From NCBI RefSeq assembly GCF_018531495.1, contig NZ_JAHDTI010000006.1, forward strand, positions 62,001 to 126,000: DNA of 64,000 nt, in the 5' to 3' direction. The stretch's first letter is position 1; every line of letters starts with the position of its first letter. Position numbers and translations under genes: made by a program. The DNA is from Nonomuraea sediminis. GTDB taxonomy: Bacteria; Actinomycetota; Actinomycetes; Streptosporangiales; Streptosporangiaceae. A model generated the notes under the pieces. That model did no database searches and was not told the DNA's origin. It worked only from the letters and a program-made list of their open reading frames with translations. Below are positions 1 through 64,000 of the stretch, piece by piece.

Positions 1-844
1 CGGAGGAGAAGGCCAGCCCGTAGTCGCCGCTGCCGTGGCTGTAGGAGGCGCCGACCCTGCCCAGCGCGAGGACTCCCCTGGCCGCGATCCGCGACAGCTG
101 CAGCGCGGGGCAGGCCACGTCGAGCGCGATCACGACGACGCAGGAACCCCGGTCGGTCTCGGGACCCGCCCGCAGGAAGCCGAGGCTCTCCGGCGTGATC
201 GTACGGCCCAGCAACCGCAGGTCCCCGCCCATGTTCGCCTGAACCAGCACGCCGACCGTGGTCTCCTGGTCGCGCAGCCTCGTCCGCCGCGAAGCCGTAC
301 CGATGCCCGCCTTGAAGCCCAGCGCGCAGGCCCCGGTGCCGCCTCCGGCGTTGCCCAGCTCGGGCGCCTGCGACGAGGCCCCGTCGAGGGCGGCGTGGAC
401 GTGCTCGGCGGTGACAGGGCGCGCTTCGCCCGTCGTCAGCCACAGGTCGTTCACCTCGCCGACCACCGGGTTGACCGTGACGACGGGCCCGCTCCTGCGC
501 TCGAGGATCCAGCTCAGCAGGGCGTCGGCCGCGCGGAACGCGGACAGCGTCGAGGTCAGCAGGATGGGCGTCTCCAGCTCGCCGAGCTCCACGAGCTGCG
601 TGGTGCCCACGAACTTGCCGTAGCCGTTGCCGACGTGGAACCCGGCGGGGACGGCCCGCACTCCGGCCAGGGCCTCGGGCACGATCGCCGTGACGCCCGA
701 GTAGACGCTCCGCCGCTCGTCCACGATCGTGCTCTGCCCCACCAGAACCCCTGCCACGTCGGTGATGGCGTTGAGCGGCCCGGGCTCCAGGCGGCCGATC
801 GAATGCCCGAAGTCCCGCAGACGTCGTCCTCGCATGCCGTCCAT
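1..844 (-). CDS. P1 family (DmpA-type) aminopeptidase, 3' end outside window
   Basis: Minus-strand gene starting at ATG 844 and still open at base 1, so about 281 residues are visible and the C-terminus is missing. The protein matches the DmpA/L-aminopeptidase D-esterase family (MEROPS S58, Ntn-hydrolase-like). The start is followed by ITDVAGVLVGQ; residues around 170-190 carry the GGGTGACALGFKAGIGTASR block typical of the family; and there is a later RGSCVVVIALD segment. In DmpA the Ser of the equivalent GS-[I/C]-[I/V]-VV segment becomes the N-terminal nucleophile after autocleavage; here its codon lies at 143-145. The enzyme would remove N-terminal residues from short peptides, probably in the cytoplasm. 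It diverges from the SDR gene at 891 across 46 bp that hold a strong palindrome. A second in-frame ATG at 835 is possible. Substrate unknown. Confidence 0.85.
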   Translation of the reverse strand, partial: MDGMRGRRLRDFGHSIGRLEPGPLNAITDVAGVLVGQSTIVDERRSVYSGVTAIVPEALAGVRAVPAGFHVGNGYGKFVGTTQLVELGELETPILLTSTLSAFRAADALLSWILERRSGPVVTVNPVVGEVNDLWLTTGEARPVTAEHVHAALDGASSQAPELGNAGGGTGACALGFKAGIGTASRRTRLRDQETTVGVLVQANMGGDLRLLGRTITPESLGFLRAGPETDRGSCVVVIALDVACPALQLSRIAARGVLALGRVGASYSHGSGDYGLAFSS

Positions 845-860
845 TCTGCACAGTTGAAAT

Positions 861-886
861 TAGAGAATTTCTCTAGAAAGATTCTC
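861..886. promoter_or_regulatory. Palindromic operator candidate between aminopeptidase and SDR-tetR genes
   Basis: TAGAGAA-T-TTCTCTA (861-875) is a perfect 7-bp inverted repeat with a 1-bp centre. A second overlapping pair, GAGAAT (863-868) and ATTCTC (881-886), makes an extended dyad. It is AT-rich against a very GC-rich background and fills most of the 46-bp divergent intergenic gap. The likely binder is the TetR-family regulator at 1670-2248, as these proteins usually control an adjacent divergent promoter. That link is inference. Confidence 0.55.
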
Positions 887-890
887 CAGC

Positions 891-1673
891 ATGACGTCGA
901 CAGTGGTCGTAACAGGAGGCAATCGCGGCATCGGCTACGCGATCTGCGAGCAACTGGCCCGCGCCGGCCATCGGGTCCTGCTGGTCGCGCGCAACCCGCA
1001 GCAGGCGGCCGCGTCCCTGCGGGGCGACGTGGAGCCCGTCACGGGCGACCTGTCCACGATCGCCTCCGTCCAGCGCCTGGCAGGTGAGCTGCGCGACAGG
1101 ACAGAACGCGTCGACGTGCTCGTCCACAACGCCGGGCTGTGGCCAAGCCGCCGCACGCTGACCGAGGACGGCCTCGAGGAGTCCTTCGCCGTCAACCACC
1201 TGGCCCCGTTCCTGCTCAACCACCTGCTCGAGGACCAGTTGGCGCGGGTCGTCCAGGTCAGCGCCGGGCTCTACGTCAAGGGCAGGGCCGAGCCGGGCAG
1301 GACGTCCGTGGGCGCCGACTTCCACCAGATCAGGACCTACGCCGACACCAAACTGTGCAACCTGCTGACCGTCCCGCTGTTCGCCGAGCGCTGGCGCGAG
1401 CGCGGCATCACGATCGACGCCGTTCATCCCGGCGTGATCCGCACCGGGCTCGGCGACAGGCGCGGCCCCGTCGGCTGGCTGCTCAAGCTGGCCAAGCGCG
1501 GCTGGGCCACCCCTGAAGAGGGCGCCGAACCCGTCGTACGGCTGGCCGCCAACCCCGGCACGGGCCGGTACTTCAACCTGACCGAGGAGATCCCCCTCCA
1601 GCCGCCCGCCACGGACGGCGAACTGGCCCGGCGCGTCTGGCAGGAGGCGCAGGCGCTAACGTCGGCCGGGTGA
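891..1673 (+). CDS. Short-chain dehydrogenase/reductase (SDR family)
   Basis: 260-residue classical-type SDR. It has the glycine-rich nucleotide-binding motif TGGNRGIG at residues 8-15, an HNAG motif (equivalent to NNAG) near 82-85, a Ser in VQVSAGLY near 121-125, and the active-site YADTK (Y-x3-K) near 149-153. A VHPGVIRTGL segment follows the active site, as in retinol-dehydrogenase-like and protochlorophyllide-reductase-like SDRs. It should catalyse NAD(P)-dependent oxidation or reduction of an unidentified carbonyl or alcohol in the cytoplasm. It begins 16 bp after the palindrome at 861-875 and its stop overlaps the GTG start of the TetR gene (GTGA), so the two genes form an operon. Substrate cannot be inferred. 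Confidence 0.9.
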   Translation: MTSTVVVTGGNRGIGYAICEQLARAGHRVLLVARNPQQAAASLRGDVEPVTGDLSTIASVQRLAGELRDRTERVDVLVHNAGLWPSRRTLTEDGLEESFAVNHLAPFLLNHLLEDQLARVVQVSAGLYVKGRAEPGRTSVGADFHQIRTYADTKLCNLLTVPLFAERWRERGITIDAVHPGVIRTGLGDRRGPVGWLLKLAKRGWATPEEGAEPVVRLAANPGTGRYFNLTEEIPLQPPATDGELARRVWQEAQALTSAG

Positions 1674-2248
1674 CCAGGCACAAGCGCAGCGAGGAGACGA
1701 TCGGCCGGCTGTTCGACACGGCCCTGGAGGTGTACCCGGCCGACTTCACGCTGCGCGCCGTGACCACGCGCAGCGGCGTCAGCGTGGGCAGCCTCTACCA
1801 CCACTTCGGCAGCCTGGAAGGCCTGGCCGCCGCGCTGTACAGCCGCTGCATGGCCGACCTGCTCGACGCGCTGCTGTCGGCCGTGGAGCCCGCCTCGAGC
1901 GCCCGCGACGGCGTACGGCAGGCGGTGGTGGCCTACCTCGGTTTCACCGCCGAGCACCCGGACCAGGCCAGGTTCGTGCACGCCGCGCCGTACGCGATCG
2001 ACCTGGGACCCTACGCCGAGCAGATAGCGGCGGACAAGGCGCCGCGGCTGGCCAGGCTGGTGGCCTGGCTGCGGCCGCACGTGGCGGCGGGGACGGTCGC
2101 GGACCTGCCGATGGCACAGGTCGAGATGCTGCTGATCGGCCCGGTCGCGGAGGTGACCAGGCGCTGGCTGGCGGGGGCCGGCGACATCGACCTGGCCGAG
2201 GCGGCCCGGATCCTGCCCGACAGGATCTGGCGGTCACTGAGCGGCTAG
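1670..2248 (+). CDS. TetR/AcrR family transcriptional regulator
   Basis: 192-residue TetR-type repressor starting at a GTG that overlaps the SDR stop codon by 4 nt. The N-terminal helix-turn-helix is seen as FDTALEVYPADFTLRAVTTR followed by SGVSVGSLYHHFGSLEGL (about residues 14-52), where the S-x-G-S-L-Y-H-H-F signature is diagnostic. The remaining helical domain would bind a ligand. As the second gene of the SDR operon it probably autoregulates through the 861-886 dyad and may respond to the SDR substrate or product. The ligand is unknown. Confidence 0.92.
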   Translation: MTRHKRSEETIGRLFDTALEVYPADFTLRAVTTRSGVSVGSLYHHFGSLEGLAAALYSRCMADLLDALLSAVEPASSARDGVRQAVVAYLGFTAEHPDQARFVHAAPYAIDLGPYAEQIAADKAPRLARLVAWLRPHVAAGTVADLPMAQVEMLLIGPVAEVTRRWLAGAGDIDLAEAARILPDRIWRSLSG

Positions 2249-2271
2249 CCGGCGCAGCCGCCTGAGGTTTT
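2241..2271 (+). terminator. Hairpin terminator after tetR
   Basis: GCGGCT (2241-2246) pairs with AGCCGC (2256-2261) around a 9-nt loop and is followed 7 nt later by four T residues (2268-2271). The stem overlaps the tetR stop codon. Reasonable but short rho-independent-type terminator. Confidence 0.45.
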
Positions 2272-2361
2272 CCTGCCCGTAGTCGTGTCTACGCGGGGAA
2301 GGCAGGCCGATACGTGTCGAGCACCCGTTGAGGATGCGTTCGGTCTTCCTAGACTGGCCGC

Positions 2362-3141
2362 ATGCCCGAGGGAGACGCCGTCTACCGCACGGCCGCCAAA
2401 CTGCGCGACGCCCTGGACGGGCGGGTGCTCACGCGGTCGGACTTCCGCGTGCCCCGCTACGCCACCGCCGACCTCAGCGGCCGGACCGTCCTGACCACGA
2501 TGTCACGCGGCAAGCACCTGCTCACGCGCGTCGAGGGTGACCTCACCGTGCACACCCACCTGCGCATGGACGGCTCCTGGCGCATCGTGCCGCCCGGCCG
2601 GCGCCCGCCGCCTGGCGACCAGGTGCGGCTGATCCTGGCCAACGCCGAATGGCAGGCCATGGGCGTCAAGCTCGGCATGGTGGACCTGGTGAAGACCGCC
2701 GAGGAGGACCGCGTGGTCGGCCATCTGGGGCCTGACCTGCTGGGTGCCGACTGGGATCCGCAGGAGGTGGTCAGGCGCCTGCGCGCCGATCCGGCGCGGA
2801 CGATCGGGGAGGCACTGCTCGACCAGCGCAACCTCGCCGGGATCGGGACGATCTACCGGGCGGAGACGCTGTTCCTGCGCGGGGTCTGGCCGTGGCGGGA
2901 GGTGGGTGAGATCGAGGATCTGGACGGCCTGGTCTCGCTCGCGCAGCGGCTGCTGGACGCGAACAAGGATCACGCGGCCACAGTGACCACGGGCGATCGC
3001 CGTCCGGGGAACCAGACGTGGGTTTACGGCAGGGCGGGCCGACCCTGTCGCCGATGCGGCACTCGCATCAACCGAGGGGAGATGGGGGCACAGCCACAGG
3101 AGAGGTTGATCCTGTGGTGTGATGGCTGCCAGCCTCGCTAG
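2362..3141 (+). CDS. nei: Fpg/Nei family DNA glycosylase (endonuclease VIII-like)
   Basis: 259-residue base-excision repair glycosylase/AP lyase. The mature N-terminus is PEGD after Met removal: Pro2 forms the Schiff base with the sugar and Glu3 is the acid. A conserved SRGKHLL (K about 51) follows. The helix-two-turn-helix lies in [19 protein letters not shown] (about residues 153-171). A C-terminal zinc finger has Cys pairs in CRRCG and CDGC near residues 228-257. PEGD rather than PELP places it on the Nei side of the family, like the actinobacterial Nei proteins. It would excise oxidised pyrimidines. The gene stands alone on the plus strand and its last 4 nt overlap the convergent clgR stop. 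Confidence 0.93.
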
Positions 3142-3491
3142 GCGGCCACCATGGCCTTGACCTCGGGGTAGTCGGGGATCGCCGAACCCGGGACGGTCTC
3201 GGCGAGGGGCAGGCGCTCGTGCTCCGGCACGTCGGACAGCACGGGGGTCGCCTGAAGCTCTGCCAGCGCGAACTGATCCGAGACTTCACGCAGCACCTGG
3301 GACAGCGGAACCCCAAGCGCGCCGCAGATGGACGCGAGCAGCTCGGAGGACGCCTCCTTCTGGCCACGCTCAACCTCGGACAGGTAACCGAGCGAGACCC
3401 GCGCCAGCGTGGAAACCTCGCGCAGCGTGCGTCCCTGTCGCACTCGCAACCGCCTCAGCACGTCACCGAGCAGCTGACGCAGCAAGATCAT
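3138..3491 (-). CDS. clgR: ClgR-type XRE transcriptional activator of clp genes
   Basis: 117-residue regulator starting at ATG 3491, chosen because it is preceded by GGGAGGGAG and because ClgR proteins begin [13 protein letters not shown]. The Cro/C1-type helix-turn-helix is at about residues 22-75 ([20 protein letters not shown] followed by RGQKEAS). ClgR activates clpP, clpC, lon and related proteostasis genes in Streptomyces, Corynebacterium and Mycobacterium. The protein ends in VAA; in Streptomyces the C-terminal Ala-Ala of ClgR is the signal for its degradation by ClpP, so post-translational control is probably conserved. An upstream in-frame extension to 3701 is open but has a composition unlike a protein domain. 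It lies downstream of cinA in the usual actinomycete order pgsA-cinA-clgR. Confidence 0.88.
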
Positions 3492-3744
3492 CTGTCGCTC
3501 CCTCCCCGGCGTGGATGATTTCACCACGCCCCGCGCGATCGGGTCGTGCCGGTCATTCTTCTTCGTGGCTTCGTACATACTCCTCGCCGTCATCATCGGA
3601 CGTCTCCGTCCTTGGCCCGCCGCGCGTGGCTCGTTGCGTGACGCATTAGGCCCGCCTGCCGGGCGCTCGGTGCTTGCAGATGGCTCACGGACCTCACTCA
3701 CAGCTCCACCGTACCCGTATCCACCGACACCGCGTCAGACCGTG

Positions 3745-3766
3745 GTTCGCATGTTCGCTCGGGACG
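3745..3766 (-). promoter_or_regulatory. Possible ClgR binding site upstream of clgR
   Basis: The 286-bp gap between cinA (ends 3778) and clgR (starts 3491) contains two GTTCGC hexamers, at 3745-3750 and 3753-3758, the second followed by TCGGGACG. Known ClgR boxes contain GTTCGC-N5-GCG, and clgR is autoregulated in several actinobacteria. The match is only partial (ACG instead of GCG), so this is a weak proposal. The rest of the gap shows nothing else recognisable. Confidence 0.25.
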
Positions 3767-3777
3767 TAACACGGTAA

Positions 3778-4269
3778 TCACCCGGAATGTTCCCCTATGT
3801 TCGCCTTCAGCACACCTGCAAGGAGATCGACTGCCTCGTCCACCGTGCCTTCCCGGATCTGTTCGCGCGACCCCCGCAGCGCCAGTTCCCTCCCCCAGAC
3901 CCGCCCACCGGGCCCGCTCACGGCCACGAAAACGGTCCCCACGGCCCTCCCGTCCTGCGGATCAGGCCCCGCCACCCCTGTCACGGCCAGCCCATAACTC
4001 GCCCCGCACACGCGCGCCACTCCCCTGGCCATCGCCGCCGCCACCTCCGGATGCACGGCCCCCTCCCTGCGCAGCAGTTCCTCGGGTACGGCCAGCAAGT
4101 CGCGCTTCAGATCCGTGGCATAAGAAATCACCCCGCCACGGAACGCCTTGGACGACCCGGACACCGCGGTAATCGTCGCCCCGATCAACCCTCCGGTCAG
4201 CGACTCGGCCACCGCCACGGTCGTACCCTCCCGAACCAGCAACTCCAACACCTCAGCCGCCACCCGCAC
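3778..4269 (-). CDS. cinA: CinA C-terminal family nicotinamide-nucleotide amidohydrolase (PncC)
   Basis: 163 residues from GTG 4269, the start preceded by GAGGAG at 6 nt; GTG 4287 is an alternative. It corresponds to the stand-alone CinA C-terminal domain, with VAVAESLTGGLIG near the N-terminus, the YATDLKRDLL segment, and AVTGVAGPDPQDGR-x-VGTVFVAV. These enzymes deamidate NMN to nicotinate mononucleotide and are usually co-located with pgsA in actinomycetes; here the IS element at 5.0-6.3 kb separates the two. An open frame continues upstream to 4410 but encodes only Gly/Trp/Val low-complexity sequence from a C-rich repeat tract and is not considered coding. Confidence 0.88.
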   Translation of the reverse strand: MRVAAEVLELLVREGTTVAVAESLTGGLIGATITAVSGSSKAFRGGVISYATDLKRDLLAVPEELLRREGAVHPEVAAAMARGVARVCGASYGLAVTGVAGPDPQDGRAVGTVFVAVSGPGGRVWGRELALRGSREQIREGTVDEAVDLLAGVLKANIGEHSG

Positions 4270-4284
4270 CCGCCGCTCCTCACC

Positions 4285-4430
4285 CACCCCTCCACCCAAC
4301 CACGCCGCCACCTCTCCCGCCCCCCACTCCGCCCACCCCACCTCCCAACCCCCCCACCCCACACACCTGGCACCCCAGCCCCTCCACCCCTCCGCCCACA
4401 AACCCCCCACGATCCCGACGACTTCCCCAA
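4285..4430. repeat. C-rich/G-rich strand-asymmetric low-complexity tract
   Basis: The plus strand is almost pure C with A/T punctuation (repeated CCACC, CCCCAC and CCTCC). The minus strand therefore carries many GGG and GGGG tracts in the direction of cinA transcription, upstream of its start. Several closely spaced G-runs could form G-quadruplexes on the minus strand. The remainder of the 4270-4811 gap holds the repeat at 4611-4683 and no credible gene. Confidence 0.7.
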
Positions 4431-4610
4431 GGCGGGCCTCCCCAGGCGCCGCGTCGGAGAGAAGGTGTACGGCGAAGCCGGCGCCCCTTATGGCGGGTGA
4501 GGCGGGACCGTGGGAGACGGGCTATGAAGAGCCGTAACGGCGAGCAAGTGGCCACGACTCGCCAGCGGCGCCGGACACAGACCCTGAGCGACGACGGCGG
4601 GCGGCGGCCA

Positions 4611-4683
4611 GCCGTACAAGAACAGACCGCCGTACAAGAGCACACCCGCCGCAAAGGGGAGGGCCGCCGTACAAGAGCACACC
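4611..4683. repeat. Three copies of an 18-bp repeat
   Basis: GCCGTACAAGAACAGACC (4611-4628) is followed directly by GCCGTACAAGAGCACACC (4629-4646), and an identical copy of the latter lies at 4666-4683. The copies share a GTAC core. They lie in a 540-bp non-coding stretch between cinA and the antitoxin/TnpB locus. Function unknown; possibly debris of the element's left side. Confidence 0.65.
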
Positions 4684-4811
4684 GCCTCAGAAAAGGACGC
4701 TCGCCACAAACAGGAGGGCCGCTACCAGGATGCGGGCCAGCGCTCCGGCCTTCAGGCAGGGGGTGAAGGGTCCGCGCGGGAGAGCCGCCAGGCCCGAGCG
4801 TGCCCTAAGGA

Positions 4812-5015
4812 TCAGTGTTCGTCCTGCGTGCGCTCTGCAGTCTCGGCGACCTGTACGGGCACCACGGCGGCGTACCGCCGTCCCCGGTTGGTGATGTACG
4901 TGATCCGCCCCCGTACCGCCGCATCGTTGAGGACATCGGCGAACTGGCTTCGCGCTTCGGCGACGCTCATCTCTTCGGATTCCATGCACGTCATGGTACT
5001 TGGACGCACCTTCAT
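4812..5015 (-). CDS. Phd/YefM family antitoxin, no toxin partner visible
   Basis: 67 residues from ATG 5015; ATGs at 4994, 4985 and 4970 are also possible, and the family core begins at the last of these (MSVAEARSQFADVLNDA). The segment up to ITYITNRGRRYAAVVPV is a complete N-terminal Phd/YefM fold (DNA binding and dimerisation), ending in a short acidic tail. These proteins normally neutralise a RelE/YoeB or Doc toxin and repress their own operon. No toxin reading frame lies on either side. The gene diverges from tnpB with 23 bp between starts, and the gap carries a TGTACA-type YefM operator core. It may be a passenger or regulator of the TnpB element. Confidence 0.72.
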   Translation of the reverse strand: MKVRPSTMTCMESEEMSVAEARSQFADVLNDAAVRGRITYITNRGRRYAAVVPVQVAETAERTQDEH

Positions 5016-5030
5016 GTACGTGGATGTACA
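5015..5030. promoter_or_regulatory. YefM-like operator in antitoxin/tnpB divergent region
   Basis: TGTACG (5015-5020) and TGTACA (5025-5030) are spaced 4 bp; read together they contain the inverted pair TGTAC/GTACA on the minus strand. TGTACA is the core hexamer recognised by YefM antitoxins in characterised yefM-yoeB operators. The site overlaps the most upstream antitoxin ATG and lies 8 bp before the tnpB GTG, so occupancy could repress both genes. Inferred from motif and position. Confidence 0.5.
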
Positions 5031-5038
5031 ATTGATCT

Positions 5039-6187
5039 GTGCAGCTTCGATACAACTTCCGCCTCTACCCGACCGCTGGTCAGCGTCAAGCGCTGGCCAG
5101 CGCGTTCGGGTGCGCGCGGACGGTATTCAACGACGGGCTGCGCATGCGACAGGAAGTCCGCGAGAAGGGCTTGCCGTACATCTCCGATGGAGATCTGTCC
5201 AAGCGGGTCATCACGCAGGCGAAGAAGACGTCGGAACGCTCATGGCTGGGCGAGGTGTCGGCCGTAATCCTTCAGCAGGCGCTCGCCGACCTGAACAGCG
5301 CATACCACAACTTCTTCGCCTCGATCACCGGCAAGCGGAAAGGGCCGAGGATCGCCCCGCCCCGATTCAGGTCGAAGAAGGACAACCGACAGGCCATCCG
5401 GTTCACCAAGAACGCCCGGTTCTCGATCACTCCAGGCGAGAAGCTGCGCCTGCCGAAGATCGGGGACGTGTCTGTTCGCTGGTCGCGAGACCTACCCGCC
5501 GAGCCCTCGAGTGTGACGGTAGTCAAAGACGCGGCGGGCCGATATTTCGCCTCGTTCGTGGTCGAGACGAACGACGCGCCGTTGCCGGAAACAGACAACG
5601 AGGTGGGGATCGACCTCGGGTTGACGCATTTCGCGATCCTGTCGGATGGCCGGAAGGTGGACAACCCGCGCCTGCTACGCCGGGCCGAACGCCGTTTGCG
5701 GAAGGCACAGAAGGCGCTGTCCAGGAAAGAAAAGGGTTCAGCGAACAGACAGAAAGCCAGAGTCAAGGTCGCCAAGGCGCACGCCAGGGTGTCCGACGCG
5801 CGCCGCAACTGGGCACACAAGTTCTCCACACAGATCATCCGCGACAACCAAGCGGTGTACGCGGAGAACCTGTCGGTGTCCGGTCTGGGCCGTACGAGGC
5901 TGGCCAGGTCCGTGCACGACGCGGGCTGGTCCCAGTTCGTCGCCATGCTGGAGTACAAGGCACGACGGTATGGCAGGGCGTTCGTCAAGATCGACCGGTT
6001 CTTCCCGTCCAGCAAGCTGTGCTCGGCGTGCGGGCTGCTGGCCGACAAGATACCGTTGAACATCCGAACGTGGGAGTGCGCCTGCGGTGCGACCCACGAC
6101 CGAGACGTGAACGCTGCGATCAACATCCTCGCCGCTGGACGGGCGGAGAGGCTAAACGCCTGCGGAGGGACCGTAAGACCCGCCTAG
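5039..6187 (+). CDS. tnpB: TnpB RNA-guided endonuclease of an IS605-type element
   Basis: 382 residues from GTG 5039. The N-terminus MQLRYNFRLYPTAGQ is the usual TnpB/OrfB start. The split RuvC nuclease is intact: Asp192 in IDLGL, Glu276 in YAENLSV, Asp356 in THDRDVNAA. A four-cysteine zinc finger (Cys328, 331, 347, 349) sits between the last two motifs. TnpB uses an omega-RNA made from the element's 3' end to cut DNA next to a short TAM, which preserves the element at its donor site. Full length and all catalytic residues suggest it is functional. It has no tnpA partner. Its start is controlled by a short divergent region shared with the antitoxin gene. Confidence 0.93.
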   Translation: MQLRYNFRLYPTAGQRQALASAFGCARTVFNDGLRMRQEVREKGLPYISDGDLSKRVITQAKKTSERSWLGEVSAVILQQALADLNSAYHNFFASITGKRKGPRIAPPRFRSKKDNRQAIRFTKNARFSITPGEKLRLPKIGDVSVRWSRDLPAEPSSVTVVKDAAGRYFASFVVETNDAPLPETDNEVGIDLGLTHFAILSDGRKVDNPRLLRRAERRLRKAQKALSRKEKGSANRQKARVKVAKAHARVSDARRNWAHKFSTQIIRDNQAVYAENLSVSGLGRTRLARSVHDAGWSQFVAMLEYKARRYGRAFVKIDRFFPSSKLCSACGLLADKIPLNIRTWECACGATHDRDVNAAINILAAGRAERLNACGGTVRPA

Positions 6188-6282
6188 CGGAGGGCAGGAC
6201 CCAGCGAAACAGGAAGCCGACAGAAGTGCCGCGTGTGCGGCACAGGCTGAATCTCCAGCCTTCAGGCTGGAGAGCGCGTCAA
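6100..6282 (+). ncRNA. Putative omega-RNA scaffold of TnpB
   Basis: By analogy with characterised TnpB systems, the guide RNA scaffold covers the tnpB 3' end and the non-coding right end and terminates at the element boundary. Here that boundary is TCAA at 6279-6282. Visible structure includes GTGCCGC-GTGT-GCGGCAC (6227-6244) and the perfect hairpin 6252-6273. The guide would start at 6283 with TCCCCCCGGACC, which is the antisense of the 3' end of pgsA. The 5' limit is a guess. Confidence 0.4.
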
Positions 6283-6851
6283 TCCCCCCGGACCTGCCTG
6301 GCCACGCGGCGGAGTTTGATGGCGCGGACGACGTAGTCGACCCCCGTGCCCACCGTCACCACCACGGCGGCCCCCATGACCACCCACCGCAGCACGTCGG
6401 ACCCCCAGGGCAGGATGTACAGCACGATCGCCGCGATCTGCAGCACCGTCTTGACCTTGCCCCCGTACGAGGCCGGGATGACCGCCCGCCGCAGCAGCAT
6501 GAGGCGCAGCAGCGTGATGCAGAGCTCCCGCCCCAGGATGACGATCGTCACCCACCACGGCAGCTCGTTCAGGAGCGACAGGCACACCAGCGCGGCCCCG
6601 GTGAGCGCCTTGTCGGCGATCGGGTCCGCGATCTTGCCGAAGTCGGTGATGAGGCCGTACCGCCTGGCCAGCTCACCGTCGAGGTGGTCGGTGATCGAGG
6701 CCACCGCGAACACCCCGAGCGCGGCCAGGCGCCACCCCGTGCCCGGCAGGAACATGCACACGACGAAGAAGGGGACGAGCGCCAACCGGGTGACCGTGAG
6801 GACGTTGGCGATGTTCCACGGGCTCACCACGCGGCGCTCGTCCTTGGTCAT
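6279..6851 (-). CDS. pgsA: CDP-alcohol phosphatidyltransferase (phosphatidylglycerophosphate synthase)
   Basis: 190-residue integral membrane enzyme with 4-6 hydrophobic helices. The CDP-alcohol signature is complete: D55-x2-D58-G59-x2-A62-R63...G72-x3-D76-x3-D80 ([10 protein letters not shown] followed by [10 protein letters not shown]). It transfers a phosphatidyl group from CDP-diacylglycerol to glycerol-3-phosphate, making phosphatidylglycerophosphate for PG and cardiolipin. Its ATG overlaps the rimO stop (ATGA), so the two are translationally coupled. The stop codon TGA is read from 6279-6281, which is the TCA of the IS right-end TCAA, so the element insertion appears to define the C-terminus (VRGD). 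The PgsA2/PgsA3 subtype cannot be decided from sequence alone. Confidence 0.93.
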
Positions 6852-8254
6852 GGGTCGGCCTTGATGCGTGCGATGAGGTCGACGCCCTCGGCGTCGACCA
6901 CCACGGCGCGGACGATCTGGCCGGGCACCAGGCCGATGCCCTGCACCGTGACCGAGCCGTCGACCTCGGGCCCCTGATGGGCGGCGCGGCCCTCGTAGCC
7001 GCCGTCGCCCAGGTCCTCGTCGATGAGGACGTCGACCTCGGTGCCGATGCGCTCCTCCGCGCGCTGGGCGGTGAGCTCCTCGGCCAGCTCGGTCAGCAAG
7101 CGCACGCGCTCGTCGACGAGGTCCTGGTCGAGCTTGCCCGGCAGGGTGGCGGCCTCGGTGCCGTCCTCGTCGGAGTAGCCGAACACGCCGATCACGTCGA
7201 GCCGAGCCCGCTCGAGGAACCCGACGAGCGCCTCGAACTCCTCCTCGGTCTCGCCGGGGAAGCCCACGATGAAGTTGGAGCGCACGCCCGCCTCCGGCGC
7301 GAGCGCCCTGACCTGGTCGAGCAGGCCGAGGAAGCGCTCGGGGTCGCCGAAGCGGCGCATCCTGCGCAGGACGGTGCCGCTGGCGTGCTGGAAGGACAGG
7401 TCGAAGTACGGCGCGACGCCCTCGGTGGCCGCGATGGTCTCCAGCAGCCCGGGACGCAGCTCGGCCGGCTGCAGGTAGCTGACGCGGACCCGGTCGATGC
7501 CCTCGACGGCCGCCAGGCGCGGCAGCAGCGTCTCCAGGGCCCGCAGGTCGCCCAGATCCTTGCCGTAGGAGGTGGAGTTCTCGCTGACCAGGACGAGCTC
7601 GCGGACGCCGCGGTGGGCCAGCCAGTCGGCCTCGGCCATCAGCTCCTCGGGGTCACGCGAGACGTACGACCCGCGGAAGGCCGGGATCGCGCAGAACGTG
7701 CAGCGGCGGTCGCAGCCGGAGGCCAGCTTGAGCGAGGCCACCGGGCTCTCGTCGAGCCGCTTGCGCAGCACCCGGGGCCCGCTCGCGGGGGCGACGCCCG
7801 CGGGCAGGTCGCCGCCGTGGCCGGGGATGTTGCGGCTCCCGGCACGTTCCACAGGCGAGATGGGCAGCAGGGTGCGGCGGTCGCGCGGCGTGTGCGGCTT
7901 GAGCGCCCGCCCGGCGACCACGTCGTCGAGGCGCGCGCCGATGTCGCCGTAGTCGTCGAAGGAGATGACCGCGCTCGCCTCGGGCAGCGCCTCGGCCAGC
8001 TCGTTGCCGTAGCGCTCGGCCATGCAACCCGCGGCCACCACCTTGGCCCCGGTGTCGGCGGCGGCCAGCAGGGTGTCGATCGAGTCCTTCTTGGCCGAGT
8101 CGATGAAGCCGCACGTGTTGACGACGACGACGTCGGGACTGTCGTCGCCGAGGTCCCAACCGGCAGCGTCGAGCCGCGCGGCGAGCTCCTCGGAGTCGAC
8201 CTCGTTGCGCGCGCAGCCCAGGGTGATCAGAGATACGGTTCGGCGGGATGACAT
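6848..8254 (-). CDS. rimO: Ribosomal protein uS12 (Asp88) methylthiotransferase RimO
   Basis: 468 residues from ATG 8254, chosen because homologues begin directly before [20 protein letters not shown]. It is a radical-SAM methylthiotransferase with two Fe-S clusters. The N-terminal UPF0004 cluster ligands are the Cys of [17 protein letters not shown] and [10 protein letters not shown]; the radical-SAM motif is C-x3-C-x2-C in [13 protein letters not shown]; and a C-terminal TRAM domain (about residues 395-465) binds the substrate. An insert between the two domains ([18 protein letters not shown]) is typical of actinobacterial RimO. It modifies uS12 in the cytoplasm. It is upstream of and coupled to pgsA, in the conserved ftsK-rodZ-rimO-pgsA order. 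Confidence 0.95.
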
Positions 8255-8298
8255 GGTGACACTACGGTATCGGGAGTTGGCCACCGCTGTTGCACGGC

Positions 8299-9072
8299 CT
8301 ACCGCGGTCGCGGTGTGGAAGGCCCGAAAGTACGCGAAACCATCTCGCCCTTGCCGCCGGGATGCCCCAGATTCTTGCCGTTGACCTGCAGCAATACCGC
8401 TCCGGCATCGCCAATGATCATCTTGACCGCGGACTTGGACTTCCACGTGGAACTCTTCCCCGCGTCCAGGGTGCCGGCGAACAACCGCTTGCCGTTGGCG
8501 TCGCTCACGTTCAGGTAGGAAGCCCGTTTCGCCTTCACCCGCACGACGACCATGTTCTTCGGCTTCGGCTTCGGCTTCTGGCCCGCCGCCGCCCCGTGGT
8601 TGCGGCGCGGCGGGTCCGTGAACGGCGCGTTCGGAGGCACGCCGTGGTCACCCTTCACGGCGGTCATGTGCGTCTCGTCGGAGCCGCCCATGGCCCGCAT
8701 GACGCCGAAGACCACCACGATCGCCAGCGCCACCCCCAGCGCGAGCGTCCAGTTCGGCCCGCGCCGCTCGCGCAGCTTGACCCGTTTGTCCGCCTGGAAG
8801 ACGGCCGCCGCCCTGACCGGCTGCGGCGCGCCGCCGTGCTGCTCGTCGTAGAGGTGGACCATGGCCGTCGGATCCAGGCCGACGACCTTGGAGATGGCCT
8901 TGACGTGCCCCCTGGCGTAGAAGTCACCCCCGCACAGGGAGAAGTCGTCCCGCTCGATGGCGTAGATGAGTGCCTCGCGGATCCGTGTGATCGCGCTCAG
9001 CTGCCCGACTGTCAGTCCTCGTGCCCTCCTGGCCGTGGCCAGCATGGCTCCTATGCTCTGCTGCTCCTGCAC
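8299..9072 (-). CDS. RodZ-like helix-turn-helix membrane protein
   Basis: 257 residues from GTG 9072, preceded by GGGGAGG at 9 nt; GTG 9096 would add 8 residues. Domains in order: cytoplasmic HTH_25/Xre-like domain ([20 protein letters not shown] to [11 protein letters not shown], about residues 6-70); a basic segment; one transmembrane helix at about 108-126 ([18 protein letters not shown]); a Lys/Pro-rich linker; and a C-terminal DUF4115 domain ([18 protein letters not shown]...[14 protein letters not shown]), the extracytoplasmic part of RodZ. RodZ couples MreB or division machinery to the envelope. The position between ftsK and rimO is conserved in actinomycetes. Confidence 0.88.
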
Positions 9073-9153
9073 GGCAAAACGCCTCCCCGCCCCCACGACG
9101 TTGCGTAGTGGTTCACATTCAATCAGTAATCGTCCGGCGGGGAGGCATTGGGG

Positions 9154-11634
9154 TCATTCGCCGCGCAGGTCGGCTAGCAAACCCGGCAAATCATCGGGCT
9201 TGACGAGCACCTCGCGAGCCTTGGAGCCCTCGCTGGGGCCCACGACGTTCCTGGACTCCAGCAGGTCCATCAGCCGTCCGGCCTTGGCGAACCCGACGCG
9301 GAGCTTGCGCTGCAGCATCGAGGTCGAGCCGAACTGGGTCGTCACGATCAGCTCGGCGGCCTGGATGACCAGGTCGAGGTCGTCGCCGATGTCCTCGTCG
9401 ATCTCGCGCTTGACCGGCGCGGCGGCCACGTCCTCGCGGTACTCGGCCTGCATCTGCCCCTTGCAGTGCGTGACGATGTCGGCGATCTCCTTCTCCGACA
9501 CGAACGCGTTCTGGATGCGGATGGGCTTGCTCGCGCCCATCGGCAGGAACAGGGCGTCACCCTGGCCGACCAGCTTGTCGGCGCCGGGCTGGTCGAGGAT
9601 GACCCGGGAGTCGGTCAGCGACGACACCGCGAAGGCCAGCCTGGAGGGCACGTTGGCCTTGATCAGGCCGGTCACGACGTCGACGGACGGCCGCTGGGTG
9701 GCGATCACCAGGTGGATCCCGGCCGCGCGGGCCAGCTGGGTGATGCGGACGATGGAGTCCTCCACGTCGCGCGGAGCGATCATCATCAGGTCGGCCAGCT
9801 CGTCCACGATCACCAGCAGGTAGGGGTAGGGCTGGTAGACGCGCTCGCTGCCGGGCGGAGGCTGCAGCTTGCCCGCCCGCACGGCCTTGTTGAACTCGTC
9901 CACGTGCCGGAAGCCGGAGGCGGCCAGGTCGTCGTAGCGGCGGTCCATCTCCCCCACCACCCATTCGAGGGCCTCTGCGGCCTTCTTCGGGCTGGTGATG
10001 ATCGGGGTGATCAGGTGGGGGATGCCCTCGTACACGCTGAGCTCGACCCGCTTGGGGTCGACCAGCACCATGCGCACCTCGTCCGGCGTGGCCCGCATCA
10101 GGATGCTGGTGATGAGCCCGTTGACGCAGACGGACTTACCGGCCCCGGTGGCGCCCGCGATCAGCAGGTGCGGCATCTTGGCGAGGTTCGCCACGATCGT
10201 GCGGCCCTCGACGTCCTTGCCCAGCCCGACGATCATCGGGTGGTGGTCGGCCTGCGCCACCTGGGCGCGCAGCACGTCTCCCAGCGCCACCAGGTCCTTG
10301 TCGGCGTTGGGGATCTCCACGCCGATCGCGGACTTGCCCGGGATGGGCGACAGGATCCGCACGTCGGCGGACTTGACCGCGTAGGCGATGTTCTTGGTGA
10401 GCGCGGTGACCTTCTCGACCTTGACCGCGGGCCCGAGTTCGATCTCGTAGCGCGTCACCGTCGGGCCGCGGGTGAAGCCGATCACCTGCGCGTCGATGGT
10501 GAACTGCTCGAGCACGCTGGTCAGCGCGTTGACCACCACGGTGTTGGCCTTGGTCTGCGGCTTGGGCGCGCTGCCCTGCTTGAGGTTCTGCAGGTCAGGC
10601 AGGATGTACGGCCCGGCCTGCGGGGACAGCACGAGCTGCTCGACCTTGCGCGGAGCCGGGGTCGGCTCGGGCGGCTCGCTCTTGCGGGGCACGGGGACGG
10701 GAGTCTCGTCCTCCTCGTCGGTCAGCCCCGGCACGATCTCCGGCGAGTGCTTCTTGGAGTCCTCGGCGAGCACGGGTGTGTCGTAGGGCTTGACCGAGTC
10801 GGCCGACGCGGGCTTGTCGGTCTTGCGCACCCGCTTCTTGGCCGGCTGCCCGGACTCGGCGGGCGCGTGCCTTTCGAACAGCAGGTGCTTGAGCTCGCCG
10901 AGCCGCTCGGGGATGCGGTGCACGGGAGTCGCCGTGATCACCAGGATCCCGAACCCCGACAGGATCAGCAGCAGCGGGATCGTGATGAAGGCCGGCAGGA
11001 TGCTCATCGGCGGCGCCGACACGATGAACCCCACCAGGCCGCCCGCCTGCGCGATCTTGTCCATCCCGTCGGTCTGGGTGCCCGCCGGGTACGGCGTGCC
11101 GTTGGCCACGTGGATCACGCCGAGCACGCCGATCAGCAGCGCGCTCCACCCGATCACCATGCGCCCGGTGTCGGCGTTCTGGTCGGGATGGCGCAGGTAG
11201 CGCCAGGACAGCAGCCCGAGCAGGATCGGCACCGTCCAGGCCAGCGAGCCGAACACGGAGTGCACGAACGTGTTGACCACGTGCGAGACCGAGCCTTGCG
11301 CGTCGCGCCAGGTCATCGCGGCCAGCACGATCGCGCCCGCCAGCCACGCCAGCCCCACCCCGTCGCGCCGGTGGGCGGGGTCCAGCTCGCGCGCGTTCTT
11401 GCCCAGCGCCCGGGCCGCGCTGCCCAGGCCGTTGGCGAACAGCATCCAGAGCCCGACGATCAGCTTGCCGATCATCGTGAAGACCCAGCTGATCGGGTCC
11501 TGGTGGGTCATCGGCGGCTTGCGTGCCGGTGAACGTCCCGACGCCGTGGACCTCCGCTTGGTGGAGGTCGAGCGTGACGAGGCCGACCGCTTCGCCGGCC
11601 CCTTCGATGCGCTTTTCGGCGTACGGGTGGCCAT
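9154..11634 (-). CDS. ftsK: DNA translocase FtsK/SpoIIIE
   Basis: 826 residues. A basic Ser/Thr/Lys-rich N-terminus is followed by four transmembrane helices (about residues 55-250), a charged linker with Pro/Glu-rich sequence (about 270-345), the motor alpha/beta domains, and a C-terminal gamma winged helix (about 755-820). Walker A is GATGAGKSVC with Lys500; Walker B is in LLVIVDELADLMM; the gamma domain includes STSMLQRKLRVGFAKAGRLM, which reads KOPS/SRS sequences. It pumps chromosomal DNA at the septum during division and sporulation. In Streptomyces it is adjacent to osaAB, exactly as here. Confidence 0.97.
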   Translation of the reverse strand: MATRTPKSASKGPAKRSASSRSTSTKRRSTASGRSPARKPPMTHQDPISWVFTMIGKLIVGLWMLFANGLGSAARALGKNARELDPAHRRDGVGLAWLAGAIVLAAMTWRDAQGSVSHVVNTFVHSVFGSLAWTVPILLGLLSWRYLRHPDQNADTGRMVIGWSALLIGVLGVIHVANGTPYPAGTQTDGMDKIAQAGGLVGFIVSAPPMSILPAFITIPLLLILSGFGILVITATPVHRIPERLGELKHLLFERHAPAESGQPAKKRVRKTDKPASADSVKPYDTPVLAEDSKKHSPEIVPGLTDEEDETPVPVPRKSEPPEPTPAPRKVEQLVLSPQAGPYILPDLQNLKQGSAPKPQTKANTVVVNALTSVLEQFTIDAQVIGFTRGPTVTRYEIELGPAVKVEKVTALTKNIAYAVKSADVRILSPIPGKSAIGVEIPNADKDLVALGDVLRAQVAQADHHPMIVGLGKDVEGRTIVANLAKMPHLLIAGATGAGKSVCVNGLITSILMRATPDEVRMVLVDPKRVELSVYEGIPHLITPIITSPKKAAEALEWVVGEMDRRYDDLAASGFRHVDEFNKAVRAGKLQPPPGSERVYQPYPYLLVIVDELADLMMIAPRDVEDSIVRITQLARAAGIHLVIATQRPSVDVVTGLIKANVPSRLAFAVSSLTDSRVILDQPGADKLVGQGDALFLPMGASKPIRIQNAFVSEKEIADIVTHCKGQMQAEYREDVAAAPVKREIDEDIGDDLDLVIQAAELIVTTQFGSTSMLQRKLRVGFAKAGRLMDLLESRNVVGPSEGSKAREVLVKPDDLPGLLADLRGE

Positions 11635-11783
11635 GATGCCAAAGGTACGTCGGAGACCCCGCCCAGATCACTGAGGCTCGCCGGTTGTCCGAAATGTCCG
11701 CTCTGCTGTACGGCCCGTCCACCCGTACGGCAGGCCGCCCCGAACCCGCGCCCCGGGAACCGCGGCGGCCCGCCGTACAGGCG

Positions 11784-12400
11784 TCAGAGCACGACCGAGT
11801 CGAAGGCGGCCCGCATGGCCGCCACCCGGTCGGCGAGGTCCTTGACCGCCTCGGTGAGCCCCTTGTCGTCGGGGCGGTCCTCCCCCAGGGCGGCCAGCTT
11901 CTCCTCCACGGCCCGCAGCCGCTCGGCGAAGCCGGAAAGGATCTGGCAGCCGCCCGACGGCTCGCCGTCGCCGCGCACGAGCTCGCAGAGCAACGCCGCC
12001 TGCTGCTGCAGCTCCACGTTCTTGCGGAACAGGTCGATGAAGACGGCGACCTTGGAGCGCAGCACCCACGGGTCGAAGGGCTTGGTGATGTAGTCGACGG
12101 CGCCCACGGCGTAGCCGCGGAAGGCCGCGCCCGCGCCGGTGTCGGTGCCGGTCAGGAAGATGATCGGCACGTCGCGCGTCTGGTCGAGGCGCTTGACGTG
12201 GGCGGCCGTCTCGAAGCCGTCCATGCCCGGCATCAGCACGTCCAGCAGCACGACCGCGAAGTCGTTGCGCAGCATCAGCTTCATCGCCTCCTGGCCGGAC
12301 CTGGCCTTGAACAGCTGCTGCTGCAGCGGGCGCAGGACCGCCTCGAGCGCGATCAGGCTGTCCTCGTTGTCGTCGACCAGCAGGATCTTGACCTGGCGGT

Positions 12401-12404
<4 letters not shown>
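11784..12404 (-). CDS. osaB: Response regulator OsaB (receiver plus coiled coil)
   Basis: 206 residues from ATG 12404. The receiver domain is at residues 5-125 with the acidic pair Asp11-Asp12, phosphoacceptor Asp55 in [13 protein letters not shown], and Lys of ITKPFDPW. The remaining 80 residues are helical with heptad character ([27 protein letters not shown]) and contain no DNA-binding domain. This matches Streptomyces coelicolor OsaB (receiver plus coiled coil), needed for osmoadaptation. The ATG overlaps the osaA stop (ATGA), so it is translated with its cognate kinase. How it gives output without a DNA-binding domain is presumably by protein contact. Confidence 0.9.
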
Positions 12405-16480
<4,076 letters not shown>

Positions 16481-16578
16481 GGGCGGCCTTCTTCACAACT
16501 GGCGGTATAACGGGTCCTCAGTCTGCCACTCTGAGAGTGACCAAGCTGCCACATCGAGTGATGTTCTAGGACGACGTA

Positions 16579-18993
16579 GTGGAAACCATCCAGGCCTCGA
16601 AAGCCGCCTTCGAGGGCACCCCCCAGGCGCCGGCGGCCGCGCGCGAGTTCGTGCGCGACACGCTCGGCCATTGGCGCCTGAGTCACGTGGCCGAGGACGC
16701 GGTGCTGCTGACCAGCGAGCTCGTCACCAACGCGGTGGTGCACGCGGGCACGGGGATCGAGGTGACCTGCCGGCTGGACGTGGGCGCGACGCCGCCGAAG
16801 CTGGAGATCGAGGTGGACGACCGCCACCCCACGCGCACGATCCTGGCGGCCGAGTGGGCGCCGGTCAGCACGCTGCCGACCTCCGGCAGGGGGCTGGCGC
16901 TCGCGGCCATGCTGGCCGACGCGTGGGGGGTGACCTACACCAGGTCGGCCAAGCGGGTGTGGGTGCGCATCGAGCTGGCCGACGGCAACGGCGAGCTGTC
17001 GGCCCCCGCGGCGGCCCCGGCCTCCACGGTCGCGCCCGTCGGCACGCTGCACGTGGCGACCGTCATCGCCGACGAGCACGGCCGGGTCGAGTCGTGGAAC
17101 CAGGAGGCCGCCGCGCTGCTCGGCTGGCAGGCGGACGAGGCCGCGGGCATGCCGCTGACGGAGCTGGTGGCCTGGCGCGCGCACGGCCCGTACGCGCTGT
17201 CGCTGACCGACACCCTGCGCCTGCGCCGCTGGCGAGGGGAGTCGCGGATGCGGCACGTCGACGGGAATCTGATCCCCGTCTACATCTCCCACCTGCGCAA
17301 CGACGGCCACTCGATCTGGCTGGTGGTCTCGGCCGACCACCGCTACGTCCTGACGCCGCCGCCCGCGCCGATGCGGCGGGAGGCGGGCCGCCGGATCAAG
17401 GACCTGCTGGCCAGCCGCCGGCCGCTGCCCGAGCTGTTCGAGACGATCGCGCAGATCATCCACGGCTCCAGCGGCGCCGACGCCGCCTACGTGCTGACGC
17501 GGGCCGAGGAGGGTCCCGGATTCGGCGTGGCGGCGGGCGCGGGCCGTACGGCGGGCCTGGTGGGCGTGCTGGCGGCCGGGGTGTTCGACGCGGCGCGCAA
17601 GACGCCGGCCCTGGTCGACGACCTGCTGGCCGGCGACGTGGAGCTGGCCGAGCAACTGGGCGCCCGCTCGCTGGCGTGCGCGCCGCTGCGGGTCTCCGGC
17701 GAGGTCGTGGGCTACCTGGTGATCACGGCCGCTTCGCCGGGGCGTTTCGACGAGCAGCTGACCGTCAACCTGCAGCACGTGGCCGACCAGGTGGCCGACG
17801 GCGTGCGCAGGGAGGGGCTGGCCGAGCAGGAGCGGGCTCACCGGGGCAGGCTGGCGTTCCTGGCCGAGGCTGGCGAGCTGCTCGCGGGGGTGCACGACCC
17901 CGACCTGCTCGCCGCGCTGACCGCCCAGCTCGTGGTGCCCAAGCTGGCCGCGTGGGCGGCCGTCTACCTGACCGACCTGACGGGGGTGACCAGGCTCGCG
18001 CACGTCTGGCACGCCGAGGAGCGGTGCATCGCCGATCTGCGCCGGCAGCTGCCCTCGCTGCCGAACCAGCCCGCCACCCAGCCCACCCTGGCGCTGCTGG
18101 CCGAGAACGTGCTGTCGTTCCCGCTGCTCACCGAGGGCAGGTCGCACGGCGCGCTGGTGATCGGGCGCCGCGAGCCGATCCTGCCGCTGGAGCTGAGCAC
18201 GCTGCTGACCGACCTGTGCCGGCTGGTCGCGCTCAACCTGCACACCGCGATGCTGTACGACCGGCAGGTCACCACGTCCAGGGTGCTGGCGCGCAGCCTG
18301 CTGCCGATGCGCGCGGCGGCCATGCCGGGGCTGGAGTCGGCGGTGGTCTACCAGCCGGCCGAGGAGGGCGCCGACGTGGGCGGCGACTTCTACGACCTGT
18401 TCACCGTGGCCGACCACTGGTGTTTCGCGCTGGGCGACGTGTGCGGCAGCGGGCCTGAGGCGGCGGCGGTGACCGGGCTGGCGCGGCATGCCGTACGGCT
18501 GCTGGCGAAGGAGAAGTACGCGGTCGATGACATCCTGGACCGGCTGAACAGGACGATCCTCGACGAGGGGGACGATCTGCGCTTCCTCAGCCTGCTGTGC
18601 GGCGAGATGACGCCGCTGCCGCAGGGCGGGGCGCGGTGCACGGTCGCCTCGGCCGGGCATCCACCGCCGCTGGTGCTGCGCAAGGGCGGCCTGGTCGAGG
18701 TCGTGGCCACCCCGCAGCTGCTGCTCGGCATCGAGAGCGGGACGCGGTTCTTCGCCGAGACGTTCGAGCTGGCGCCGGAGGAGGTGCTGCTGTGCGTGAC
18801 CGACGGCGTGACCGAGCGGCGCAACGGCGGGCGGCTGCTGGACGACGACGACGGGCTGGCGCGGATCCTGGCCGGCTGCGGCGGGCTGAGCGCGCACGCC
18901 GTCGCCGAGCGGGTACGGCAGGCCGTCGACTCCTTCGCCGCGGAGCCATCGCGCGACGACGTGGCGCTGCTGGTGCTGAGAGCTATGCCGTGA
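16579..18993 (+). CDS. osaC: Multidomain PP2C phosphatase OsaC (RsbW-like, PAS, GAF, SpoIIE)
   Basis: 804 residues from GTG 16579. Domains: N-terminal RsbW/SpoIIAB-like ATPase at about 10-135 with N-box SELVTNAVVHAG and G-box GRGLALAAML; PAS at about 150-255; one or two GAF domains at about 270-550; PP2C/SpoIIE phosphatase at about 575-804 with metal-binding EEGADVGGDFYDLF, GDVCGSGPEAAAVTG and VTDGVTERRNGG. This is the domain order of S. coelicolor OsaC, which modulates SigB through its kinase-like domain during recovery from osmotic stress. It diverges from osaA with about 100 bp between starts. Its final 11 bp overlap the convergent galM-type gene. Confidence 0.92.
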   Translation: METIQASKAAFEGTPQAPAAAREFVRDTLGHWRLSHVAEDAVLLTSELVTNAVVHAGTGIEVTCRLDVGATPPKLEIEVDDRHPTRTILAAEWAPVSTLPTSGRGLALAAMLADAWGVTYTRSAKRVWVRIELADGNGELSAPAAAPASTVAPVGTLHVATVIADEHGRVESWNQEAAALLGWQADEAAGMPLTELVAWRAHGPYALSLTDTLRLRRWRGESRMRHVDGNLIPVYISHLRNDGHSIWLVVSADHRYVLTPPPAPMRREAGRRIKDLLASRRPLPELFETIAQIIHGSSGADAAYVLTRAEEGPGFGVAAGAGRTAGLVGVLAAGVFDAARKTPALVDDLLAGDVELAEQLGARSLACAPLRVSGEVVGYLVITAASPGRFDEQLTVNLQHVADQVADGVRREGLAEQERAHRGRLAFLAEAGELLAGVHDPDLLAALTAQLVVPKLAAWAAVYLTDLTGVTRLAHVWHAEERCIADLRRQLPSLPNQPATQPTLALLAENVLSFPLLTEGRSHGALVIGRREPILPLELSTLLTDLCRLVALNLHTAMLYDRQVTTSRVLARSLLPMRAAAMPGLESAVVYQPAEEGADVGGDFYDLFTVADHWCFALGDVCGSGPEAAAVTGLARHAVRLLAKEKYAVDDILDRLNRTILDEGDDLRFLSLLCGEMTPLPQGGARCTVASAGHPPPLVLRKGGLVEVVATPQLLLGIESGTRFFAETFELAPEEVLLCVTDGVTERRNGGRLLDDDDGLARILAGCGGLSAHAVAERVRQAVDSFAAEPSRDDVALLVLRAMP

Positions 18994-19918
18994 AGCGGTA
19001 GGTGGTCGAGGAGGTACGCAGCTCGCCGGGCCGCAGGACCGTGGAGGGGAAGGCCGGGTGGTTGGGCGAGTCGGGGAAGTGCTGCGTCTCCAGGCACAGC
19101 CCGGCGTGCGGCCCGTACGGCGTGGCCGCCCCGTCGAGCATGCCCCCGGCGTAGAACTGCACACCCGGCTCCGTGGTCGTCATGATCATCGCCAGCCCGG
19201 GCACGCGCACCTCGGCGGGCCCGTCGAGCACGAAGCAGTGGTCGTAGCCGCCGTCCATCCTGGCGCCGATCGGGTGCGGGGTGGTGAAGTCGAAGTCGGT
19301 GCCCTTGACGGGCGCCAGCTCGCCGGTGGGGATCTTGTGCTCGTCCACGGGCAGGTAGCGCGCCGCGTCCATGCGCAGCACGTGGCCGCGCACGTCGCCG
19401 CCCCCTGCCAGGTTGAAGTAGGTGTGGTTGGTGAGGTTGACCACGGTCGGGGCGTCGGTCTCGGTGGTGTAGTCCAGGCGCAGCCCGTCGCCGTCGAGGG
19501 TGTAGGTGACCGAGGCGGTCAGCGTGCCGGGGTAGCCCTGGTCGCCGTCGGGGCTGACCAGCGTGAGCGTGACCGACCTGGTCGTGCGGTCGGCGAGGGT
19601 CCACACCTTCTTGTCGAAGCCCTCGATGCCGCCGTGCAGGCTGTTGGACCCGTTGTTGACCGGCAGGCGGTACTCCACCCCGTCCAGGGTGAAGCGGCCG
19701 CCGGCGATGCGGTTGCCGTAGCGGCCGACGACGGCGCCGAAGTAGCGGCTGCGCGTCAGGTAGTCCTGGAGCGTGTCGAGGCCGAGCACCACGTTGACGC
19801 CCGCTATCTCCAGGCGCTGCAGGATGGCGCCGTAGGTGAGCACCGAGGCGCGCAGCTCGCCCGACCGCAGCTCTACGCGCTCGACGGGACGGCCGGAAGG
19901 AAGGATGCCGAAGGTCAT
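18983..19918 (-). CDS. galM: Aldose 1-epimerase (mutarotase)
   Basis: 311-residue galactose-mutarotase-fold enzyme. Family motifs visible: the substrate-binding GRYGNRIAGGRFTLDG (about 66-81), NSLHGGIEGFDKKVW (about 92-106) with the catalytic His, VVNLTNHTYFNLAG (about 158-171), and DHCFVLDG near 225. The catalytic Glu is expected in the C-terminal LCLETQHFPDSPNHPAFPS. It interconverts alpha and beta anomers of sugars; next to uronate catabolism genes it could supply the anomer used by the uronate dehydrogenase. The ATG overlaps the lacI stop (ATGA), so the two share an operon presumably repressed by LacI. Exact sugar is not known. Confidence 0.92.
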   Translation of the reverse strand: MTFGILPSGRPVERVELRSGELRASVLTYGAILQRLEIAGVNVVLGLDTLQDYLTRSRYFGAVVGRYGNRIAGGRFTLDGVEYRLPVNNGSNSLHGGIEGFDKKVWTLADRTTRSVTLTLVSPDGDQGYPGTLTASVTYTLDGDGLRLDYTTETDAPTVVNLTNHTYFNLAGGGDVRGHVLRMDAARYLPVDEHKIPTGELAPVKGTDFDFTTPHPIGARMDGGYDHCFVLDGPAEVRVPGLAMIMTTTEPGVQFYAGGMLDGAATPYGPHAGLCLETQHFPDSPNHPAFPSTVLRPGELRTSSTTYRFTA

Positions 19919-20886
19919 CGAGGTGCCTCTCCCGTCGATTCGCGGATGATCAGGTCGGTCTCGAGCATGGCGACGGGCGTGCCGCCGCCTTCGCCCACGG
20001 ACTGCAGCAGCATGTCGACGGCCATCCGGCCGGCCGCGGCGGTGGGCATGGCGATCGTGGTCAGCTTGGGCCTGGTCAGCCGCCCTGAGACGATGTCATC
20101 CACTCCTATCACGCTGATGTCGCCGGGCACGTCCACGCCGCGCCCGATCAGTCCCTCCATCAGGCCGATGGCGACCAGGTCGTTGTAGGCGAGCACGCCG
20201 GTCACCCCACTGGCCGCCACGTCGCCCGCGGCCTGCAGCCCGCCCTGCTCGGTGGGCGGGTTGGGGCCGAGGAGGACCAGGTCGACCCCGCTCATCGCGG
20301 CGGCCGCCTCGTGCATCTGCCTGCTGGTCCACGATCCGCTCGGCCCGGAGACCAGGGCGATCCTGCGGTGGCCGAGGTCGCGCAGGTGCTCCACGGCCAG
20401 CCGGGCGCCGCGCCCGACGTCCATGAGCACCGTGGGCATGCCCTTGACCCGGCGGTTCACCACGACGAACGGCACGTCCTCGTGCAGGCGCTCGATCGTC
20501 TTGTTGGTCAGGCGGGGGCTGCACAGCAGCACGCCGTCGACCTGTTTGGTGAGCGTCTGGATCAGCTCCTCCTCGACCTGCGGGTCCTCGTCGGTGTCGG
20601 CCACGAACACGTGGTAGTCGCGGGTCCTGGCCTGTGCCTGGGCCGCCTTGATCAGCGGAGGGAAGAACGGGTTGGCGATGTCGGCGACGATCAGGCCGAT
20701 GTTGTGGGTGCGGCCCGTGGTCAGCGCTCTGGCCGCCCGGTTGGGCCGGTAGCCGAGCTCTTCCGCCACGGCGAGCACGCGGGTGCGGGTCTCGGGATTG
20801 ACCAGGTGGGGCGCGGAGAACGCGCGCGACACCGTGGAGACGTGGACGCCGGAGGCGTACGCCACGTCCCGGATCGTCACGGCCAT
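19915..20886 (-). CDS. LacI family transcriptional regulator
   Basis: 323 residues. The N-terminal LacI HTH is at 3-22 (TIRDVAYASGVHVSTVSRAF) followed by the hinge helix (RPNRAARAL). A periplasmic-binding-protein-like effector domain follows (NIGLIVADIANPFFPPLIKA... to the C-terminus), with DDIVSGRLTRPKLTTI near 250. It is the first gene of a minus-strand operon with galM. GCAATCGGTTGT lies 14 bp upstream of its ATG, and a perfect GCAACCGGTTGC palindrome lies just before the divergent gene at 20990. Both fit the CG-centred operator type of LacI proteins, so it probably represses itself and the divergent operon until a sugar (perhaps a uronate or its lactone) binds. Confidence 0.93.
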   Translation of the reverse strand: MAVTIRDVAYASGVHVSTVSRAFSAPHLVNPETRTRVLAVAEELGYRPNRAARALTTGRTHNIGLIVADIANPFFPPLIKAAQAQARTRDYHVFVADTDEDPQVEEELIQTLTKQVDGVLLCSPRLTNKTIERLHEDVPFVVVNRRVKGMPTVLMDVGRGARLAVEHLRDLGHRRIALVSGPSGSWTSRQMHEAAAAMSGVDLVLLGPNPPTEQGGLQAAGDVAASGVTGVLAYNDLVAIGLMEGLIGRGVDVPGDISVIGVDDIVSGRLTRPKLTTIAMPTAAAGRMAVDMLLQSVGEGGGTPVAMLETDLIIRESTGEAPR

Positions 20887-20900
20887 GGCGGCACTCTACT

Positions 20901-20912
20901 GCAATCGGTTGT
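20901..20912. promoter_or_regulatory. LacI operator copy 1 (upstream of lacI)
   Basis: GCAATCGGTTGT, a near-palindrome matching the perfect site at 20958 with two differences. It lies 14 bp upstream of the lacI ATG, where binding would block the lacI-galM promoter. Confidence 0.6.
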
Positions 20913-20957
20913 TCCGGCGTCACTTGACGCTCCGCAGATCGTCCTTGGATACTTCCT

Positions 20958-20969
20958 GCAACCGGTTGC
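20958..20969. promoter_or_regulatory. LacI operator copy 2 (upstream of 20990 gene)
   Basis: GCAACCGGTTGC is a perfect 12-bp palindrome with the central CG expected of LacI-family operators. It is 20 bp upstream of the ATG at 20990 and 57 bp from copy 1, a spacing compatible with co-operative binding across the divergent promoter. Confidence 0.7.
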
Positions 20970-20989
20970 CGCCCTCGAGGGGAAGATCG

Positions 20990-21874
20990 ATGACCCGGAT
21001 CCTGGTCACAGGCAGCGCGGGACGGCTGGGGCGGAGCGTGGTGACGTCGCTGGCCCAGGCGGGGCACGAGGTGATCGGCGTCGACTCCGTGCCCGGCACG
21101 CCGGAGGCCGCCGCGGCCACGATGCCCGCGGACCTGACCGAGCTGGGCGAGGCCTTCGAGGTGATGGCCCGCTTCCGTCCCGATTCCGTGGTGCACCTGG
21201 CCGCGATCGCCACGCCGTTCAGCAGGACCGACGCGCTGACCTTCCGCGTCAACTCCCAGCTGGCCTTCAACGTCTGCGAGGCGGCCTCCGCCCTGGGGGT
21301 GGCGCGCGCGGTGATCGCCAGCAGCCCCACGGTGATCGGGTACGGCACGCCGGGCTGGGCGCCCCGTTACCTGCCCATCGACGAGGAGCACCCGGCCGAG
21401 CCGTGGAACGCCTACAGCATCTCCAAGCTCGTCGCCGAGCAGGTGATGCGCGGCTTCGCGCGGACCTCGGCCACCCGCTTCGCCGCCGTCAGGCCGTGCT
21501 TCGTGGTCGCGCCCGAGGACTGGTCGGGCTCGCCCACCCAGACGGGGCACACGATCGCCGAGCGGCTCGACCGGCCCGAGCTGGCCGGGGTCTCGCTGTT
21601 CAACTACCTCGACGCCAGGGACGCATCCGACATGATCGCCGCCCTGCTCGAGCGCCTGCCCGAGCTTCCCAACGGGGAGGTGTTCTTCGCCGGGGCCGCC
21701 GACGCGCTGGCCCGCGAACCGCTGGCCGACCTGCTGCCCGCCGTCATGCCCGCCACTGCGGGCCTGGCCGCGGGGCTGACCGGCACCTCCCCCGCTTTCT
21801 CCGCGGCCAAGGCCGAGCGCCTGCTCGGCTGGACGGCCAAGCGGAGCTGGCGCACCGAACTGGAGACGTCATGA
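20990..21874 (+). CDS. NAD(P)-dependent epimerase/dehydratase family protein
   Basis: 294 residues from ATG 20990, preceded by GAGGGGAAG. Extended SDR: Rossmann motif TGSAGRLG at residues 7-14, HLAAIATPF near 72-80, Ser pair in VIASSPTVIGYG, and the active-site Y-x3-K as YSISKLVAEQV near 146-156. C-terminal substrate-binding region includes LFNYLDARDASDMI. It may oxidise a sugar or sugar acid; its place directly downstream of the LacI operator and coupled (ATGA overlap) to an enolase-superfamily enzyme suggests a dehydrogenase or epimerase acting on the same sugar acid. It is distinct from the uronate dehydrogenase at 22943. Exact reaction unknown. Confidence 0.85.
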   Translation: MTRILVTGSAGRLGRSVVTSLAQAGHEVIGVDSVPGTPEAAAATMPADLTELGEAFEVMARFRPDSVVHLAAIATPFSRTDALTFRVNSQLAFNVCEAASALGVARAVIASSPTVIGYGTPGWAPRYLPIDEEHPAEPWNAYSISKLVAEQVMRGFARTSATRFAAVRPCFVVAPEDWSGSPTQTGHTIAERLDRPELAGVSLFNYLDARDASDMIAALLERLPELPNGEVFFAGAADALAREPLADLLPAVMPATAGLAAGLTGTSPAFSAAKAERLLGWTAKRSWRTELETS

Positions 21875-22920
21875 TCATCGATCTCAGGGTCACCGCCAGG
21901 TCCGCCGCGCTCCCCCGCCCGTGGGGTCCCGACGTCCCGGCCAACCACGTGCTGGTCTGCGAGGTGCTGCTGGAGGACGGGCGCACGGGCACCGGGTTCT
22001 CGTGGACGCCGCAGATCGGCGCGCATGCCGTACGGGCTCTGCTCGAGCACGATCTACGGGAGGCGCTGGTCGGGCTGGAGCCGCACCCGGAGGTGGTGTG
22101 GGACCGGCTGTGGCGGCACGTGCGCGAGGCGGGCGGCGGCGGGATCACCACGATCGCGCTGGCGGGGATCGACCTGGCGCTGTGGGACCTGCGCTGCGGC
22201 GGGCGCGGCCTGGCCGACGTACTGGGCCGGCGGCGCGAGTCGGTCCCCGTCTACGGCAGCGGCGTGAACCTGCACTATCCGCTGGCCGACCTGGTGGCGC
22301 AGGCCGAGCGGTGGAAAGCCGCGGGCTACCCGGCGGTCAAGATGAAGGTGGGCAAGGACGACCTGCACGAGGACGTCGAGCGGGTGGCCGCGGTGCGCGA
22401 GGTGATCGGGCCGCAGACGCTGCTGATGGTCGACGCCAACCAGCGCTGGGACCTGCACCGCGCCCGCAGGGCCGTGGCCGCGCTCGCCCCCTACGGCCTG
22501 CACTGGCTGGAGGAGCCGCTCCCGGCCGACGACCTGGCCGCGCACGTCGAGCTGCGCCGCTCGGTCGACGTGCCGATCGCGGTGGGCGAGAACGTCTACA
22601 CGGTGTACGGCTTCCGCGACCTGCTGACCGCGGGCGCGTGCGACGTCGTCCAGCCCAACCTGGTGCGGGTGGGCGGGATCACGCCGTTCCTGCGGATCGC
22701 GGAGCTGGCCAGGGCCTTCGACGTGCCGGTCCACCCGCATCTGCTGCCCGACGTGTCGGGGCAGCTTGCGCTCGCGCTGCCGTTGCCGTGCATGGTGGAG
22801 GACGTCGAGGACGCCTCCCTGGCGGCGCTCGGGCTGCTGGCCGAGCCGTACCCGGTGGCGATCGAGGAGGCCAGGCTGCGGGCGGGGCCGCACGCCGGAC
22901 TGGGGCTCAACTGGCGGTGA
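21871..22920 (+). CDS. Mandelate racemase/muconate lactonizing enzyme family protein (enolase superfamily)
   Basis: 349 residues, overlapping the previous stop by 4 nt. An N-terminal capping domain (1-115) is followed by a TIM-like barrel with the MR-type catalytic set: Lys pair in AVKMKVGKDD (K-x-K), metal ligands in MVDANQRW, WLEEPLP and AVGENVY, and a general-base His in VPVHPHLLPDVSG. These enzymes abstract a proton alpha to a carboxylate and then racemise, dehydrate or open/close lactones. In an oxidative uronate cluster a sugar-acid dehydratase or a galactarolactone-cycloisomerase-like role (opening the lactone made by uronate dehydrogenase) is plausible but not proven. A third LacI box lies 6 bp after its stop codon. 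Confidence 0.88.
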   Translation: MIIDLRVTARSAALPRPWGPDVPANHVLVCEVLLEDGRTGTGFSWTPQIGAHAVRALLEHDLREALVGLEPHPEVVWDRLWRHVREAGGGGITTIALAGIDLALWDLRCGGRGLADVLGRRRESVPVYGSGVNLHYPLADLVAQAERWKAAGYPAVKMKVGKDDLHEDVERVAAVREVIGPQTLLMVDANQRWDLHRARRAVAALAPYGLHWLEEPLPADDLAAHVELRRSVDVPIAVGENVYTVYGFRDLLTAGACDVVQPNLVRVGGITPFLRIAELARAFDVPVHPHLLPDVSGQLALALPLPCMVEDVEDASLAALGLLAEPYPVAIEEARLRAGPHAGLGLNWR

Positions 22921-22926
22921 GCCCTT

Positions 22927-22938
22927 GCAATCGGTTGC
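22927..22938. promoter_or_regulatory. LacI operator copy 3 in a convergent intergenic gap
   Basis: GCAATCGGTTGC matches the other two LacI boxes but lies in the 22-bp gap between the convergent 3' ends of the genes ending at 22920 and 22943. No promoter is expected here. It may be an auxiliary site, a roadblock, or the relic of a promoter moved by rearrangement. Confidence 0.5.
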
Positions 22939-22942
22939 AGGT

Positions 22943-23737
22943 CTACCAGGCCTCACCGACCGGCCTGATGGTGAACATGCCGCCCGCCCTGTCGTGCTCG
23001 GGGTCGGACAGGTCCGGCTCGCCGTGCTGTGCCAGGACGCCGGCGGCGCCGGTCTCGGAGTCGTCCTTCGAGACGTAGCCGATGGCCCGCGCCTCGTCGA
23101 GCGACCACCAGCGGCGGGCGTTGTCCGACACGCCCCACACGACGTGGTACCCGGGCGCCGTCAGCGCGGCCTCGACCAGGGCGGCCAGGTCGCCGGGCGA
23201 GATCCAGGTGGCCAGCCCCCGGGTGTCGGCCGAGCCCTCGTTGCAGGTGCCGAGCCGGATCACGGTCACGTTCATGCCGTACCGGTCGTGGTAGAGGCTG
23301 CCCATCGCCTCCATCACGACCTTGCTGACGCCGTAGTAGGTGTCAGGGCGCGGGAAAGCGTAGTCGGGCAGGTCCTGGCCGGAGGCCGGCCTGGTGTGGA
23401 ATCCGGCCGCGTGGTGGCTGCCCATCAGCACCAGGTGCTCGACGCCCTCCTTCCTGGCAACCTCCATCAGCACGTGCAGGCCGTCGATGTTGGCCCGCAC
23501 GATGTCGGCCCAGGGATGCTCGCGGCTCTGCCCGCCGAGATGGATCACGGCGTCCACGCCCTTCACGGCATGGGTCATGGCGGCCTCGTCGCACAGGTCG
23601 GCGGTGACCCACTCCTCGCCGTGGCCAGGATCCAGGGGGCGCAGGTCGGAGAGGCGGAGTATCCGGCCGTCGCGGGCCAGGCGGGGGCGGAGGAGCGTGC
23701 CGACCTTGCCGGCGGCGCCGGTCATGAGGATGCGCAT
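22943..23737 (-). CDS. udh: Uronate dehydrogenase-like NAD-dependent oxidoreductase
   Basis: 264 residues, the same length as Agrobacterium/Pseudomonas uronate dehydrogenase (about 265). Shared features: TGAAGKVG Rossmann motif at 6-13, LRLSDLRPLDP, HLGGQSREHPW, the catalytic Y-x3-K in DTYYGVSKVVMEAMG, VIRLGTCNEG, LATWISPGDLAALVEAAL, and the late HVVWGVSDNARRWW block. It oxidises D-glucuronate or D-galacturonate to the aldarolactone with NAD+, the entry step of the oxidative uronate pathway whose later enzymes are encoded at 27779-31569. It diverges from the ABC importer; its upstream region holds a GTTCACATGAAC dyad and the IclR box at 23845. Confidence 0.88.
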   Translation of the reverse strand: MRILMTGAAGKVGTLLRPRLARDGRILRLSDLRPLDPGHGEEWVTADLCDEAAMTHAVKGVDAVIHLGGQSREHPWADIVRANIDGLHVLMEVARKEGVEHLVLMGSHHAAGFHTRPASGQDLPDYAFPRPDTYYGVSKVVMEAMGSLYHDRYGMNVTVIRLGTCNEGSADTRGLATWISPGDLAALVEAALTAPGYHVVWGVSDNARRWWSLDEARAIGYVSKDDSETGAAGVLAQHGEPDLSDPEHDRAGGMFTIRPVGEAW

Positions 23738-23810
23738 GCGTTCCGTTGTACAAGACTCTGTTCCAAATTCACATCCTTGAATATTGACCGTGACCTACGC
23801 CACTCGTTAC

Positions 23811-23822
23811 GTTCACATGAAC
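23811..23822. promoter_or_regulatory. GTTCA-N2-TGAAC dyad upstream of udh
   Basis: GTTCACATGAAC has perfect 5-bp arms identical in sequence to half-sites of the IclR boxes but with a 2-bp rather than a 6-bp spacer. It lies 74 bp upstream of the udh ATG and 23 bp from the box at 23845. Possibly a variant site for the same regulator. Confidence 0.35.
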
Positions 23823-23844
23823 TAGCTCCACGTCCTCGTAAGTT

Positions 23845-23860
23845 GTCCACGTATGTGAAC
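23845..23860. promoter_or_regulatory. IclR box 1, upstream of sugar ABC importer
   Basis: GTCCACGTATGTGAAC: half-sites GTCCA and TGAAC separated by 6 bp with a central TAT. The same GTYCA-N6-TGRAC pattern recurs at 26970 (before iclR) and 30293 (before glucarate dehydratase). It ends 13 bp before the importer ATG, overlapping the expected leader, which suggests repression. Confidence 0.6.
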
Positions 23861-23873
23861 GGGAGGCGGTCTG

Positions 23874-25181
23874 ATGTCACGCCAACTGCTCGGGGTCGCA
23901 GTCGCCACGGCCCTGGCCGTCACGCTGACAGGCTGCGGTTCCGGGGGATCAAGCTCAGACGACGCACTTCAGATCTGGATCAGGCAGGCACCTGACTCCG
24001 ACTCGGCCAAGACGGCCAAGAAGCTGGCCGACGCCTTCACCAAGGCCAGCGGCGTGAAGACGAAGGTCGTCGCGTTGTTCGACGACTTCGAGACCAAGCT
24101 GCAGCAGCAGGCGGCCCAGAAGAAGCTTCCCGACATCGTCATCAACGACACCGCCCAGCTCGGCAACATGCACACCCAGGGCTGGCTGCGCGAGATCGAC
24201 ATGAACGCGGTGGCGGGCCACGACAAGCTGTCTGAGACCGCGTTGAAGGCCGCGCAGGGCAGCGACGGCAAGTACTACGGCGTGCCGTTCTCCGCCCAGT
24301 CGTTCGCGCTGATCATCCGCAAGGACTGGCGCGAGAAGGTCGGCATGCAACCGCCCCAGAGCTGGGACGACCTGGCCAAGCTGGCCAAGGCCTTCACCGA
24401 GAAGGACCCCGACGGCAACGGCCAGGCCGACACCTACGGCTTCGTGGCCCCGGCGGGCACCAAGCGCGGCTACGCGTCCTGGTACGCCTCCTCGCTGATC
24501 TACGCCAACGGCGGCGACTTCATCAAGGCCGCGGGCGGCGGCAAGTTCGCCTCCACCGTGACCGACCCCAAGACCGTGGAGGCCGTGCAGTTCCTGCAGG
24601 ACCAGTTCTGCAAGGCCAAGACCGTCAACCCGGGCGCGGTCAGCAACGACACCACCGTCACCCACGAGGTCTTCGAGAAGGGCCAGGGCGGCATCTACCT
24701 GGTCGGCCCGTACGTGCTCGCCCGCTTCATCAAGAGCATCGGCACCGACAAGCTCGAGGTCGACCCGGTGCCCAACGGCCCGTCCGGCGGCCCCGGCACC
24801 CTCGGCGAGGGCGAGAACGTCTACCTGATGGCCGGTTCGGGCAACCAGGACGGGCAGAAGAAGTTCGCCGAGTTCGCCGTCTCCGCCGACGGCCAGAAGA
24901 TCGGCATGAACAAGGACGCCAACGGCGCCATCGTCCGCCTGCCCGTCAACACCGCGGTCGACCTGTCCGCCGAGCGCTCCGACCCGCGCTGGAAGGTCTT
25001 CCAGGACTCCTACGCGCACGCGGTCTACGCCCCGCCGGTGCCGAACTGGGCGCCGATCAGGCAGGACTCGGCCGACGCCTTCAACGCCGTGTGGGCCGAC
25101 TGCTCGGCCGACGTCAAGACCAAGATGGGCGAGCTGAACACCAAGCTCACCCAGGAACTGCAGTCGCAGAAAGCCTCATGA
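23874..25181 (+). CDS. ABC sugar importer, substrate-binding lipoprotein
   Basis: 435 residues. Lipoprotein signal peptide with lipobox LTGC (Cys about 21, from VTLTGCGSGGSSSDD), then a family-1 solute-binding fold: DALQIWIRQAPDSDSAKTAK, WLREIDMNAVAG, YGVPFSAQSFALIIRKDW and YLVGPYVLARFIK. The Gly/Ser stretch after Cys is typical of surface lipoproteins. It would capture an extracellular oligo- or monosaccharide, presumably a uronate or uronate-containing saccharide given the neighbours. It is the first gene of a three-gene importer operon, and its stop overlaps the next ATG (ATGA). An IclR box sits immediately upstream. Confidence 0.93.
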   Translation: MSRQLLGVAVATALAVTLTGCGSGGSSSDDALQIWIRQAPDSDSAKTAKKLADAFTKASGVKTKVVALFDDFETKLQQQAAQKKLPDIVINDTAQLGNMHTQGWLREIDMNAVAGHDKLSETALKAAQGSDGKYYGVPFSAQSFALIIRKDWREKVGMQPPQSWDDLAKLAKAFTEKDPDGNGQADTYGFVAPAGTKRGYASWYASSLIYANGGDFIKAAGGGKFASTVTDPKTVEAVQFLQDQFCKAKTVNPGAVSNDTTVTHEVFEKGQGGIYLVGPYVLARFIKSIGTDKLEVDPVPNGPSGGPGTLGEGENVYLMAGSGNQDGQKKFAEFAVSADGQKIGMNKDANGAIVRLPVNTAVDLSAERSDPRWKVFQDSYAHAVYAPPVPNWAPIRQDSADAFNAVWADCSADVKTKMGELNTKLTQELQSQKAS

Positions 25182-26103
25182 TCTCGACCGCCACGCGCGC
25201 GCCGAACAGGTCCGCGACCCCCCACCGCCGCGCCAAGAAGGTGCGGCGGCGGGGGACGCTGACCGCCTGGCTCTTCCTCGCGCCCGCCCTCCTGCTGTTC
25301 CTGTACTTCAAGTTCATCCCCATGATCGAAGGTCTGCGGATGAGCTTCTTCGAGGTCAGGCCGTTCCTCGGCGACCGCTTCGTGGGCCTGGACAACTACC
25401 GGACGATCGTCACCGACGACGAGTTCGTCGGCGCGATCTGGCACAGCGTGCTGCTGGCCGTCGGCACCACCGTCGGGTCGCTGCTGCTCGGGTTCGTGCT
25501 CGCGCTGCTCATCGAGGGCTCGGCCAGGTATCTGTGGTTCGTCAGGACCGCGGCGTTCCTGCCGGTCGTGACCACGATGGCGGCCGTGGCCGAGGTGTGG
25601 CGCATCATGTACCACCCGGCGCCGACCGGCACGATCAACCACCTCCTCGGCTGGATCGGGCTGGGGCCCGAGCCGTTCCTGGCCAGCGAGCACTCCTCGC
25701 TGCTTTCGATCATGGGTCTGTCGATCTGGCGTGGCGCGCCGTACGACATGATGATCCTGCTGGCGGGGCTGGTCGGCATCGACCGCACGCTGTACGAGGC
25801 GGCCGCCGTGGACGGCGCGACCACCTGGGAGCGGCTGCGGCACATCACGCTGCCGGCGCTGCGGCCGGTGTTCTGGATCCTGGCCACGCTCGCCGCGATC
25901 CGCGGGCTGCGCGTCTTCGTCGAGGTCTACGCGCTCACCAACGGCGGGCCGAACGGCTCCACCGAGGTGCTGATGACGCTGATGTACAAGCTCGGCTTCC
26001 AGAAGGGCGAGCTGGGCGTGGGCGCGGGGGTGGGCATCGTGCTCTTCCTGGCCACGCTGGTGCTCACGGTCGTCGTCCAGGTCATCCGCAGGAGGCAACC
26101 GGC

Positions 26104-26107
<4 letters not shown>
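25178..26107 (+). CDS. Sugar ABC transporter permease (MalF-type)
   Basis: 309 residues from ATG 25178, which overlaps the SBP stop. Basic N-terminal 30 residues, then six predicted membrane helices beginning LTAWLFLAPALLLFLYFKFI. The EAA loop, which docks the ATPase, is seen as LYEAAAVDGATTWERLRHIT at about residues 206-225. Pairs with the next permease. No ATP-binding subunit is encoded here; in actinomycetes such importers commonly share a genome-encoded MsiK-type ATPase. Confidence 0.93.
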
Positions 26108-26967
<860 letters not shown>

Positions 26968-26969
26968 GT

Positions 26970-26985
26970 GTCCATGTATCTGGAC
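26970..26985. promoter_or_regulatory. IclR box 2, upstream of iclR
   Basis: GTCCATGTATCTGGAC: perfect 5-bp arms GTCCA/TGGAC with a 6-bp spacer containing TAT. It starts 3 bp after the permease stop and ends 22 bp before the iclR ATG, consistent with autoregulation. The best-conserved of the three boxes. Confidence 0.65.
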
Positions 26986-27007
26986 GGCATCCACTATTCT
27001 GGAATCC

Positions 27008-27763
27008 ATGGAGCCCTTGATGGTCAAGTCCGCCGAGCGGACAGTCCGCATCCTGGAGGCTCTGGCGGCCTCCCCGGACAAGCTCACGCTCTCCGAGCTC
27101 CAGCAGAGCACGGGGTTCCCGCGGAGCAGCCTGCACGCGCTCATGCGCACGCTGGTCGAGCTGAACTGGGTGGAGACGGACGGTTCCGCCTTCGGGATCG
27201 GACCGCACGCCCTGCTGACCGGCACGGCCTACCTGGACAAGGATCCCGCGTTGCCGCTGGCGCAGGAGACGCTGGAGGACCTGCGCGCCGAGACAGGCCA
27301 GACCGCGCACTTCGCCCGGCGCGACGAGGCCCACGTGCTGTACCTGGCGACCAGGGAGTCGCGCGAGGCGCACCACGTCATCCCCAGGGTGGGCCGCCGG
27401 CTGCCCGCGCACGTCACGGCGCTCGGCCAGGTGCTGCTCGCCCAGCTCACCGACGACGAGGTCAAGGCGCTGCTGCCCGAACCGCTGCCGGGGCTGACCG
27501 AGCACAGCATCGTCGACGTGGCCAAGCTCACCGGCGAGCTGGACCAGGTCCGCACCAGGGGCTGGGCCTACGAGCGCGAGCAGGGCACCCCCGGCGTGGC
27601 CTGCGTGGCCGTGGCCGTGGACTACCGGATCCCGGCCACCGACGCGATCAGCTGCTCGATGCCGGCGGGGTTGCCGCCCGCCGAAGTAGAGAAGATCACC
27701 GACGCGGTGATCAGGCATACCCGCAAGCTGGCTGCCACCCTGCGCAGGGAGGGCATCCGCTAG
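27008..27763 (+). CDS. IclR family transcriptional regulator
   Basis: 251 residues. The winged helix at about 1-65 begins VKSAERTVRILEALAASPDK with the HTH in LTLSELQQSTGFPRSSLHAL. The C-terminal effector domain (about 80-250) has the GAF-like IclR fold, with TAHFARRDEAHVLYLATRES and the conserved YEREQGTPGVACVAVAV block. IclR proteins commonly control catabolism of aromatic or sugar acids. Its own upstream box and identical boxes before the importer and glucarate dehydratase make it the probable regulator of the whole uronate island. The effector may be galactarate, glucarate or a keto-deoxy intermediate (inference). Confidence 0.94.
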   Translation: MEPLMVKSAERTVRILEALAASPDKLTLSELQQSTGFPRSSLHALMRTLVELNWVETDGSAFGIGPHALLTGTAYLDKDPALPLAQETLEDLRAETGQTAHFARRDEAHVLYLATRESREAHHVIPRVGRRLPAHVTALGQVLLAQLTDDEVKALLPEPLPGLTEHSIVDVAKLTGELDQVRTRGWAYEREQGTPGVACVAVAVDYRIPATDAISCSMPAGLPPAEVEKITDAVIRHTRKLAATLRREGIR

Positions 27764-27778
27764 AAAGGATCATTGTTG

Positions 27779-28684
27779 ATGCGGCTAGATGGTGTTCTCT
27801 TCTTCCCCGTGACTCCCTTCGATGAGGCGGGTGCCGTAGCGGAAACGGCATTGGCCGAGCACGTCGCCCAGGGGGTCGCGGCCGGGGCGGGAGGAGTGTT
27901 CACCGCCTGCGGCACCGGCGAGTTCAACGCTCTCGACCTCGACGACTACACCCGGGTCGTGGCCGGCTCGGTGGCGGCCACGGGCGGGCGCGTCCCCGTC
28001 TTCGCCGGGGCGGGCGGCCCCGCGCCGGCCGCCAGGGCCTTCGCCGCCGCCGCTGCCGCGCGGGGCGCCGACGGGCTCCTGCTCATGCCGCCTTACCTGG
28101 TCAGCTCCCCCGCCGAGGGCCTGGTGCGCTACGTGCGCGAGGTCGTGGCGGCGACCGACCTGCCGGTCATCGTCTACCACCGCGGCAACGCCCGCTTCAC
28201 CCCCGCCGCGGCCGCGGAGGTGGCCGCGATCCCGCAGGTGATCGGCCTGAAGGACGGGCTGGGCGACTTCGATCTGCTCCAGCGGATCATCCTGACGGTA
28301 CGGCGGGCGGTGGATCGCGACTTCACCTTCTTCAACGGCCTGCCGACCGCCGAGTTCACCGTGCCCGCCTACCGGGGGCTGGGGGTCAACCTGTACTCCA
28401 GCGCCGTCTTCGCCTTCGCGCCCGAGATCGCCCTGGCCTTCTACAAGGGCGTCACGGCCGGCGACGACGACCTGGTGCAGCGCCTGCTGACCGATTTCTA
28501 CCTGCCGCTGGTGACGCTGCGCGACCAGGTTCCCGGTTACGCGGTCGCGCTGATCAAGGCGGGCGTACGGCTGCGCGGCCTGGACGTGGGCGGCGTGCGC
28601 GCCCCGCTGATCGACCCGACGCCGGAGCACGTCGCGCGGCTGGAACGCATCATGAACACCGGCCTGGAGATCGCCGGGGCCTGA
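27779..28684 (+). CDS. kdgD: 5-dehydro-4-deoxyglucarate dehydratase (DapA superfamily)
   Basis: 301 residues from ATG 27779; two TTG codons directly upstream are alternative starts and AAAGGA lies 9 nt before the ATG. (beta/alpha)8 barrel of the DHDPS/NAL family. It begins LDGVLFFPVTPF as in kdgD enzymes, contains FTACGTGEFNAL, and has the Schiff-base Lys in VIGLKDGLGDFDLL and the Tyr in VIVYHRGNARFT. It dehydrates and decarboxylates 5-keto-4-deoxyglucarate to 2-oxoglutarate semialdehyde, the penultimate step of aldarate degradation. It follows iclR by 15 bp and is followed by a strong terminator shared with the convergent dehydrogenase that uses its product. Confidence 0.92.
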   Translation: MRLDGVLFFPVTPFDEAGAVAETALAEHVAQGVAAGAGGVFTACGTGEFNALDLDDYTRVVAGSVAATGGRVPVFAGAGGPAPAARAFAAAAAARGADGLLLMPPYLVSSPAEGLVRYVREVVAATDLPVIVYHRGNARFTPAAAAEVAAIPQVIGLKDGLGDFDLLQRIILTVRRAVDRDFTFFNGLPTAEFTVPAYRGLGVNLYSSAVFAFAPEIALAFYKGVTAGDDDLVQRLLTDFYLPLVTLRDQVPGYAVALIKAGVRLRGLDVGGVRAPLIDPTPEHVARLERIMNTGLEIAGA

Positions 28685-28688
28685 TCGT

Positions 28689-28715
28689 GCCGGGGGCGGG
28701 CCGGCCGCCCCCGGC
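28689..28715. terminator. Bidirectional terminator between kdgD and the aldehyde dehydrogenase gene
   Basis: Perfect 11-bp stem GCCGGGGGCGG / CCGCCCCCGGC with a 5-nt loop, located 4 bp after the kdgD stop and 7 bp after the end of the convergent dehydrogenase gene. No T-run, as is common for actinomycete terminators. Confidence 0.75.
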
Positions 28716-28722
28716 CCTCGCG

Positions 28723-30189
28723 TCAGCGAACGCCGTCGACCCGCCGCGGGATGCCCAGCGGGTTGCCGTCCTTGAGCTCGTCGGGCAGCAGCTCCTCGGG
28801 CCAGTCCTGGTAGGCGGTGGGCGCCAGCCAGCGGTCGATCGCGGTGGCGCCGACCGAGGTGTGGGCGGTGTTCGTGGTGGCGGGCCACGGCCCGCCGTGG
28901 TGCATGGACCAGGCCACCGCCACCCCGGTGGGCCAGCCGTTCCAGATCAGCCGTCCCGCCTTGCGCTGCAGCACCTCCACCAGGTGCTCGGCCTCGGCGG
29001 CGTCGGCGGCGTGCACGGTGGCCGTCAGCGAGCCCTCCAGCCGCTCGAGCACGGCGGGCAGGTCGGAGGCGTCCTGGTAGGTCACGAGGATCGCGGCGGG
29101 GCCGAAGCACTCCTCCGCGATCCCCGGCAGCTTGGCCGCGAAGGTGTCCAGATCGGTGGTGAAGACCTTCGGCGTGACCGCCAGCGCGCCCTCGCCCGGC
29201 TGCCCCTCGGCCAGCAGGTTCAGCTCGCCGAGCCGCCCGAGGCCGCCCAGGTACCCGTCGCGGATCCGCTCGGCCAGCATGGGCCCGCCCGCGCTGCCCT
29301 CGACGGCGTCCACGACGGCCTTGCGCAGCTCGTCGTCGTCCGGCGCGAACACCAGCCCGGGGTTCGTGCAGAACTGCCCCACGCCCAGCGTCAGCGAGGC
29401 CGCGAACCCGCTGGCGACCTGCGCCGTGGCCGCGGAGGGCAGCACCACCACCGGGTTGACGCTGCCCAGCTCGCCGAAGAACGGGATCGGCGTGTCCCGC
29501 TCGTCGATGAGCGCCTGGATCGCCTTCCCCCCTGCCACCGAGCCGGTGAACCCGGCCGCCACCACGGACGGGTGCCGCACCAGGTCCGCGCCCGCCTGCA
29601 GGCCGTGCACCAGCCCCAGCAGGTCCGGGTACGGCAGGGCCGCCCGGACCACCCTGGCCACCGCCGCCGAGGTGTTCGGATGCCCGGGATGCGCCTTGAC
29701 CACCACCGGGCACCCGGCGGCCAGCGCCGAGGCGGTGTCGCCGCCCGCCACGGAGAACGCGAAGGGGAAGTTGCTGGCGGCGAACACCGCCACCACGCCC
29801 GGGAGCGGCTGCTTGATTCGGCGCACGTCCGGCCGGGGCGGCGTGGCGGCGGGATCGGCGTGGTCGATGATCGCGTCGAGGTACCCGCCGTCCTTGATCA
29901 CCTGCGCGAAGAGCCTGAACTGCCCGGCGGTCCTGGCCACCTCCCCGCGCAGCCGTACCTCGCCGAGCGCGGTCTCCTGGTCGGCGAGCCGCCACAGCTC
30001 GTCCACGTGCGCGGACAGCGCGTCGGCGACGGCCTCGAGCGCCTCCGCGCGTTCCTCGGCCGGGGTCGCCCGCCAGGCCTCGCCCGCGGCGGCGGCCGCG
30101 GAGACCACCATGTCGACCCGGGCGCTGTCAGCCTCGGCCAGGCCCGCGCCGACCTGCTGTCCTGTCCTCGGGTCGTGTCCGTAGATCAT
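28723..30189 (-). CDS. 2,5-dioxovalerate (2-oxoglutarate semialdehyde) dehydrogenase
   Basis: 488 residues from ATG 30189, preceded by GGGAGG at 7 nt. Aldehyde dehydrogenase superfamily, KGSADH branch: VVAVFAASNFPFAFSVAGGD with the Asn that orients the oxyanion, VVKAHPGHPNTS cofactor-binding segment, FTGSVAGGKA, catalytic Glu in FFGELGSVNPV, and catalytic Cys in GVGQFCTNPG. The C-terminal NGWPTGVAVAWSMHHGGPWP is characteristic of the 2,5-dioxovalerate-specific family. It oxidises the kdgD product to 2-oxoglutarate using NAD(P)+, feeding the TCA cycle. It diverges from glucarate dehydratase across 123 bp containing two IclR-like sites. Confidence 0.92.
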   Translation of the reverse strand: MIYGHDPRTGQQVGAGLAEADSARVDMVVSAAAAAGEAWRATPAEERAEALEAVADALSAHVDELWRLADQETALGEVRLRGEVARTAGQFRLFAQVIKDGGYLDAIIDHADPAATPPRPDVRRIKQPLPGVVAVFAASNFPFAFSVAGGDTASALAAGCPVVVKAHPGHPNTSAAVARVVRAALPYPDLLGLVHGLQAGADLVRHPSVVAAGFTGSVAGGKAIQALIDERDTPIPFFGELGSVNPVVVLPSAATAQVASGFAASLTLGVGQFCTNPGLVFAPDDDELRKAVVDAVEGSAGGPMLAERIRDGYLGGLGRLGELNLLAEGQPGEGALAVTPKVFTTDLDTFAAKLPGIAEECFGPAAILVTYQDASDLPAVLERLEGSLTATVHAADAAEAEHLVEVLQRKAGRLIWNGWPTGVAVAWSMHHGGPWPATTNTAHTSVGATAIDRWLAPTAYQDWPEELLPDELKDGNPLGIPRRVDGVR

Positions 30190-30273
30190 CGCTTGGCCTC
30201 CCAGTGCAATATCACACTTCACAATCTACCGCTTGACACCCTCACGGGGCGATTCTTACAGTTGCCGCACATC

Positions 30274-30289
30274 GTTCACAAATCTGTCG
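30274..30289. promoter_or_regulatory. Degenerate IclR half-box
   Basis: GTTCACAAATCTGTCG has a good left half (GTTCA) and a weak right half (TG at the correct 6-bp spacing). It lies 3 bp upstream of box 3 and may form a tandem site. Confidence 0.3.
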
Positions 30290-30292
30290 CTC

Positions 30293-30308
30293 GTTCACAT
30301 ATATGGAC
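30293..30308. promoter_or_regulatory. IclR box 3, upstream of glucarate dehydratase
   Basis: GTTCACATATATGGAC: half-sites GTTCA and TGGAC with a 6-bp spacer carrying TAT, matching boxes 1 and 2. It ends 4 bp before the gudD ATG, and also sits in the divergent region that drives the dehydrogenase gene. Confidence 0.6.
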
Positions 30309-30312
30309 GGTC

Positions 30313-31569
30313 ATGATCATTCGCGAAGTCCGCGTCACCCCCGTAGCGTTCCGCGATCCGCCCCTGCTCAATGCCGCCGGAGTCCACGAACCATGGGCGT
30401 TGCGGACCGTCGTCGAGGTGGTCACCGACGAAGGGCTGTCCGGGCTCGGGGAGACCTACGGCGACCTGGGCCATCTGACCAAGGTCCGCGAGTGCGCCGA
30501 GGCGCTGGTCGGGCTGGACGTGCACGCCACGCACGAGATGTACGCCAGGATCGGCGCGATCGTCGGCGACGTGGTGAGCGACCTGCACGGCCTGACCGGG
30601 GCGGCCACCAAGGAGAAGAGCGTCGACCGGGTCTTCTCGACCTTCGAGGTGGCCTGCCTGGACATCCGCGGCAAGGCGGCGGGCGTCCCCGTCTCGGACC
30701 TGCTGGGCGGGCGGGTGCGCGAGGCCGTGCCGTACAGCGCCTATCTGTTCTACAAGTGGGCAGGGCATCCCGGACAGGAGCCGGACAGGTTCGGCGAGGC
30801 GCTCGACCCCGCCGGGGTGGTGGCGCAGGCGGCGATGCTGATCAAGGAGTACGGGTTCACCTCGATCAAGCTCAAGGGCGGGGTGTTCCCGCCCGAGCAG
30901 GAGATCGAGGCGATACTCGCGCTTCGCGAGGCCTTCCCCGGGATGCCGCTGCGGCTCGACCCGAACGCCGCGTGGAGCGTGGAGACCTCGATCCGGGTCG
31001 GCCGGGCGCTCGACGGCGTGCTGCAGTACCTGGAGGATCCCACGCCGGAGATCTCCGGCATGGCGGCCGTCGCCGGGCAGGTCCCGATGAAGCTGGCCAC
31101 GAACATGTGCGTGGTGACCCAGGAGCACCTGCCTCCCGCCATCGAGCAGAGGGCCATCGGAGTGCTCCTGCTCGACCACCACTACTGGGGCGGGCTGGTG
31201 CGCTCGGCCCAGGTGGCGGCGCTGTGCGACACGTTCGGGCTGGAGCTGTCCATGCACTCCAACTCCCACCTCGGCATCAGCCTGGCCGCGATGACCCACC
31301 TGGCCGCCGCCACCCCGAACCTCACCCACGCCTGCGACACGCACACGCCCTGGCAGGACGGCCAGGACGTGGTCGCGCCCGGCGCGCTGCGCTTCGAGGG
31401 CGGCGCCGTGGTCGCGCCCACCGGTCCCGGGCTCGGCGTGGAGCTCGACAGGGACGCGCTGGCCGCGATGCACGAGCAGTACCTGACCTGCGGCATCACC
31501 GCCAGGGACGACACCACCTACATGCGGCGCTTCGAGCCCGCCTTCTCACCGGGGAGACCGCGCTGGTGA
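30313..31569 (+). CDS. gudD: Glucarate/galactarate dehydratase (enolase superfamily)
   Basis: 418 residues from ATG 30313. It matches the glucarate dehydratase family: VTPVAFRDPPLLNAAGVHEP at the N-terminus, the insert GLTGAATKEKSVDRVFSTFE, Lys pair in SIKLKGG, metal ligands in LRLDPNAAWS, LEDPTPE and KLATNMCV, LDHHYWGGL, and the catalytic His region SMHSNSHLGIS. It dehydrates D-glucarate (or the idarate epimer) to 5-keto-4-deoxyglucarate, the substrate of kdgD. IclR box 3 lies directly upstream; the GTG of the next gene overlaps its stop. Confidence 0.93.
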   Translation: MIIREVRVTPVAFRDPPLLNAAGVHEPWALRTVVEVVTDEGLSGLGETYGDLGHLTKVRECAEALVGLDVHATHEMYARIGAIVGDVVSDLHGLTGAATKEKSVDRVFSTFEVACLDIRGKAAGVPVSDLLGGRVREAVPYSAYLFYKWAGHPGQEPDRFGEALDPAGVVAQAAMLIKEYGFTSIKLKGGVFPPEQEIEAILALREAFPGMPLRLDPNAAWSVETSIRVGRALDGVLQYLEDPTPEISGMAAVAGQVPMKLATNMCVVTQEHLPPAIEQRAIGVLLLDHHYWGGLVRSAQVAALCDTFGLELSMHSNSHLGISLAAMTHLAAATPNLTHACDTHTPWQDGQDVVAPGALRFEGGAVVAPTGPGLGVELDRDALAAMHEQYLTCGITARDDTTYMRRFEPAFSPGRPRW

Positions 31570-32678
31570 ACGTGGCCTACGTCTATCCATGGGACGTCGC
31601 CGGCGACCCGGCCGCCGCCGACAGGATCGCCTCGCTCGGCGTCGAGGCGGTCGCCCTGGCCGCCTCCTACCACTCCACCAGGGCCGCCACGCCGTACCAT
31701 CCCGACCACCGCGTGCTCGACGTGCCGTATCCGGCCTTCTACCTGCCGGTCAGGCCCGCCGCCTGGGGGCGGCTGGTGCCCGCCGCGCCGACCTGGACCC
31801 CGGTGGACGCCTTCCTGCGCGCCCGCGACGAGCTGCGGGCGGCCGGTCTCCAGGTGCACGCCTGGACCGTCCTCACCCACAACTCCCACCTCGGCGCCGC
31901 GCATCCGGACCTGGTCGTCCGCAACGCTTTCGGCGACGCCTACCCCTACGCGCTCTGCCCCGCCCACGACGACGTGCAGGAGTACTGCGAGCGGCTGGTG
32001 CGCGAGATCCTGACCGCGGGCGAGCCCGACGGGCTGATCCTGGAGGCGTGCGGGCCGATGGGCTTCGGCCACCAGAGCGTGCACGAGAAGACCGCCGGCG
32101 CCGACTGGGGTCCCGCCCACGCCGACCTGCTCAGCCTGTGCTTCTGTACGGCATGCGCCCCCCGCTGCCCGCCGGGGCTGCGCGACGCGGTCATGGCGGC
32201 GATCGACGGCTCACCCGAGTCCGTGGAGCAGGCGCTGGGATCGTCCGCGCAGGCCGTGCGCGAGGTGCGCGTGGCACTGTCCGCCTCCCTGCGTACCCGG
32301 CTGCTGGCCGCGGTCCGCGAGCTCGCGCCCGGCGTGCCCGTCACCCTGCACGCCAACCCCGACCCCTGGGCGGCGGCCGCGTTCGCGGCGCTCCCGGAGG
32401 GTGACCTCGGGCTCGACGTGCTGGTGGGCAACTGCTGGGGCGACCAGGCCGCCGATGCCGCCCGGCTGTCCCGCCTGGGCGAACTCGCCACGCCCGGACA
32501 GCGTGTGGGCGCCTACGTCCTGGCCCTGCCGCCCCGCCCCGCCGACGCATCGGTGCTGGCCGAGCAGCTTCGGGCCTACGCCAAGGCGGGCGCGGCGGAG
32601 TTCCACCTCTACCACGCGGGCCTCGCCTCCCCCGCCCGGCTGGAGGCCATCAGGCAAGCGCTAGGACACCTGGGCTAG
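31566..32678 (+). CDS. Uncharacterised TIM-barrel-like protein in the uronate operon
   Basis: 370 residues from GTG 31566, coupled to gudD by a GTGA overlap. I do not recognise a characterised family with certainty. The start VAYVYPWDV and alternating strand/helix pattern (VEAVALAASYHS, LQVHAWTVLTHNS, PDGLILEACGPMGF, VPVTLHANPDPW, LDVLVGNCWG, GAAEFHLYHAGL) look like a glycoside-hydrolase-type (beta/alpha)8 barrel; LILEACGPMGFGH resembles a strand bearing an acidic catalytic residue. A cysteine motif LCFCTACAPRCP (near 196) is similar to the C-x-C-x2-C seen in some uncharacterised GH-like proteins. No signal peptide, so it would act inside the cell, perhaps on a uronate-containing oligosaccharide. 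The last 18 bp overlap the convergent gene. Confidence 0.75.
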   Translation: MNVAYVYPWDVAGDPAAADRIASLGVEAVALAASYHSTRAATPYHPDHRVLDVPYPAFYLPVRPAAWGRLVPAAPTWTPVDAFLRARDELRAAGLQVHAWTVLTHNSHLGAAHPDLVVRNAFGDAYPYALCPAHDDVQEYCERLVREILTAGEPDGLILEACGPMGFGHQSVHEKTAGADWGPAHADLLSLCFCTACAPRCPPGLRDAVMAAIDGSPESVEQALGSSAQAVREVRVALSASLRTRLLAAVRELAPGVPVTLHANPDPWAAAAFAALPEGDLGLDVLVGNCWGDQAADAARLSRLGELATPGQRVGAYVLALPPRPADASVLAEQLRAYAKAGAAEFHLYHAGLASPARLEAIRQALGHLG

Positions 32679-33149
32679 CCACGGTTCGTGCGCGCCGCCG
32701 AAGGGTCCCGTGCGCTCGCCCACGGCCGCCATCAGCCACGCCGCCGACTCCTGCGCCCGCCCGACCAGCTCGGGCGGGTATCCGAGCAGCACCTGGTGCT
32801 CGGCGAACTCGTCCTCGTCGTCGAGGATCAGCCGCCCGTCGCGCATCCTGATCACGTCCAGGTCGAGGTCCAGCATGGTCACCTCGTCCTCCCGCCACTC
32901 GGGCACCGTGGTGATGTCGCAGTAGACCTCCACCTTGTGCGGCGCCGCGTTGAACGAGGCGGTCCACCAGGCTCCACGCGGGAAGAGCATCACCGAGGCC
33001 ACCGCGAAGACGACCGGCTCCTCCTCGCCCCTGCGCATCGTGGTGCCCTCCCTGAGCCCCACCCAGACGCCGTGCTCGTCCTCCCCCAGCCGGACGGCAT
33101 CGTGATGCCAGTGCAGCTTGCCACCATATTTACGGAAAACGACCTGCAT
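32661..33149 (-). CDS. DUF402 domain protein
   Basis: 162 residues from ATG 33149; a GTG at 33158 would add three. It matches the DUF402/FomD-like fold: FRKYGGKLHWHHDAVRLGED, VMLFPRGAWWTASFNAAP, EVYCDITTVPEW, then the acidic metal-binding block VTMLDLDLDVIRMRDG and LDDEDEFAEHQ. FomD is a nucleoside-phosphate hydrolase in fosfomycin synthesis and related proteins hydrolyse nucleoside di- or triphosphates, so a phosphohydrolase role is possible. Single gene with no obvious partner. Confidence 0.82.
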   Translation of the reverse strand: MQVVFRKYGGKLHWHHDAVRLGEDEHGVWVGLREGTTMRRGEEEPVVFAVASVMLFPRGAWWTASFNAAPHKVEVYCDITTVPEWREDEVTMLDLDLDVIRMRDGRLILDDEDEFAEHQVLLGYPPELVGRAQESAAWLMAAVGERTGPFGGAHEPWLAQVS

Positions 33150-33159
33150 GCGGATCACG

Positions 33160-33801
33160 CTATCGCGCGGCGGTGACCAACCCGCTCTCGTAGGCGGCGA
33201 TCACCAGCTGGGCGCGGTCGCGGGCCTCCAGCTTGGTCAGCAGCCGCCCGATGTGGGTCTTGACCGTGGCCATGCTCAGGTACAGGTGGCCGGCCAGCTC
33301 GGCGTTGGACAGGCCGCGCGCGATCAGCGTCAGCACCTCGCGCTCCCGCCCGGTGAGCGTTTCCAGGCCCGTGACCTGCGGGGAGGCGGGCCGCCTGGCG
33401 AACTCCTCGATCAGGCGGCGCGTCACCACGGGCGCGAGCAGCGCCTCGCCCGCGGCGACCACCCGGATCCCGGCCAGCAGGTCACCGGGCGGGGTGTCCT
33501 TCAGCAGGAAGCCACTCGCCCCCGCGCGCAGCGCCGCGTACACGTAGGAGTCCAGGTCGAACATCGTCACGATCAGCACCCGCGCCGTGTCGCCGATGTG
33601 CCGGGTGGCCTCGATGCCGTCCATCTCCGGCATCCGCACGTCCATCAGCACCACGTCGGGCCGCTCCGCCCGGGCCAGCTCGACCGCCTCCGCGCCGGTG
33701 GACGCCTCGCCCACCACGGTCAGGTCGGGCTCGGACTCGACCAGGACCCGGAAGCTGCCGCGCAGCAGCGCCTGGTCGTCGGCGATCAACACCCTGATCA
33801 C
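33160..33801 (-). CDS. NarL/LuxR-type response regulator
   Basis: 213 residues from GTG 33801. Receiver domain with Asp8-Asp9, phosphoacceptor Asp54 in VVLMDVRMPEMDG and Lys in GFLLKDTPP; C-terminal LuxR HTH (about 148-205) with LTGREREVLTLIARGLSN and LSMATVKTHIGRLLTKLEAR. Its GTG overlaps the stop of the histidine kinase gene, so the pair forms an operon. It probably controls the divergent ABC transporter at 35025-36502, a common arrangement for these pairs. Confidence 0.94.
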   Translation of the reverse strand: MIRVLIADDQALLRGSFRVLVESEPDLTVVGEASTGAEAVELARAERPDVVLMDVRMPEMDGIEATRHIGDTARVLIVTMFDLDSYVYAALRAGASGFLLKDTPPGDLLAGIRVVAAGEALLAPVVTRRLIEEFARRPASPQVTGLETLTGREREVLTLIARGLSNAELAGHLYLSMATVKTHIGRLLTKLEARDRAQLVIAAYESGLVTAAR

Positions 33802-34922
33802 GAAATTTCCTGATACGGCAGGCGGGCGGACACCCGGAATCCCCTTCCCGGCAGGGGCCCGGCCTGGAAAGCCCCGCCGTACATCATGACCCGTTCGCGC
33901 ATGCCGATCAGACCGTGGCCCGACCCGGCGGCGGCGGGCAGCGTGCGGCGGCCGGGGCCGTCGTCGGTCACTTCGATGCTGACCTCGTTCCCGTCGGCGC
34001 GCACGAGCACGCGGCAGCGCGCGGGAGCGGCGTGCTTGACCACGTTCGTCAGCGCCTCCTGGACGATCCGGTACGCCGACAACCCGATTCCCTCGGGCAC
34101 CACGCCGGCCTCCAGCGTGAGCTCGACCTCCACACCCGCCAGGCGGGCCTGCGCGGCCAGGCCGGGCAGCCCGCCGAGGCCGGGCGCGGGTCGCAGTGAG
34201 GTGTCCTCCCCCGACCGCAGCACGCCCAGGAGCTGGCGCATCTCCGCCAGCGCGCCCCGGCTGGCCGTCTCGATCACCCGCAGCGCCTCGTACGCCTCCT
34301 CGGGACGGCTGCGCAGCACGTGGTTGGCCACGCCCGCCTTGACCGCGATGACGCCGACGCTGTGGGCGACCACGTCGTGCAGCTCGCGCGCGATGCGCAG
34401 CCGTTCCTCGGTGACGGCCCGCTCGGCCAGCCGTTCCGCCTCGCGGGCGGCGTAGCCGCGGCGCTCGCGCACCGCCCGACCGACCGTCCACGCCGCGCCC
34501 AGCGCCGCGAGGCCCGTGATCAGGTCGCCGACGCCGTCCGTCCAGCCCATCGGCGAGCCCGCCAGCACCAGCAGCATCGCCGCCAGGACCGTGGCCACGG
34601 CCGCGGCCACGGTCGGCACCTGACCGCCGCGCCGCTCGACCAGGGCGACCAGGTAGAGGGCGTACGCGGGAGAGAGGTAGGCCGCGCCGACCACGCCGAG
34701 CACGGTTCCCACCACCGCCACCGTCAGCACGAGGGCGAAGACCGGAACCGGCCACAGCCGCCGCAGGGCCAGCGGGATCGACAGCGCGAGCGGGATCGAC
34801 AACCTCGCCCACACGGGGCCTCCCGAGGCCGAGGCCATGAACCCGAGCGCGAACACCCACGCCGCCAGGCAGTCCAGGGCGACCAGCTGCCCACGGGTCA
34901 GCCGCCTGGCGAAAAGGTCCAC
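33798..34922 (-). CDS. Sensor histidine kinase (HisKA_3 type)
   Basis: 374 residues from GTG 34922; an ATG about 36 nt further upstream is also possible. N-terminal membrane region with 4-5 helices (LVALDCLAAWVFALGF onward, to about residue 145), then the HisKA_3 dimerisation domain with phosphoacceptor His in RIARELHDVVAHSVG (about 192), and a HATPase_c domain ending IGMRERVMMYGG. It partners the downstream LuxR-type regulator. The membrane portion has no large extracellular loop, as in kinases that sense membrane stress through an ABC transporter. Confidence 0.93.
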   Translation of the reverse strand: MDLFARRLTRGQLVALDCLAAWVFALGFMASASGGPVWARLSIPLALSIPLALRRLWPVPVFALVLTVAVVGTVLGVVGAAYLSPAYALYLVALVERRGGQVPTVAAAVATVLAAMLLVLAGSPMGWTDGVGDLITGLAALGAAWTVGRAVRERRGYAAREAERLAERAVTEERLRIARELHDVVAHSVGVIAVKAGVANHVLRSRPEEAYEALRVIETASRGALAEMRQLLGVLRSGEDTSLRPAPGLGGLPGLAAQARLAGVEVELTLEAGVVPEGIGLSAYRIVQEALTNVVKHAAPARCRVLVRADGNEVSIEVTDDGPGRRTLPAAAGSGHGLIGMRERVMMYGGAFQAGPLPGRGFRVSARLPYQEIS

Positions 34923-35024
34923 GTCATGACGGTATCGGCAGTTCCGGACGGCGCGCGTCATACCCGGGTCTGACGGAACCGGGTCCGATGTGCGGGCGGC
35001 CCGCCGTACCGGATGGTGTGGGGT

Positions 35025-35735
35025 GTGATCGAACTCAGACGACTGACGAAACGCTACGGCCGCACGCCGGCCGTGGACGAGCTGTCCCTGCGGGTGGAGC
35101 CCGGGCACGTGACCGGGTTCCTCGGGCCGAACGGCGCGGGCAAGTCGACCACGATGCGGCTGATCCTCGGGCTCGACCATCCGACCTCGGGCGAGGCGCT
35201 GGTCAACGGGCGACGCTACGCCAGGCTGCCGCGGCCGATGCTGGAGGTGGGCTCCCTGCTCGACGCCGGCGCGGTGCACGGCGGGCGCAGCGCGTACAAC
35301 CACCTGCGGTGGATGGCCCGCACGAACGGCATCGGCGAGCGGCGGGTGACCGAGGTGCTGGAGGAGGTGGGCCTGGCGGGCGTGGCGCGCAAGCGGGTGG
35401 GCGAGTTCTCACTCGGCATGAAGCAGCGCCTGGGCATCGCGGCGGCCCTGCTGGGGGATCCGGGGATCCTGATGTTCGACGAGCCGGTGAACGGGCTCGA
35501 CCCCGACGGGGTGCGGTGGATCAGGGAACTGATGCGCGCGCTGGCCGCCCAGGGGCGCACGGTCCTGCTGTCGAGCCACCTGATGAGTGAGATGGCGCTC
35601 ACGGCCGACCGCATCGTCATCATCGGGCGCGGCAAGCTGATCACCGAGTCGAGCGTGGCGGAGCTGACGTCCCGGTATCCCTCGCTGGAAGAGGCCTACA
35701 TGTCACTGACGGCTGACAGCGTGGTGTACCGGTGA
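35025..35735 (+). CDS. ABC transporter ATP-binding protein
   Basis: 236 residues from GTG 35025; ATG 35013 would add four. Walker A GPNGAGKST near 40, signature FSLGMKQRLGIA near 132, Walker B ILMFDEPVNGLD, and H-loop LLSSHLMSEM. Of the DrrA/BcrA-like subfamily used for drug or peptide export. The next gene (permease) starts with a GTG overlapping its stop. It diverges from the two-component operon with about 100 bp between starts, so regulation by that pair is likely. Confidence 0.93.
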   Translation: MIELRRLTKRYGRTPAVDELSLRVEPGHVTGFLGPNGAGKSTTMRLILGLDHPTSGEALVNGRRYARLPRPMLEVGSLLDAGAVHGGRSAYNHLRWMARTNGIGERRVTEVLEEVGLAGVARKRVGEFSLGMKQRLGIAAALLGDPGILMFDEPVNGLDPDGVRWIRELMRALAAQGRTVLLSSHLMSEMALTADRIVIIGRGKLITESSVAELTSRYPSLEEAYMSLTADSVVYR

Positions 35736-36502
35736 AGGGCGTGATCTCCGCGGAGTGGCTGAAGCTGCACTCGGTGCGCTCGTCCCTGGTGACCGTGGCC
35801 CTCGCGCTCTGCGGGCTGCTGATCGCCGTCGGGCTGGCGCTGATGGCCGTCGCCATGTACGACAGCGCGCCCGCCGCCGCGCGCCCCACCGCCAGGATCG
35901 CCGACCTGGAGGACGTGGTGGTCATCGTGCCGCAGCTGTGCCTGGGGATCCTGGGCGTGCTGGCGTACACCTCCGAGCACGCCACCGGGCTCATCAGGAC
36001 CACGCTCGCGGTCGTGCCGCGCCGCTGGCCGGTGGTGGCGGCCAAGGCGGTCGTCGTGGGCACGGTGGCGCTGGTCGTCGGGCCGGTCGTGGTCTTCGGA
36101 ACGTTCTTCCTGACCCACTGGCTGCTCGGCGGGCGCTACCCGGTCCCGGTGTTCCACGACCAGTGGCCGACGCTGGTCACCACGTCCCTGTCGGTCCCGG
36201 TCTTCGCGCTGCTCGGCCTGGGGCTCGGCGTGCTGGTGCGGCACACCGCGGCCTGCATCGCCGCGCTCGTCGGGCTGGTCTACGTGGTGCCCATGATCTG
36301 CGGGAACCTGCCCGCGCCGTGGCGCGAGCGGCTCGGCTCCCTGATGATCGGCGCGCTCCCCCGCGAGATCACCGGCGCGGACCTGACGCACTCGGTCTAC
36401 GGCTCGCTGCTCTCGCCGCTCGCCGCCGCCCTCGTGCTCGTCGCCTACGCGGTCGTGCCGCTGCTCGCGGGGGTGTGGCGCCTGCGCTCGGCGGACGCCT
36501 AG
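35732..36502 (+). CDS. ABC-2 type transporter permease
   Basis: 256 residues starting at GTG 35732. Six predicted hydrophobic helices: LVTVALALCGLLIAVGLALM, VVIVPQLCLGILGVLAY, VVVGTVALVVGPVVVFGTFF, VPVFALLGLGLGVLV, ACIAALVGLVYVVPMI and AALVLVAYAVVPLLAGVW. It begins with MKGVISAEWLKLHSVRSS, the usual cytoplasmic start of BcrB/ABC-2 permeases. It forms an exporter with the preceding ATPase. A strong bidirectional terminator follows the stop directly. Confidence 0.92.
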   Translation: MKGVISAEWLKLHSVRSSLVTVALALCGLLIAVGLALMAVAMYDSAPAAARPTARIADLEDVVVIVPQLCLGILGVLAYTSEHATGLIRTTLAVVPRRWPVVAAKAVVVGTVALVVGPVVVFGTFFLTHWLLGGRYPVPVFHDQWPTLVTTSLSVPVFALLGLGLGVLVRHTAACIAALVGLVYVVPMICGNLPAPWRERLGSLMIGALPREITGADLTHSVYGSLLSPLAAALVLVAYAVVPLLAGVWRLRSADA

Positions 36503-36529
36503 GGGGTACGGCACGGCCGGCCGTACCCC
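36503..36529. terminator. Bidirectional terminator between ABC permease and rnj
   Basis: Perfect 10-bp stem GGGGTACGGC / GCCGTACCCC with a 7-nt loop, flanked by AG and TT that extend the pairing. It begins 1 bp after the permease stop and ends 3 bp before the rnj stop, so it serves both convergent transcripts. Confidence 0.8.
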
Positions 36530-36532
36530 TTG

Positions 36533-38218
36533 TCAGACCTCGACCACCACCGGGATGATCATCGGGCGGCGGCGGTAGGTGTCGCTCACCCAGCGGCCCA
36601 CGGTGCGGCGGACCACGCGGCGGATCTCCTGGATGTCGACCACGCCGTCGGCGGCCTTCTCCTCCAGGGCCCGCTCGATCTGCGGGATGAACTCCTCGAA
36701 CTGCGCCGGGTCGATGCCCGAGCCGCGCGCGTGGATCTCGGGGCCCGCGGTGAGCTTGCCGGTGTTGGAGTCGACCACCACGACCACCGAGATGAAGCCC
36801 TCGTCGCCGAGGATGCGGCGGTCCTTGAGCGAGGTGTCGGTGATCTCGCCCACCGAGCTGCCGTCGACGTAGACGTAGCCGGCGTGCACCGCGCCCACGA
36901 TCTTGGCCAGGCCGTCGACCAGGTCGACCACGACGCCGTCCTCGGCGATCACGATGTGGTCGCGCGGCACGCCCGTCAGCTCGGCGAGCTTGGCGTGCGC
37001 CCGCAGGTGCCGCCACTCGCCGTGGACCGGCATGAAGTTGGACGGACGGGTCAGGTTGAGCACGTACAGCAGCTCGCCGGCGGCCGCGTGCCCTGAGACG
37101 TGCACCTTGGCGTTGCCCTTGTGCACCACCCTGGCACCCCACCGGGTCAGCCCGTTGATCACCTTGTTGACGGCGGACTCGTTGCCCGGGACGAGCGACG
37201 AGGCCAGCAGCACGGTGTCGCCCTGGGCGATGCGGATGGGGTGGTCGCGGTTGGCCATCCGCGACAGCGCCGCCATCGGCTCGCCCTGAGAGCCGGTGCA
37301 GACGAGCACCACGTCTTCCGGCGGCATCTCCTCGATGTCGCGCGAGTCGACGATCAGGCCCTGCGGGACCTTGAGGTAGCCCAGGTCGCGGGCGACGCCC
37401 ATGTTGCGGATCATGGACCGGCCGACCAGCGCGACCTTGCGGCCGTGCTTGGCGGCGGCGTCCATCACCTGCTGGATGCGGTGCACGTGCGAGGCGAAGC
37501 TGGCCACGATCACGCGCTGCTCGGAGGTGCGGATCACCTCGTCGATGACCGGGCCGATCTCCCGCTCGCTGGTGACGAACCCGGGCACCTCGGCGTTGGT
37601 CGAGTCGGACATCAGCAGGTCGACGCCCTCGCTGCCGAGCCTGGCGAAACCGCCCAGGTCGGTCAGGCGGCCGTCGCTCGGCAGCTGGTCCATGCGGAAG
37701 TCACCGGTGTGCAGCACGATCCCGGCGGGCGTGCGGATCGCCACGGCCAGCGCGTCGGGGATCGAGTGGTTGACCGCGAGGAACTCGCAGTCGAACGGCC
37801 CGAACGTGTGCCGCTCGCCCTCCACGACCTCCTGCTTCACCGGCTGGATGCGGTGTTCGGTGAGCTTGGCCTCGATCAGGGCAAGCGTCAGCTTGGAACC
37901 GACGAGCGGGATGTCGCGCCGCTCTCGCAGCAGGTAGGGGACGGCTCCGATGTGGTCCTCGTGTGCGTGGGTCAGCACGATGGCCTCGATGTCGTCGAGG
38001 CGGTCTCTGATGTACTCGAAGTCGGGCAGGATCAGGTCCACGCCCGGCTGCTCGGGCTCGGGGAACAACACCCCGCAGTCGACGACCAGCAGGCGGCCGT
38101 CGTACTCGAAGACGGCCATGTTCCTGCCGATCTCACCGAGCCCGCCCAGCGCGACGATGCGCAGTCCTCCGTCCGGCAGCGGCGGTGGCGGCGCCAGATC
38201 GGGATGCGGGTGGCTCAT
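36533..38218 (-). CDS. rnj: Ribonuclease J
   Basis: 561 residues. Metallo-beta-lactamase/beta-CASP RNase: catalytic HAHEDHIG (His84, His86, Asp88, His89), further ligands in VNHSIPDALAV and LHTGDFRMDQ, beta-CASP motifs including VLVCTGSQGEPMAALSRMA and a late VSGHAAAGELL, and a C-terminal domain. RNase J is a 5'-3' exonuclease and endonuclease of mRNA and rRNA maturation. It follows dapA in the same direction with a 53-bp gap, the conserved actinomycete order; no clear terminator separates them, so co-transcription is likely. Confidence 0.97.
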   Translation of the reverse strand: MSHPHPDLAPPPPLPDGGLRIVALGGLGEIGRNMAVFEYDGRLLVVDCGVLFPEPEQPGVDLILPDFEYIRDRLDDIEAIVLTHAHEDHIGAVPYLLRERRDIPLVGSKLTLALIEAKLTEHRIQPVKQEVVEGERHTFGPFDCEFLAVNHSIPDALAVAIRTPAGIVLHTGDFRMDQLPSDGRLTDLGGFARLGSEGVDLLMSDSTNAEVPGFVTSEREIGPVIDEVIRTSEQRVIVASFASHVHRIQQVMDAAAKHGRKVALVGRSMIRNMGVARDLGYLKVPQGLIVDSRDIEEMPPEDVVLVCTGSQGEPMAALSRMANRDHPIRIAQGDTVLLASSLVPGNESAVNKVINGLTRWGARVVHKGNAKVHVSGHAAAGELLYVLNLTRPSNFMPVHGEWRHLRAHAKLAELTGVPRDHIVIAEDGVVVDLVDGLAKIVGAVHAGYVYVDGSSVGEITDTSLKDRRILGDEGFISVVVVVDSNTGKLTAGPEIHARGSGIDPAQFEEFIPQIERALEEKAADGVVDIQEIRRVVRRTVGRWVSDTYRRRPMIIPVVVEV

Positions 38219-38271
38219 GTGAGGCCCTCGCTATTGCATCTTGTTCTCAAACTCCCAGTTCCTCCCCGTTC

Positions 38272-39180
38272 TCAGTTGTCTGCCAGTTTCACCCCGCCGG
38301 CCACCAGACACGTACGCAGCTCGGCGATCTGCTTGTCGTCGGCCTCCACGAGCGGTGGCCGGGTCACGCCCCCAGGCTGGCCCACCATGTCGAGCGCGGC
38401 CTTCACCATGATCGCGCCGCCGGCCTTCATCATGATCCCGTCGACGACGGGGATCAACTGGCGGTGTACGGCCAGCGCATCCCCGACGCGTCCCTCGTGG
38501 TAGAGGTCGATCATCCGGTGCAGCTCGGCCCCCACGACGTGGCCGACGACGCTGACGAAGCCGGCGGCGCCGTGCGCCAGCCAGGCCAGGTTCAGCGCGT
38601 CATCTCCAGAGTAGAAGACCAGGTCGGTTGCGTTCATCACCTGGGTGCCCGCGAACAGGTCGCCCTTGGCGTCCTTCACGGCCACGATGCGCTCGTGCTG
38701 AGCGAGTCTGAGCAGGGTTTCGGTCTTGATGGGCACGCCGCTTCTGCCAGGGATGTCATAGAGCATCACCGGCAGGTCGGTGGCGTCGGCTGCCTGCACG
38801 AAGTGACGATATATGCCCTCTTGGGGTGGCTTGTTGTAGTACGGCGTGACCAGGAGGAGTCCGTGGGCCCCCGCCCGCTCCGCTTCCCGTGCCAGCTTGA
38901 TGGTGTGATGGGTGTCGTTGGTGCCCGCGCCCGCCACGACCGTCGCCCGGTCACCCACGGTCTCGAGCACCTCGTGGAGCAGGCGCTCCTTCTCCTCGTC
39001 GGAGGTGGTGGGCGACTCGCCCGTGGTGCCGCTCACGACGAGACCGTCGTTGCGCTGCTCGTCGACGAGGTACGCCGCCAGGCGCCGCGCGGCCGCGTAG
39101 TCGACGGCGCCGTCGCTCGTGAACGGCGTGACCATCGCGGTCAGCATGCGGCCGAAGGGGGCTTCGGTGCTTCCAGCCAT
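38272..39180 (-). CDS. dapA: 4-hydroxy-tetrahydrodipicolinate synthase
   Basis: 302 residues from ATG 39180. DHDPS features: VVSGTTGESPTTSDEEKE (phosphate/pyruvate-binding Thr-Thr), LLVTPYYNKPPQEGIYRHF with the catalytic Tyr, MLYDIPGRSGV with the second Tyr and the Arg that binds aspartate semialdehyde, and the Schiff-base Lys in IVAVKDAKGD. It condenses pyruvate with aspartate semialdehyde at the branch to lysine and meso-DAP for peptidoglycan. It heads the dapA-rnj unit. Its 5' region holds a long hairpin (39243-39288) on the transcribed strand. Confidence 0.96.
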   Translation of the reverse strand: MAGSTEAPFGRMLTAMVTPFTSDGAVDYAAARRLAAYLVDEQRNDGLVVSGTTGESPTTSDEEKERLLHEVLETVGDRATVVAGAGTNDTHHTIKLAREAERAGAHGLLLVTPYYNKPPQEGIYRHFVQAADATDLPVMLYDIPGRSGVPIKTETLLRLAQHERIVAVKDAKGDLFAGTQVMNATDLVFYSGDDALNLAWLAHGAAGFVSVVGHVVGAELHRMIDLYHEGRVGDALAVHRQLIPVVDGIMMKAGGAIMVKAALDMVGQPGGVTRPPLVEADDKQIAELRTCLVAGGVKLADN

Positions 39181-39242
39181 AGAGCGAACGGTACCCGGAT
39201 TCGCAAATCCGGTGGACGCCGCCACCCCGCCTGGGCATTGGA

Positions 39243-39288
39243 AGAGGTCGCCGATATGTGCTCGGGGGTACACACATCGACGACCTCT
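39243..39288 (-). other. Long hairpin in the dapA leader
   Basis: Arms 39243-39260 and 39271-39288 (18 bp, 10-nt loop). On the plus strand there are two mismatches, but read as minus-strand RNA both become G-U wobbles, so the fold is complete when transcribed towards dapA. It ends 62 bp upstream of the dapA ATG. Possible attenuator, or an operator for the divergent GntR regulator at 39448. No lysine-riboswitch sequence was recognised. Confidence 0.55.
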
Positions 39289-39447
39289 ATCGGAGAATCG
39301 GTCACGCTTACATCCGCGTTACAGGGTTTCTCGATAATTTTCCTGGGTTGCAAAGTTGGGGCTCCAACAGTCGCCGATGACGGTCGGTTACCTGCCGAAT
39401 ACGGCAACATGGGGCAACGCCTCACACGAACCCCCAGGGATGGACTA

Positions 39448-40164
39448 GTGGCCACCTCAGATCCGGTCTACCTGCGCGTCGTCGAAGACATTCGGCGACA
39501 GATCAACGACGGCACCCTTCCACCCGGCGCGCCCATTCCCTCGCGGGCGCAGCTGACCCGCAAATATCAGGTCGGCGAGACCGCCGCCCGCCACGCCCTG
39601 CGCGTGCTCGCGGGCGAGGGCCTCATCATCGGCCGCGTCGGCTCGGGCCATTACGTACGGGAACGCCCAGACCTCGCGCCCCTGCACCGCTGGCGCTTCC
39701 TCGACCACCCGGCGCCCTTCGCCGCCGACCTGCAGTCGCAGGGGCGGCGCGTGACATGGGACTGGCACAGCGAGCCCGCGGAAGCCGGGCCGGAGATCGC
39801 CCGCCGCCTGCGGCTCGACGAGACCACGCGGATCACCAAGACCCGCTACGTCTTCCGCGGTGACGGGAAACCGCTCCAGCTCGCGACCGCGTACGAGCCA
39901 CTGGAATTCGCCGCCCACTCGGAGGAGGAACGGCGCAGCCTGGTGGCCAGGATGTACGCGCACGGCATCAAGATCACCGAGATCGTGGAGAGCGTGCACA
40001 CCCGGGTGCCGCGCCCCTCGGAGATCGACGCCCTCGACCTGGCGGCCGGCGTGCACGTCCTGCACATCGAACGCACCCACTGGGCAGGCGACCGCCCCGT
40101 CGAAACCAGCGACATCGTCCTTCCGGGCGACCGCTTCCAAGCCACCTACAGCATGCCCGTCTAA
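39448..40164 (+). CDS. GntR/HutC family regulator with UTRA domain
   Basis: 238 residues from GTG 39448, preceded by AGGGA; an in-frame ATG at 39411 is an alternative. N-terminal GntR winged helix (about 5-75) with YLRVVEDIRRQINDGTLPPG, IPSRAQLTRKYQVGETAARH and IIGRVGSGHYV; then a UTRA effector domain (about 85-235) with LRLDETTRITKTRYVFRGDG and the terminal SDIVLPGDRF. UTRA regulators sense small metabolites such as sugar phosphates or histidine-pathway compounds. It diverges from dapA; its target is not evident. Confidence 0.9.
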   Translation: MATSDPVYLRVVEDIRRQINDGTLPPGAPIPSRAQLTRKYQVGETAARHALRVLAGEGLIIGRVGSGHYVRERPDLAPLHRWRFLDHPAPFAADLQSQGRRVTWDWHSEPAEAGPEIARRLRLDETTRITKTRYVFRGDGKPLQLATAYEPLEFAAHSEEERRSLVARMYAHGIKITEIVESVHTRVPRPSEIDALDLAAGVHVLHIERTHWAGDRPVETSDIVLPGDRFQATYSMPV

Positions 40165-40230
40165 CCCCCGGGGGTCGGCCCCACCGACCCCCTCCCCACG
40201 ACACCTCCCCCGGCGCCCACCTCCGCACCG

Positions 40231-40480
40231 CACGCGCCTTCCGCACCGGGACCGGCGACAAGACCTACGACGCTGATCCGCCGCAACATACGGCGGCCAA
40301 GCCCCATCCCCTGCGCCCGCCGCCCTCCCTCCGCTCGCCACCACCTTGCTACGCACCGCCCACCTACGCACGCGCCTTCCCGCGCCGGGGTCGGCGAGAC
40401 GACGTACGGCGGCCATCCGGCGCAAAGTACGGCGGCCAACGCCCCTCCCCGCGCCACGCTCCCCAACTGCAGCGCCGCAA
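40231..40480. repeat. Imperfect 138-bp direct repeat in a C-rich gap
   Basis: The 533-bp gap 40165-40697 has no credible gene. It contains two diverged copies of a unit starting CACGCGCCTT (40231 and 40369). Each continues with a CCGGGN-CCGGCGA segment and a CGCAAMRTACGGCGGCCAA segment. The surrounding sequence is C-rich on the plus strand, like the tracts near cinA and radC. Several CGTACGGCGG elements could pair with CCGCC stretches. Function unknown. Confidence 0.6.
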
Positions 40481-40697
40481 CCTTCCGCCCACCGCCGCAC
40501 CCGGTTGCTCGAGCCCTGCCTCCGCCGCCGCGCGCGAGCCCACGCCGCCGCGCCCGCCTCCTTCTGCCGTGCCCGCATCCCGGCCCTGTCGCCTGGCTGG
40601 CAGTGGTGCCCGTCCCGGCCCTGTCACCTGGGTGGACCAGGGTGGGGAGGCTTGCCGCACGCCGGTGATTGTCGGGGGGCGTTGATACAACCATGAG

Positions 40698-41600
40698 GTG
40701 CGAGTCAAGGACCTGCCCGCCCGGGAGCGGCCACGTGAGCGGCTGATGTCGACCGGCGCCGCCGCGCTGGCCGACCGTGAGCTGCTGGCGCTGCTGCTCG
40801 GCTCCGGTCACCGCGGCTCGAGCGCGATGGACCTGGCCTGCGAGCTCATCGACCACTGCGGCGACCTGCAGGAGCTGGCCCGCTCCGACCCGCACCGCCT
40901 GCTCGCCGTCCACGGCATCGGCCTCGCCAAGGCGGCCCGCGTGGCGGCGGCCTTCCATCTGGTACGGCGCGCCGAGGCGGGCCCCGAGCGTGCCCGCATC
41001 ACCGGCACGTCCGACCTGGCGGACGTCACGGCCCCGCTGCTACGCGGCCACTCCCGCGAACGCCTCGCCGTGGCCGTCTGCGACACCCGGGGCGCGGTGC
41101 TGCGCCGTACGGTCCTCACGGAGGGTGGCGCCGACCACACGGCGTTCCCGATCCGCGACATCATCACCACGGTGCTCGCGGCGGGCGGCGCCTCCTTCGG
41201 CGTGGCACACAACCACCCAGGCGGCTCCCTCACCCCCAGCGACTGCGACCTGACGGCCACCACCCGCCTGGCCCAAGCCGCGGAAACCGTCGGCCTCCGC
41301 TTCCTCGACCACCTCATCATCACCGACACCGCCTGGCGCCGAATCCCCTACCCCACCCCGCCTCCCCCGATCCCACCCACCTCCGAGGAGCCCACCTCTC
41401 TGGCGCCCTCCTCTCTGGCGCCCACCTCTCCGATGCCCGCCTCCCAGGCATCCGCCTCCCCCAAATCCGCCCACCCGTCAGCCACGCCACCTCCGACGCC
41501 CACATCCCGCCCACCGCACCCCCCAGACACCCACCCGCCGAAGTCGCCCCCTCCAGACCCCACCGTCCCAACGGGCATGTCCACGACACCGCCCGCCTAG
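40698..41600 (+). CDS. radC: RadC/MPN-JAB domain DNA repair-like protein with low-complexity tail
   Basis: 300 residues from GTG 40698. N-terminal UPF0758 helix-hairpin-helix region (LPARERPRERLMSTGAAALA, then AVHGIGLAKAARVAAAF), then the JAB metalloprotease-like domain with JAMM motif: Glu in VLTEGGADH, HNHPGG and S-x7-D (SLTPSDCDLTATTR), ending in LRFLDHLIITDTAWRRIPY at about residue 217. RadC proteins are widespread but their biochemical role is unsettled. The last 83 residues are nearly only Pro, Ser, Thr and Ala, encoded by a C-rich 15-bp-type minisatellite; this looks like an extension into repeat DNA rather than a domain. Confidence 0.88.
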   Translation: MRVKDLPARERPRERLMSTGAAALADRELLALLLGSGHRGSSAMDLACELIDHCGDLQELARSDPHRLLAVHGIGLAKAARVAAAFHLVRRAEAGPERARITGTSDLADVTAPLLRGHSRERLAVAVCDTRGAVLRRTVLTEGGADHTAFPIRDIITTVLAAGGASFGVAHNHPGGSLTPSDCDLTATTRLAQAAETVGLRFLDHLIITDTAWRRIPYPTPPPPIPPTSEEPTSLAPSSLAPTSPMPASQASASPKSAHPSATPPPTPTSRPPHPPDTHPPKSPPPDPTVPTGMSTTPPA

Positions 41601-41677
41601 ACCGCACCCCACCTCCCCGCCTTTGGACGCCTACCCCAACCGGCACACCCACGACAGCGGTCACCGCCTCGACTCAT

Positions 41678-41857
41678 GCATGAGCGACCCCACGGACCTC
41701 CCAGCTCCACCGACTCCAGACATCGGCCGCCGCCTCGCCCCCCCGCACGAGCGACCCCGCCGACCTCCCAGACACCAGCCGCCGCCTCGACCCGCGCGAG
41801 CGACCCCGCCGACTTCCCCGCTCCACCGATCCCAGACATCGGCCGCCGCCTCGACCA
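41678..41857. repeat. Three imperfect tandem repeats downstream of radC
   Basis: Units start at 41678, 41745 and 41794 with GC-x-x-GAGCGACCCC and end with GCCGCCGCCTCG. Units 1 and 3 share an internal AGACATCGGCCGCC that is partly missing in unit 2. They occupy much of the 41601-42094 gap before the PBP gene. The same gap also holds AGTGATAT-N8-ATATCGCT (41949-41972), an AT-rich dyad about 125 bp before the PBP start that might be a regulator site. Confidence 0.65.
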
Positions 41858-42094
41858 GCCATCCCGGCTTTCTCATCTCGGGCAGGGGTCGCCCGACACC
41901 TGGGCTCGATGCGGTGCGATCTTCCTGCGATACGTGCGAACCAAATGCAGTGATATCGGGTCTTATATCGCTGGAGGCTCGATACCGGTCTTGGACACCG
42001 ACGCCGAGCTTGTGCTGTTATAACCGCCACGTCCGGGGCCCATGAGCCCCGCGGGGCCAGCGTGACCAGTTCGGAAATTTGGGGGTATTTCCGC

Positions 42095-44221
42095 GTGCCT
42101 AGTCGGATCCGAAGCGTTACCCGGTTGTTCGGTGCGGCGGCCGCCGCGGGGGTGGTGGTGGCCGCCATCGGCCTGCCCGTGGTGGGCGGCGGAGGGGCGA
42201 CGGTCGTCTCGGCGACGGAGGCGCTGAACCTGCGCCAGCTGGAGCTGGTCGAGCCGCCCCTGGCGCAGACGTCGGTCATCTACGACGCCGAGGGCAACAA
42301 GATCGCGCAGTTCTACGCCCAGGATCGCAAGGTCGTCACGCTCGACCAGATCGCCGACGTGATGCAGACGGCGATCATCTCGATCGAGGACTACCGCTTC
42401 TACCAGCACGGGCCGATCGACATCGAGGGCACCGCCCGCGCGCTGGTCAAGAACCTCGTCACGGGCCGGGTGAGCCAGGGCGGATCGAGCATCACGCAGC
42501 AGTACGTCAAGCAGGTGTTCCTCAACGCGGCCGCCACGGAGAAGGAGAAGAACAAGGCGCTGGAGTCCTCCTACGCCCGCAAGCTCAACGAGCTGCGTTA
42601 TGCGATGGGCGTGGAGAAGAAGTACTCCAAGGACGAGATCCTGGCGAAGTATCTGAACATCGCCTACTTCGGCGCTGGAGCCAACGGGATCGAGTCGGCG
42701 GCCAGGCGGTTCTTCGGCGTGCCCGCGTCCCGGCTCAACCTGGCCCAGGCGGCCACGCTGGCGGGAGCCGTACAGGATCCCAACGCGACCGACCCGAACC
42801 GGGGCAAGCAGGCGCGCAAGCTGCTGACCAACCGGCGGAACGTCGTGCTCGACCGGATGGCGGAGCTCGGGAAGATCACGCCGCAGCAGGCCGCGGAGGC
42901 GAAGGCCACCAAGCTCGGCTACAAGGGCGTCAAGCAGCCCAACGGCTGCCAGGCCAGCCAGTATCCGTACTTCTGCGAGTACGTCCGCTACGAGCTGCTC
43001 ACCAACCCGACCTTCGGCAAGACGCAGCGGATCCGGACGCAACGGTTCAACCAGGGCGGCATGAAGATCCAGACGACGCTGGATCCGAAGATGCAGGCCG
43101 CCGCGGAGAAGGCGATCGAGAAGCACGTCAACGCCTCCGACAACGCGCTGGCGGCCGAGGCGCTCCTCCAGCCGGGGACCGGGATGATCCGGGCCATGGC
43201 GGCCAGCCGTACCTTCGGAAACGCGGCGAAGAAGAACGAGGTGTCCTACAACCCGGTCGCGGACAAGAAGCACGGCGGGCTGATCGGTTTCCAGCCGGGC
43301 TCGACGTTCAAGACGTTCACCCTGATCACGGCGCTCAAGCAGGGCATGAAGGTGGGCGACGGGATCCGGGTGGGCGGGTCCTACCGCGCGCCTGGTTACT
43401 CCACGTTCAAGAACTGCGCCGGCCAGAACATCGGCGATCCCACCCATACCGTGACGAACGACGAGGGCTCCGGTGGCTTCAAGACCCTGCAGACGGGCAC
43501 GTGGGGGTCGGTGAACACGTTCTTCATGGCGCTCGAGCAGCGGGTCGGGCTGTGCGACACGATCGAGACGGCCAAGTCGCTGGGCATCAAGCGGGCCGAC
43601 GGCGCGCCCTTCAAGGAGTTCGAGACGTTCACCCTCGGTACGAACGAGATGGACCCGTTGACCGTGGCCAACGCCTACGCCGCGATCGCCGCGCGCGGCA
43701 AGTACTGCGCGCCGCAGGCGATCACGAAGATCACCGACAGCTCGGGCAAGTCCACGGACTACCGCCCCTCGTGCAAGCAGGCGCTCGACCCTGAGGTCGC
43801 GGACGCCACGGCCAACGTGCTGTCCGGTGTGTTCACCAAGGGCACGATGCGTTCGGTCGGCGGCATCGGCCGCCCCGCGGCAGGCAAGACCGGCACGACG
43901 GACCAGTACGCCTCCGCGTGGTTCGCCGGCTTCACCCCGGACCTCGCAGGCGCGGTCAGCATCGGCGACCCGCGCGGCTCGCAGCGCTACCGCCTGAGCG
44001 GCGTGACGATCGGCGGCACCCGCTTCTCCTCGGTCTTCGGCGCCTCGGTCCCCGGCCCGATCTGGAAGGACACCATGCTCGCGGCCCTCAAGGACGTCCC
44101 ACCCACGGACTTCACCCCCATCAACACGTCCCGCTTCGGCGGCTGCGCCAGCTGCACCCCCACCCGCGACCAACCTGAAGACCCCCTCACCGACCCCCTC
44201 CAGGACACCCAGGACCAGTAA
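42095..44221 (+). CDS. Class A penicillin-binding protein (bifunctional transglycosylase/transpeptidase)
   Basis: 708 residues from GTG 42095 (GGGGG upstream); GTG 42062 would add 11. One N-terminal membrane helix (LFGAAAAAGVVVAAIGLPVV), then a GT51 glycosyltransferase domain (about 55-240) with catalytic Glu in IISIEDYRFYQHG, GGSSITQQYVKQ, and KYLNIAYFGAGANGIESAA. The transpeptidase domain (about 320-660) has active-site Ser403 in PGSTFKTF (S-x2-K), SVNTFF (S-x-N) and AGKTGTTDQYASAWF (K-T-G). The tail is Pro/Asp/Gln-rich with a GGCASC pair of cysteines. It polymerises and cross-links peptidoglycan outside the membrane. A strong hairpin follows 5 bp after the stop. Confidence 0.95.
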   Translation: MPSRIRSVTRLFGAAAAAGVVVAAIGLPVVGGGGATVVSATEALNLRQLELVEPPLAQTSVIYDAEGNKIAQFYAQDRKVVTLDQIADVMQTAIISIEDYRFYQHGPIDIEGTARALVKNLVTGRVSQGGSSITQQYVKQVFLNAAATEKEKNKALESSYARKLNELRYAMGVEKKYSKDEILAKYLNIAYFGAGANGIESAARRFFGVPASRLNLAQAATLAGAVQDPNATDPNRGKQARKLLTNRRNVVLDRMAELGKITPQQAAEAKATKLGYKGVKQPNGCQASQYPYFCEYVRYELLTNPTFGKTQRIRTQRFNQGGMKIQTTLDPKMQAAAEKAIEKHVNASDNALAAEALLQPGTGMIRAMAASRTFGNAAKKNEVSYNPVADKKHGGLIGFQPGSTFKTFTLITALKQGMKVGDGIRVGGSYRAPGYSTFKNCAGQNIGDPTHTVTNDEGSGGFKTLQTGTWGSVNTFFMALEQRVGLCDTIETAKSLGIKRADGAPFKEFETFTLGTNEMDPLTVANAYAAIAARGKYCAPQAITKITDSSGKSTDYRPSCKQALDPEVADATANVLSGVFTKGTMRSVGGIGRPAAGKTGTTDQYASAWFAGFTPDLAGAVSIGDPRGSQRYRLSGVTIGGTRFSSVFGASVPGPIWKDTMLAALKDVPPTDFTPINTSRFGGCASCTPTRDQPEDPLTDPLQDTQDQ

Positions 44222-44226
44222 TGACT

Positions 44227-44256
44227 CGGTCGGCCAGCACATCCACTGGCCGACCG
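44227..44256 (+). terminator. Hairpin terminator of the PBP gene
   Basis: Perfect 11-bp stem CGGTCGGCCAG / CTGGCCGACCG with an 8-nt loop, starting 5 bp after the PBP stop codon. No T-run follows. Confidence 0.65.
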
Positions 44257-44262
44257 ATGGGC

Positions 44263-44297
44263 GTGCGCATGCAGCACCTGGGCTGCTGCATGCGCAC
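44263..44297. other. Perfect 14-bp hairpin next to the PBP terminator
   Basis: GTGCGCATGCAGCA (44263-44276) and TGCTGCATGCGCAC (44284-44297) with a 7-nt loop CCTGGGC. It is only 6 bp from the preceding hairpin and marks the start of a roughly 600-bp region of dense secondary structure. It could be a second terminator, a recombination or replication site, or the edge of a mobile element. Confidence 0.6.
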
Positions 44298-44836
44298 ATT
44301 GGATGATCCCGACAGGCGGGCCGGTAGGCCGAGGATGACCTGCCGGGACGCAATCCCCGGCGACCCCTGCACCAGAAGGGGCCACCAGGAAGCTCACGAC
44401 AACCGACCCTCACAAGCCCGGCGCAGCAGGAGGGCGAACTTGTGAGGGCGAGTCCCGGCAGGTAGAGCCACCGGGAAGCAACCGGCCCTCGCAAGCCCGG
44501 CGCAGCAGGAGGGCGTGCTTGCGAGGGTGGATCCCGGCAGGGGGAGCTGGAAACAAGCCTGCCGGGACGATCTATGGGGCGCTCCCGGCGAGCCGTGCGA
44601 CAGAAAGACTCACCGGGTGCGCCTCCGACAGGCCGCTGTGACAAGGACGGCCCGCCGGAGCCCACCCACACCCTGCTGGGGTGGCCGCCCGCCTGCTCGG
44701 GCGAGGAGCAGGCGGAGGGGGCTTCAGCCCCGGCAGAACTTGCGACGGGCAAGTACAAGTCCTACCGGGGCTCTGCGGACAGCCACGCCATCGTTTCCTG
44801 TCCGCATATCGGGTGACATGCATGCCACCCGGTGAA
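44298..44836. ncRNA. Candidate structured RNA region or hairpin array of unknown type
   Basis: No credible coding frame; hairpins occur almost end to end. TCCCGACAGG (44307) can pair with CCTGCCGGGA (44339). A 79-bp tandem duplication carries stem CCCTCACAAG/CTTGTGAGGG (44407-44416/44439-44448) in copy 1 and CCCTCGCAAG/CTTGCGAGGG (44486-44495/44518-44527) in copy 2: an A-T to G-C compensatory change with the 19-nt core CCCGGCGCAGCAGGAGGGC identical. Further perfect stems: TCCCGGCAGG/CCTGCCGGGA (44532-44541/44558-44567), CCGCCTGCTC/GAGCAGGCGG (44689-44698/44706-44715), GGGGCT/AGCCCC near 44718-44731, TGCGGACAG/CTGTCCGCA near 44774-44806, and CGGGTG/CACCCG near 44810-44831. I do not recognise a known RNA family; strand and ends are unknown. 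Confidence 0.45.
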
Positions 44837-44880
44837 GGCGACGTCGCGATCTCCCGGTACGCGACGCCGCACGCATTGAC

Positions 44881-45171
44881 CTACTGCGCCTGACCCGCAC
44901 GAAGGCGTTCCCACAAGACGATCATGAAGGCATACACCTCATGCGCGGTCTCGTGCACCTGAAGCCTGCCTCTCTTGTCTGTCACGAATCTCTGGATGAA
45001 GAACTTCCCACCCTCCTGGCACAGCTCGTAGTACACGGGCCTGCACGGGCACGTGTAGGCCCACATGCGCAGCGGCCTGGCCCAATCCGTCTCTGGATAC
45101 CAGTCGATCACCTCAGGCCTCGCGACCGGCGTCGGCACGTGATGCGCACCGCAATCCGGCTCGAGAGACAT
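44881..45171 (-). CDS. Small hypothetical protein with a CPC motif
   Basis: 96 residues. Not recognised. It has a Trp/Pro-rich N-terminal half (VIDWYPETDWARPLRMWAYT), a CPCRPVYYELCQEGG segment with three cysteines that may bind metal, and a C-terminal amphipathic helix (HETAHEVYAFMIVLWERLRA). The pattern FFIQRFVTDKRGRLQVHETA looks like a small beta-sheet domain. It diverges from the first of three double-GntR genes across 109 bp of unusually AT-rich DNA containing repeated TATCTATAG, so it may be regulated with them. Confidence 0.65.
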   Translation of the reverse strand: MSLEPDCGAHHVPTPVARPEVIDWYPETDWARPLRMWAYTCPCRPVYYELCQEGGKFFIQRFVTDKRGRLQVHETAHEVYAFMIVLWERLRAGQAQ

Positions 45172-45206
45172 GCCATGACCATAGCTCCTCTCATATCTAT
45201 AGGTCT

Positions 45207-45236
45207 AGTAGCACGTATCTATAGACTCAAATGAGT
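45207..45236. promoter_or_regulatory. AT-rich direct repeats upstream of the first double-GntR gene
   Basis: Two copies of ATCTATAG lie in this divergent region, around 45207 and 45225, each containing the palindrome CTATAG, with TCTAGTAG between them. The AT content contrasts sharply with the surroundings. A plausible binding region for one of the double-GntR proteins. Confidence 0.4.
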
Positions 45237-45268
45237 GTCTGCTTTGTATGGGCATGTACAGTTTCGTC

Positions 45269-45274
45269 TATACT
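45269..45274 (+). promoter_or_regulatory. -10 box placing a leaderless start at 45281
   Basis: TATACT lies 6 nt upstream of the ATG at 45281, so transcription would start at or next to the A of the ATG, giving a leaderless mRNA. No Shine-Dalgarno is visible. A similar TATACC lies 9 nt before the ATG of the next gene (45811). Confidence 0.5.
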
Positions 45275-45280
45275 CCGAGC

Positions 45281-45769
45281 ATGCTTGACCGAGACGGGCC
45301 CGTACCTATCTACAAGCAGGTAGCCGACGAGATCCGCCAGCAGATCGAGAGCGGAGAACTCAAGCCCGGCGAACCGGTCCCAAGCGAGGCCAAGCTCGAA
45401 GAGGACTACAACATCGCGCGCACGACCGCACGGCGCGTCGCCAGGGAACTGCGCGAACAAGGCGTGGCCTACACGATCCAAGGAGAGGGCACGTTCGTCG
45501 GGCCCGAGGGGAGTCCGCGCCTGCCACGCAAGGTTCCGCTGTACCAGAGGATCGCCGCCGAGATCGCCGCGCGCATCCAGCGAGGAGAGATCCCTCCCAA
45601 CCGGGCGATCCCCGGCGAGAAGGTCATGATGCAGCAGTACGGCGTCGCCAAGGTCACGGTGCGCCAGGCCGTCGCCCATCTCCGCGAGCAGGGCTGGGTC
45701 TTCACCGTCCCCTATCGAGGGACATACGTCTCCGGCCTCGACAAGTGGCCGTCGGACGAAAGGTCTTAA
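45281..45769 (+). CDS. Tandem double-GntR winged-helix protein, copy 1
   Basis: 162 residues made of two GntR-type winged helices and nothing else. Domain 1 (about 8-72): VPIYKQVADEIRQQIESGEL, IARTTARRVARELREQG, IQGEGTFVG. Domain 2 (about 84-150): VPLYQRIAAEIAARIQRGEI, GVAKVTVRQAVAHLREQGW, VPYRGTYVS. There is no FCD, UTRA or other effector domain, so it is not an ordinary GntR repressor. Two DNA-binding units in one chain could bridge two half-sites without dimerisation. It is the first of three paralogues in a row; it probably starts leaderless (TATACT at 45269). The role is unknown; GntR proteins such as KorSA control transfer in actinomycete integrative elements. Confidence 0.85.
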   Translation: MLDRDGPVPIYKQVADEIRQQIESGELKPGEPVPSEAKLEEDYNIARTTARRVARELREQGVAYTIQGEGTFVGPEGSPRLPRKVPLYQRIAAEIAARIQRGEIPPNRAIPGEKVMMQQYGVAKVTVRQAVAHLREQGWVFTVPYRGTYVSGLDKWPSDERS

Positions 45770-45810
45770 CCCGCTACCCCCTTATTCCATATCCGTATAC
45801 CCTTGGCTCC

Positions 45811-46308
45811 ATGCTCGACGCCGAGGGTAAGACTCACGTCTATCTCCAGCTCAGCGAGATCATCCGCGCCCGCGTGGCGGATCTTCCCCCGGGATCTCCG
45901 GTACCCAGCGAGACGGACATCAGCCAGGAATTCGGCGTCTCCCGGACCACGGCACGCCGCGCCATGCACGTGTTGCGAGTCGAAGGGCTCGTCCACACCG
46001 TCCAAGGAGCAGGCACGTTCGCCGGGCTGCCCGATCACCCCAGACCGCAGGAGTACGCGCCCGTATACGAGCGGATCGCCGGCGAGATCGTCGAGCGCAT
46101 CAAGGCCGGCCGGCTACAGCCCAACCGCCCCATCCCCAGCGAGAAGACCCTCATGCAGCAGTACGGCGTGGCCAAGCCCACCGTCCGCCGGGCTGCGGCC
46201 TTCCTCCGCGACAAGGGCTGGGTCTTCACCGTCCCCTACCGAGGCACCTACGTGGTGAAGCAGGAAGACTGGCCGGAGGACGCCCAGCACCCGTACGGGC
46301 AGGCATAG
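45811..46308 (+). CDS. Tandem double-GntR winged-helix protein, copy 2
   Basis: 165 residues, start ATG 45811 chosen because MLDAEGKTHVYLQ aligns with the starts of copies 1 and 3; an upstream frame opening exists but overlaps copy 1. Domain 1 (about 7-72) has VSRTTARRAMHVLRVEGL and VQGAGTFAG; domain 2 (about 85-150) has IAGEIVERIKAGRLQPNRPI, VAKPTVRRAAAFLRDKGW and VPYRGTYVV. The 41-bp gap from copy 1 contains TATACC, so it may have its own promoter. The two domains resemble each other more in domain 2 across copies than within the chain. Confidence 0.85.
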   Translation: MLDAEGKTHVYLQLSEIIRARVADLPPGSPVPSETDISQEFGVSRTTARRAMHVLRVEGLVHTVQGAGTFAGLPDHPRPQEYAPVYERIAGEIVERIKAGRLQPNRPIPSEKTLMQQYGVAKPTVRRAAAFLRDKGWVFTVPYRGTYVVKQEDWPEDAQHPYGQA

Positions 46309-46312
46309 CCTC

Positions 46313-46789
46313 ATGCTGGATGCCCACGGAGACACTCACATTTACCTGCAGATCGCGGAGATACTCCGGCAGCGGGTCTCGGAGCTCGCCTCGGGGCATC
46401 CCGCGCCCAGTGAGGCCGACATCCAGAGCGAGTTCGGGGTCGCCCGAACCACTGCGAGGCGCGCCATCCGTGTTCTGCGCCATGAGGGACTCCTCTACAC
46501 GGTCCAGGGCCAGGGCACTTTCGTCGGGGCGCCGGGCGACGCTCCCCGCGAACCACGAAGAGTCCCCATGTACCGCCAGATCGCCGATGACATCGAGCAG
46601 CAGATCAGGTCGGGCAAATTCCAGCCGCGCCGCCCGATCCCTGGCGAGACGGCGCTCACGCAGCAGTACGAGGTGGCCCGGGAGACCGTCCGAAGGGCCA
46701 TGGCTCTCCTGCGCGAACGCGGCTGGATCTACACGGTCGCCGCGCGCGGCAGTTTCGTGTCACCACCGGAGTCCTGGCCGCAGGAGTGA
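46313..46789 (+). CDS. Tandem double-GntR winged-helix protein, copy 3
   Basis: 158 residues, starting 4 bp after copy 2 and therefore probably co-transcribed. MLDAHGDTHIYLQIAEILRQ at the start closely matches copy 2. Domain 1 has VARTTARRAIRVLRHEGL and VQGQGTFVG; domain 2 has YRQIADDIEQQIRSGKFQ, VARETVRRAMALLRERGW and VAARGSFVS. It ends SWPQE, resembling the DWPED and KWPSD ends of the other copies, so the three share a common C-terminal tag. Together they form a lineage of duplicated two-domain DNA-binding proteins. Confidence 0.85.
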   Translation: MLDAHGDTHIYLQIAEILRQRVSELASGHPAPSEADIQSEFGVARTTARRAIRVLRHEGLLYTVQGQGTFVGAPGDAPREPRRVPMYRQIADDIEQQIRSGKFQPRRPIPGETALTQQYEVARETVRRAMALLRERGWIYTVAARGSFVSPPESWPQE

Positions 46790-46891
46790 CCTACTCGACC
46801 TCGACTACGGACCTGGTCGGCGTGTTCTCCGCCCTGAATCTTCGGCGGCTTGTGGCTCCACAAAGTGCCCGTTTCGCGGCATAGTGATCGT

Positions 46892-47290
46892 GTGTCGCAG
46901 GTCACTCAAGCCGAGCGGATGCCGGCCACCGTATGGGCCGCCAGGTTCATCATGATCGTGCAGCTGGCCTTCAGCCTCTTCGGCATCGCGCTCATGACGC
47001 CGGGTGCGGTCGCTCTCTTCAGTAACCCACTCATTTTGGGCTTGCTGCTTCAGTTTCTCCTGGTTGCGGTGCTGCTCGGGTGGCTGGTATTTCGCTGGTC
47101 GTCTCGTAGGAAATGGGTGCGGTGGTGTGCCCTCGGTCTCGAGGTGGTCGCGCTCGCCGTCCACGTCATCAGGACCGTCCTCGACGGAGAAGTCAGCTGG
47201 ACGACGCTGTTCGGGCTGGCCACGCTGCTGCCGCTCGGGATCATCGTGCTGCTGCTCACGCCGCCGGCCGCCCGCTGGTTCGTCCGCTGA
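46892..47290 (+). CDS. Hypothetical membrane protein, four helices
   Basis: 132 residues from GTG 46892. Four predicted membrane segments: IMIVQLAFSLFGIALM, LILGLLLQFLLVAVLLGWLVF, WCALGLEVVALAVHVI, and TLFGLATLLPLGIIVLLLTP, with basic loops (RWSSRRKWVRW). No recognisable family motif. It stands between the double-GntR genes and a convergent diiron protein gene. Confidence 0.7.
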   Translation: MSQVTQAERMPATVWAARFIMIVQLAFSLFGIALMTPGAVALFSNPLILGLLLQFLLVAVLLGWLVFRWSSRRKWVRWCALGLEVVALAVHVIRTVLDGEVSWTTLFGLATLLPLGIIVLLLTPPAARWFVR

Positions 47291-47313
47291 GTCGCGAGCG
47301 TTCCAAGCAGGCG

Positions 47314-48336
47314 CTAGAAGACCGGGATGATTTCTTCGGGGTCGATGAAGTCGACCTGGACGCCTTCCAGGTCCAGTTCGGGGATGGCGGGGAAGGCGAT
47401 TCCCCAGCGTTCGACGATGGCGCGGATTCGGGCCATCGCCACTCGCCAGTTTTCTGCTTGTTCCTCGTAGGTCAGGACGCCTAGGCCTGCTTCTCTGGCG
47501 TGGTTCATGAGGACTCGGTGGTTGGGGAGGAAGTAGGGCGGGAGTTCCCAGAAGCCCTCGGGGGGTTCCCAGAGGATCATGGACAGGAAGACGAAGCCGG
47601 CGCGGAGTTGGCGGGTGATGAGGGTTTTGACCTCGTCCGTCAGGCCGGGCCATTCCTTCTCCAGGATGGTCATGCAGATCTGCAGGTGGCGCGATTCGTC
47701 GCGGCCGATGCGCTGGAACATCTCCGCGAAGACCGGGTGGTGTGTGCCCGTGGCCATGCCGCGGAAGAGCGTGGAGGCGGCCATCTCGCCCATCATGAAG
47801 CTGGTGAACAGGACGGGGAGGCTGTACTTGCCGACCGCCGAGGTGTAGCCGTTCCAGTACCGGCCGCCGTTGTGGTAGAGCCAGCCGATGTTGTTGTGCG
47901 CGGCCCGCTCCAGGTCGTCGGACGGCGTCCAGCTCAGGGGGCCGCCGGGCCACAGCCGGGCGATGGTGCGCTGGCAGCACTCCTCGTGGTTCATCTCGTC
48001 GCGGGTGATGGAGAAGAAGCACTTCCTGACCGGGTCCTCCTCGTGCTTCTCGAAGGCCTGGATGGTGGCCCTGGCGAAGACGGCGGGTCCCGAGGCGTCG
48101 AAGTTGGCGAGCACGGCGAACCAGTACATGATCCCCAGGCGCTGCTCGCGGGTGAAGTCCTCGGCGCGGAGCCCGTCCCAGGGCAGGTCGGCGGGGTTCC
48201 AGACCATCCGCTTGGACTTCTCGTAGATGGCCGCCAGCTTCTCGGTCTCCACCCGCCACTCCATCGGGTAGATGTTCGGCTGCGGCACCTCCGGCGCGGG
48301 CCAGAAGCCGCCTTCCGGGATCGTGAGGTCTGACAT
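47314..48336 (-). CDS. R2-like diiron ferritin-fold protein (R2lox-like)
   Basis: 340 residues. A ferritin-like four-helix core with a full carboxylate/histidine diiron set: Asp80 (LANFDASGP), Glu114 and His117 (RDEMNHEEC), Glu184 (MMGEMAAS), Glu214 and His217 (GRDESRHLQ). The ligand spacing is close to R2-like ligand-binding oxidases and ribonucleotide reductase R2, but there is no R1 gene nearby. The first ligand is Asp, as in class I R2, rather than the Glu usual in R2lox. It probably activates oxygen with a Fe/Fe or Mn/Fe centre on an unknown, perhaps lipid-like, substrate. Single-gene unit. Confidence 0.8.
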   Translation of the reverse strand: MSDLTIPEGGFWPAPEVPQPNIYPMEWRVETEKLAAIYEKSKRMVWNPADLPWDGLRAEDFTREQRLGIMYWFAVLANFDASGPAVFARATIQAFEKHEEDPVRKCFFSITRDEMNHEECCQRTIARLWPGGPLSWTPSDDLERAAHNNIGWLYHNGGRYWNGYTSAVGKYSLPVLFTSFMMGEMAASTLFRGMATGTHHPVFAEMFQRIGRDESRHLQICMTILEKEWPGLTDEVKTLITRQLRAGFVFLSMILWEPPEGFWELPPYFLPNHRVLMNHAREAGLGVLTYEEQAENWRVAMARIRAIVERWGIAFPAIPELDLEGVQVDFIDPEEIIPVF

Positions 48337-48382
48337 CCTTGTGACACCTCCGATCCCATCCTCCGGGCCTGCGTCACGCCTT

Positions 48383-49294
48383 TCAAGTGCGGGCGCGCTG
48401 AGTGACAGCCACGCAGACCAGTACGGCCAGCGCCGCCGCCACCGTGATCCACCCGAACCGCTCCCCCATCAGCACCCACGCCCACCCCAGCGTGAGCAGC
48501 GGCTGGGTGAGCTGCACCTGCCCGGCCCTGGCGATCCCCCCGAGAGCCAGACCCGCGTACCAGGGAACGAACCCGAGGAACATCGAGATCAGCCCAACGT
48601 AGGCCAATCCCCCAAGAGCCTCAGCAGACAGGGAAATAGGCGTGGAAAAGGCCAAAAATCCGGATACGGTTGCGGTCACCGGCAGCGACACCACCAGCGC
48701 GTAGGAGATCACCTGCCACCCCGGCACCGACCGGGCAAGCCGCCCGCCCTCGGTGTACCCCACGGCCGCCGACAGCAGAGCCAGCACCAGGAGCAGATCG
48801 GCCCAGGCGGCACCCCCGGTCCCCCGGGTGAAGGTGAACAGCGTGATCGCGACGGCGCCGGCCGTACAGGCGACCCAGAACACCGGCCGCGGCCGCTCCC
48901 CCGCGCGCACGACCGCGCAGGCCGCGGTGGCGGCGGGCAGCAGGCCGATCACCACCGCGGAGTGCGCGGTCGTGGCGCCCATGGACAGGGCGAGCCCGCT
49001 GAAGACCGGGAACCCGAAGACGACACCTGCCGAAATAAGCGCATAAGACGGCCAGAGGTGGCGTGGGGGCAGCAAGGGCAGCCGAGCCACCCGGAGGCAC
49101 ACCAGCGCCACCACCCCGGCGATCACCGCGCGCCCGATGGCCACCAGCCACGGATCGAAGCCGCGCATCGCGAGCACGGTGGCGGGAAACGACCCGGAGA
49201 AGGCGAGAACGCCCAGGAAGGCCAGGCCCGAACCGAGTCGGGCACGGCTGACCGCTACTCCACTGGAGACGATAGCGCTATTCTGTGTACTCAT
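48383..49294 (-). CDS. EamA/DMT family transporter
   Basis: 303 residues from ATG 49294. About ten hydrophobic helices in two EamA repeats (GSGLAFLGVLAFSGSFPATV... and ADLLLVLALLSAAVGYTEGG...), with the late LTQPLLTLGWAWVLMGE motif typical of the family. These carriers export amino acids or other metabolites. It diverges from a MocR regulator with the two ATG codons overlapping (CATG, 49292-49295); that pairing suggests the transporter is the regulator's target. Confidence 0.9.
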   Translation of the reverse strand: MSTQNSAIVSSGVAVSRARLGSGLAFLGVLAFSGSFPATVLAMRGFDPWLVAIGRAVIAGVVALVCLRVARLPLLPPRHLWPSYALISAGVVFGFPVFSGLALSMGATTAHSAVVIGLLPAATAACAVVRAGERPRPVFWVACTAGAVAITLFTFTRGTGGAAWADLLLVLALLSAAVGYTEGGRLARSVPGWQVISYALVVSLPVTATVSGFLAFSTPISLSAEALGGLAYVGLISMFLGFVPWYAGLALGGIARAGQVQLTQPLLTLGWAWVLMGERFGWITVAAALAVLVCVAVTQRART

Positions 49295-49314
49295 GAATAA
49301 CGATAGCAGTATCG
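49272..49314. promoter_or_regulatory. Palindromes around the shared eamA/mocR start region
   Basis: ATAGCGCTAT (49272-49281) is a perfect 10-bp palindrome. CGATA-GCAG-TATCG (49301-49314) has perfect 5-bp arms. They flank the overlapping divergent start codons at 49292-49295 and share the element GATAGC. Likely binding sites of the MocR regulator. Confidence 0.5.
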
Positions 49315-50687
49315 CCATTCTCGCCACAGCCCTGCGTGACGAGGTGGCGAGGCTGCGCCCCGGCGATCGGCTGCCGTCGAGCCGGGAGATCATGCGCCGC
49401 CACGGCGTGAGCCCGGTGACCGTGTCGCGGGCGATCGGGCGGCTGGCCGCGGAGGGCAGGGTCGTCTCGCGGCCGGGAAGCGGGGTCTTCGTCGCGAAAC
49501 CCACCCAGCCGACCAAGGACGCGCGAGACCTGGAATGGCAGACCGTGGCGCTCGGCGACCGGGTCGTGGACGACGGCCCGGTGACCACGCTGCTGACCGC
49601 GCCGCCCGAGGGCGTCATCCCGCTCACGGGCGGCTATCTCCCGCCGGGCCTCAGGCCGGACAGCCAGCTGGCGGCCGCGGCAGCCAGGGCGGTCAGGAGG
49701 CCGGACGCCTGGGCGCTCCCGCCGCTCAACGGCCTGCAGGAACTGCGCAGGTGGTTCGCCTCCCAGGCGGGCGGCGACGTGACGGCGACGGACGCGCTGA
49801 TCGTCAGCGGCGGCCAGTCCGCGCTCACCCACGCCTTCAGGGCGCTGGCCGCCCCCGCCACGCAGATCCTGGTGGAGACGCCGACGTACCCGGGCGCGCT
49901 GTCGGCCGCCAAGGCCGCGGGGCTGCGGGCGGCAGCCGTACCCATGGACCGTGACGGCGTGCGGCCCGAGCTGCTGGCGGAGGCCTTCGCCGTCACCGGC
50001 GCGCGGGTCTTCTACTGCCAGCCGACGCTGCACAACCCGACGGGCGCGACGCTGACGCCCGAGCGGCGCGAGCAGGTGCTCCAGGTGGCCAGGGCGGCGG
50101 GCGCGTTCGTGATCGAGGACGACTTCGCCCGCTACCTGACCGATCAGGCGCCCGCGCCGATGGTCTCGGCCGACGCGGACGGCACGGTCGTCCACATCGC
50201 CTCGCTCACCAAGATCCTGTCGCCCAGCCTGCGGGTGGCCGCGGTGATCGCGCGCGGTCCTGCCGCCCGCCGGCTGCGCGCCAGCCAGCTCGTGGAGTCC
50301 TTCTTCGTGGCCAGGCCGCTGCAGGAGACGGCGCTCGAGTTCGTCAGCTCCCCCGCCTGGCCGCGCCATCTCAAAGCGGTGCACACGGAGATAACCGCCA
50401 GGCGCGACGCCCTCGCCGCCGCGATCGTCAACACCCCGGGATGCGAGCTGCACCTGGTCCCGCGCGGCGGCATGCACCTGTGGGTACGGCTGCCGCCGGA
50501 CGTGGACGAGGCCGCCCTGGTCGAGGCGGCCAAGCGCGCCGGCGCCCTGGTCAGCCCCGGCAGGATCTACTACCCCTCGGAGCCCCCGGGGCCGCGCATC
50601 CGCGTGACCCACATGCAGGCCGCCAACCTCGCCGAGCTGGCCGAGGGCGCGCGGCGCCTGGGTCAGGCGCTGGCGAACACCTCGTAG
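49293..50687 (+). CDS. MocR/PdxR-type GntR-aminotransferase fusion regulator
   Basis: 464 residues from ATG 49293. N-terminal GntR winged helix (about 5-70; IAILATALRDEVARLRPGDR, GVSPVTVSRAIGRLAAEG, RPGSGVFVA) fused to a fold-type I aminotransferase domain (about 95-460). PLP-binding features: YCQPTLHNPTGATLTPERR with the Asn, DDFAR, and the Schiff-base Lys in IASLTKILSPSLR. MocR regulators bind PLP and an amino compound to control neighbouring genes; the divergent EamA transporter is the probable target. An open frame continues upstream but is antisense to the transporter. Confidence 0.93.
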   Translation: MNNDSSIAILATALRDEVARLRPGDRLPSSREIMRRHGVSPVTVSRAIGRLAAEGRVVSRPGSGVFVAKPTQPTKDARDLEWQTVALGDRVVDDGPVTTLLTAPPEGVIPLTGGYLPPGLRPDSQLAAAAARAVRRPDAWALPPLNGLQELRRWFASQAGGDVTATDALIVSGGQSALTHAFRALAAPATQILVETPTYPGALSAAKAAGLRAAAVPMDRDGVRPELLAEAFAVTGARVFYCQPTLHNPTGATLTPERREQVLQVARAAGAFVIEDDFARYLTDQAPAPMVSADADGTVVHIASLTKILSPSLRVAAVIARGPAARRLRASQLVESFFVARPLQETALEFVSSPAWPRHLKAVHTEITARRDALAAAIVNTPGCELHLVPRGGMHLWVRLPPDVDEAALVEAAKRAGALVSPGRIYYPSEPPGPRIRVTHMQAANLAELAEGARRLGQALANTS

Positions 50688-50968
50688 TGGTCGACGGTGT
50701 GCTCCTTCTCCAGCAGGTACTCGTCGTCCTCTGGGTAGTAGACGGCCACCTCGGGCTCGTCGCCCGCGAACGCCTTGACGGCCTCCCAGGACTCCCACAT
50801 CGAGATCACGAAGAACTCGGTCCTGTCGCCGTGCTCGCGCCGGGTGAAATACGCGCCCTTGTTCCCCGGAGTGCCGACGTAGTCGGCCAAACCGGTGCGC
50901 CGCAGCACCTCTTCGTATTCGTCTGCCTTGGCGGCGGGCGTGAAGCCTCTCCATGTACGCACGATCAT
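50663..50968 (-). CDS. Antibiotic biosynthesis monooxygenase (ABM) domain protein
   Basis: 101 residues. Single ABM/dimeric ferredoxin-like fold: MIVRTWRGFTPAAKADEYEE at the start, GAYFTRREHGDRTEFFVISM with the beta-strand WESWEAVKAFAGDEPEVAVY, ending DHYEVFAS. Such proteins include haem-degrading and quinone monooxygenases and YqjZ-like proteins of unknown function. It overlaps the convergent mocR gene by 25 bp and diverges from a CGNR regulator across a 33-bp gap with a clear palindrome, so it is likely that regulator's target. Confidence 0.85.
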   Translation of the reverse strand: MIVRTWRGFTPAAKADEYEEVLRRTGLADYVGTPGNKGAYFTRREHGDRTEFFVISMWESWEAVKAFAGDEPEVAVYYPEDDEYLLEKEHTVDHYEVFASA

Positions 50969-50970
50969 GG

Positions 50971-50983
50971 TAGTAACCTACTA
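50971..50983. promoter_or_regulatory. Palindrome in the ABM/CGNR divergent promoter
   Basis: TAGTA-ACC-TACTA: perfect 5-bp arms with a 3-bp centre, 2 bp from the ABM gene ATG and 18 bp before the CGNR ATG (51002). Likely operator controlling both genes. Confidence 0.55.
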
Positions 50984-51001
50984 TTGCCTTACACTGGTGT
51001 C

Positions 51002-51502
51002 ATGGAGCTCGTGCGCGACTTCCTCAACACGCTGGACGTGGAGGCCGAAACCGACGAGCTCTCCTCCCCCGCCGAGCTGACGATCTGGCTGCGCGATCAC
51101 GGCCTTTCCCGTGCCGACGACCGGGCCTGCGAGGACGACCTGGCCACCGCGCTCGCTCTGCGTGAGGGCCTGCGCGCGGCGCTGCGCCGCGACGGCCCCG
51201 CCGTACTACCCGAGCTGCCGCTGAGGGTCACGATCGGGAGAAAGCCCAGCTTGGAGCCGGTGGAGGAGGGTGTCAGGGGCGCGCTGGCGCGGATCGCGGC
51301 GCATGTCGCGCAGCCCGGTTGGGAGCGGCTGAAGGTCTGCGCGGAGAGTGACTGCCAGTGGGCCTTCATCGATGTCTCGCGCAATCGCTCGCGCTCCTGG
51401 TGCTCCATGCGCCTGTGTGGCAACCGCACGAAGACACGCGCCTACCGGGCTCGGAAGCAGGGTTCGCGTCGTCCTCAAGCCCCAAACACCGATACGGTGT
51501 AA
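51002..51502 (+). CDS. CGNR zinc-finger regulator (ABATE domain)
   Basis: 166 residues from ATG 51002. N-terminal ABATE (stress-induced, helical) region MELVRDFLNTLDVEAETDEL to about residue 100, then a C-terminal CGNR zinc finger: Cys in LKVCAESDCQWAFID, then SWCSMRLCGNRTKTRAYRAR. This fold is found in small actinobacterial transcription regulators. It diverges from the ABM-domain gene across the palindrome at 50971-50983. Confidence 0.9.
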   Translation: MELVRDFLNTLDVEAETDELSSPAELTIWLRDHGLSRADDRACEDDLATALALREGLRAALRRDGPAVLPELPLRVTIGRKPSLEPVEEGVRGALARIAAHVAQPGWERLKVCAESDCQWAFIDVSRNRSRSWCSMRLCGNRTKTRAYRARKQGSRRPQAPNTDTV

Positions 51503-51546
51503 CACGTGCTTTGTGAGCACGACGGCAGGCGAAGGAGCGGGCCGAG

Positions 51547-52155
51547 ATGGCAGACGTGGGCGTCCGGGCGGCCCGGCGCGAGGATGTACTCCAGGTGGCG
51601 AACACGCAGATCCGCGCCTGGCGTTACGGCTATCGGGATTTCCTGCCCGAGGGGCCCCTCGAGCAGATGACCGGGCCTGCGGCCGAGAAGATGTGGCTGC
51701 GCCAGTGGGACGAGGCGATCGTCGCCCCGCCCACCTCCCGTCACCGGGTGCTGGTCGCCGTCGAGACCATCCTCGACACCGAGGGCTTCCCCGCGCTCGG
51801 CGCGGGCGGTCGCGACGCGCTGTCCACCCCGCGCGGCGGCGAACGCGTGGTCGGGCTGGCCTCGCACGCCCCGGCCGAGGATCCCGACCTCGACCCGACG
51901 GTCGTCGCCGAGATGCTGACGCTGCTCGTCGACCCCGACTTCGTACGGCGGGGCCACGGAAGCCGCCTGCTCAACGCCACGGTGGACTATCTGCGCGAGG
52001 ACGGTTTCCGCCAGATCGTCACCTGGGTGTTCGCCGACAATCACGCCGTTCTAGGCTTTCTGGAGTCCGCAGGATGGGGTGAGGACATGGCCGAGCGCGT
52101 GCTTGACATGGGCCGCCCCATCCGCATGGTGCGACTGACAACGGATATCAGCTGA
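51547..52155 (+). CDS. GNAT family N-acetyltransferase
   Basis: 202 residues. GNAT features: MADVGVRAARREDVLQVANT strand/helix start, and the acetyl-CoA loop in LTLLVDPDFVRRGHGSRLLN (R-R-G-x-G-x-R) at about 119-138, followed by WVFADNHAVLGFLESAGW. The middle contains a longer insert than usual (TILDTEGFPALGAGGRDALS). It acetylates an unknown amine. It ends directly before menA (no gap), so the two may be co-transcribed. Confidence 0.87.
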   Translation: MADVGVRAARREDVLQVANTQIRAWRYGYRDFLPEGPLEQMTGPAAEKMWLRQWDEAIVAPPTSRHRVLVAVETILDTEGFPALGAGGRDALSTPRGGERVVGLASHAPAEDPDLDPTVVAEMLTLLVDPDFVRRGHGSRLLNATVDYLREDGFRQIVTWVFADNHAVLGFLESAGWGEDMAERVLDMGRPIRMVRLTTDIS

Positions 52156-53031
52156 ATGGCAACTCCCTCCCAGTGGGTCGCCGGCGCGCGGCCCCGCACC
52201 CTCCCCAACGCCGTCGTCCCTGTCGTGGTCGGCACGGGCATCGCGATCGGCCTGGGCGGCTTCGTCTGGTGGCGGGCCATCCTGGCCCTGCTGGTGGCCC
52301 TGTCCATGCAGATCGGCGTGAACTACGCCAACGACTACAGTGACGGCATCCGCGGCACCGACGACCAGCGCGTCGGCCCGATGCGGCTGGTCGGCTCCAA
52401 GGTCGCCGCGCCGCGGCAGGTGCTGGTCGCCGCGCTGGGCTCCTTCGCCGCCTCGGCGGTGCTCGGCCTGATCCTGGTGATCGCCACCCGCGCCTGGTGG
52501 GTACTGCTGGTGGGTGCCGCCGCGATCGCCGCCGGCTGGTTCTACACCGGCGGTAAGACCCCGTACGGCTACCGCGCCCTCGGGGAGGCGGCGGTCTTCG
52601 TCTTCTTCGGCGTCGTGCCCGTGGTCGGCACGGCGTTCGTGCAGATGGAGAGCCTGTCGTGGGTGGCGTTCGTGGCCTCCGTCCCCGTCGGGCTGCTCTC
52701 ATGCTCCATGCTCGTGGTCAACAACCTGCGCGACGTGGTCAACGACGGCCAGGCTGGCAAGAAGACGCTGGCCGTGGTGCTGGGCGCCGAGCGGACCCGG
52801 CAGCTGTACGCCGCGTGCGTGGTGGTGGCGCTGGCGATCGCACTGGGCATGTCGGCGGTGGCGTGGCTGAGCGTGCTGACGCTGCTTGCGGTGCCGCTGG
52901 CGATCGCGCCGGTGCGCACCGTGCTGAGCGGGGCCGTGGGGCCCGCGCTGATCGGCGTGCTCCAGCAGACCGGTAAGCTCCAGATGGCCTTCGGCCTGCT
53001 GTTCTCTGTCGGGCTCGCGATCACCTTGTAG
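52156..53031 (+). CDS. menA: 1,4-dihydroxy-2-naphthoate polyprenyltransferase
   Basis: 291-residue UbiA-superfamily membrane prenyltransferase with 8-9 helices. Prenyl-diphosphate/Mg-binding motif NYANDYSDGIRGTD (N-D-x2-D) at about 56-69, the second motif in NNLRDVVNDGQAGKKTL (D-x3-D), and KTPYGYRALGEA. It attaches the polyprenyl chain to DHNA in menaquinone synthesis. Other men genes are not in this window. Confidence 0.95.
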   Translation: MATPSQWVAGARPRTLPNAVVPVVVGTGIAIGLGGFVWWRAILALLVALSMQIGVNYANDYSDGIRGTDDQRVGPMRLVGSKVAAPRQVLVAALGSFAASAVLGLILVIATRAWWVLLVGAAAIAAGWFYTGGKTPYGYRALGEAAVFVFFGVVPVVGTAFVQMESLSWVAFVASVPVGLLSCSMLVVNNLRDVVNDGQAGKKTLAVVLGAERTRQLYAACVVVALAIALGMSAVAWLSVLTLLAVPLAIAPVRTVLSGAVGPALIGVLQQTGKLQMAFGLLFSVGLAITL

Positions 53032-53130
53032 GCGGATACAAACGCCCGCCGTACGCTCGTATGTCCGGATAAATGCCCTGGTCAGGCGCCTTTGGTTCAC
53101 TGAATGGGAATTCGTGAGCTAGGAGGAGCC

Positions 53131-54486
53131 GTGGAGCAACGCGGGATCGAGCTGGTCTCGGCGGGAGAGCGGTACGGGCGCCCGCGCGACCTGCTGTTCC
53201 TGTGGACCGGCACGACGATGGGCATCTTCACCCTCGTGTACGGAACCACCATCGTGGCCGGGCTGGGGCTGAGCTTCCCGCAGGCGCTGGCCGCGATCGT
53301 GCTGGGCAACCTGCTGTCCTTCCCGCTGGTCGGCCTGACGAGCCTGCAGGGCCCGGCCACGGGCACCTCCACGATGGCCGTCTCCAGGGCCGCCTACGGG
53401 CCCAAGGGTGCCCGGGTGCTGAGCCTGTTCGGCTGGCTGAACATGGTCGGCTTCGAGGCGGGCGGCATGGTGCTGATCACCTTCGCCGCGCTCGCGCTGC
53501 TGCAGCAGGCCGGGGTCACCAACCAGAGCCTGGGGCTGAAGGTCGGCGTCATCCTGGTGGCGGCGGTGATCCAGCTGGTGCTGCCGTTGATCGGGCACGC
53601 GGCGGTGATGAAGGCGCAGAAGTACTTCACCTTGGTGTTCGTCGTCCTGTTCGGCCTGATGGCGATCCTGGTCGGCCCCAAGGTCAACCTGTCGGGCGGC
53701 TCGGGCGCGGACTTCCCCATGTTCACGGTGGCCGTGGCGCTGGTGATGTCGGCAGGCGGCCTGTCGTGGGGCCCGCTGGGCGGCGACTACTCCCGCTACC
53801 TGCCCGCTTCGGCGTCCAAGAAGGCGATCTTCAGCTATGCCACCCTGGGCGGGTTCATCCCCTACGTCCTGCTGATGACGCTGGGCGCCGCGGTCGCGAC
53901 CGCCGTGAAGGGCAACGGGGATCCCATCTCCGGACTCCCCGGGGCACTCCCCTCCTGGTTCGTCGTGCCGTACCTGCTGCTGGCGATCGTCTCGCTGTTC
54001 GCGGTCAACACCACCGACCTGTACTCCTCCGGCTTGAACCTGCAGGCCGCCGGGATCAAGGTGAAGCGCTGGCTGGCGGTCGTGGCCGACCTGGTCATCT
54101 GCGTGATCATCACCTACATCGCGGTTACCTCTGACTCCTTCAACAGCATGCTCAACAACTTCCTGAGCCTGCTGATCATCTGGCTGGCCCCCTGGGCGGG
54201 CGTCTACATCACCGACTGGCTGCGCCGCAGGGGCCGCTACGACGCGCAGGCGCTGTTCGCCACCGAGGGTCCCGGCCAGATCCGCTGGCCGGCGATCATC
54301 GCGCAGGTCGTGGGCATGGCGGCCGCCGCGCTCTGGATCAACTCCACGGTCTTCGTCGGCCCGCTGTCGGCGGCCACAGGGGGCACCGACTTCTCCATCT
54401 TCGCGGGCTTCCTGGTCGCGGGCGCGGTGTACGCGGCGCTCGACCGCCGTCCCGCGTCCGTTCCTGTTCTCGAGGGGGCTTCATGA
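53131..54486 (+). CDS. NCS1-type purine/cytosine permease
   Basis: 451 residues from GTG 53131, chosen for the AGGAGGAG directly upstream; ATG 53104 is an alternative. Twelve predicted helices; the NCS1 family signature lies in LTSLQGPATGTSTMAVSRAA and the following helix, and GGLSWGPLGGDYSRYLP is typical of cytosine/purine permeases. It is coupled (ATGA) to the adenine deaminase gene, so adenine or a related base is the likely cargo. Confidence 0.92.
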   Translation: MEQRGIELVSAGERYGRPRDLLFLWTGTTMGIFTLVYGTTIVAGLGLSFPQALAAIVLGNLLSFPLVGLTSLQGPATGTSTMAVSRAAYGPKGARVLSLFGWLNMVGFEAGGMVLITFAALALLQQAGVTNQSLGLKVGVILVAAVIQLVLPLIGHAAVMKAQKYFTLVFVVLFGLMAILVGPKVNLSGGSGADFPMFTVAVALVMSAGGLSWGPLGGDYSRYLPASASKKAIFSYATLGGFIPYVLLMTLGAAVATAVKGNGDPISGLPGALPSWFVVPYLLLAIVSLFAVNTTDLYSSGLNLQAAGIKVKRWLAVVADLVICVIITYIAVTSDSFNSMLNNFLSLLIIWLAPWAGVYITDWLRRRGRYDAQALFATEGPGQIRWPAIIAQVVGMAAAALWINSTVFVGPLSAATGGTDFSIFAGFLVAGAVYAALDRRPASVPVLEGAS

Positions 54487-56204
54487 CACTGCTTGACGTC
54501 GCGTACGGCAGGCAGCCGGCGGACACGATCATCACCAACGGCACCCTGGTCAACGTGCTGACCGGTGAGCTCTACCCCGCCGAGATCGGGATATATCAGG
54601 ACAAGATCGCGGCCGTCGGGACGACCCTGGAAAGAGGCCAGGAGACCACGGTCATCGACGCCAAGGGCGGCTACCTCGTCCCCGGCCTGATCGACGGGCA
54701 CCTGCACATCGAGTGCAGCAAGCTGTCGGTCACCAGCTTCGCCGACCTGGTCGTCCCCTTCGGCACGACCAGCGTCGTGTCAGGCCTGGACCAGGTGCTG
54801 GTCGTGGAGGGCCTGCCAGGAGTCCGGCGATTCCTGGAGGAGTCCAAGCAGACCGGGATGCGGATCTGGTGGGGCGCCCCGGCCAAGGCCCCCTACACGG
54901 TCCCCCAGTCCACGGTCGGCTTCACCTTCGGCCCCGACGAGCACCGCGAGGCCCACACCTGGCCCGAGTGCGTGGGGATCTGGGAGACCGTCCAGGAGAT
55001 GGTCGAGCACGGCGATCCCGCCGTCATGCAGGCCCTGGAGCTCGCCCGCGAGCACCGCCTGCCGGTCTTCGGCTGCGCCCCGCTGTCGGACGCGCGCCGC
55101 ATCGGCGGCCTGGCCGCGGCCGGGGTCAGGCTCGACCACGAGTCGTATTCGCACGAGGAGATGCTGGAGAAGCTCCGCCAGGGTATGTACGGCATCGTGC
55201 GAGAGTCGTCGGTGGCCCACTTCCTGGAGGAGAACATCCAGGTCGTGGCCAAGGCCGGGGCGCGCAGGGTCGCGTTCTGCACCGACGACGTGCACGCCGC
55301 CGACGTGCTGGCCGGCGGCCACGTGGACAGGATGGTGCGCATGGCGGTCAAGGCGGGCGTCGACCCGGTGACCGCGATCCAGATGGCCACGGTCAACTGC
55401 GCGGAGATGTATCGCATCGACCACCTGGTCGGCAGCATCGCCCCCGGTCGCTTCGCCGACGTCCTCATCGTGGACTCGCTGGAGGACTTCAGGATCCGCG
55501 AGGTCGTGGCCGCGGGCAGGCTCGTCGCCCGCGACGGCCGGATGATCACCCCCACGACGCCGCCCGCGCGCGGCCAGGTCCGCCCGTTCCCCGTGCGCGA
55601 GGTGACCGCGGACGACCTCGCCATCAGGTCCGGCGAGTCCGAGGTCACGGTGCTCTCGCTGGGCTTCACCGAGCAGGTCTTCGTCCGCAAGCGCCGCGAC
55701 GTCACCCTCCCCGTGATCGACGGCGTCGTCGAGCCCTCCGTCGAGCAGGACGCCCTGCTGGTCACGGTCGTCGAGAGGTACGGCAAGACGGGCAACATGC
55801 CCGTCGCGGTGGTCAGCGGCATGGGAATCCGGCGCGGCGCGATCGCCACCAGCGCGGCGCCCGACGACAACAACATCATCTGCGTGGGCGCCTCCCGCGC
55901 GGACATGGCCGTGGCGATCAACGAGGTCGTGCGCCTGGGCGGCGGCCAGGTGATCGTGGTGGACGGCGAGGTGCGCGAGTCGCTGCCGCTGCCGGTGGCG
56001 GGGATCGTCTCCGACCTGCCCGCCGCGGAGATGGCCGCCGCCGAGACCCGCCTGGACGAGCTGGCCAGGGAGCTCGGCTGCGCGCTGCCGTCGCCGCTGA
56101 TGTACCTGTTCTTCCTGTCCATCACCGCCATCCCGGACTATGCCGTCACGGACCTCGGCCTGGTGGACTGTGTCAATCTCGAGGTCGTGGAGGTCATCCA
56201 GTGA
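54483..56204 (+). CDS. ade: Adenine deaminase (Ade family)
   Basis: 573 residues. Amidohydrolase-superfamily adenine deaminase: metal ligands in LIDGHLHIECSK (H-x-H), RLDHESYSHEEM, and FCTDDVHAADVL, then the family-specific C-terminal domain (about 370-573) with YGKTGNMPVAVVSGMG and ATSAAPDDNNIICVGAS. It deaminates adenine to hypoxanthine with bimetal catalysis. Translationally coupled to the permease upstream and to the next gene (GTGA overlap), forming a purine import and salvage operon. Confidence 0.95.
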   Translation: MTLLDVAYGRQPADTIITNGTLVNVLTGELYPAEIGIYQDKIAAVGTTLERGQETTVIDAKGGYLVPGLIDGHLHIECSKLSVTSFADLVVPFGTTSVVSGLDQVLVVEGLPGVRRFLEESKQTGMRIWWGAPAKAPYTVPQSTVGFTFGPDEHREAHTWPECVGIWETVQEMVEHGDPAVMQALELAREHRLPVFGCAPLSDARRIGGLAAAGVRLDHESYSHEEMLEKLRQGMYGIVRESSVAHFLEENIQVVAKAGARRVAFCTDDVHAADVLAGGHVDRMVRMAVKAGVDPVTAIQMATVNCAEMYRIDHLVGSIAPGRFADVLIVDSLEDFRIREVVAAGRLVARDGRMITPTTPPARGQVRPFPVREVTADDLAIRSGESEVTVLSLGFTEQVFVRKRRDVTLPVIDGVVEPSVEQDALLVTVVERYGKTGNMPVAVVSGMGIRRGAIATSAAPDDNNIICVGASRADMAVAINEVVRLGGGQVIVVDGEVRESLPLPVAGIVSDLPAAEMAAAETRLDELARELGCALPSPLMYLFFLSITAIPDYAVTDLGLVDCVNLEVVEVIQ

Positions 56205-57262
56205 GCGAGCCTGTCGAGCGAACCAATGAGCACGGATTTGTCGTTGACCGTTCCGACGAAGGAGGGACCGACAACGAGTTCATTGCCGGTCTGCCGAAGG
56301 CCGAGCTGCACCTGCACATCGAGGGGACGCTGGAGCCGGAGCTCAAGTTCGAGCTGGCCAGGCGGAACGGCCTCGGCCTGCCGTACGGGAACGTCGAGGA
56401 GATGCGGGCGGCCTACGCCTTCGACGACCTGCCGTCGTTCCTGAAGGTGTACTACGAGGGCATGGAGGTGCTGCGCACCGAGCCTGACTTCTACGACCTG
56501 GCGATGGCCTACCTGCGCAAGGCGGCCTCGCAGAACGTCCGGTACGCGGAGATCTTCTTCGACCCGCAGGCGCACACCTCGCGCGGCGTGCCGTTCGACG
56601 TGGTGATCCGCGGGCTGCGGCGGGCGCTGCTCGATGCCGAGAAGCAGCTGGGCGTGCGGGCGCAGCTGATCATGTGCTTCCTGCGCGACTTCCAGGCCGA
56701 GTACGCGATGGCCACGCTGCTGGAGAGCCTGCCGTACAAGGAGTGGATCGTCGGCGTCGGACTGGACTCCGACGAGAAGGGCAACCCGCCGGCCAAGTTC
56801 GCCGCCGTCTACGAGCGGGCCCGGCAGGAGGGCTACCTGCTGACCATGCACTGCGACGTGGACCAGGAGAACTCGATCGAGCACATCCGCCAGGTCCTCC
56901 AGGACATCCGGGTCGACCGCATCGACCACGGGGTGAACATCCTGGAGGACCCGGCGCTGGTCGCCGAGGTCGTCGAGCGCGGGATCGGCCTGACGTGCTG
57001 CCCGATCTCCAACGGCTACGTCACCGACTCGATGAAGGTCGAGGGCATCCGCAAGCTGCTCGAGCAGGGCGCGCGAGTGACGATCAACTCCGACGACCCG
57101 GCCTACTTCACCGGCTACGTCCAGGAGAACCTCGAGGCGCTGAACTTCACCCGGGACGAGATCGTCCAGGTGCTGCGCAACGCCTTCGAGGTCACCTGGC
57201 TGCCCCGCCATCTCAAGGACGGCTACCTGGCCGAACTAGAGGCAGCGGCGGTCAGGCCGTAG
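56201..57262 (+). CDS. Adenosine deaminase superfamily protein (atypical active site)
   Basis: 353 residues from GTG 56201. ADA fold: metal-binding LPKAELHLHIEGTLEPELKF at about 31-50, FFDPQAHTSRGVP, CFLRDFQAEYAM, RIDHGVNILED and INSDDPAYFTGY. The position of the canonical HAGE motif (catalytic Glu) reads HCDVDQENSIEH here, so that Glu is not in the usual place, while the His is retained. Similar HCDVDQ sequences exist in proteins annotated as adenosine deaminase, but the substrate could be another aminopurine or adenosine derivative. The third gene of the permease-ade operon; its end overlaps the convergent S1 gene by 11 bp. Confidence 0.88.
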   Translation: MSEPVERTNEHGFVVDRSDEGGTDNEFIAGLPKAELHLHIEGTLEPELKFELARRNGLGLPYGNVEEMRAAYAFDDLPSFLKVYYEGMEVLRTEPDFYDLAMAYLRKAASQNVRYAEIFFDPQAHTSRGVPFDVVIRGLRRALLDAEKQLGVRAQLIMCFLRDFQAEYAMATLLESLPYKEWIVGVGLDSDEKGNPPAKFAAVYERARQEGYLLTMHCDVDQENSIEHIRQVLQDIRVDRIDHGVNILEDPALVAEVVERGIGLTCCPISNGYVTDSMKVEGIRKLLEQGARVTINSDDPAYFTGYVQENLEALNFTRDEIVQVLRNAFEVTWLPRHLKDGYLAELEAAAVRP

Positions 57263-57467
57263 TCAGGCTGAAGCGCTGCTTGTCGTGATCGATCTGGGCG
57301 ATGCGCACCGTGACCGTCGCGCCTTCCGAGGGCAGCTCGTGCTCGACGAGCAGCCCGTGGACGCCCTCGATCTCGACGAACGCGCCGAAGGGCACGATCT
57401 GCACCACGTGCCCGCTTACGACGTCGCCCTCGCTGTGCCGCGCGGCGAACTCTTCCCACTGGGACAT
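57252..57467 (-). CDS. Small S1-domain RNA-binding protein
   Basis: 71 residues from ATG 57467, chosen because of the near-perfect AGGAGGTG 9 nt upstream. Residues 14-70 are one S1 (OB-fold) domain: GDVVSGHVVQIVPFGAFVEI, EGVHGLLVEHELP, and the end TVRIAQIDHDKQRFSLTT. It is a stand-alone S1 unit like small general-stress RNA-binding proteins. Function unknown; the strong ribosome-binding site suggests good expression. Convergent overlap of 11 bp with the upstream deaminase gene. Confidence 0.85.
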   Translation of the reverse strand: MSQWEEFAARHSEGDVVSGHVVQIVPFGAFVEIEGVHGLLVEHELPSEGATVTVRIAQIDHDKQRFSLTTA

Positions 57468-57610
57468 CTGCTGATTCACCTCCTCTCCCCTGCGGTCGCC
57501 ATTCGGACACGGCAGGGGCGGCGGGCCACGGGCCCGCGAGGTGATCAAGGAATGGCCGGGTAACCCATCTCGTCACGGCACTCGGCCGACCCGGCAGTCA
57601 CGCCCTTACG

Positions 57611-59119
57611 CTAACGCATGCGCAGGGCCAGCATGAAGTCCACGCGCTCGTCCCAGGAGGTCAGGGAGCGGCCGGTCAGCTCCTCGATCCGCCTGAGCCG
57701 GTAGCGCAGCGTGTTGACGTGCACGTGCAGCCGCTCGGCCGTGGCCGACCAGGAGCCCGACTCCTCCAGGAAGGCCTGCAGCGTCTCCAGCAGGTCCGTC
57801 TGGTTGGCGGCGTCGTAGGCCTCGAGCGGGCCGAGCAGCCGGGCGCGGAAGGAGCGGCGCAGCTCGGCCGGGATCGCGGTGAGCAGCGTGCGGTGGGAGC
57901 TGACGTCGTCGCCGGTGATCACGCTGACCCGCTCGCCGCTGAGCGCGGCCAGCGTGCGGGCGTGCCGCGCCTCCTCGATCACGCCGCTCAGCGCCGCGGG
58001 CCCGGTGGTCACGCTGCTCACGCCCAGCGTGATGCGGTCCTCGCCCAGCCCCGCCTCCAGCGTCCTGGCGCCGCGCATGACGTGCTGGGTCAGCTCGTCG
58101 GCGGTGTTGCCGGCCAGCGGCACCAGCGCGATCGCCTCGCCGCCCGGCGCGCTGGTCACCACGCCCGGCGCCAGCGGCCGCAGCAGCTCGTCGAGTACGG
58201 CGCAGCCGACGTCCCCGTCGACCGCGTGCAACGCCACGGCCAGCAGCCCGTGCTCGGTCTCCACGTGCAGCGTGTGCAGGCGCGACACCACGCCGGGCAG
58301 CGCGGCGTCGCCGGACTCCAGCAGCTCGAGCAGCTGATCGAGCACGCGCCGCTCGATGCGCTGGGCGGCCTCGAGCCGCGAGCGTTCCAGCGCGACCAGC
58401 GCGGCCAGCTCCACGACCAGGTCCTCGTTGTCGCCCTGCGCCTGCTCTCCCGCGTAGGCCAGGAACCAGTTGGCGATCCGGTGCGGCGCGCCCCGGCTGA
58501 TCGGGAAGACCGACAGCCCGGACACCATGGCCGGCAGGTGCCGGGCGGTGAGGAAGGTGTGCGCCAGGCGCCGCCGCTCGGGCTCGGCCAGCGGCTGCGA
58601 GCCCACGATCACCCGGCCGGTGGGCGACAGCACCCAGCACGGCACGTCCAGCTCGCCTGCCACCGCCGTGACGAGCTTGGTCAGGCTGCCGCCCTCGACC
58701 AGCGTGCTGGCCAGGCGGCGGCGCGAGCCGTACTTCTGGCGGGGCGGGGAGCCGAGCTCGACGATCAGCGCGCGCAGGACGTGCTCGGTGACCTGGCTGA
58801 ACGGGACGCTCACCGGCAGCGTGAGCAGCGGCAGGCCGGCGTCGGCGCAGGCGTCGATGAGGTCGGCGGGCGGCACGCCGAGCGCGGTGCCGCAGACCAG
58901 CGCCGCCACGTCGCCGAGGTTCTTCACGAACTCCCGCGAGGAGTCGGCGCCGGTGTGCCAGGTGAGCTCGGTCAGGACCAGCTCGCCCGGCTTGACGAAG
59001 CGCGCCGGGTCGGGCAGGTCGGTGGTGGCCACGCCGGTGACCCGCCGGTCGAGCAGGTCGTGCCCGGTCAGTACCTTCAGCGCGAGCTGGTCGGCCTGGA
59101 GCAGGTCTCTCAGCCGCAC
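57611..59119 (-). CDS. PucR family transcriptional regulator
   Basis: 502 residues from GTG 59119, with AGGAGA upstream. N-terminal PucR domain (about 1-125; LRDLLQADQLALKVLTGHDL...GLPLLTLPVSVPFSQVTEHV), a central GGDEF-like/CdaR region, and a C-terminal HTH_30 (about 440-500; AFLEESGSWSATAERLHVHV, NTLRYRLRRIEELTGRSL). PucR in Bacillus regulates purine catabolism; here it lies next to the permease-adenine deaminase operon and so probably controls it. Its start overlaps the tenA stop by 10 bp. Confidence 0.93.
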   Translation of the reverse strand: MRLRDLLQADQLALKVLTGHDLLDRRVTGVATTDLPDPARFVKPGELVLTELTWHTGADSSREFVKNLGDVAALVCGTALGVPPADLIDACADAGLPLLTLPVSVPFSQVTEHVLRALIVELGSPPRQKYGSRRRLASTLVEGGSLTKLVTAVAGELDVPCWVLSPTGRVIVGSQPLAEPERRRLAHTFLTARHLPAMVSGLSVFPISRGAPHRIANWFLAYAGEQAQGDNEDLVVELAALVALERSRLEAAQRIERRVLDQLLELLESGDAALPGVVSRLHTLHVETEHGLLAVALHAVDGDVGCAVLDELLRPLAPGVVTSAPGGEAIALVPLAGNTADELTQHVMRGARTLEAGLGEDRITLGVSSVTTGPAALSGVIEEARHARTLAALSGERVSVITGDDVSSHRTLLTAIPAELRRSFRARLLGPLEAYDAANQTDLLETLQAFLEESGSWSATAERLHVHVNTLRYRLRRIEELTGRSLTSWDERVDFMLALRMR

Positions 59120-59772
59120 GGCCAGCTCTCCTGGCGCCAGGCCGAGTCCCAGAACAGCCACTCGTAGCGGGCCGTGGTGAGCGCCCGCTCGAGCAGCCGC
59201 GCCCGCTCCTCGGCGCTCAGCGCGAGCCCGTCGAGCAGGTCGAGCACCGCGGCGACCGTCTCCTGGTAGCCCTGGCCGCCGTAGGTCTCGATCCACCAGG
59301 CGTACAGCGGGTCGGGCGAGGAGCTGGCCAGCAGCCGCTCGCCGACCTTGGCGTAGATCCAGTAGCACGGCACGATCGCGCCGAGCGCCTCGGGGAACGT
59401 GCCCAGCGAGCAGGTGCGGACCAGGTAGGAGGTGTAGCCGACCGTGGTCGGGCCCGCCGGGAGCTTGCGCGCGTCGGTCTCCTCCAGCCCGAAGGCGGCC
59501 AGCAGCTCCACGACCAGGCTGTGCTCGACCTCGAGGGTCGTGGCCGCGTCGGCGGCGAAGCGCTGCACGGCGGCAGGCTCGGGGGCGCGGGCGGCGCAGG
59601 CGGCCTGCGCCCTGGCGTAGTCGGGCAGGAAGTGCGCCTCCTGCACCACGTAGTGCCGGAACGCCTCCCTGGGCAGCGATCCGTCGGTCAGCCCCGTCAG
59701 GAAGGGGTGGGCCAGGATCTGGTCGTAGACACCGGCCACGACCTGCCACAACTCATCACGGAACCGGCTCAC
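59110..59772 (-). CDS. tenA: TenA family protein (thiaminase II / aminopyrimidine aminohydrolase)
   Basis: 220 residues. TenA fold: FRDELWQVVAGVYDQILAHPFLTGLTDGSL with the substrate-binding region at the N-terminus, RHYVVQEAHFLPDYARAQAA, and AIVPCYWIYAKVGERL carrying the catalytic Cys and Glu near 140. It hydrolyses amino-HMP or thiamin breakdown products for thiamin salvage; other TenA-like proteins act elsewhere. It is upstream of and overlaps pucR. No TPP riboswitch was recognised in its 5' region. Confidence 0.92.
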   Translation of the reverse strand: MSRFRDELWQVVAGVYDQILAHPFLTGLTDGSLPREAFRHYVVQEAHFLPDYARAQAACAARAPEPAAVQRFAADAATTLEVEHSLVVELLAAFGLEETDARKLPAGPTTVGYTSYLVRTCSLGTFPEALGAIVPCYWIYAKVGERLLASSSPDPLYAWWIETYGGQGYQETVAAVLDLLDGLALSAEERARLLERALTTARYEWLFWDSAWRQESWPCG

Positions 59773-59906
59773 GCCACCGATGGTATCGACCGCGCCGACC
59801 GGGGAACGCAGGTGCGCGACACGGCCTCATGTTTTCCGGGCGGGGCAGGTCACCCGCGTTAATGTGATGATCGAGGCTCGGCTGTGCGGAGCCGAGACCC
59901 CCTCCT

Positions 59907-59963
59907 CACGACGTGCCCGTGGCCCGGGCTTGCCTTGGCCTGCCCCAGCCACGGGCCGTCGTG
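59907..59963. other. Long hairpin between tenA and the S26 peptidase gene
   Basis: Arms CACGACGTGCCCGTGG (59907-59922) and CCACGGGCCGTCGTG (59949-59963) pair over 15 bp with a single bulged T; the loop is 26 nt. A smaller hairpin, CTCGGCT/AGCCGAG near 59877-59896, precedes it. The 266-bp divergent gap otherwise contains no gene. Could be a transcription terminator or attenuator for either strand. Confidence 0.5.
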
Positions 59964-60038
59964 CCCCCTGCCGCGAGCCCCGCGCCCGCAGGCACCTCCA
60001 GGCTGGGCGGAAGGGCGGGGTGGGGTTACGCTCGCGCC

Positions 60039-60479
60039 ATGCCCTTGATCGCCCTCCTGGCCGCTCTGGTCGTGGCCCTGTTCGCCGCCAGGCGCATGCT
60101 GGCCGTCGTCACGGTGCGCGGCGAGAGCATGCGCCCCACGCTCGAGCCGGGCGACCGCCTCTTGCTGCTGCGCACTCCGGTCAGGAGGATCCGCCGCCGC
60201 CAGGTGGTGCTCCTGCAGCCGCCCGACGACCTCGGGACCTGGCGCCGGGATGCCCTGCCCAGCCCAGCCGCGGGCGAGTGGGTGGTCAAGCGGGTGGCCG
60301 CACTCCCCGGCGACCCCATGCCCGCCGAGATGGAGCGGGACCCGGACGCCGTCGTCCCGCCGGGCACGCTGGTGGTGCTGGGCGACGGGGAGTACAGCGC
60401 GGACTCCCGGCTGTGGGGACCCGTCCCGGCCGACCGGGTGATCGGAGTGGTCGCGCGCACTCTTGCCAGCCCCAAATAA
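60039..60479 (+). CDS. S26 family signal peptidase-like protein
   Basis: 146 residues from ATG 60039. A single N-terminal hydrophobic helix (LIALLAALVVALFAA), then the S26 fold: catalytic Ser in VTVRGESMRPTLEPGD (about 30-45), the general-base Lys in VVKRVAALPGDP, and the box E motif LVVLGDGEYSADSRLWGPV. At this size and with this box spacing it resembles the small actinomycete S26 peptidases, including those annotated as nickel-SOD maturation proteases, rather than a housekeeping LepB. No sodN is near. It is the first gene of the region that encodes the cysteine-rich peptide cassette, so it might mature that product; this link rests on position only. Confidence 0.85.
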   Translation: MPLIALLAALVVALFAARRMLAVVTVRGESMRPTLEPGDRLLLLRTPVRRIRRRQVVLLQPPDDLGTWRRDALPSPAAGEWVVKRVAALPGDPMPAEMERDPDAVVPPGTLVVLGDGEYSADSRLWGPVPADRVIGVVARTLASPK

Positions 60480-60491
60480 CCGCCTCATACT

Positions 60492-60519
60492 CCGACATGT
60501 CCGGACATAGCTCGGACAT
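60492..60519. promoter_or_regulatory. Operator candidate upstream of the ArsR-like gene
   Basis: ATGTCCGGACAT (60497-60508) is a perfect 12-bp palindrome. It is flanked by further half-sites CCGACAT (60492-60498) and CGGACAT (60513-60519), making three to four direct/inverted CGGACAT elements. It lies 15-42 bp before the gene at 60534, which encodes a winged-helix regulator that may bind it. Confidence 0.55.
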
Positions 60520-60533
60520 CGGGGGTTTGGGGT

Positions 60534-61409
60534 ATGCGTCTGGTTTTTACTGCCACGGGGCTCGCCGCAACGACGTTCGCCATCTCACCGCTCCACCACA
60601 CGCTCTTCGCCGCGCTGTGCCTGCGCCACCCGGGCTTCGCCGTACCCGGCTCGCCCTGGCGCGACCTGGCCCGGCGCACGCCGGCCAAGGCGTTGCCGTT
60701 CATCAGGCGGGTCCACCGCATCCGGCTCAGCAAGTCCGGCTTCCTCTGGGTCGACATGCCGCTGCCCACCGGGACCCAAGCCGTCACCGACGAGCTGGAC
60801 ATGCTGACCTCCTGCGGCCACCGCGACATCGCCGACGCGCTGCGCGCCTTCTACACCTGCTGCGTGGCCCCCGAGTGGAACGCGATCCGCCACCGGCTCA
60901 GCCTCCACGTGAGCAGGTGCGCGGAGCTGATCTCCACACGCGGCCTCGGGGTGGCCCTTTCCCACCTCACACCCCGCCTCAGCTGGGACGACTGCGCCCT
61001 GCACATCGACACCTCCGGCGTCATGCCGCCGCCTTTCGACCTGGGAGACAGGGGCGTGACCTTCTCCCCGCTGCTGTCGGCCACCCGCCACTTCATGGGC
61101 TTCGCCTTCACCTGTGACGACCCGCGGCCTGTCCTGACCTATCCGGTGGCCGACGCCCCGCCGCCGGCGGCCACCGTGGACACGCTGGCCCAGGTCGTCG
61201 GCCAGGCCAGGGCGCGGGTGCTGCGCTCGATCGGCTCGGGAACGGCGACCGGCGAGCTCGCCAGGTCGCTGGCGGTCAGCGCGTCCACGGCCTCCGAGCA
61301 CCTGACCGCGCTCCGGCAGGCCGGGCTGGTGGACACCCGTCGCGAGGGGCGCGCCGTACGGCACGTGCTGACCGCTCTGGGGCACGAGCTGCTCGCATCC
61401 ACTGCCTGA
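60534..61409 (+). CDS. ArsR-family winged-helix regulator with large N-terminal domain (DUF5937-like)
   Basis: 291 residues. The C-terminal 80 residues form an ArsR-like winged helix (ARARVLRSIGSGTATGELAR, SLAVSASTASEHLTALRQAG, and DTRREGRAVRHVLTALGHEL). The N-terminal 200 residues (starting LVFTATGLAATTFAISPLHH) are the extension found in a group of actinobacterial ArsR regulators and probably hold a ligand site; there is no obvious metal-binding Cys cluster. It lies immediately before the cysteine-rich peptide cassette, with 93 bp to the peptide gene, and is the likely local regulator. Confidence 0.85.
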   Translation: MRLVFTATGLAATTFAISPLHHTLFAALCLRHPGFAVPGSPWRDLARRTPAKALPFIRRVHRIRLSKSGFLWVDMPLPTGTQAVTDELDMLTSCGHRDIADALRAFYTCCVAPEWNAIRHRLSLHVSRCAELISTRGLGVALSHLTPRLSWDDCALHIDTSGVMPPPFDLGDRGVTFSPLLSATRHFMGFAFTCDDPRPVLTYPVADAPPPAATVDTLAQVVGQARARVLRSIGSGTATGELARSLAVSASTASEHLTALRQAGLVDTRREGRAVRHVLTALGHELLASTA

Positions 61410-61502
61410 TTTGTCGCATTTCGGCGGACGACCGAAATGATTGCCCGCAATTTTTCTCCTGGTGATGATCGATCCGACACTCCTTACACCCCAGGAGGTT
61501 CC

Positions 61503-61685
61503 ATGACCCGCACGCTGAGAAGGCTCGGCGACCGGATGCTCGGCACACTGCTGCCCTCCGCCACCGCGGAGGCCAGGGGCTGCCCGCCCGACTGCTGGTG
61601 CTACCACTGGCTCGACCACACCGCCTACTACTGCACCCGGTCCAACTGCACCACGTACATCGTCTGCTACGAGTGCTGCGACTAG
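61503..61685 (+). CDS. Cysteine-rich precursor-like peptide (8 Cys)
   Basis: 60 residues from ATG 61503 with AGGAGG 6 nt upstream. Two halves: a 26-residue basic amphipathic leader (MTRTLRRLGDRMLGTLLPSA then TAEARG) with no hydrophobic signal-peptide core, and a core that starts GCPPDCWCYHW. The core has eight cysteines (pattern C-x3-C-x-C-x10-C-x4-C-x5-C-x2-CC) rich in Tyr, Thr and Trp. Four disulfides are possible. Downstream genes encode a MauE-like membrane protein, a MauD-like thioredoxin-fold protein with CDAC, and an ABC exporter: a disulfide-forming and export kit. Similar short leader plus Cys-rich core peptides exist beside MauE/TlpA genes in other actinomycetes, but I know of no characterised member. 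The exact leader cleavage site is unknown. Confidence 0.8.
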   Translation: MTRTLRRLGDRMLGTLLPSATAEARGCPPDCWCYHWLDHTAYYCTRSNCTTYIVCYECCD

Positions 61686-61691
61686 GCACCA

Positions 61692-61719
61692 ACCCGCCCG
61701 CGGCTGCCCGTGGGCGGGT
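61692..61719 (+). terminator. Intercistronic hairpin after the peptide gene
   Basis: ACCCGCCCGCGG (61692-61703) pairs with CCGTGGGCGGGT (61708-61719): 12 bp with one G-U and a 4-nt loop, starting 6 bp after the peptide stop. No T-run. It probably acts as a partial terminator or mRNA 3' protector so that peptide message exceeds that of the downstream genes. Confidence 0.65.
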
Positions 61720-61738
61720 CCAGCCGTGAGGGAGAGGC

Positions 61739-62236
61739 ATGCAGTACGTGGAGCTGGCCTGCCGGGGCACGCTGGGCCTGGTCTTCCTGGTGTCTCTGGG
61801 CGGCAAGGTGACAGGTTGGCGCGCGTTCGTGGCCTCGGTGCCAGGCCTGGCTCCCGGCCTGCCTGCCGTTCCTGTCGCGACGGGCGTGGCCGGGGCCGAG
61901 GGGTGCGCGATCGTGCTGCTCGCGCTCCGGCCGGCCGCCGGCTACCTGCTGGCCGGGGCACTCCTGGCCGCCTTCGCCGCAGCGATCGCGCTGGCCGTGC
62001 GGCGCGGGGACCGGGCTTCCTGCCGGTGCTTCGGCCGGGCCTCGGCACCGCTCGGCCCTACCCAGATCGTGCGGAACCTCCTGCTCGCCGCGCTGGCCTG
62101 CGCGGGCCTGATCGCGCCCGCAGCCGTGTGGGAGCCCGCGGGCGCGGCGCTGGCGCTCGCGGTCGCCGCCCTGCTGGCGGCGGTGTTCGTGTTCTTCGAC
62201 GACCTCGCCGACCTTCTCATCGAGAGGAACATCTGA
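61739..62236 (+). CDS. MauE/DoxX-like membrane redox protein
   Basis: 165 residues with four predicted membrane helices (LACRGTLGLVFLVSLGGKV, GAEGCAIVLLALRPAAGYLL, TQIVRNLLLAALACAGLIA, LALAVAALLAAVFVFF). The motif SCRCFGRAS between helices 2 and 3 matches the C-x-C-F-G of MauE, the methylamine-dehydrogenase accessory protein needed for disulfide formation in the small subunit. It probably passes electrons from disulfide formation in the adjacent cysteine-rich peptide to the quinone pool. Its stop overlaps the start of the next gene by 1 nt (TGATG). Confidence 0.88.
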   Translation: MQYVELACRGTLGLVFLVSLGGKVTGWRAFVASVPGLAPGLPAVPVATGVAGAEGCAIVLLALRPAAGYLLAGALLAAFAAAIALAVRRGDRASCRCFGRASAPLGPTQIVRNLLLAALACAGLIAPAAVWEPAGAALALAVAALLAAVFVFFDDLADLLIERNI

Positions 62237-62715
62237 TGCCGTTCGTCATTGCCGCCGTGGTCATCGTGGGCGTGGTGAGCGCGCTCAACCTGGTGCTGAC
62301 GCTGGCGGTGATCCGCCGACTGCGGCACGTCGAGGAGCACGGCGGCGCCGTCACGCCGTCGCTGCTGCCGGTGGGCGCGACGATCCCCGAACTCGCCCAG
62401 GTGGGCCGCCCGGCGGTGATCGGCTTCTTCGACACCGAGTGCGACGCCTGCACCGCCCAGCTCCAGCCCTTCCTCGACCTGGCACGCGCCTACACTCCCG
62501 AACGGGTACTCGCCGTGGTGTCGGGACCGGGCGACGAGAAGTACACCGGCAGGCTGCGCGACAGCGCCCGCGTCATCGCCGAACCCGCGGGCGGCCCGGT
62601 CTGCCTGGCCTTCGCCAACTCCGCGTTCCCGGCCTTCTACCTGCTCGACGAGGCGGGCACGGTCAGGTCACGCGCGGTGACCGTGGCCGGGCTCGGCACG
62701 CCTGTCACCGCATGA
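62236..62715 (+). CDS. MauD/TlpA-like thioredoxin-fold protein
   Basis: 159 residues. One N-terminal membrane anchor (FVIAAVVIVGVVSALNLVLT), then an extracytoplasmic thioredoxin-like domain with redox pair C-x2-C in FFDTECDACTAQLQPFLD and the cis-Pro region SAFPAFYLLDEAGTVRSR. It resembles MauD, which works with MauE. Role: catalyse or isomerise disulfides in the peptide outside the membrane. Coupled to mauE (TGATG) and to the ABC transporter gene (ATGA overlap). Confidence 0.88.
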   Translation: MPFVIAAVVIVGVVSALNLVLTLAVIRRLRHVEEHGGAVTPSLLPVGATIPELAQVGRPAVIGFFDTECDACTAQLQPFLDLARAYTPERVLAVVSGPGDEKYTGRLRDSARVIAEPAGGPVCLAFANSAFPAFYLLDEAGTVRSRAVTVAGLGTPVTA

Positions 62716-64000
62716 CCGACCAGGCACCGCCCGGGCCCGGCGAATCACCGACCGGGCCGGGAGAGCTGGCACGCCGGGTGGCCGTCGTCTGGGGGCTCGC
62801 CTGGCAGGCGGCGCCGGTGGCCGCCTTGGCCGCCGCGTTCGCAGTCGTCGTCGGCGGCGCGCTGCCCGCGGTGGCCGCCTGGCTCACCAAGCTGATCTTC
62901 GACGGCCTGGCGGCCGGCCGGAACGTCCTGCTCCCCGCCCTCCTGCTGGCCGCGTGCGGCGTGGTCACCGCCCTGCTGCCCCACCTGACCGACTACGCCG
63001 ACGGCCGCCTGCGCCGCGCCCTGGACCTGCTGACCAAGCAGCGCCTGCTCGACGCGGTCAACCGCTTCGTCGGCCTGGGCCCCTTCGAGAACCCCGACTT
63101 CCGCGACCGGCTCAGGCTGGCCGAGCAGTCGGGCAGCGGCGCCTCGAGCCAGATCCTGAGCCCGTGCCTGGCGCTGGCGCGTGGGCTGGTGACCCTGGCC
63201 GGGTTCGTGACCGCGCTGGTCGTGCTGAGCCCGGTCATGACCGCCGTCGTGCTGCTGTCCGCGCTGCCGTCCCTGGGCGTCCAGCTCTCGCTCAGCAGGC
63301 GGCGGGTGGGCTTCAACTGGCGGGTCAGCCCCGCGATGCGCCGCCAAGCCTTCTACGCCGAGCTCCTCACCGAGGTCGAGCCCGCCAAGGAGGTACGCCT
63401 TTTCGGCCTGGGCGGCTACCTGCGCGACCGCCTGCTGGGCGAGATCCGCGCCGTCAACGGGCAGGAACAGGCGCTCGACCGTAGGGCGCTGACCGGGCAC
63501 GGACTGCTGGCGCTCCTGGGAGGGGTGATCGGCGGGGCCGGGCTGGTCTGGGCGGTCACCGGCGGCCGGATGGGCGTGGGCGACGTGGCGGTCTTCGCCG
63601 CCGCCGTGGCCGGAGTGCAGGCCGCCCTTTCGAGCGGGGTCGCCCAGTTCTCGCGGCTGCACCAGGCGCTGCTCATCTTCGGCCACTTCCGCGCCGTCGT
63701 GGGCGCCGCCCCCGACCTGCCCATCCGGCTGCCGCCTCGCCCCCTGACGTGCCCGCTCGCCGGGATCGAGCTGCGCGATGTCTGGTTCCGATACAGCGAC
63801 GACCATCCGTGGGTGCTGCGCGGGTTGAATCTCACGATCCCGTTCGGCCGCGCCGTCGCGCTGGTCGGCCTGAACGGCGCCGGCAAGTCGACGCTGGTCA
63901 AGCTGCTGTGCCGGTTCTACGACCCGCAGCGCGGCACGGTGCTGTGGAACGGCGTCGACCTGCGCGATGCCGACCCCGCCGACCTGCGCGCCCGGATCGC
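62712..64000 (+). CDS. ABC transporter, fused membrane and ATP-binding domains (truncated by window end)
   Basis: At least 429 residues from ATG 62712, open at the window end. N-terminal transmembrane domain with about six helices (WQAAPVAALAAAFAVVVGGA onward), then the nucleotide-binding domain from about residue 350: IELRDVWFRYSDDHPWVLRG, and Walker A VGLNGAGKSTLVKL. The signature motif, Walker B and the stop are outside the window. It is an ABC-B-type half-exporter like those that export peptides. No N-terminal C39 peptidase domain is present, so leader removal would need another protease, possibly the S26 protein at 60039. Confidence 0.9.
   Translation, partial: MTDQAPPGPGESPTGPGELARRVAVVWGLAWQAAPVAALAAAFAVVVGGALPAVAAWLTKLIFDGLAAGRNVLLPALLLAACGVVTALLPHLTDYADGRLRRALDLLTKQRLLDAVNRFVGLGPFENPDFRDRLRLAEQSGSGASSQILSPCLALARGLVTLAGFVTALVVLSPVMTAVVLLSALPSLGVQLSLSRRRVGFNWRVSPAMRRQAFYAELLTEVEPAKEVRLFGLGGYLRDRLLGEIRAVNGQEQALDRRALTGHGLLALLGGVIGGAGLVWAVTGGRMGVGDVAVFAAAVAGVQAALSSGVAQFSRLHQALLIFGHFRAVVGAAPDLPIRLPPRPLTCPLAGIELRDVWFRYSDDHPWVLRGLNLTIPFGRAVALVGLNGAGKSTLVKLLCRFYDPQRGTVLWNGVDLRDADPADLRARI

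Follow-up and report, generated by a model that had tools for sequence, protein, structure and literature searches.

The DNA analyzed here, a 64,000-nucleotide stretch of a Nonomuraea sediminis contig (the window), probably carries one copy of a dedicated actinomycete module that makes secreted, ribosomally synthesized, disulfide-rich peptides. In the module as we propose it, translation would yield a precursor whose conserved leader is amphipathic; a thioredoxin-like partner (Trx), aided by a MauE-family protein where one is present, would pair all core cysteines into disulfides; a dedicated S26 peptidase would cleave after the AxA box that closes the leader; and an ABC exporter would move the product out. 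MauE perhaps hands electrons to quinones. The predicted mature peptide of the window locus has 36 residues, four disulfides, and an N-terminal RGC. The locus comprises the following features:

60039..60479, + strand: S26 (signal-peptidase-I-like) peptidase with an N-terminal hydrophobic segment and a GxSMxPT motif
60534..61409, + strand: regulator with a C-terminal ArsR-type winged helix (PF12840 HTH_20, 34.6 bits, cut-off 27)
61503..61685, + strand: precursor peptide gene, 60 amino acids, eight Cys within residues 27 to 60
61503..61574, + strand: predicted precursor leader, 24 amino acids, with the AxA box A22-E23-A24 at its end
61575..61685, + strand: predicted precursor core, 36 amino acids with eight Cys (an even number), plus the stop codon
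61739..62236, + strand: MauE-family membrane protein with a CRCFG motif (PF07291, 69.1 bits, gathering cut-off 27)
62236..62715, + strand: membrane-anchored thioredoxin-like protein (Trx) with a CDAC motif and a ResA/CcmG-like fold
62712..64000, continuing to about 64541, + strand: ABC exporter with fused membrane and ATPase parts (ABC_tran), running past the window

All six genes lie on the + strand where an earlier, sequence-only reading of this DNA had placed them, and coordinates and profiles bear out the gene order it gave (S26 peptidase, regulator, peptide, MauE, Trx-like protein, ABC exporter). It was also correct in counting eight cysteines in the last 35 residues of the peptide and in describing start/stop overlaps from mauE through the ABC gene (mauE and trx share TGATG; trx and the ABC gene share ATGA). 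An AGGAGG ribosome-binding site immediately precedes the precursor ATG, and a core cut after A24 would have a predicted monoisotopic mass of 4342.67 in the reduced form and 4334.61 with four disulfides. The S26 peptidase matches Pfam PF10502 Peptidase_S26 (75.5 bits, cut-off 22.9) and NCBIfam TIGR02227 (71.3 bits, cut-off 47), and the regulator reaches 24.2 bits against DUF5937, under the cut-off of 27.1. We do not count the regulator in the conserved core; another locus (L012) carries, by reading, a different one. Among the Pfam and NCBIfam matches listed for the six window genes there is no lanthipeptide, lasso, or sactipeptide modification enzyme, in line with the earlier statement that lanthipeptide and lasso enzymes are absent. 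A second ABC half or a protease had been thought worth looking for past position 64000. The gene 3′ of the ABC gene lies on the opposite strand and was judged by eye to be dapB; there is thus no second ABC half, and the module's protease is instead the S26 peptidase upstream.

The observation is larger than the sequence-only reading had it, with five loci in this genome and relatives in many actinomycete genera. A peptide search of the genome returned five strong matches (E ≤ 1.8e-11) and four weak ones (from 0.002 up), while the Trx family has five copies at E ≤ 1e-5, one per peptide locus. The two sets share the same five places, the window locus and four further ones, and by these matches peptide and Trx gene are paired one-to-one. 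More widely, the precursor was detected at E ≤ 1e-4 in 52 of 150 sampled species genomes of the family and in 24 of 394 of the class (own genome included), with up to ten matches per genome. For a second test, 60 loci were retrieved with only the peptide as query (hand-picked across ranks and genomes, a subset of the listed places); their neighborhoods contained Trx in 57, S26 in 57, an ABC exporter in 53 (matches of at least 150 bits), and MauE in 50; the 25 control regions contained one ABC match and no Trx, S26, MauE, or peptide. Two of the 60 loci are without any other module gene, and 13 of the 75 peptides in this test recur in the first set of loci. That first set, of 82 loci, has S26 in 74 and MauE in 58 at E ≤ 0.01, counts that admit weak matches and are not independent, because the profiles were built iteratively from those loci; at stricter scores the numbers are 54 for MauE (at least 100 bits), 72 for the ABC exporter, and 72 for S26. 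A recognized peptide is missing from five of the 82.

The precursors share the leader consensus xDRLLxxLVPxxxAxA, which closes with a signal-peptidase-like AxA box. Among 87 peptides from 77 of the 82 first-set loci (two start sites, in L077 and L078, were set by hand), 83 have the pattern P...A.A, 84 have aspartate at position P-8, and none has a cysteine in the leader. A cysteine-free leader pattern, drawn from the same leaders it was run against, matched 78 times among the 14,598 open reading frames of the 82 loci, and all 78 matches are followed by a core of 15 to 70 amino acids with at least four cysteines. Median identity is 0.45 between leaders and 0.30 between cores, compared with 0.27 for shuffled cores (500 random pairs); the core is hypervariable by this measure, its alignment barely beating shuffled sequence. 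Neither Pfam (no match for 48 peptides at E ≤ 0.01) nor NCBIfam (for the same 48 at E ≤ 0.01, a single stray hit, the model being that of a beta-lactamase) assigns the peptides to a named family, and a profile search of the PDB returned no relatives at E ≤ 10. The peptide alignment (A5) holds 48 of 58 nonredundant peptides.

The cores contain between 4 and 12 cysteines, and the count is even for 146 of the 149 peptides (84 of 87 in the first set, 62 of 62 further peptides), the three exceptions having 7, 9, and 11; with kinship handled roughly, by clustering at 60% core identity, 94 of 97 clusters are even. Before trimming, 58 of the 62 further peptides were even, and the odd ones comprised three with a cysteine 5′ of the likely start codon and one (L168) with a leader cysteine; only core cysteines were counted because the extra ones fell in these positions. 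The even numbers point to complete pairing in disulfides. In 112 pairs of cores at least 60% alike, the cysteine number differs in three, always by two, and in one of these a single indel takes out two cysteines together. The eight cysteines of the window peptide, which the earlier reading proposed to look for in homologues together with a conserved leader and a varying core, are one case among 4, 6, 8, 10, and 12, while the leader is indeed conserved and the core does vary. The same reading took the cysteine-rich peptide to belong naturally with the redox genes and the exporter, and the homologues agree, keeping leader, variable core, cysteines, and the kind of neighbors on which it had staked the idea. 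Leader conservation, the AxA box, core hypervariability, even cysteine numbers, and gene linkage are established here by sequence comparison and co-occurrence, and the family has, at this level, two traits of a RiPP: a conserved leader with a variable core and linked maturation, protease, and export genes. From these patterns we infer the chemistry (oxidation or isomerization), the cut site, and the order of cutting relative to export.

Both the S26 peptidase and the leader with its AxA box are central to the module, and the GxSMxP serine motif is present in 132 of 133 S26 relatives. The sequence-only reading had drawn no link between peptidase and leader. The best 10-residue hydropathy in the leaders has a median of 1.01 and in 0 of 87 exceeds 2.0, the threshold for a signal-peptide h-region; because the leader has no strongly hydrophobic stretch before the AxA box, we disfavor a Sec-exported peptide with a signal peptide. 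The full window ABC protein scores 106.3 bits against ABC_tran, and its nearest PDB sequences are ABCB/P-glycoprotein-type exporters. Peptidase_C39 was not matched in any of the five paralogous ABC proteins of the genome, so leader cleavage by the exporter itself was rejected and a separate leader peptidase would be needed.

The redox pair named in the earlier reading, MauE and MauD, fared unevenly: MauE is a genuine family match but optional to the module, judging from the locus counts, and MauD is a weak label for the Trx partner. The MauD model TIGR02661 gave 23.7 to 26.3 bits in three of the five Trx paralogues, against a cut-off of 188.6, and did not match the window Trx or the copy in L013. 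MauE keeps its CxC in 104 of 104 relatives and is modeled as a helical bundle (AlphaFold pLDDT 93.3) whose fold search gave no significant match (best E 1.1). Its presence was tried as a cause of cysteine number and showed no relation (p 0.36). The CxxC of Trx is kept in 137 of 138 relatives; the window copy reaches 14.2 bits against AhpC-TSA, under the cut-off, and its AlphaFold model (pLDDT 91) has Foldseek matches to CcmG and ResA, with DsbE also among the nearest folds. Alignments A6 and A7 hold 62 of 76 and 33 of 51 relatives, respectively, each with the window sequence.

Charge patterns suggest that the redox and protease sites are predicted to face the cytoplasm. In 136 of 138 Trx proteins, the stretch following the single membrane helix carries more positive charge than the stretch preceding it. 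The same holds for 100 of 114 distinct S26 proteins for which a start was chosen (5 of an initial 119 were set aside); of the rest, 10 show no difference and 4 the reverse. A cruder S26 count gave 99 of 132. In two housekeeping signal peptidases that this genome encodes, the positive charges precede the helix. The MauE CxC loop has a mean net charge of +4.4 (34 proteins), and the MauE C-terminal tail, on the predicted inner side, is negative (-1.65), against the charge rule. The cytoplasmic side is an unusual place for disulfide formation, and this counts against our preferred explanation; we know of no precedent for multidisulfide peptides made in the reducing cytoplasm before export. It is conceivable, though on balance doubtful, that the products form a hitherto unrecognized class of diversifying bacterial mini-proteins with a layout like that of animal defensins or cone-snail toxins, folded and trimmed at the cytoplasmic membrane face and exported folded by the ABC protein. 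A fixed leader and machinery would here accompany changing cysteine frameworks (4 to 12 cysteines, nearly always paired).

Within the same module, Trx and MauE might instead work as a reductase or isomerase as in cytochrome c maturation, reshuffling disulfides or keeping thiols reduced until export, with oxidation taking place outside, spontaneously or by general oxidases. The nearest fold is that of the reductants CcmG and ResA, with DsbE close by, so Trx could reduce or isomerize rather than oxidize; matches of the five paralogues to StoA (four), ResA (three), and a PDI domain (three), all below cut-off, run the same way, as does the dispensability of MauE (24 of 82 and 10 of 60 loci have none nearby). 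We consider this version unlikely but well short of negligible, and since even cysteine numbers still imply final disulfides, it would alter the direction of the enzyme and leave the product as proposed. That the peptide binds metal, like a metallothionein or metallophore, with the redox pair only keeping its thiols reduced, is very unlikely: the peptide is very cysteine-rich and its neighboring regulator in the window carries a helix-turn-helix of the ArsR/SmtB type, but the match to the metalloregulator model (42.8 bits) falls under the cut-off of 55, cores with 6 and 10 cysteines are common (62 and 17 of 149), and no fixed ligand pattern is kept, because cysteine numbers vary and the cores align hardly better than shuffled ones. 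Many RiPP precursors are cysteine-rich, and the cores contain serine and threonine at 7% each, as thioethers or other bonds made by an unrecognized enzyme, with incidental disulfides, might lead one to expect. Thioether chemistry uses one cysteine per ring, however, and does not force the even numbers seen in all but three cores, and the shared genes among those profiled are for redox, protease, and transport functions; we regard this explanation as highly improbable.

Were the peptide a subunit of an enzyme resembling methylamine dehydrogenase, with MauE/MauD as its maturation pair, the presence of MauE and of its remotely MauD-like partner would be accounted for, but the MauD scores are far too low, the next gene reads as dapB, and the light chain MauA (PF02975) has no match in the genome, 14 control genomes being equally silent. 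With no sign of a dehydrogenase in the genome search or, by reading, downstream, we rejected this explanation, whose chance we put at practically nil. If the module does make secreted disulfide-rich peptides, an antagonistic, antimicrobial-like role for them is about an even bet. A role as signals or structural proteins in the life cycle of actinomycetes is less probable: the hosts are large-genome, differentiating organisms, and no immunity gene was noticed on reading the neighbors of the five loci in this genome, but the hypervariability of the cores, the presence of several loci in one genome, and a single locus (L150) with seven different precursors look more like diversifying agents than like a conserved signal.

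If the proposed module is real, a large reservoir of disulfide-rich peptides, as yet unmined and produced by one small set of genes, lies in the actinomycetes, and MauE-type proteins, about whose chemistry little is understood, would gain a testable small substrate. Because leader and cut site are fixed, the module is also a plausible tool for making designed multidisulfide peptides in bacteria.

Several known systems share parts of this arrangement. Sublancin and the glycocins likewise have thiol oxidoreductases (BdbA/BdbB) in the cluster of a secreted disulfide peptide but are distinguished by a glycosylated core, a double-glycine leader, and an ABC protein with a C39 protease. McjD-type lasso exporters are also ABC proteins that lack C39 and carry a small folded peptide, in systems that have lasso enzymes and no disulfide module. 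The mau system, in which MauE and MauD reportedly mature the methylamine dehydrogenase small subunit (work ascribed to van der Palen, 1997), resembles ours in combining a MauE-family membrane protein with a thioredoxin-like partner; its client is an enzyme subunit, whereas here there are hypervariable peptides, an S26 peptidase, an ABC exporter, and a partner far under the MauD cut-off.

The idea is not wholly new, because decRiPPter already listed three candidate RiPP families with MauE from Streptomyces (one of the three has MauD as well), in which each precursor has at least eight cysteines, other mau genes are absent, and RiPP modification was proposed (Kloosterman et al. 2020, PMC7794033). 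One strain named there, S. viridosporus T7A (PMC7794033), belongs to the same species as our locus L074 (strain NRRL 2414), which has peptide, MauE, Trx, and ABC genes. Those families are confined to Streptomyces and centered on MauE, and the accessible passages give no leader, AxA site, S26 role, even-cysteine rule, range of 4 to 12 cysteines, other genera, or product (PMC7794033). The earlier description of an undescribed system must accordingly be narrowed: the MauE candidate families precede it, while the common leader, the cut site, and the even cysteine numbers seem undescribed within the open-licence papers that our search covered, subscription papers lying outside it. The staphylococcal RiPP TMcin has a single disulfide in a transmembrane peptide, an S2P-type protease, and a two-protein ABC exporter, with MauE and thioredoxin unmentioned in the accessible part of its description (PMC13252029). 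Like the peptides proposed here, it is a ribosomal peptide modified by disulfide bonding and served by dedicated genes for a redox enzyme (DsbA-like in TMcin), a leader protease, and an ABC exporter (PMC13252029).

All six genes named by a sequence-only reading of the window were found on a single strand by translation and Pfam/NCBIfam profiles, confirming its observation of a Cys-rich-peptide locus: S26 peptidase, regulator, precursor peptide, MauE, thioredoxin-like protein (Trx), and ABC exporter, together the module. The ABC gene extends beyond the window end (64000) to a stop at about 64541 in sequence fetched past the window, and the gene after it is in reverse orientation. Genes 5′ of the module at window positions 54483-59772 (adenine deaminase, adenosine deaminase, PucR-like regulator, and a TenA-like gene, by reading only) seemingly have no link to it.

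A DNA search of the 12.09-Mb Nonomuraea sediminis genome located four further places with the same ABC gene and neighbors, each with a short Cys-rich ORF whose N terminus resembles that of the window peptide. The order peptide, (mauE), trx-like, ABC, S26 holds in four of the five loci; the window locus, unlike the other four, has S26 upstream of the peptide, and S26 of locus L010 is on the opposite strand. All five members of the Trx family in this genome (E up to 1e-5) lie at module loci. MauE adjoins the module in two of the five, lies ∼3 kb off in L012, and was not seen in the sequence fetched for L010 and L013. MauE-family proteins occur at 13 places in the genome (11 above the cutoff), and since 10 of the 13 are outside the module loci, MauE could act on the module from a distant gene copy. 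MauE is on the opposite strand, up to about 3 kb off, in L012 (10669-11184), where a large regulator-like ORF lies in between, and also in L039, L067, L082, and L086.

Scanning named species genomes with the Trx alignment yielded 77 loci across many actinomycete genera (Nonomuraea, Actinomadura, Streptosporangium, Microbispora, Micromonospora, Dactylosporangium, Pseudonocardia, Nocardiopsis, Thermobifida, Streptomyces, Arthrobacter, and others). Together with the five loci of N. sediminis, these make 82 profiled loci (E up to 0.01), in which Trx is present by construction (82/82), the peptide in 77, S26 in 74, ABC in 73, and MauE in 58; stricter scores leave S26 in 72, ABC in 72, and MauE in 54. 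The peptide shares the strand of Trx in 71/77 loci and lies upstream of it in 61/77. In the reverse direction, a profile of the peptide only (E up to 1e-4) matched 52/150 genomes of the family, 24/394 of the class, and 2/396 of the phylum sample, counts from overlapping draws that each include N. sediminis itself. Among 60 peptide-first loci, a subset of all matches fetched for neighbor profiling, 57 have Trx, 57 S26, 53 ABC, and 50 MauE, while 25 control stretches, 20 of them taken from other parts of these genomes and 5 from the opening 60 kb of the window, contain one ABC match and no Trx, S26, MauE, or peptide. Two of the 60 (L174 and L191, near 6000) carry a precursor without any module gene within about 6 kb, suggesting orphans or relics.

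Precursors share a leader with the consensus xxDRLLxxLVPxxxAxA (aligned on the conserved P), in which D is kept in 84, R in 75, and the alanines at +4 and +6 in 84 and 85 of 87 peptides. It lacks a Sec-type hydrophobic stretch by hydropathy, its end resembles a type I signal peptidase site, and 0 to 7 residues separate the leader from the first Cys. A leader pattern written with no reference to Cys matched 78 of 14,598 ORFs of the loci, and every one of these 78 continues into a short core holding 4 or more Cys. The S26 serine motif is kept in 132/133 proteins, and none of the five paralogous ABC proteins of N. sediminis matched a C39 peptidase, which fits S26 as the putative separate leader protease.

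Core-to-core divergence is nearly that of shuffled cores, and yet Cys number is even in 146 of 149 peptides.

Cysteines per peptide (n = 149)
4 Cys: 11 peptides
6 Cys: 62 peptides
8 Cys: 54 peptides
10 Cys: 17 peptides
12 Cys: 2 peptides
7, 9, and 11 Cys: one peptide each

Single-linkage clusters are all even in 94/97 cases at 60% and 57/60 at 50%. These even counts are the strongest evidence for the predicted pairing of every Cys with another Cys. Two of the three odd peptides (11 and 9 Cys) are precursors in opposite orientations at L024:9541-9991, the one locus where both precursors have odd counts; because they share a locus they could pair together, possibly as a covalent heterodimer. In L155, L166, and L167 (near 6000), whose cores are 61 to 64% identical, an indel takes out two Cys at once (8 to 6). 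L150:5334-11050 holds seven leader-bearing precursors with differing 6-Cys cores, six as one tandem run, near a single Trx/ABC/S26/MauE set.

The sequence-only reading, which proposed an eight-Cys peptide oxidized by MauE/MauD and exported by ABC, was mostly right at its core but wrongly took both the enzyme pair and the number eight as essential: MauE is missing from some loci of both sets, and even counts range from 4 to 12. Nor did it take account of the leader, the putative role of S26, or an earlier listing in PMC7794033.

CxxC is present in 137/138 Trx proteins; their N-terminal helix leads into a conserved RRL motif, and the Trx model (pLDDT 91) resembles CcmG and ResA. The two Cys of a CxC motif are conserved in 104/104 MauE proteins, and the MauE model, a confident helical bundle, had no significant match in the PDB. 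Positive charge is higher on the C-terminal side of the anchor helix than on its N-terminal side in 136/138 Trx and 100/114 S26 proteins; two housekeeping signal peptidases of N. sediminis show the reverse, as expected. The MauE CxC loop has a net charge of +4.4 and the second loop of that side +4.0, with opposite-side loops near zero, though the C-terminal tail (−1.65) is at odds with its predicted inner side. Under the positive-inside rule, these patterns predict that the active sites of Trx, MauE, and S26 all face the cytoplasm. Such sites would fit a peptide folded, and perhaps also cut, inside the cell and exported afterwards; an order in which export precedes cutting is possible.

No family for the precursor was found in Pfam, NCBIfam, or the PDB, and PMC7794033 was the sole open-licence paper found to touch this module. 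As far as its accessible text goes, it describes three MauE-containing candidate families in Streptomyces, one also with MauD, whose precursors have at least 8 Cys, with no product; its strains include S. viridosporus, and our S. viridosporus locus (L074) has peptide, MauE, Trx, and ABC. Staphylococcal TMcin shows that a RiPP can be produced by a pathway with its own disulfide enzyme and an ABC exporter (PMC13252029). The module is best read as a wider, better-defined form of a known kind, the disulfide-bonded ribosomal peptides, and was partly foreseen by the Streptomyces families already in print.
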